A stretch of DNA of 11,698 bases from Planctomycetota bacterium. GTDB lineage: Bacteria > Planctomycetota > Planctomycetia > Pirellulales > UBA7805. How positions within the stretch are numbered: the first letter of the stretch is position 1; every line of letters begins with the position of its first letter. A model generated the notes under the pieces. The model saw nothing but the letters and a program-made list of their open reading frames with translations. It did not search any database and was not told the origin of the DNA. Positions 1-11,698 of this stretch are shown here, one piece after another. A program made the translations under genes and the position numbers. Where the stretch lies: contig JAUWIQ010000019.1 in NCBI GenBank assembly GCA_030605285.1, positions 1 to 11,698 on the forward strand, written 5' to 3'.

Positions 1-222
1 GATGACAAAAGTGAGCAGAAGTTCCGTAAGGCCTATAGCCAAATCAGGGATAGTGCCCAGGACTACGGAGTCAAATCGATGCCACTGACTGATTTACTCA
101 ACTATATGGGGTATACGGGTCGAGAGCACTCGGTTGGTCTTGGCAAACGAGCAAATGTGAAGGACTTTTCGCCTCGCAAAAAGAAGGATTCGTCGCCATT
201 TCGTCGGAGACCCTCGGGTTGA
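1..222 (+). CDS. C-terminal part of an unrecognised protein with basic tail
   Basis: The reading frame is open from base 1 and stops with TGA at 220-222. It gives the last 73 residues of a protein that begins upstream of the window. The visible part has a charged helical stretch (EQKFRKAYSQIRDSAQDYG), a short LLNYMGYTGRE segment, and a very basic, low-complexity tail (PRKKKDSSPFRRRPSG) that is probably disordered and could contact nucleic acid. I do not recognise the family. The frame appears in no overlapping competitor and ends before an intergenic gap, so it is probably a real gene end. The link to the downstream genes is unclear because 215 bases separate it from the next start. Confidence 0.6.
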   Translation, partial: DDKSEQKFRKAYSQIRDSAQDYGVKSMPLTDLLNYMGYTGREHSVGLGKRANVKDFSPRKKKDSSPFRRRPSG

Positions 223-437
223 TTCTGGTCGTTTCTCAAGGCCATCAAAATGCGGTCATTAGGCGTCGCTCGGCGGGCTCATTTTTGCAGTAAAAATTAG
301 GGCCCGCTTTTCTGCAGTGCCCCGCTTGATCAACAAGCCAGTCGTTGCAAGACTGAGGTGGTGCCACTGGTAACGGTTGTTGGCCGCAGTTATTGTTGAT
401 TGGCCTCCGAGTAGGGGTTGAAAGGATCTTCATTATA
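223..437. other. Intergenic region upstream of the small helical gene
   Basis: There is no convincing gene on either strand; a long minus-strand frame here runs on antisense to the next gene and has no family features. A short hairpin is visible at 324-338 (GCTTG, loop ATCAA, CAAGC), containing the 8-bp palindrome TTGATCAA at 326-333. It could be an operator or mRNA hairpin but has no T-tract. No good sigma70 promoter was found: a TATAAT at 434-439 overlaps the next start codon and cannot serve that gene. An AAAGGA at 421-426 is the likely ribosome binding site of the next gene. Confidence 0.4.
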
Positions 438-707
438 ATGCAAGTCCCGATTGATGCGGTGGAATTGCTCGATCGCGAATACCTTACGATTCGCGCAAAA
501 ATCCTAGAGTTAGCGGCGACCTTTGATCGCATCGACCGGTCCCGCGGGGACGTTGCCAGAAGTCCGGAAATGATAGCGGTCCAGCAAGCTCTCGAGGTGC
601 TTCTCGCCAAGGAAGCCGATGCAGATCGCGCCGAGCGTATCCAACTAATCTTCTCGCGGCCTTATGCGAAGGAGTGGAAGAAGGAATTCGAGATGCCTTC
701 CGGGTAG
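438..707 (+). CDS. Small predicted all-helical protein of unknown function
   Basis: An 89-residue protein from an ATG preceded by AAAGGA 11 bases upstream; the same frame is open further upstream, but residues before this Met look non-coding. The sequence is rich in Leu, Ala, Glu and Arg, with alternating hydrophobic and charged residues (IDAVELLDREYLTIRAKILE; later AVQQALEVLLAKEADADRAE), suggesting two or three amphipathic helices. It ends in IFSRPYAKEWKKEFEMPSG. There are no Cys residues, no signal peptide and no membrane segment. I do not recognise a named family, although it has the look of a conserved planctomycete hypothetical. It lies 68 bases before the TatD-like gene on the same strand, so co-transcription is plausible. 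Function is unknown; a small cytosolic partner of the neighbouring enzymes is only a guess. Confidence 0.7.
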   Translation: MQVPIDAVELLDREYLTIRAKILELAATFDRIDRSRGDVARSPEMIAVQQALEVLLAKEADADRAERIQLIFSRPYAKEWKKEFEMPSG

Positions 708-775
708 TGTGGGTTGCTGGGTTCTGTCGCGAAGTTTCCGATCGAACTCCAAATTCTAGCGAGAGAAATTTTTTT

Positions 776-1609
776 ATGTACTACCTTGATCCTCACATCC
801 ACATGGTCTCCCGAACCACGGATGATTACGAAACTTTGGCAAAGATGGGATGCGTTGGAGTGAGCGAGCCTGCTTTTTGGGCAGGTTTTGACCGTGGTAG
901 TATCGACGGTTTCAGAGACTACTTTTGCCAACTCACAGAATTCGAGCCCAAACGGGCGAGTTGGTACGGTATCGCACACTACACCTGGTTGTGTATCAAT
1001 GCGAAGGAGGCGGAGAATGTCAAACTCTCCCGAGAAGTAATTGCGATGATTCCGGAGTTCCTCGATCGGCCAGGCGTGCTAGGAATCGGCGAGATTGGTT
1101 TGAATAAAAATACAAGAAATGAGGCAACAATTTTCCTTGAGCATTTGGATTTAGCAGTTAAGACCAACGAACAAATTTTGATTCATACCCCACACCTGGA
1201 AGACAAATACCAGGGTACACGAATGATTTTGGATATGTTGTGTGATGATGCTCGCCTAGACCGTTCGCGAGTATGCGTGGACCACGTTGAGGAACACACA
1301 GCGCGACAAGTCCTGGAAGAGGGCTTTTGGGCGGGCATGACGTTGTATCCCGTGAGCAAATGTACGCCCGACCGCGCGGTTGATATTGTGGGGCGATATG
1401 GGCCGGAGAGGCTCCTTGTCAACTCGGCGGGCGACTGGGGCCCCTCGAAACCAACGGCAGTCCCCGATTTTATTCTGGCGATGCGGCTGCGGGGACATCC
1501 GGAAAGTTTGATTCGCCAGATCACTTACGAAAATCCGTTGGCATTCTTTAGCCAAAGCCGCAATTTCCGTTTTACGCCCCCCGAGCAACGTCAGACGAAC
1601 CGCGTTTGA
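776..1609 (+). CDS. eboB: TatD-family metal-dependent hydrolase, EboB-like
   Basis: A 277-residue TIM-barrel hydrolase of the TatD/amidohydrolase superfamily. All metal ligands expected of TatD are visible: H7 and H9 (DPHIHM), E106 (GIGEIGLN), H137 (LIHTPH), H170 (CVDHVEEHT) and D220 (NSAGDWGPS). Unlike TatD DNases, it carries SRTTDDYE and EPAFWAG after the HxH motif and NSAGDWGPSKPTAVP near the end. These are features I associate with the TatD-like protein of ebo gene clusters (EboB). I chose the ATG at 776 because it puts the HxH at the usual position; the frame extends upstream to 674 but that part overlaps the preceding gene. The Shine-Dalgarno is weak (GAGAG then a T-run). It converges on the eboF-like gene, so it is transcribed apart from the other ebo-like genes. 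Its substrate is not known; a small-molecule intermediate is more likely than DNA. Confidence 0.85.
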   Translation: MYYLDPHIHMVSRTTDDYETLAKMGCVGVSEPAFWAGFDRGSIDGFRDYFCQLTEFEPKRASWYGIAHYTWLCINAKEAENVKLSREVIAMIPEFLDRPGVLGIGEIGLNKNTRNEATIFLEHLDLAVKTNEQILIHTPHLEDKYQGTRMILDMLCDDARLDRSRVCVDHVEEHTARQVLEEGFWAGMTLYPVSKCTPDRAVDIVGRYGPERLLVNSAGDWGPSKPTAVPDFILAMRLRGHPESLIRQITYENPLAFFSQSRNFRFTPPEQRQTNRV

Positions 1610-1640
1610 GCAGCGCTCACAATCGCTTGTGGCCCCAACT

Positions 1641-1660
1641 GCCTCGAAGAGGATTGAGGC
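1641..1660. terminator. Hairpin between convergent genes, possible bidirectional terminator
   Basis: GCCTCGA (1641-1647) and TTGAGGC (1654-1660) can form a seven-pair stem with one G-U wobble and a six-base loop. It sits in the 68-base gap between two convergent stop codons, where a shared terminator is expected. Neither side is followed by a clear T-tract, so it may not be a classic intrinsic terminator. Confidence 0.35.
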
Positions 1661-1677
1661 GTCTGAAATCATGGTCG

Positions 1678-3015
1678 CTAATTGGCCACAAATTGCTTGA
1701 GGATCAGGTTGGTGACTTCATAGTCCCGTAGTGACTCGGCCTCGAGGACTCCCTCCTGAGAGGCAATCAGGGTGCCCTGCTGGAATGCAGCGGTGGCTGG
1801 CGCACCATGGGAGCCTTTGACGAGGGGGGCATCCAAGGGAATGCCACGAGTTGCACGATCGAAATGCAACTCCACGGGGTCGTACCCCGGTTTTTGATGG
1901 ATGTCCACAGTTCTAGCAAAGGGCGGGGCGCAGGAATCGTCAAGCCAGTAGTAGTACGCCTGCCAACTGTGGGGCTCGGAAATCAGGATCACCTCACCAC
2001 TCCGCTCGTGATGCAGCTGATATTTTTCGCGATCGGTCCCCGCGAGAACTTCGGCAATTCCCGGCATCCCCGTGAAGAGATCCACCACGCGGCGAATGGT
2101 GTCCGCAGAGGCGTCTTGTGTTGGCGATTCGGGATCCGCCACAAAAACGTGAGAAAACTGATGATCAACCAGAGCCCAGGCCTGACTTGCAGAAAAATCA
2201 AGCCATTCCCCTGAGTCTTCTCGAACTTTTAACAAGCCCGCCTCACGGAGTACCCGGTTGGGATAGGTTACGTGATCGACCGGTACGATCGTATACTCGC
2301 TGCCGACGAGCCAGAGAATGTCCTCCTCATAGGCGGCCCGCATCTTGGTTATAAAATCACCTAAAAGATGATCGAGTTGGACTGCTGCCTTGGCAGCTTC
2401 TTTGCTTTCCGGCCCGAATTTCTGGGCGGCATAATCAAGGTGTGGTAGATAGATGTAAAAAAAATCGGGTTGAAAGCGACTTGCCGCGGTTACTGCAGAT
2501 TCAGCGATCCACATTGAGGACTCGATTCCCGCAGTGGGCCCCCAGAAGTGCTGCAGTGGAAAATGCCCGTGGGCTTCGAGTAGTTCACCATAGAGTTCGG
2601 TTGGTTTCGTATAGCACCATAGCGATTCGGATCCATCAGGATTATGAATTGGTGCAGGCATACAAATGATATCAGCGCCACATCCCTTGCTGAGCATGGG
2701 AAACCAAACGGCAGTCGACTTTCCAAGTTTGCCGAGCAGATCCCAAAGCTGGGGCTTTTGGATGGTTTTGTTCCCGGCAGTCCACATTTCGACCTGATGG
2801 GAGTCACGCCAGTAGAAGCCGTTGGCCACGACACCATGTTGATATGGAAGGCAGCCACAGAGCAAGTTGCACTGCACGGGCCAAGTGACACAGGGAAAAC
2901 TTGGTACGAGTTTTACCTGCTCACCACATTTTGCCATGCTTTGGAGATTGGGCATGGTCGGCACGTCGGTGGACCGCAAACCTGGTATCGAGAGATAAAG
3001 GAGAGGGCAACTCAT
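1678..3015 (-). CDS. eboF: Alkaline-phosphatase-superfamily (nucleotide pyrophosphatase/phosphodiesterase-like) protein, EboF-like
   Basis: A 445-residue protein of the type I phosphodiesterase/nucleotide pyrophosphatase fold. The candidate nucleophile is T44 in the PCVTWPVQ motif, followed by [16 protein letters not shown], typical of this superfamily. Further landmarks are [14 protein letters not shown] (D194), [10 protein letters not shown] (238-247), [10 protein letters not shown] (H373) and KGSHGAP (H403). Several canonical metal ligands are replaced: the first Asp by P11 (IPGL for IDGL), a His by Q198, and the DH pair by E240-Y241. The same replacements occur, as far as I recall, in EboF-type proteins, so this is a lineage trait rather than decay. 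There is no signal peptide, hence probably cytosolic. Its ATG overlaps the TGA of the upstream ubiA-like gene (ATGA, 3012-3015), implying translational coupling. It is the last gene of the operon. The substrate is unknown. Confidence 0.82.
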
Positions 3016-3965
3016 GTCGAATAGATAAACCGTCCCAGAAAAAGAGTTGGGATCAGGAGGGCGAGTAGAAACAAGGCCTTGTCTTGACCCTGGACGGCAA
3101 ATATTACCGTTGCATCCAACACGATCAACGAGAGTAAGCAGGTCTTAACCGCAAACTGAACGCTCTCTGGCGCGGGCCGATAAATAGCACGGCCACACCG
3201 CCAGACAATCTGTAGGGCGATCAGTGACCAGAATGCATACCAGACATTGATTCCTGATGCGACAAGGGTTTCGTTCGAGGGGAGCAGGTTGGGAAACGAG
3301 GCAATCGCTGTAATTCCCAGCAGCATCACGAGCAGACTGGCAAGCAGGTGGCTGCGACGGCTCTCGACCGCCTCGGTTCGGGCAAACCAAGTAATCCCCA
3401 CGACATACATTCCGATCCCGCCGGCAACCAGATAATGAACAGTTTGCCATGACAGCGGTCCACCACCCGCGGCGGTCATGCCCATCAGTACGTTGAGCAT
3501 CCGGCAGAGACCCATCCCAATGGGGCCGAATGATGTTTTCTTGAAATACCCGTCATAGAAAATAACTGCGCCGGCCAAAAGGAATGCCGTCAGTCCGGTC
3601 AGGGGCGTTGCCGCGAAGAAACTAACAAGCCAGGCAAGGGCAACACCGAGGATGATAAACTCGCTTCCCATCCAGAGCGCTGCCGATTCCGGCACTCTCC
3701 GGGAGGGGATCGGTCGTGTGGGCCGTTCGCGCGTGTCTTTGCTGCGGTCGAAATAATCGTTGAGTACCATGCCTGCTAAATAGAGACAGCTTGTAGAGCA
3801 GACCAGCAGCAGCAGGATGCCTGTATTTGCAGGCGGTAGTTCCTTGCGTAGTGGGGACCAGGTGACGAACCAATATCCCATCATCACATCGGCTATTGCG
3901 GTAAAGACATTAGGCAACCGCAGAAGTTCAAGGTAGGCGCGAAGTGTTGATTCGGAACGAGGCAT
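3012..3965 (-). CDS. eboC: UbiA-family prenyltransferase-like membrane protein, EboC-like
   Basis: A 317-residue integral membrane protein with about eight to nine hydrophobic segments. The first Asp-rich motif of UbiA prenyltransferases is intact (NDYFDRSKD, residues 69-77), followed by [11 protein letters not shown], which binds the prenyl diphosphate via Mg2+. The second motif region ([19 protein letters not shown], from residue 137) is divergent from the usual DxxxD pattern, with a single Asp (D138). Such proteins transfer an isoprenoid chain to an aromatic or polar acceptor in the membrane. The EboC subgroup is called UbiA-like and its acceptor is not known. It starts five bases after the stop of the TIM-barrel gene, with an AGG overlapping that stop, and its own stop overlaps the next start. 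This is clear evidence of one operon. Assignment to EboC rather than another UbiA rests mainly on the neighbours. Confidence 0.83.
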
Positions 3966-3970
3966 GACAC

Positions 3971-4831
3971 CTATTTCAGGAGGATATCAAGCTGATTCAT
4001 GGACTCTCGCAGGTAGGCCTGCGCTTCTCGAGCCGCCTGATCTGGATTGTCGATGTACGGATAAAGTTCAACCGTGATCCAGCCGTCGTATCCGGTTTTG
4101 CTGATTTCACGCAAAGTGGCCGCAAAGTCGATCGCCCCATGTCCCGGGATGAGATGGGCGTGTACACGGGAAGCTGCGATATCCTCGAAGTGGTAGTGGC
4201 GTGTGTGCGTCTGCATCTTAGCAATCCAGTCCTGTGGGTCCTCGCCTACGCAATACGCATGCCCGATATCGAAGTTAAGTCCAACCCGCTTCGAGTCGAT
4301 CCGGTCAACAAATTCAAGATATTGGCCAAAGGTTTCGATCAGGAGTTCCGGTTCGGGCTCGATCAACAGATCGACCTGGAGCTGCTCGGCCAATTCGATA
4401 CAGGGCATCAATTCCTCATAAAAAATATCAGCGCCTTGTTGCCAGGACTGTTCCTGCGCGAGTAGTCCTCCCGGTTCGGTGGTGATGTTTCGGGCACCGA
4501 GGTCTGCGGCCAACTGCAAACACCGTTTTGTGTGTTCGCGACGAATGGCACGATAATGGGGGTCCGGGTCGGTCCAGCCAGGATGCCAGTACGGCTGTCG
4601 CGGATCGGCTACGGCATTCATCATGAAGGCATTGATGTTCGATATTGTCAGTTTGTACTGAGCAAGAGATTCTCTGATCGAATCTTTGCGCTCCTCAAGC
4701 AAACCCGCGGGCCAGGCATGGGGGACATCGGCAAGGATTTCGATACCGCTGTAACCGCAGTCGCCAATTCTGGCGATCGTCTCCTCGATGGAGAAGTGCA
4801 TGTAGGCGTTGCTACTAAAGGCAAGTTTCAT
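3971..4831 (-). CDS. Sugar phosphate isomerase/epimerase-like TIM-barrel protein
   Basis: A 286-residue protein of the xylose-isomerase-like (AP endonuclease 2) TIM-barrel family, which includes IolE and hydroxypyruvate isomerases. Metal ligands are recognisable: E158 or E160 (LLIEPEPE), D188 and H191 (FDIGHAYC), H214 (RHYHFEDI) and E255 (TVELYPY), plus PGHGAIDF. It starts with MKLAFSSNAY, a typical first strand. An upstream TTG at 4894 would add 21 unconserved residues but would bring the start within 12 bases of the previous gene, so the start is not certain. The preferred ATG has a poor Shine-Dalgarno. It lies between two permease genes and the ubiA-like gene. EboE of canonical ebo clusters is also a TIM-barrel protein but is longer and looks different to me, so this may be a functional stand-in rather than an orthologue. 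The substrate is unknown. Confidence 0.85.
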   Translation of the reverse strand: MKLAFSSNAYMHFSIEETIARIGDCGYSGIEILADVPHAWPAGLLEERKDSIRESLAQYKLTISNINAFMMNAVADPRQPYWHPGWTDPDPHYRAIRREHTKRCLQLAADLGARNITTEPGGLLAQEQSWQQGADIFYEELMPCIELAEQLQVDLLIEPEPELLIETFGQYLEFVDRIDSKRVGLNFDIGHAYCVGEDPQDWIAKMQTHTRHYHFEDIAASRVHAHLIPGHGAIDFAATLREISKTGYDGWITVELYPYIDNPDQAAREAQAYLRESMNQLDILLK

Positions 4832-4906
4832 GATTCGATAGGCGGGATGTCTTGGGAGAGGATATATCGTGCATGAATCATCAGCCGCTGGCAATCCCCG
4901 CTGAAT

Positions 4907-5806
4907 TCAACTACTAGCGCTGCGATAGCTCCGGAGGGCCCAGTAAAAGATTGCCCGAGAAGCCAGCAGGCTGGCGGCCGTGGCAAAGAGTGCAAAGATC
5001 GCCAGCATTTGATTGCTGGGGTCCAAAGGCTTGGCTAGCAGACGGGCAGGAACATTGACCGCAATCAAGACTGGAATCACATAGGAAAAAAACATTCTCA
5101 GAGATTCGCCGATCCAACGGCGAGCGCCACCGGGGGGACCGCTATAAATCTCCATTGGGTAGCGGGAAAAATTCGTAATATAGAACCAGAAATTGTAGAG
5201 GGACTGATTGCGTCCTAACCAGATGCTGGTCGAGGAAAGTGTAATCATCAGGCTGTAGAGTATCGCCACGCCACAGAGAACGTAAATCGGATAAACCAAT
5301 ATTTGAGATAGATGGAGCGTATTGCCCGGCTGCCCTTGGTGTAGTTTCGAGACAGAAAAGAACAGCAACACGATGGCAAAAACTGTGTTGCCCAGACTCG
5401 CCCAATTGACTTTTTGCAGGGACACAAGGAACTGGGTATCGATCGGCTTGAGGAGTGCGAAGTCAAGATTTCCAGTTCGAATAAGTTCACTAAATTCTTC
5501 CATGTTGGGCATAAAGAATGTCTGGACCAGGCTATTGATGATGGCAACGGTGGCAAAGAAGACCAGAAATTCGTATTGCGTCCATCCAGTGGCCACACCA
5601 ATCACATCGGTGTAAGTGAAAATCAGAAGGTAAAATCCTAAATTCATGAACATCCAAGAAAGGGAAGATACCACTTCGATCAGAAAATTAGATCGAAAAG
5701 TCATTTCGCGCACTAAGCTGTTGCGGGCAAAGGTTAGACCTACGCGCAGGTAGGAAGGCTGGCGGGATTGCTCGGGATTTGTTTTTGGAATAGGTGCTGA
5801 TGCCAT
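4907..5806 (-). CDS. ABC-2-type transporter permease (COG3694/COG4587-like), second subunit
   Basis: A 299-residue membrane protein with roughly six hydrophobic segments. The cytoplasmic signature IRTGNLDFALLKPIDTQFLV (109-128) and the later FSRYPMEIY (213-221) mark the paired permeases of the 'ABC-type uncharacterised transport system', Pfam ABC2_membrane_6 (DUF990). The N-terminus is short and polar with no signal peptide. An alternative TTG start at 5821 has an AAGG five bases upstream and adds only MKSIP, so either start is possible. It sits 29 bases (or 14 with TTG) after the first permease and ahead of the TIM-barrel gene. It should form a heterodimer with the other permease, powered by the ATPase encoded first in the operon. 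Family members are mostly predicted exporters; the cargo is unknown. Confidence 0.87.
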   Translation of the reverse strand: MASAPIPKTNPEQSRQPSYLRVGLTFARNSLVREMTFRSNFLIEVVSSLSWMFMNLGFYLLIFTYTDVIGVATGWTQYEFLVFFATVAIINSLVQTFFMPNMEEFSELIRTGNLDFALLKPIDTQFLVSLQKVNWASLGNTVFAIVLLFFSVSKLHQGQPGNTLHLSQILVYPIYVLCGVAILYSLMITLSSTSIWLGRNQSLYNFWFYITNFSRYPMEIYSGPPGGARRWIGESLRMFFSYVIPVLIAVNVPARLLAKPLDPSNQMLAIFALFATAASLLASRAIFYWALRSYRSASS

Positions 5807-5835
5807 AGGAATTGATTTCAATTTGCCTTAAGTCA

Positions 5836-6693
5836 CTAACCGCCAAATCCACTGTAAATTCTTACACCTCGATGAAACGCCAGACGACAGGTCATCATGA
5901 AAAAGGCGACCCAGGCGGCTTCGATCCAAAGGCCTCGAATGAGCTCATTGCCCTCTATTTTTCCCAGCCAGACTGCCGCCGGGAAATAGGCAAGGTATTG
6001 CAGTGGCGTGGCCTCGACAACAGAGTTCCAGGGAGCTGGCAGAATGTCGAGCGGAAACATATGTCCCGAGAAAAAGAAACTAAAGAGCATGTAGATAAAC
6101 AGTAGAGAACTGACTTCTAGGAACCAGAAGCCGATCAGCCCGATCGTAGCCTCTAGAAAGAAGCCCAATAAAAATGACAAAAACAGCGAGAATACGAAGG
6201 CCAAAATCGTTTCCCCATCGGGGGCCACTGGAAAAAATCCCCGGCAGAGGAAAAACACGATTGCGAAGGGTACGATGGCCACACCATAGTAGATTAATTT
6301 GTGGGCCACTCGGTTGAGCAGCAGAAATCCGATCATATCGATAGGCTGGATCAAGTATTTTTTTATCGTGCCATTGCGTATTTCAGTTGCGATACCGGAG
6401 GCAAGTCCCGGCATACTGGAAAATGCTCGAGTGACCATGGTGAGCAGGTAGTAGGCAATGAAGTCGTGATAACTGTATCCCGCAATCTTTCCTGAAACGG
6501 TTTCGAAAATAGTGCCCCAGAGAAAAATCTGAGTGACGATGGGAAGAAATCGCATCAACGTCCCGAGCGCAAAATCCCCCCGATAGACGAGTCTCTCTTC
6601 AAGGCATATCCGCAAGATCGTCCACCACGTTGCCAGCTTGGTTTGTAGTATGTGGGCTCGCGTGGGAGTCTTCGTAAATTGTGTCAGCGTCAT
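5836..6693 (-). CDS. ABC-2-type transporter permease, first subunit
   Basis: A 285-residue membrane protein with about six hydrophobic segments, including long ones near 133-151, 162-190 and 194-214. It carries the matching signature of the partner permease family ([16 protein letters not shown], 104-119) and the ending [16 protein letters not shown], where a basic stretch and RxYxGxG-type tail are common in this group. The ATG at 6693 is preceded by no evident Shine-Dalgarno (GGCATCTTGGGTC). A gap of 138 bases separates it from the ATPase gene and holds a terminator-like hairpin, so its expression may be attenuated relative to the ATPase. With the second permease and the ATPase it makes a complete three-gene ABC transporter in the inner membrane. 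Confidence 0.88.
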
Positions 6694-6779
6694 GACCCAA
6701 GATGCCTTTTTTCGCGAGAAGTCGACTTGGACTCGTTGCGGAATCTTTCTGCGGGATCAGAATGGTCGGATTGCAAAGG

Positions 6780-6820
6780 TTACAAAAAGCAACGCGGTTT
6801 TAAAAAGGGGATGCACCGCG
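6780..6820 (-). terminator. Terminator-like hairpin between ATPase and permease genes
   Basis: On the minus strand CGCGGT (6820 to 6815) and ACCGCG (6798 to 6793) form a six-pair GC-rich stem with a 16-base loop, followed at once by TTGCTTTTTG. It could act as a weak intrinsic terminator or attenuator inside the operon, or as an mRNA stability element. The large loop and interrupted T-run lower confidence. Confidence 0.35.
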
Positions 6821-6831
6821 AATTCGCAAAT

Positions 6832-7848
6832 TTACTTGGCTGCCCTAGACGCATTTTGATCGGCAATGTTCTTTTCGGCAATGGAAAACATTTCAGCAAT
6901 CGCCTCTTCCAGAGGGGGGTCTTCAACGCTGACATCCTGGATTGGATGTTTTTGCAAAATTGCGGCAAGGACATCTGTCACCACACCTCGATCAATCCGT
7001 AATTTCGCACGCGGATTTTCAAGTTGGAGTACTTCGCCATAACGCTCCAAGTCAGGGGGAAGAGTGTCTTCCGCAAACAGGAGCGTTACGATTTTATGTT
7101 TACTGAAGCGATCAACAATCTCTGCCAGCGAACCATCATGTACGATACACCCTTGGGCAATAATCACGACCCGTTTGCAGAGGGCCACAACGTCCTTCAT
7201 GTAATGGCTGGTCAAGAGGATCGTAATTTTTCGCAGTTGCTGGTAGTAGCGGAGAAAGTTCTGGATATTATGTTGCGCTATCACATCGAGCCCAATCGTT
7301 GGTTCGTCCAGAAACAAGACCTCCGGCGAATGCAGCATGGCAGCAATCAATTCCATTTTCATACGTTCGCCCAGTGATAGTTCGCGGACGGGTTGACCCA
7401 ACAGCGACCCGACTGAGAGTAGATCCACAAGTTCGTCACGAGTCTTATTGAAGGTCGCCAGCTCAATCTGATAAATCTGCTGGTGCAGTCGAAAGGATTC
7501 TTGGGCCGGCAAATCCCACCAGAGTTGGTTTTTCTGTCCCATCACGAGGGCAAACCGGCGTCGGAACGCATTTTCTCGTTGCCAGGGGACATGCCCCAAA
7601 ACGTGGGCCGTGCCGCGGGTTGGATTGATCACACCCGAGAGCAGTTTGAGCGTGGTGGTCTTACCGGCACCGTTCGGGCCCAGGAACGCCACAAACTCTC
7701 CCTGGCCGACGCTTAGACTGATTCCCCGCACCGCCTCGACCTGCCGGTATTCGCGTGAAAACAAGCCGCGCACTGATGCGAGCAACCCCTCTTTTTTTTG
7801 GTAGATACGGTATGTCTTGGTGAGTTGCTCGATTTCAATCGTTTGCAT
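6832..7848 (-). CDS. ABC transporter ATP-binding protein (COG4586-like)
   Basis: A 338-residue nucleotide-binding subunit. The Walker A motif is GPNGAGKT (57-64), Q-loop Q105 ([10 protein letters not shown]), signature [11 protein letters not shown] (157-167, variant of LSGGQ, usual for this subfamily), Walker B EVLFLDEP with catalytic E182, and H-loop H215 (LTSHYM). The segment between the first strand and Walker A is extended ([20 protein letters not shown]), typical of ATPases that pair with two ABC2_membrane_6 permeases. A C-terminal domain of about 90 residues ends in [14 protein letters not shown], a common end for ABC-2 exporter ATPases. It is the first gene of the minus-strand operon. 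The ATG has a TATAAT only eight bases upstream and no Shine-Dalgarno, which suggests a leaderless transcript. It powers transport of an unknown substrate, most likely outward. Confidence 0.92.
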
Positions 7849-7855
7849 CTCGGCG

Positions 7856-7861
7856 ATTATA
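7856..7861 (-). promoter_or_regulatory. Candidate -10 box of the ABC/ebo-like operon
   Basis: The minus strand reads TATAAT ending seven bases before the ATG at 7848, a perfect -10 hexamer. Transcription would then start at or within a base or two of the start codon. A -35 at 17-bp spacing is weak (TAGGCC, three of six matches to TTGACA), so the promoter may need an activator, or the box may be a chance match. Confidence 0.4.
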
Positions 7862-7940
7862 GAAGACCCGTTGCAGGTGGCCTAGTAACTTGGCCAAACT
7901 ACTGGAAGAATCTGCTCCGAGGTATTTTTGCAGCCAGTAT

Positions 7941-7958
7941 CGCGAAAAAGGCTTCGCG
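7941..7958. promoter_or_regulatory. Inverted repeat abutting the ispF promoter
   Basis: CGCGAA (7941-7946) and TTCGCG (7953-7958) are perfect inverted repeats around a six-base centre. They end directly against the -35 hexamer of the ispF promoter. The site could bind a dimeric regulator. As RNA it would be a hairpin followed by TTGCCGCTTTTTT, which resembles a terminator, but no upstream plus-strand gene nearby needs one. Confidence 0.35.
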
Positions 7959-7987
7959 TTGCCGCTTTTTTCAGGTTCTTGTATAAT
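7959..7987 (+). promoter_or_regulatory. Sigma70-like promoter of the ispF-cysS-ruvC-ruvA operon
   Basis: The -35 is TTGCCG (7959-7964) and the -10 is a perfect TATAAT (7982-7987), separated by 17 bases, the ideal spacing. Transcription would start near 7994, leaving a leader of about 20-30 bases that contains the strong ribosome binding site of ispF. It points away from the divergent ABC operon. Confidence 0.7.
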
Positions 7988-8001
7988 CCTCCCGTTCCGA
8001 T

Positions 8002-8010
8002 AAAGGAGGG
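8002..8010 (+). promoter_or_regulatory. Strong Shine-Dalgarno of ispF
   Basis: AAAGGAGGG is a near-perfect anti-16S match. Six bases separate it from an in-frame ACG (8017) and 15 from an in-frame CTG (8026). No ATG, GTG or TTG exists in the ispF frame between the upstream stop (7984) and the conserved N-terminus, so this site decides that a non-standard start is used. Confidence 0.75.
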
Positions 8011-8025
8011 TCAGATACGAGTAAT

Positions 8026-8499
8026 CTGCGCGTTGGCATAGGACATGACACACATCGTTTGGGCCCAGGCGGTCCGCTGCGACTCGGTGGCGTGGAGATT
8101 CCGCACGATCGAGCGTTGATCGGTCACAGTGATGCGGATGTATTGCTGCATGCCGTTACCGATGCGCTGCTTGGCGCGGCATCCCTTGGAGATATTGGCC
8201 AGTTGTTTCCAGATACCGCTGCCGAAAATCAAAATCGCGATTCCTCAGAAATGTTGCTCAGTGTCTTTCAGCAGGTGGTGGCAACTGGTTTCAGCGTGGT
8301 CAATTTGGATTGTATCCTGTTTGCCGAGCAACCCAAGTTAGCACCTTTTTCGGATGCGATGCGTCGACATTTGGCCGAACTGCTCGAAATTGCACCGGAA
8401 GCCGTTGGCATCAAGGCCAAGACGGGCGAGGGTGTGGGCCCAGTCGGTAAGAGTGAGACGATCTCAGCCCAGTGTGTTGTGTTGTTAGAAGGGACGTGA
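8026..8499 (+). CDS. ispF: 2-C-methyl-D-erythritol 2,4-cyclodiphosphate synthase, apparent non-AUG start
   Basis: IspF cyclises CDP-methylerythritol 2-phosphate in the MEP isoprenoid pathway, releasing CMP; it is a cytosolic homotrimer with one metal per active site. Read from CTG at 8026, the protein is 157 residues, the usual length, and the key residues fall at the Escherichia coli positions: D8 and H10 (GIGHDTHRLG), H42 (HSDADVLLHA), T133 and E135 (AKTGEGVG). The first ordinary start codon in frame, TTG at 8059, would delete D8 and H10 and so cannot give an active enzyme. Alternatives are CTG 8026, which aligns with the family's Met, or ACG 8017, which has better spacing from the Shine-Dalgarno and would give 160 residues. 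It is the first gene of a four-gene operon; its TGA overlaps the cysS ATG by one base. Confidence 0.9.
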   Translation: MRVGIGHDTHRLGPGGPLRLGGVEIPHDRALIGHSDADVLLHAVTDALLGAASLGDIGQLFPDTAAENQNRDSSEMLLSVFQQVVATGFSVVNLDCILFAEQPKLAPFSDAMRRHLAELLEIAPEAVGIKAKTGEGVGPVGKSETISAQCVVLLEGT

Positions 8500-10265
8500 T
8501 GAAAGCTACCACCAGCGATACCCAAGTTGCGGCCGATGAGCAGATCGCAAGTTCCATTCGGATATACAACACGCTCACGCGACGGAAAGAACTCCTGCAG
8601 CCGGTAGTGCCTGGCAAGGTGGGTATTTATCTTTGTGGCCCCACGGTCTACGACAAAGCGCATATCGGCCATATGGTTGGACCCGTAATCTTCGATACGA
8701 TCAAACGTTATTTATCCTACAGCGGATACGAAGTCACCTGGGTGGTCAATATTACCGATGTGGATGACAAATTGATCAATAAGGCAGCGGAGCGATCTCT
8801 TTCGATGGCCGAAGTGGCAGAAGAAAATATTGCCGATTACATGCTAAATCTGGAGGGAATGGGAGTTGATCTTATCGATCAAATGCCCCGGGCGACCGAG
8901 AGCATGGGCGATATTATCAAGATGACAGAGTCTCTGATCGATCAAGGCTATGCCTATGAAGTGGAGGGCGATGTATTTTTTGATGTTGGGCGCGATGCGA
9001 ACTATGGCAAGTTGACCAATCGAACTGTGGAGGGACTGCAGGGTGAAGGGGGTGGGGCTGCAGCCAAGAAACGATCCGCTGCTGATTTTGCTCTCTGGAA
9101 GTCCGCGAAACCAGAGGAACCCTCTTGGGAGAGTCCCTGGGGTCCGGGCCGCCCGGGATGGCATATCGAGTGTTCGGCAATGAGTCGAGGTCTGTTAGGT
9201 GAAACATTTGATATTCATGGCGGTGGAATCGATTTGATTTTTCCGCATCACGAAAATGAGATTGCTCAGAGCGAGTGTTGTCATGGTAAGCCGATGGCAA
9301 AAATCTGGATGCACAATGGACTGTTACGGGCGGCGGCCACAACAGGCAAGATAGGTGGTCGCAATGATCGGGAAGATTCCTCGTCCGCGGGTGGAGAAAA
9401 GATGAGCCGTTCCAAGGGGGCCGGTGGACTGGCCGACCTGATTGCGAGGCAGGGGGGTGAGCGGATCCGATTTTTCCTGCTGCGGACTCACTACCGTAGC
9501 ACGGTCTTGTTCGGCGAAGCAGCGATCGAAGAGGCCGCGGCAGGTTTGGAAACCTTCTATCGGCTCTTTAAACGTTATGAGCGAATTATGAGCACGAGTT
9601 TTTATGATGTGCAAGCGGCCAATTTGCGGGATAAGGGGGCCCTCGAGGCGTCGGAAAGCATGGCCGAGGTGGTGGAGATCCGCAAGCAATTCCTGTCTTC
9701 CATGGACGACGATTTCAACACCGGCGGGGCTGTAGGCAGCCTTTTTGAAATGGTGCGGTTATTGAATAAATGTATCGATGACGGCCAACTCGAATCTCCC
9801 AGCGATCGTGACGAGAAATCGCTGACAGTTCTCGAGCAGGGAATCTCCACGTTGCGGGAGTTGTGTCTCACGTTGGGACTTTTTATCAGTCCACCCGCAA
9901 GCAGTGGCGAAAGCGAAATCTCGGAATTCCTCGACGGTGTGATGCAATTGGTGATTCAGTTGCGATCTGCAGCACGGGGGAAAAAGGATTTTGTGACGGC
10001 CGATCGGATACGTGATGGTCTCGGACAACTGAAAATTTCAGTGGAAGATCGGGCGGATGAAACCGATTGGAATCTCGATGACCAGGGGGATAATCCAGAA
10101 ACTGCGCTCGATGGATTGATGCAGCTGCTGATTGAGTTGCGAAAAGCCGCGCGAGTCCAAAAGGATTTTGCGACAGCCGACGCAATTCGTGATGCGCTAG
10201 CGGCTCTCCAAATTACTCTGGAAGATCGTGCCGAAGGGACGGACTGGACTGTTACATCCCAGTAA
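8499..10265 (+). CDS. cysS: Cysteinyl-tRNA synthetase with duplicated C-terminal module
   Basis: A 588-residue class I aminoacyl-tRNA synthetase that charges tRNA-Cys, well above the usual length of about 460. The HIGH motif is H55-H58 (KAHIGHMVGP) and the KMSKS loop is KMSRS (301-305). The zinc ligands are C46 (YLCGPTVYD), C225 (HIECSAMS), H250 and E254 (PHHENE). Two additions explain the length. One is a Gly/Ser/Arg-rich insertion of about 19 residues just before KMSRS (within 275-300). The other is a tandem duplication of the C-terminal helical module (478-526 and 537-585). The ATG at 8499 overlaps the ispF stop (TGATG) and has AGAAGGGA upstream; an earlier frame start at 8472 lies inside ispF and adds nothing conserved. 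All catalytic motifs are intact, so it should be the functional enzyme. Confidence 0.95.
   Translation: MKATTSDTQVAADEQIASSIRIYNTLTRRKELLQPVVPGKVGIYLCGPTVYDKAHIGHMVGPVIFDTIKRYLSYSGYEVTWVVNITDVDDKLINKAAERSLSMAEVAEENIADYMLNLEGMGVDLIDQMPRATESMGDIIKMTESLIDQGYAYEVEGDVFFDVGRDANYGKLTNRTVEGLQGEGGGAAAKKRSAADFALWKSAKPEEPSWESPWGPGRPGWHIECSAMSRGLLGETFDIHGGGIDLIFPHHENEIAQSECCHGKPMAKIWMHNGLLRAAATTGKIGGRNDREDSSSAGGEKMSRSKGAGGLADLIARQGGERIRFFLLRTHYRSTVLFGEAAIEEAAAGLETFYRLFKRYERIMSTSFYDVQAANLRDKGALEASESMAEVVEIRKQFLSSMDDDFNTGGAVGSLFEMVRLLNKCIDDGQLESPSDRDEKSLTVLEQGISTLRELCLTLGLFISPPASSGESEISEFLDGVMQLVIQLRSAARGKKDFVTADRIRDGLGQLKISVEDRADETDWNLDDQGDNPETALDGLMQLLIELRKAARVQKDFATADAIRDALAALQITLEDRAEGTDWTVTSQ
9930..10253 (+). 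repeat. Tandem protein-coding repeat in cysS
   Basis: Two 147-base units, 9930-10076 and 10107-10253, begin 177 bases (59 codons) apart. By hand alignment the 49-residue products agree at 31 positions, with shared landmarks LDG, LR.AAR, KDF.TAD.IRD, and EDRA..TDW. The DNA has diverged at many synonymous sites, so the duplication is old and both copies have been kept under protein-level selection. A 10-residue acidic linker (DDQGDNPETA) joins them. Confidence 0.85.
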
Positions 10266-10299
10266 GGAGAGAGTCAAGGAAAGGATTCGGATAAGCGGC

Positions 10300-10809
10300 A
10301 TGAAAAGCAGCGACCAGCGAGGTAGAATCCTTGGAATTGATCCCGGATTGAATGTTACCGGATACAGTGTCCTGGAAGTCCGGAGCGGAACATTGCGAGT
10401 TTGCGAAGCGGGCATCGTGCGTGGTCGCTCCCGAGGCAGTCTTGCCGATCGTGTGCATGAGATCCATCAAGGAATCGTCGAGGTGATCGCTTCCTATGAG
10501 CCGACGACGGTGGCATTGGAAGAACTTTTTAGCCACTACAAGCGTCCGCGGACTTCGATTCTGATGGGCCATGCTCGGGGGGTCATCTGTCTGGCTGCCG
10601 CGCAGGCGGGACTGGAGGTTCACAGCTACAGCGCTACGCAGGTCAAACGGATTCTGACAGGAAATGGACGAGCTCCCAAAGCACAAATCCAGATGGCGAT
10701 CAGGCGCGAATTGAGCTTGAAGATCCTTCCCGAACCGCCAGATGTGGCCGATGCATTGGCGATTGCATTGTGTCACCATTATCTGGCATGCAAAACCATA
10801 CAGATTTAA
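10300..10809 (+). CDS. ruvC: Crossover junction endodeoxyribonuclease RuvC
   Basis: A 169-residue Holliday-junction resolvase that cuts four-way junctions symmetrically as a dimer, working with RuvAB in recombinational repair. The four catalytic acids are visible: D14 (GIDPGLNVTGY), E74 (VALEELFSHYKRP), and D148 and D151 (PPDVADALAIALCHH). The DNA-binding region includes GNGRAPKAQIQ (121-131). I chose the ATG at 10300 because it places ILGIDPG near the N-terminus as in the family; the frame is open upstream to 10228 but this overlaps cysS. The start lies 34 bases after the cysS stop with an AAGGA somewhat far upstream. The gene is intact and of normal length. Confidence 0.95.
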   Translation: MKSSDQRGRILGIDPGLNVTGYSVLEVRSGTLRVCEAGIVRGRSRGSLADRVHEIHQGIVEVIASYEPTTVALEELFSHYKRPRTSILMGHARGVICLAAAQAGLEVHSYSATQVKRILTGNGRAPKAQIQMAIRRELSLKILPEPPDVADALAIALCHHYLACKTIQI

Positions 10810-10821
10810 GGTGTGATTGAC

Positions 10822-11445
10822 GTGATTACCAAGATCAAAGGCCGCCTGTTGTCCGTGGGTGATGACGTGCTGACGCTCGCAGTGGAGGCTTACGAATACC
10901 AGATATACATTCCTGAGTTTGCAAGACGACAATTGCAGTCACAACTCGACAAAGAGATCAGCTTGCATACGGTTCACTACCTGGAAGGCAACCCGATGCA
11001 GGGAAGGTTGACGCCACGGTTGATCGGATTTCTCAATGAGGCGGAGCGCGAGTTTTTTGATCTATTCTGCTCCGTAGATGGTGTCGGTGTCAAAAAGGCC
11101 CTTCGTGCTATGGTGCGCCCGGTTCGAGAGGTGGCAACTGCGATTGAAGAGCAGGACATCAAAGGTCTGTCAGGATTGCCGGGAATCGGCCCGGCTACAG
11201 CAGAGCGGATTGTGGCCAAGCTGCGACGAAAGGTGCCCAAGTTTGCTCTCTTGGCCAGTCAAGAGGATCTGCGGACTGCCAGCGTGGAATTGGATGTTGT
11301 CAGCGAGGGTTTTTCGGTTCTGTTGAGCCTGGGACACTCGGAAAAGGATGCTCGTCGTCTGCTCGACGGTGCGCTGGAAAAAAAGAAAAAGTATTCGAAT
11401 GTGGAGTCATTATTGCAGGCGGTCTATGAGCAAGGCAGAACATAA
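10822..11445 (+). CDS. ruvA: Holliday junction branch migration protein RuvA
   Basis: A 207-residue subunit that binds the Holliday junction as a tetramer and loads the RuvB helicase. Domain I is an OB fold (1-62, starting MITKIKGRL). Domain II has two helix-hairpin-helix motifs (VDGVGVKKA, 85-93; [11 protein letters not shown], 119-129). Domain III, the RuvB-contacting three-helix part, spans about 155-205 ([16 protein letters not shown]). I prefer GTG 10822 over GTG 10813, because it gives the family's usual MIT-K-I start and leaves AAGG (10808-10811) ten bases upstream; the earlier codon overlaps that site. It follows ruvC by 12 bases. No ruvB is seen in the remaining 253 bases, so ruvB must lie elsewhere. 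Confidence 0.94.
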
Positions 11446-11698
11446 GCTGGGGAGCGTTTGCAATTGCAAAAACCAGCGTTTGTTCGCAGTGGCCGAGTAC
11501 CCGGAGTAGTTTTGTTGTTCGGAAGGTAGACGATTTGCCAGCGACGCCTACGATCAAGGGACTCCCAGAGGAGACCCGTTCGACCTGAAGGCCCAGTTCA
11601 TTGGAGTCGACGGATCTCGAGATCACGCCCAGAGAACCGGGCGATGTCCGCCCGTTGCCCGGCCGTCCGGCGCGAGATGGGCAAAAATGGGTGCGGGC
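11446..11698. other. Region after ruvA without a convincing gene
   Basis: No frame here shows a recognisable protein, and open stretches on both strands lack family features or good starts. A perfect 14-bp palindrome, TTTGCAATTGCAAA, lies at 11457-11470, 12 bases after the ruvA stop; it may be an operator or a chance AT-rich palindrome. No intrinsic terminator with a T-tract was found. A gene could begin beyond the edge. Confidence 0.4.

Follow-up and report, generated by a model that had tools for sequence, protein, structure and literature searches.

The window, an 11,698-nucleotide stretch of planctomycete DNA, contains an ebo-type gene set next to the genes of an ABC-2 transporter (Table 1). 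All open reading frames that the original prediction had placed between positions 776 and 7848 are intact, and an ORF list together with a Pfam search confirmed the superfamilies it had named, including the TatD-like, UbiA-like and AP-superfamily genes (PF01026, PF01040 and PF01663; 31.7, 66.6 and 135.8 bits), a TIM-barrel isomerase-like gene (PF01261; 146.1 bits) and a complete ABC-2 set of two permeases (PF06182; 132.2 and 71.4 bits) and one ATPase (PF00005; 88.1 bits). The predicted co-directional run was also recovered and comprises six genes in the order ATPase, permease A (PermA), permease B (PermB), barrel, EboC and EboF, with gaps of 75 bases between PermB and the barrel and 5 bases between the barrel and EboC, and a 4-base overlap of EboC and EboF. 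The more likely start of PermB is the ATG at 5806. Since the same gene order was found again in relatives, the arrangement reflects more than chance. An additional member of the set, an 89-amino-acid EboG homologue, had been overlooked previously. An Rfam search of the window returned nothing at gathering scores. Promoter-like sites numbered 2 (6.9 expected) and terminator-like sites 14 (9.2 expected), with none between PermB and the barrel.

Table 1. Genes of the ebo-type locus and the adjoining transporter in the window
Gene or product	Positions	Strand	Basis
eboG homologue, 89 aa	438..707	+	Immediately upstream of eboB; A1 profile and BLASTP
eboB, TatD-like metallo-hydrolase, EboG type	776..1609	+	Identity to reference EboB; tree
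eboF, alkaline-phosphatase-superfamily phosphodiesterase/pyrophosphatase	1678..3015	-	PF01663 135.8 bits; reference EboF
eboC, UbiA-superfamily prenyltransferase	3012..3965	-	NF035940 202 bits; motifs; tree
Xylose-isomerase-like TIM barrel, ketose-3-epimerase fold, in EboE's place	3971..4831	-	PF01261 146 bits
ABC-2 permease B (PF06182), lineage-specific neighbour	4907..5806	-	132.2 bits
ABC-2 permease A (PF06182), lineage-specific neighbour	5836..6693	-	71.4 bits; class survey; tree
ABC ATPase, DrrA-like, lineage-specific neighbour	6832..7848	-	TIGR01188 200.9 bits, cut-off 312; PF00005

The assignments of EboB, EboC and EboF stand, based on identities to reference clusters, EboC and EboF motifs, EboB and EboC trees and the NCBIfam EboC model. 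The description of the locus as a partial ebo cluster holds for EboD, which is lacking in the window, but not for the EboA and EboE slots, which are occupied by EboG and by a different barrel, respectively. No EboA was annotated or scored in the window. A profile of the small gene (A1) scores 52.9 and 44.6 bits on the genes in the EboG position of two Deinococcus clusters and 53.3 bits on a Gemmatirosa ORF, and BLASTP with the single protein sequence yielded E values of 2.7e-6 and 1.9e-4 for Deinococcus and 2.9e-10 for Gemmatirosa. The Deinococcus reference genes are recorded as 'hypothetical protein' and were called EboG from their position and from PMC5133447, which states EboG for Deinococcus. 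In some taxa EboG stands in for EboA. Among 20 of the 447 papers matching the name, mostly on Ebola or with place names, no other paper used EboG in the ebo sense. Homologues of the small gene adjoin EboB in all ten loci of relatives with a window-type EboB alongside. Its AF2 model is helical (pLDDT 88.9), and a fold search with this model gave no PDB match (best E 2.1).

The window EboB shares 42-61% identity with EboB of annotated clusters, with 57-61% to Deinococcus and Gemmatirosa and 42-47% to EboA-type clusters and Halobaculum. Its TatD match is weak, as are the EboB matches to TatD described in section 3.4.4 of PMC5133447. At loci away from EboC, EboA lies immediately upstream of EboB in 16 of 20 EboA loci and EboG in 6 of 20 EboG loci, and EboB is also present in 11/11 EboC-centred regions carrying EboG.

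EboC is the best NCBIfam model for the window UbiA protein, followed by the SCO3242 model (150 bits) and the next best model (63 bits). The score lies 48 bits short of the NF035940 cut-off (250), and the EboC matches across the class sample described below are likewise all beneath it. The protein shares motifs with reference EboC. In a PDB search, DGGGP synthase was the sole match at E < 0.01. The one EboC relative that has been tested, Ubi-297, transfers a farnesyl group in vitro to an aromatic substrate, a quinoline (PMC9235831). EboF has 33-41% identity to six reference EboF proteins and motifs in common with them.

A survey of 218 genomes from the class of the window's closest relative, for which completeness is not given, identified EboC in 216, and the scattered occurrence of ebo genes assumed in the original prediction therefore fails for this class. 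The near-universal pathway also corrects an earlier picture in which planctomycete ebo genes were few and unclustered, with three species listed (PMC5133447). A close EboF (48% or more) was found in about 53/218 genomes; elsewhere the best match is a homologue of ~40% identity, uncertain as EboF. EboA exceeded its cut-off in 33 genomes and EboG was present in 179, with exactly one of the two in 212, both in 0 and neither in 6; the EboA count leaves out two below-cut-off matches (G136 and G206; 22.0 and 22.7 bits) and second weak matches in G027, G057 and G096.

The barrel in EboE's place was also considered as a divergent EboE, which is ruled out beyond the superfamily level by its score against NF035939 (29.9 bits, cut-off 250). 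Its closest counterpart in annotated clusters, with 43% identity, is encoded in the haloarchaeal ebo-like cluster of Halobaculum, and its AF2 model (pLDDT 89.1) best matches PDB entry 3wqo (TM 0.83). In the class sample, 91 genomes have EboE over cut-off (a second piece of the match in G169 was dropped), 109 have only a low-scoring barrel match, 18 have neither and none has both. Among 60 EboC regions EboE occurs in 0/23 with a window-type barrel and in 34/37 without one. This exclusivity does not hold everywhere, as Streptomyces encodes both EboE and a barrel (27% identical to that of the window).

No cyclase was detected among the window ORFs. EboD is encoded elsewhere in 8 of 12 genomes with an EboC locus of the window's kind and, because relatives carry it away from the EboC locus, the genome of the window probably also has EboD outside the cluster shown. 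Second PF01761 matches (L075, L076 and L077), which fall outside the EboD clade on long branches, were not counted as EboD. Class-wide, EboD was found in 57 genomes and inositol-3-phosphate synthase (MIPS) in 150, counting a weak match in G198 (E 1.5e-6); 205 genomes have exactly one of the two, 1 has both and 12 have neither. Of the 105 genomes with both positions listed, 6 of which have the two genes on different contigs, 41 have MIPS no more than 5 kb from EboC; this proximity was also checked at the protein level. The stretches shown of the Streptomyces and Halobaculum plasmid clusters also encode MIPS and no EboD. MIPS may serve ordinary inositol metabolism. No link between ebo genes and inositol was found in the four papers searched for it, in which the word inositol does not occur.

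MIPS and EboD are expected to make different cyclitols. It is possible, although rather doubtful, that the barrel catalyzes a step different from that of EboE, which would have been lost independently, and that MIPS and EboD lead to different products, so that two pathways share EboB, EboC and EboF. The superfamily-level relation of barrel and EboE (16.9 bits for Streptomyces EboE, EboE_Str, against the barrel profile) and their joint presence in Streptomyces are consistent with such a division, whereas the complete lack of planctomycetes with EboE plus a barrel match (0/218) and the occurrence of both cyclases with either barrel type (EboD in 38 and MIPS in 48 of the 91 EboE genomes; EboD in 14 and MIPS in 91 of the 109 barrel genomes) argue against it.

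On an EboC tree of 60 proteins, the swaps require 6 (EboD/MIPS), 6 (EboE) and 5 (EboA) changes; 5, 4 and 3, respectively, are still needed when only well-supported branches are considered, and the swap patterns are clustered. This clustering, the near-universality of EboC in the class with scores under the EboC cut-off, and DGGGP synthase as lone PDB match would fit UbiA, barrel and AP proteins that are ordinary housekeeping components of an unrelated pathway (quinone or archaeal-type lipid), their ebo likeness and exclusivity being lineage effects. We regard this as improbable, given that several independent changes are needed, that the surroundings of EboC repeatedly include EboB, EboA or EboG, EboE or a barrel, and EboD or MIPS as four independent partners, and that the window UbiA protein groups with the ebo references, apart from archaeal DGGGPS-like proteins (100/99).

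With one ATPase and two permeases in a single run, the adjoining genes have the composition of an ABC-2 exporter. That this transporter is dedicated to the ebo product, making the locus a self-contained modify-and-export module as originally proposed, appears unlikely. The ABC genes adjoin EboC/EboF in seven related loci (L004-L006, L008, L009, L011 and L016), lie on their other side in L010 and, in L001, L007 and L012, sit at the end of a contig. On the PermA tree, the linkage is found on several branches, scattered through the Pirellulales-like portion; the 13 linked and 19 unlinked rows require 3 changes. In Pseudomonas, CPS-type ABC permease genes sit immediately upstream of the EDB/ebo cluster (PMC6282210). 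The predicted linkage and co-occurrence hold through the window's own lineage, but not across the class, where 178/218 genomes have PermA but only 3/60 EboC regions contain ABC permeases. Of 20 PermA-centred regions, picked because no EboC was listed nearby, one (L190) proved linked, and 5 have cysS next to the ABC genes but lack ebo genes. Furthermore, PermA was not found in five genomes (G036, G044, G052, G064 and G084) whose EboC-bearing contigs measure 6.6-10.1 Mb, and both EboC-less genomes (G131 and G180) carry PermA. PermA is common in the class but mostly away from EboC, and some genomes have EboC but no PermA match. A dedicated exporter therefore lacks support, and a lineage-specific link is conceivable. 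A PDB search with the PermA sequence gave no match at E 1.

From these gene identities, neighbourhoods and replacement patterns we infer, with a probability of roughly 0.6, that the locus carries the greater part of an ebo pathway variant, of EboG type, in a Pirellulales-like planctomycete, with a prenyl-cyclitol product, EboD probably elsewhere and the ABC-2 genes as a separate unit. The cyclase (EboD, or MIPS in other planctomycetes) would form a cyclitol or cyclitol phosphate, which the barrel (or EboE) could epimerise or isomerise. Membrane-embedded EboC would then attach the cyclitol to a prenyl chain and EboF hydrolyse a phosphate ester or diester, while EboB with its putative small helical partner EboG (or EboA), encoded on the strand opposite to barrel, EboC and EboF, may contribute a hydrolytic step. 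The predicted product, probably a prenylated cyclitol, would be membrane-bound and made by nearly all class members. In this model the ABC-2 transporter is a widespread planctomycete unit whose genes became linked to ebo in this lineage, and it could, but need not, move the product. Against this model stand the aromatic acceptor of Ubi-297, the lack of any known enzyme activity for these proteins, and the genomes in which neither cyclase (12/218), neither barrel type (18) or neither EboA nor EboG (6) was found.

The ebo genes were named in 2016. The occurrence of MIPS, a characterised enzyme type, in place of the uncharacterised EboD in a near-universal class pathway is a pointer to ebo chemistry and opens it to direct genetic tests. 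At somewhat less than even odds, we tentatively suggest that ebo is a core lipid pathway of the whole class, with fixed EboB, EboC and EboF-type hydrolase and exchangeable slots for EboA/EboG, EboE/ketose-epimerase barrel and EboD/MIPS. If true, the cyclase swap would reveal the product as a prenylated inositol-like cyclitol and would unite bacterial, plastid and haloarchaeal clusters as one pathway. In Nostoc, passage of a sunscreen precursor through the membrane requires the ebo genes (PMC6282210).

The eboA-F operon of eustigmatophyte plastids, Bacteroidetes and Cyanobacteria (PMC5133447, PMC6282210) shares with the window EboB, EboC and EboF homologues and the cyclase/UbiA/AP-hydrolase logic. 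In contrast to this operon, the window has EboG for EboA, a different barrel for EboE, no EboD, genes split over two strands and ABC-2 genes alongside. The EboG-type clusters on Deinococcus plasmids (L176, L177) have eboG immediately upstream of an EboB 57-59% identical to that of the window, but hold EboD and a canonical EboE within a single operon, and their displayed stretch contains no ABC genes. The plasmid cluster of Halobaculum salinum (L181) resembles the window in EboB, barrel, UbiA and EboF, and differs in its MIPS cyclase, a second barrel, nearby trehalose genes and the lack of a detectable EboG. Similarly, the SCO3242-type cluster of Streptomyces (L180) shares UbiA, EboB, EboF and a barrel with the window, but additionally encodes MIPS, EboA and EboE.

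The open reading frames of the original prediction, a partial ebo cluster joined to a dedicated ABC-2 exporter, are intact at their predicted positions and belong to the expected Pfam families, but its gene list was incomplete, lacking the short EboG homologue. Putative ispF, cysS, ruvC and ruvA genes, read from the sequence by eye, lie on the opposite strand to the right of the run. The C-terminal part of a + strand ORF enters from the left end (1-222), and by eye the CysS C-terminus (about 9939-10265) consists of two near-identical stretches of ~50 aa (DGxMQLxIxLRxAAR...DFxTADxIRD...), apparently a tandem duplication.

Genes of the ebo region and the adjoining transporter
Gene	Position	Strand	Remark
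EboG homologue	438-707	+	89 aa
EboB	776-1609	+	convergent to the ATPase-EboF run
EboF	3015-1678	-	co-directional run
EboC	3965-3012	-	co-directional run
TIM barrel	4831-3971	-	co-directional run
PermB	5806-4907	-	co-directional run
PermA	6693-5836	-	co-directional run
ABC ATPase	7848-6832	-	first in co-directional run

Among NCBIfam models, EboC scores highest with the EboC model (202 bits, cut-off 250), followed by SCO3242 (150 bits) and the next model (63 bits). The 73-row EboC tree, in which several rows have long branches, separates the window, planctomycete rows and ebo references (Aureibacter, Azospirillum, Deinococcus and a deltaproteobacterium) from archaeal DGGGPS-like proteins with a support of 100/99, which upholds the predicted ebo affiliation of this UbiA protein; the UbiA proteins of Streptomyces and Halobaculum also fall on the ebo side, as do two thaumarchaeal-titled loci. 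EboF shares 33-41% identity and common motifs with six reference EboF proteins. Where the first EboF motif (L-D-x-x-G-L) has its Asp, reference EboF proteins carry Asn or Asp, and the window and its close relatives carry Ser (residue 9, 2989-2991). The usual metal site of the AP superfamily may be altered in EboF as a whole. EboB shows 57-61% identity to its Deinococcus and Gemmatirosa plasmid counterparts and 42-47% to those of Halobaculum and the EboA-type clusters. In the EboB tree, the window groups together with 26 other planctomycete rows and two Deinococcus rows (100/99), with EboA-type rows, including two planctomycete/deltaproteobacterial EboA-bearing genomes, on the opposite side.

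The ebo slots were surveyed in 218 genomes, for which completeness is not given, from the class of G001, a genome that carries the closest relative locus (EboC 78%, EboB 92%) and stands in for the window's own. EboC is present in 216 of these (E 1e-20); 207 reach <=1e-40 (rows read by eye), and 0 exceed the curated cut-off. EboA (above cut-off) and EboG (E 0.01) were identified in 33 and 179 genomes, respectively, never together, and both are lacking in six. PMC5133447 describes EboG as a short protein standing in for EboA in Deinococcus and others. Two Deinococcus plasmid clusters contain an unnamed short gene between eboD and eboB; a profile of the window protein and 14 relatives matches both (44.6 and 52.9 bits) and a Gemmatirosa ORF at the same position (53.3 bits), and the window protein alone matches these three in BLASTP with E values of 2.7e-6, 1.9e-4 and 2.9e-10 (small sequence set). 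The profile retrieves 2323 database proteins at E <= 0.01, with no Pfam domain among the 120 listed. The AF2 model of EboG is helical (pLDDT 88.9) and yielded no match in a PDB search. EboB follows downstream on the same strand in 16/20 EboA loci fetched (41-44% identity to the window's EboB) and in 6/20 EboG loci picked away from EboC (50-79%), with EboG always first, and is present in all 11 EboC-centred regions with EboG. Thus, EboA and EboG are positional equivalents, in line with the proposal of PMC5133447.

With the EboE model, the TIM barrel reaches 29.9 bits (cut-off 250); its scores with sugar-epimerase models are higher, none reaching the respective cut-off. Its AF2 model (pLDDT 89.1) matches ketose 3-epimerases (3wqo, TM 0.83), and E158, D188, H214 and E255, which we take to be a metal site as in the IolI/tagatose-epimerase family, are invariant in 27 aligned rows. 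The closest barrel among annotated ebo-like clusters adjoins UbiA in Halobaculum (43% identity), and one in a Nitrosotenuis-titled locus, there beside EboB, EboC and EboF, is 49% identical. EboE exceeds its cut-off in 91/218 genomes, which include all those with EboA; 109 have only low-scoring matches, in every checkable case the barrel, and 18 have none. The window-type barrel occurs in 23/60 EboC-centred regions, with EboE in none of those 23 genomes; for the other 37 regions, EboE is encoded in 34 genomes and a barrel-type match elsewhere in three (G148, G110, G188). In related loci (L120 10398-11240, L131 10398-11234, L165 10451-11284 and others), EboC is often followed immediately by a second barrel, a paralogue that scores 100-123 bits with the profile of the window's barrel and is absent from the window; Halobaculum also has two barrels.

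The EboD query shows a gap between matches at <=1e-56 (57 genomes; that of G231 in two pieces) and AroB-like matches at >=1e-35. Inositol-3-phosphate synthase (MIPS, PF07994) is encoded in 150/218 genomes, co-occurs with EboD only in G086, and 12 genomes have neither. Among the matches listed for both genes, MIPS lies <=5 kb from EboC in 41/105 genomes, directly adjoining or with the barrel between, and in the eight loci listed it is 43-47% identical to Streptomyces or Halobaculum MIPS. On the EboC gene tree (n=60), the EboD/MIPS label changes six times (five forced by well-supported branches), EboE six (four forced) and EboA five (three forced). Therefore, these swaps arose several times on this gene tree, which is not a species tree; Fisher values for the slot patterns ignore kinship. 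Among the 12 genomes that carry an EboC locus of window type, eight (G001-G007, G015) encode an EboD-clade cyclase at a separate locus, and none was found in G008-G011; the cyclase of the window's nearer kin groups with EboD of a full cluster (99/100). MIPS had no match in G001 and G005, the two searched of these 12.

The ABC genes adjoin EboC/EboF in the related loci L004-L006, L008, L009, L011 and L016, are located beyond EboF in L010, are truncated at a contig edge in L001, L007 and L012, and are absent from the examined DNA of L013-L015 and L017-L019; L002 and L003 stop before this position. The identical EboC regions on L003 and L004, both from one TMED10 assembly but on separate contigs, probably reflect an assembly duplicate. 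PermA occurs in 178/218 genomes (two matches in three). Among 20 PermA regions, cysS is divergent to the ABC genes without any ebo gene in five, with ispF in one (by eye), and the ABC genes are linked with EboC and EboF in a single region (L190). Linked (13) and unlinked (19) rows are intermixed in the PermA tree, with three changes. Linkage is kept in the window's lineage but not across the class, where ABC permeases accompany only 3/60 EboC-centred regions, and does not support a dedicated exporter. As PermA is widespread, rarely near EboC and mixed in its tree, this is one orthologous transporter with ispF-cysS as old neighbour and a lineage-bound link to ebo, which may be functional in the window's lineage.

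All ebo reactions considered here are putative. PMC6282210 showed that transfer of the scytonemin monomer into the periplasm depends on each of five ebo genes and suggested a cyclitol-containing lipid carrier. PMC5133447 proposed an isoprenoid-cyclitol product. The EboD/MIPS exchange, of which no earlier description was found in the literature searched, supports a cyclitol product. Contrastingly, an EboC relative farnesylates a quinoline acid in vitro according to PMC9235831, which counts against this idea.

The Streptomyces plasmid MIPS-type cluster has a gene annotated as ScyD/ScyE family, a designation associated with the synthesis of scytonemin, as its neighbour (L180 2880-4079). That cluster has the order MIPS-SCO3242-barrel-EboA-EboB-EboE-EboF, and the Halobaculum plasmid locus L181 is arranged as EboF-MIPS and EboB-barrel-UbiA-barrel2.
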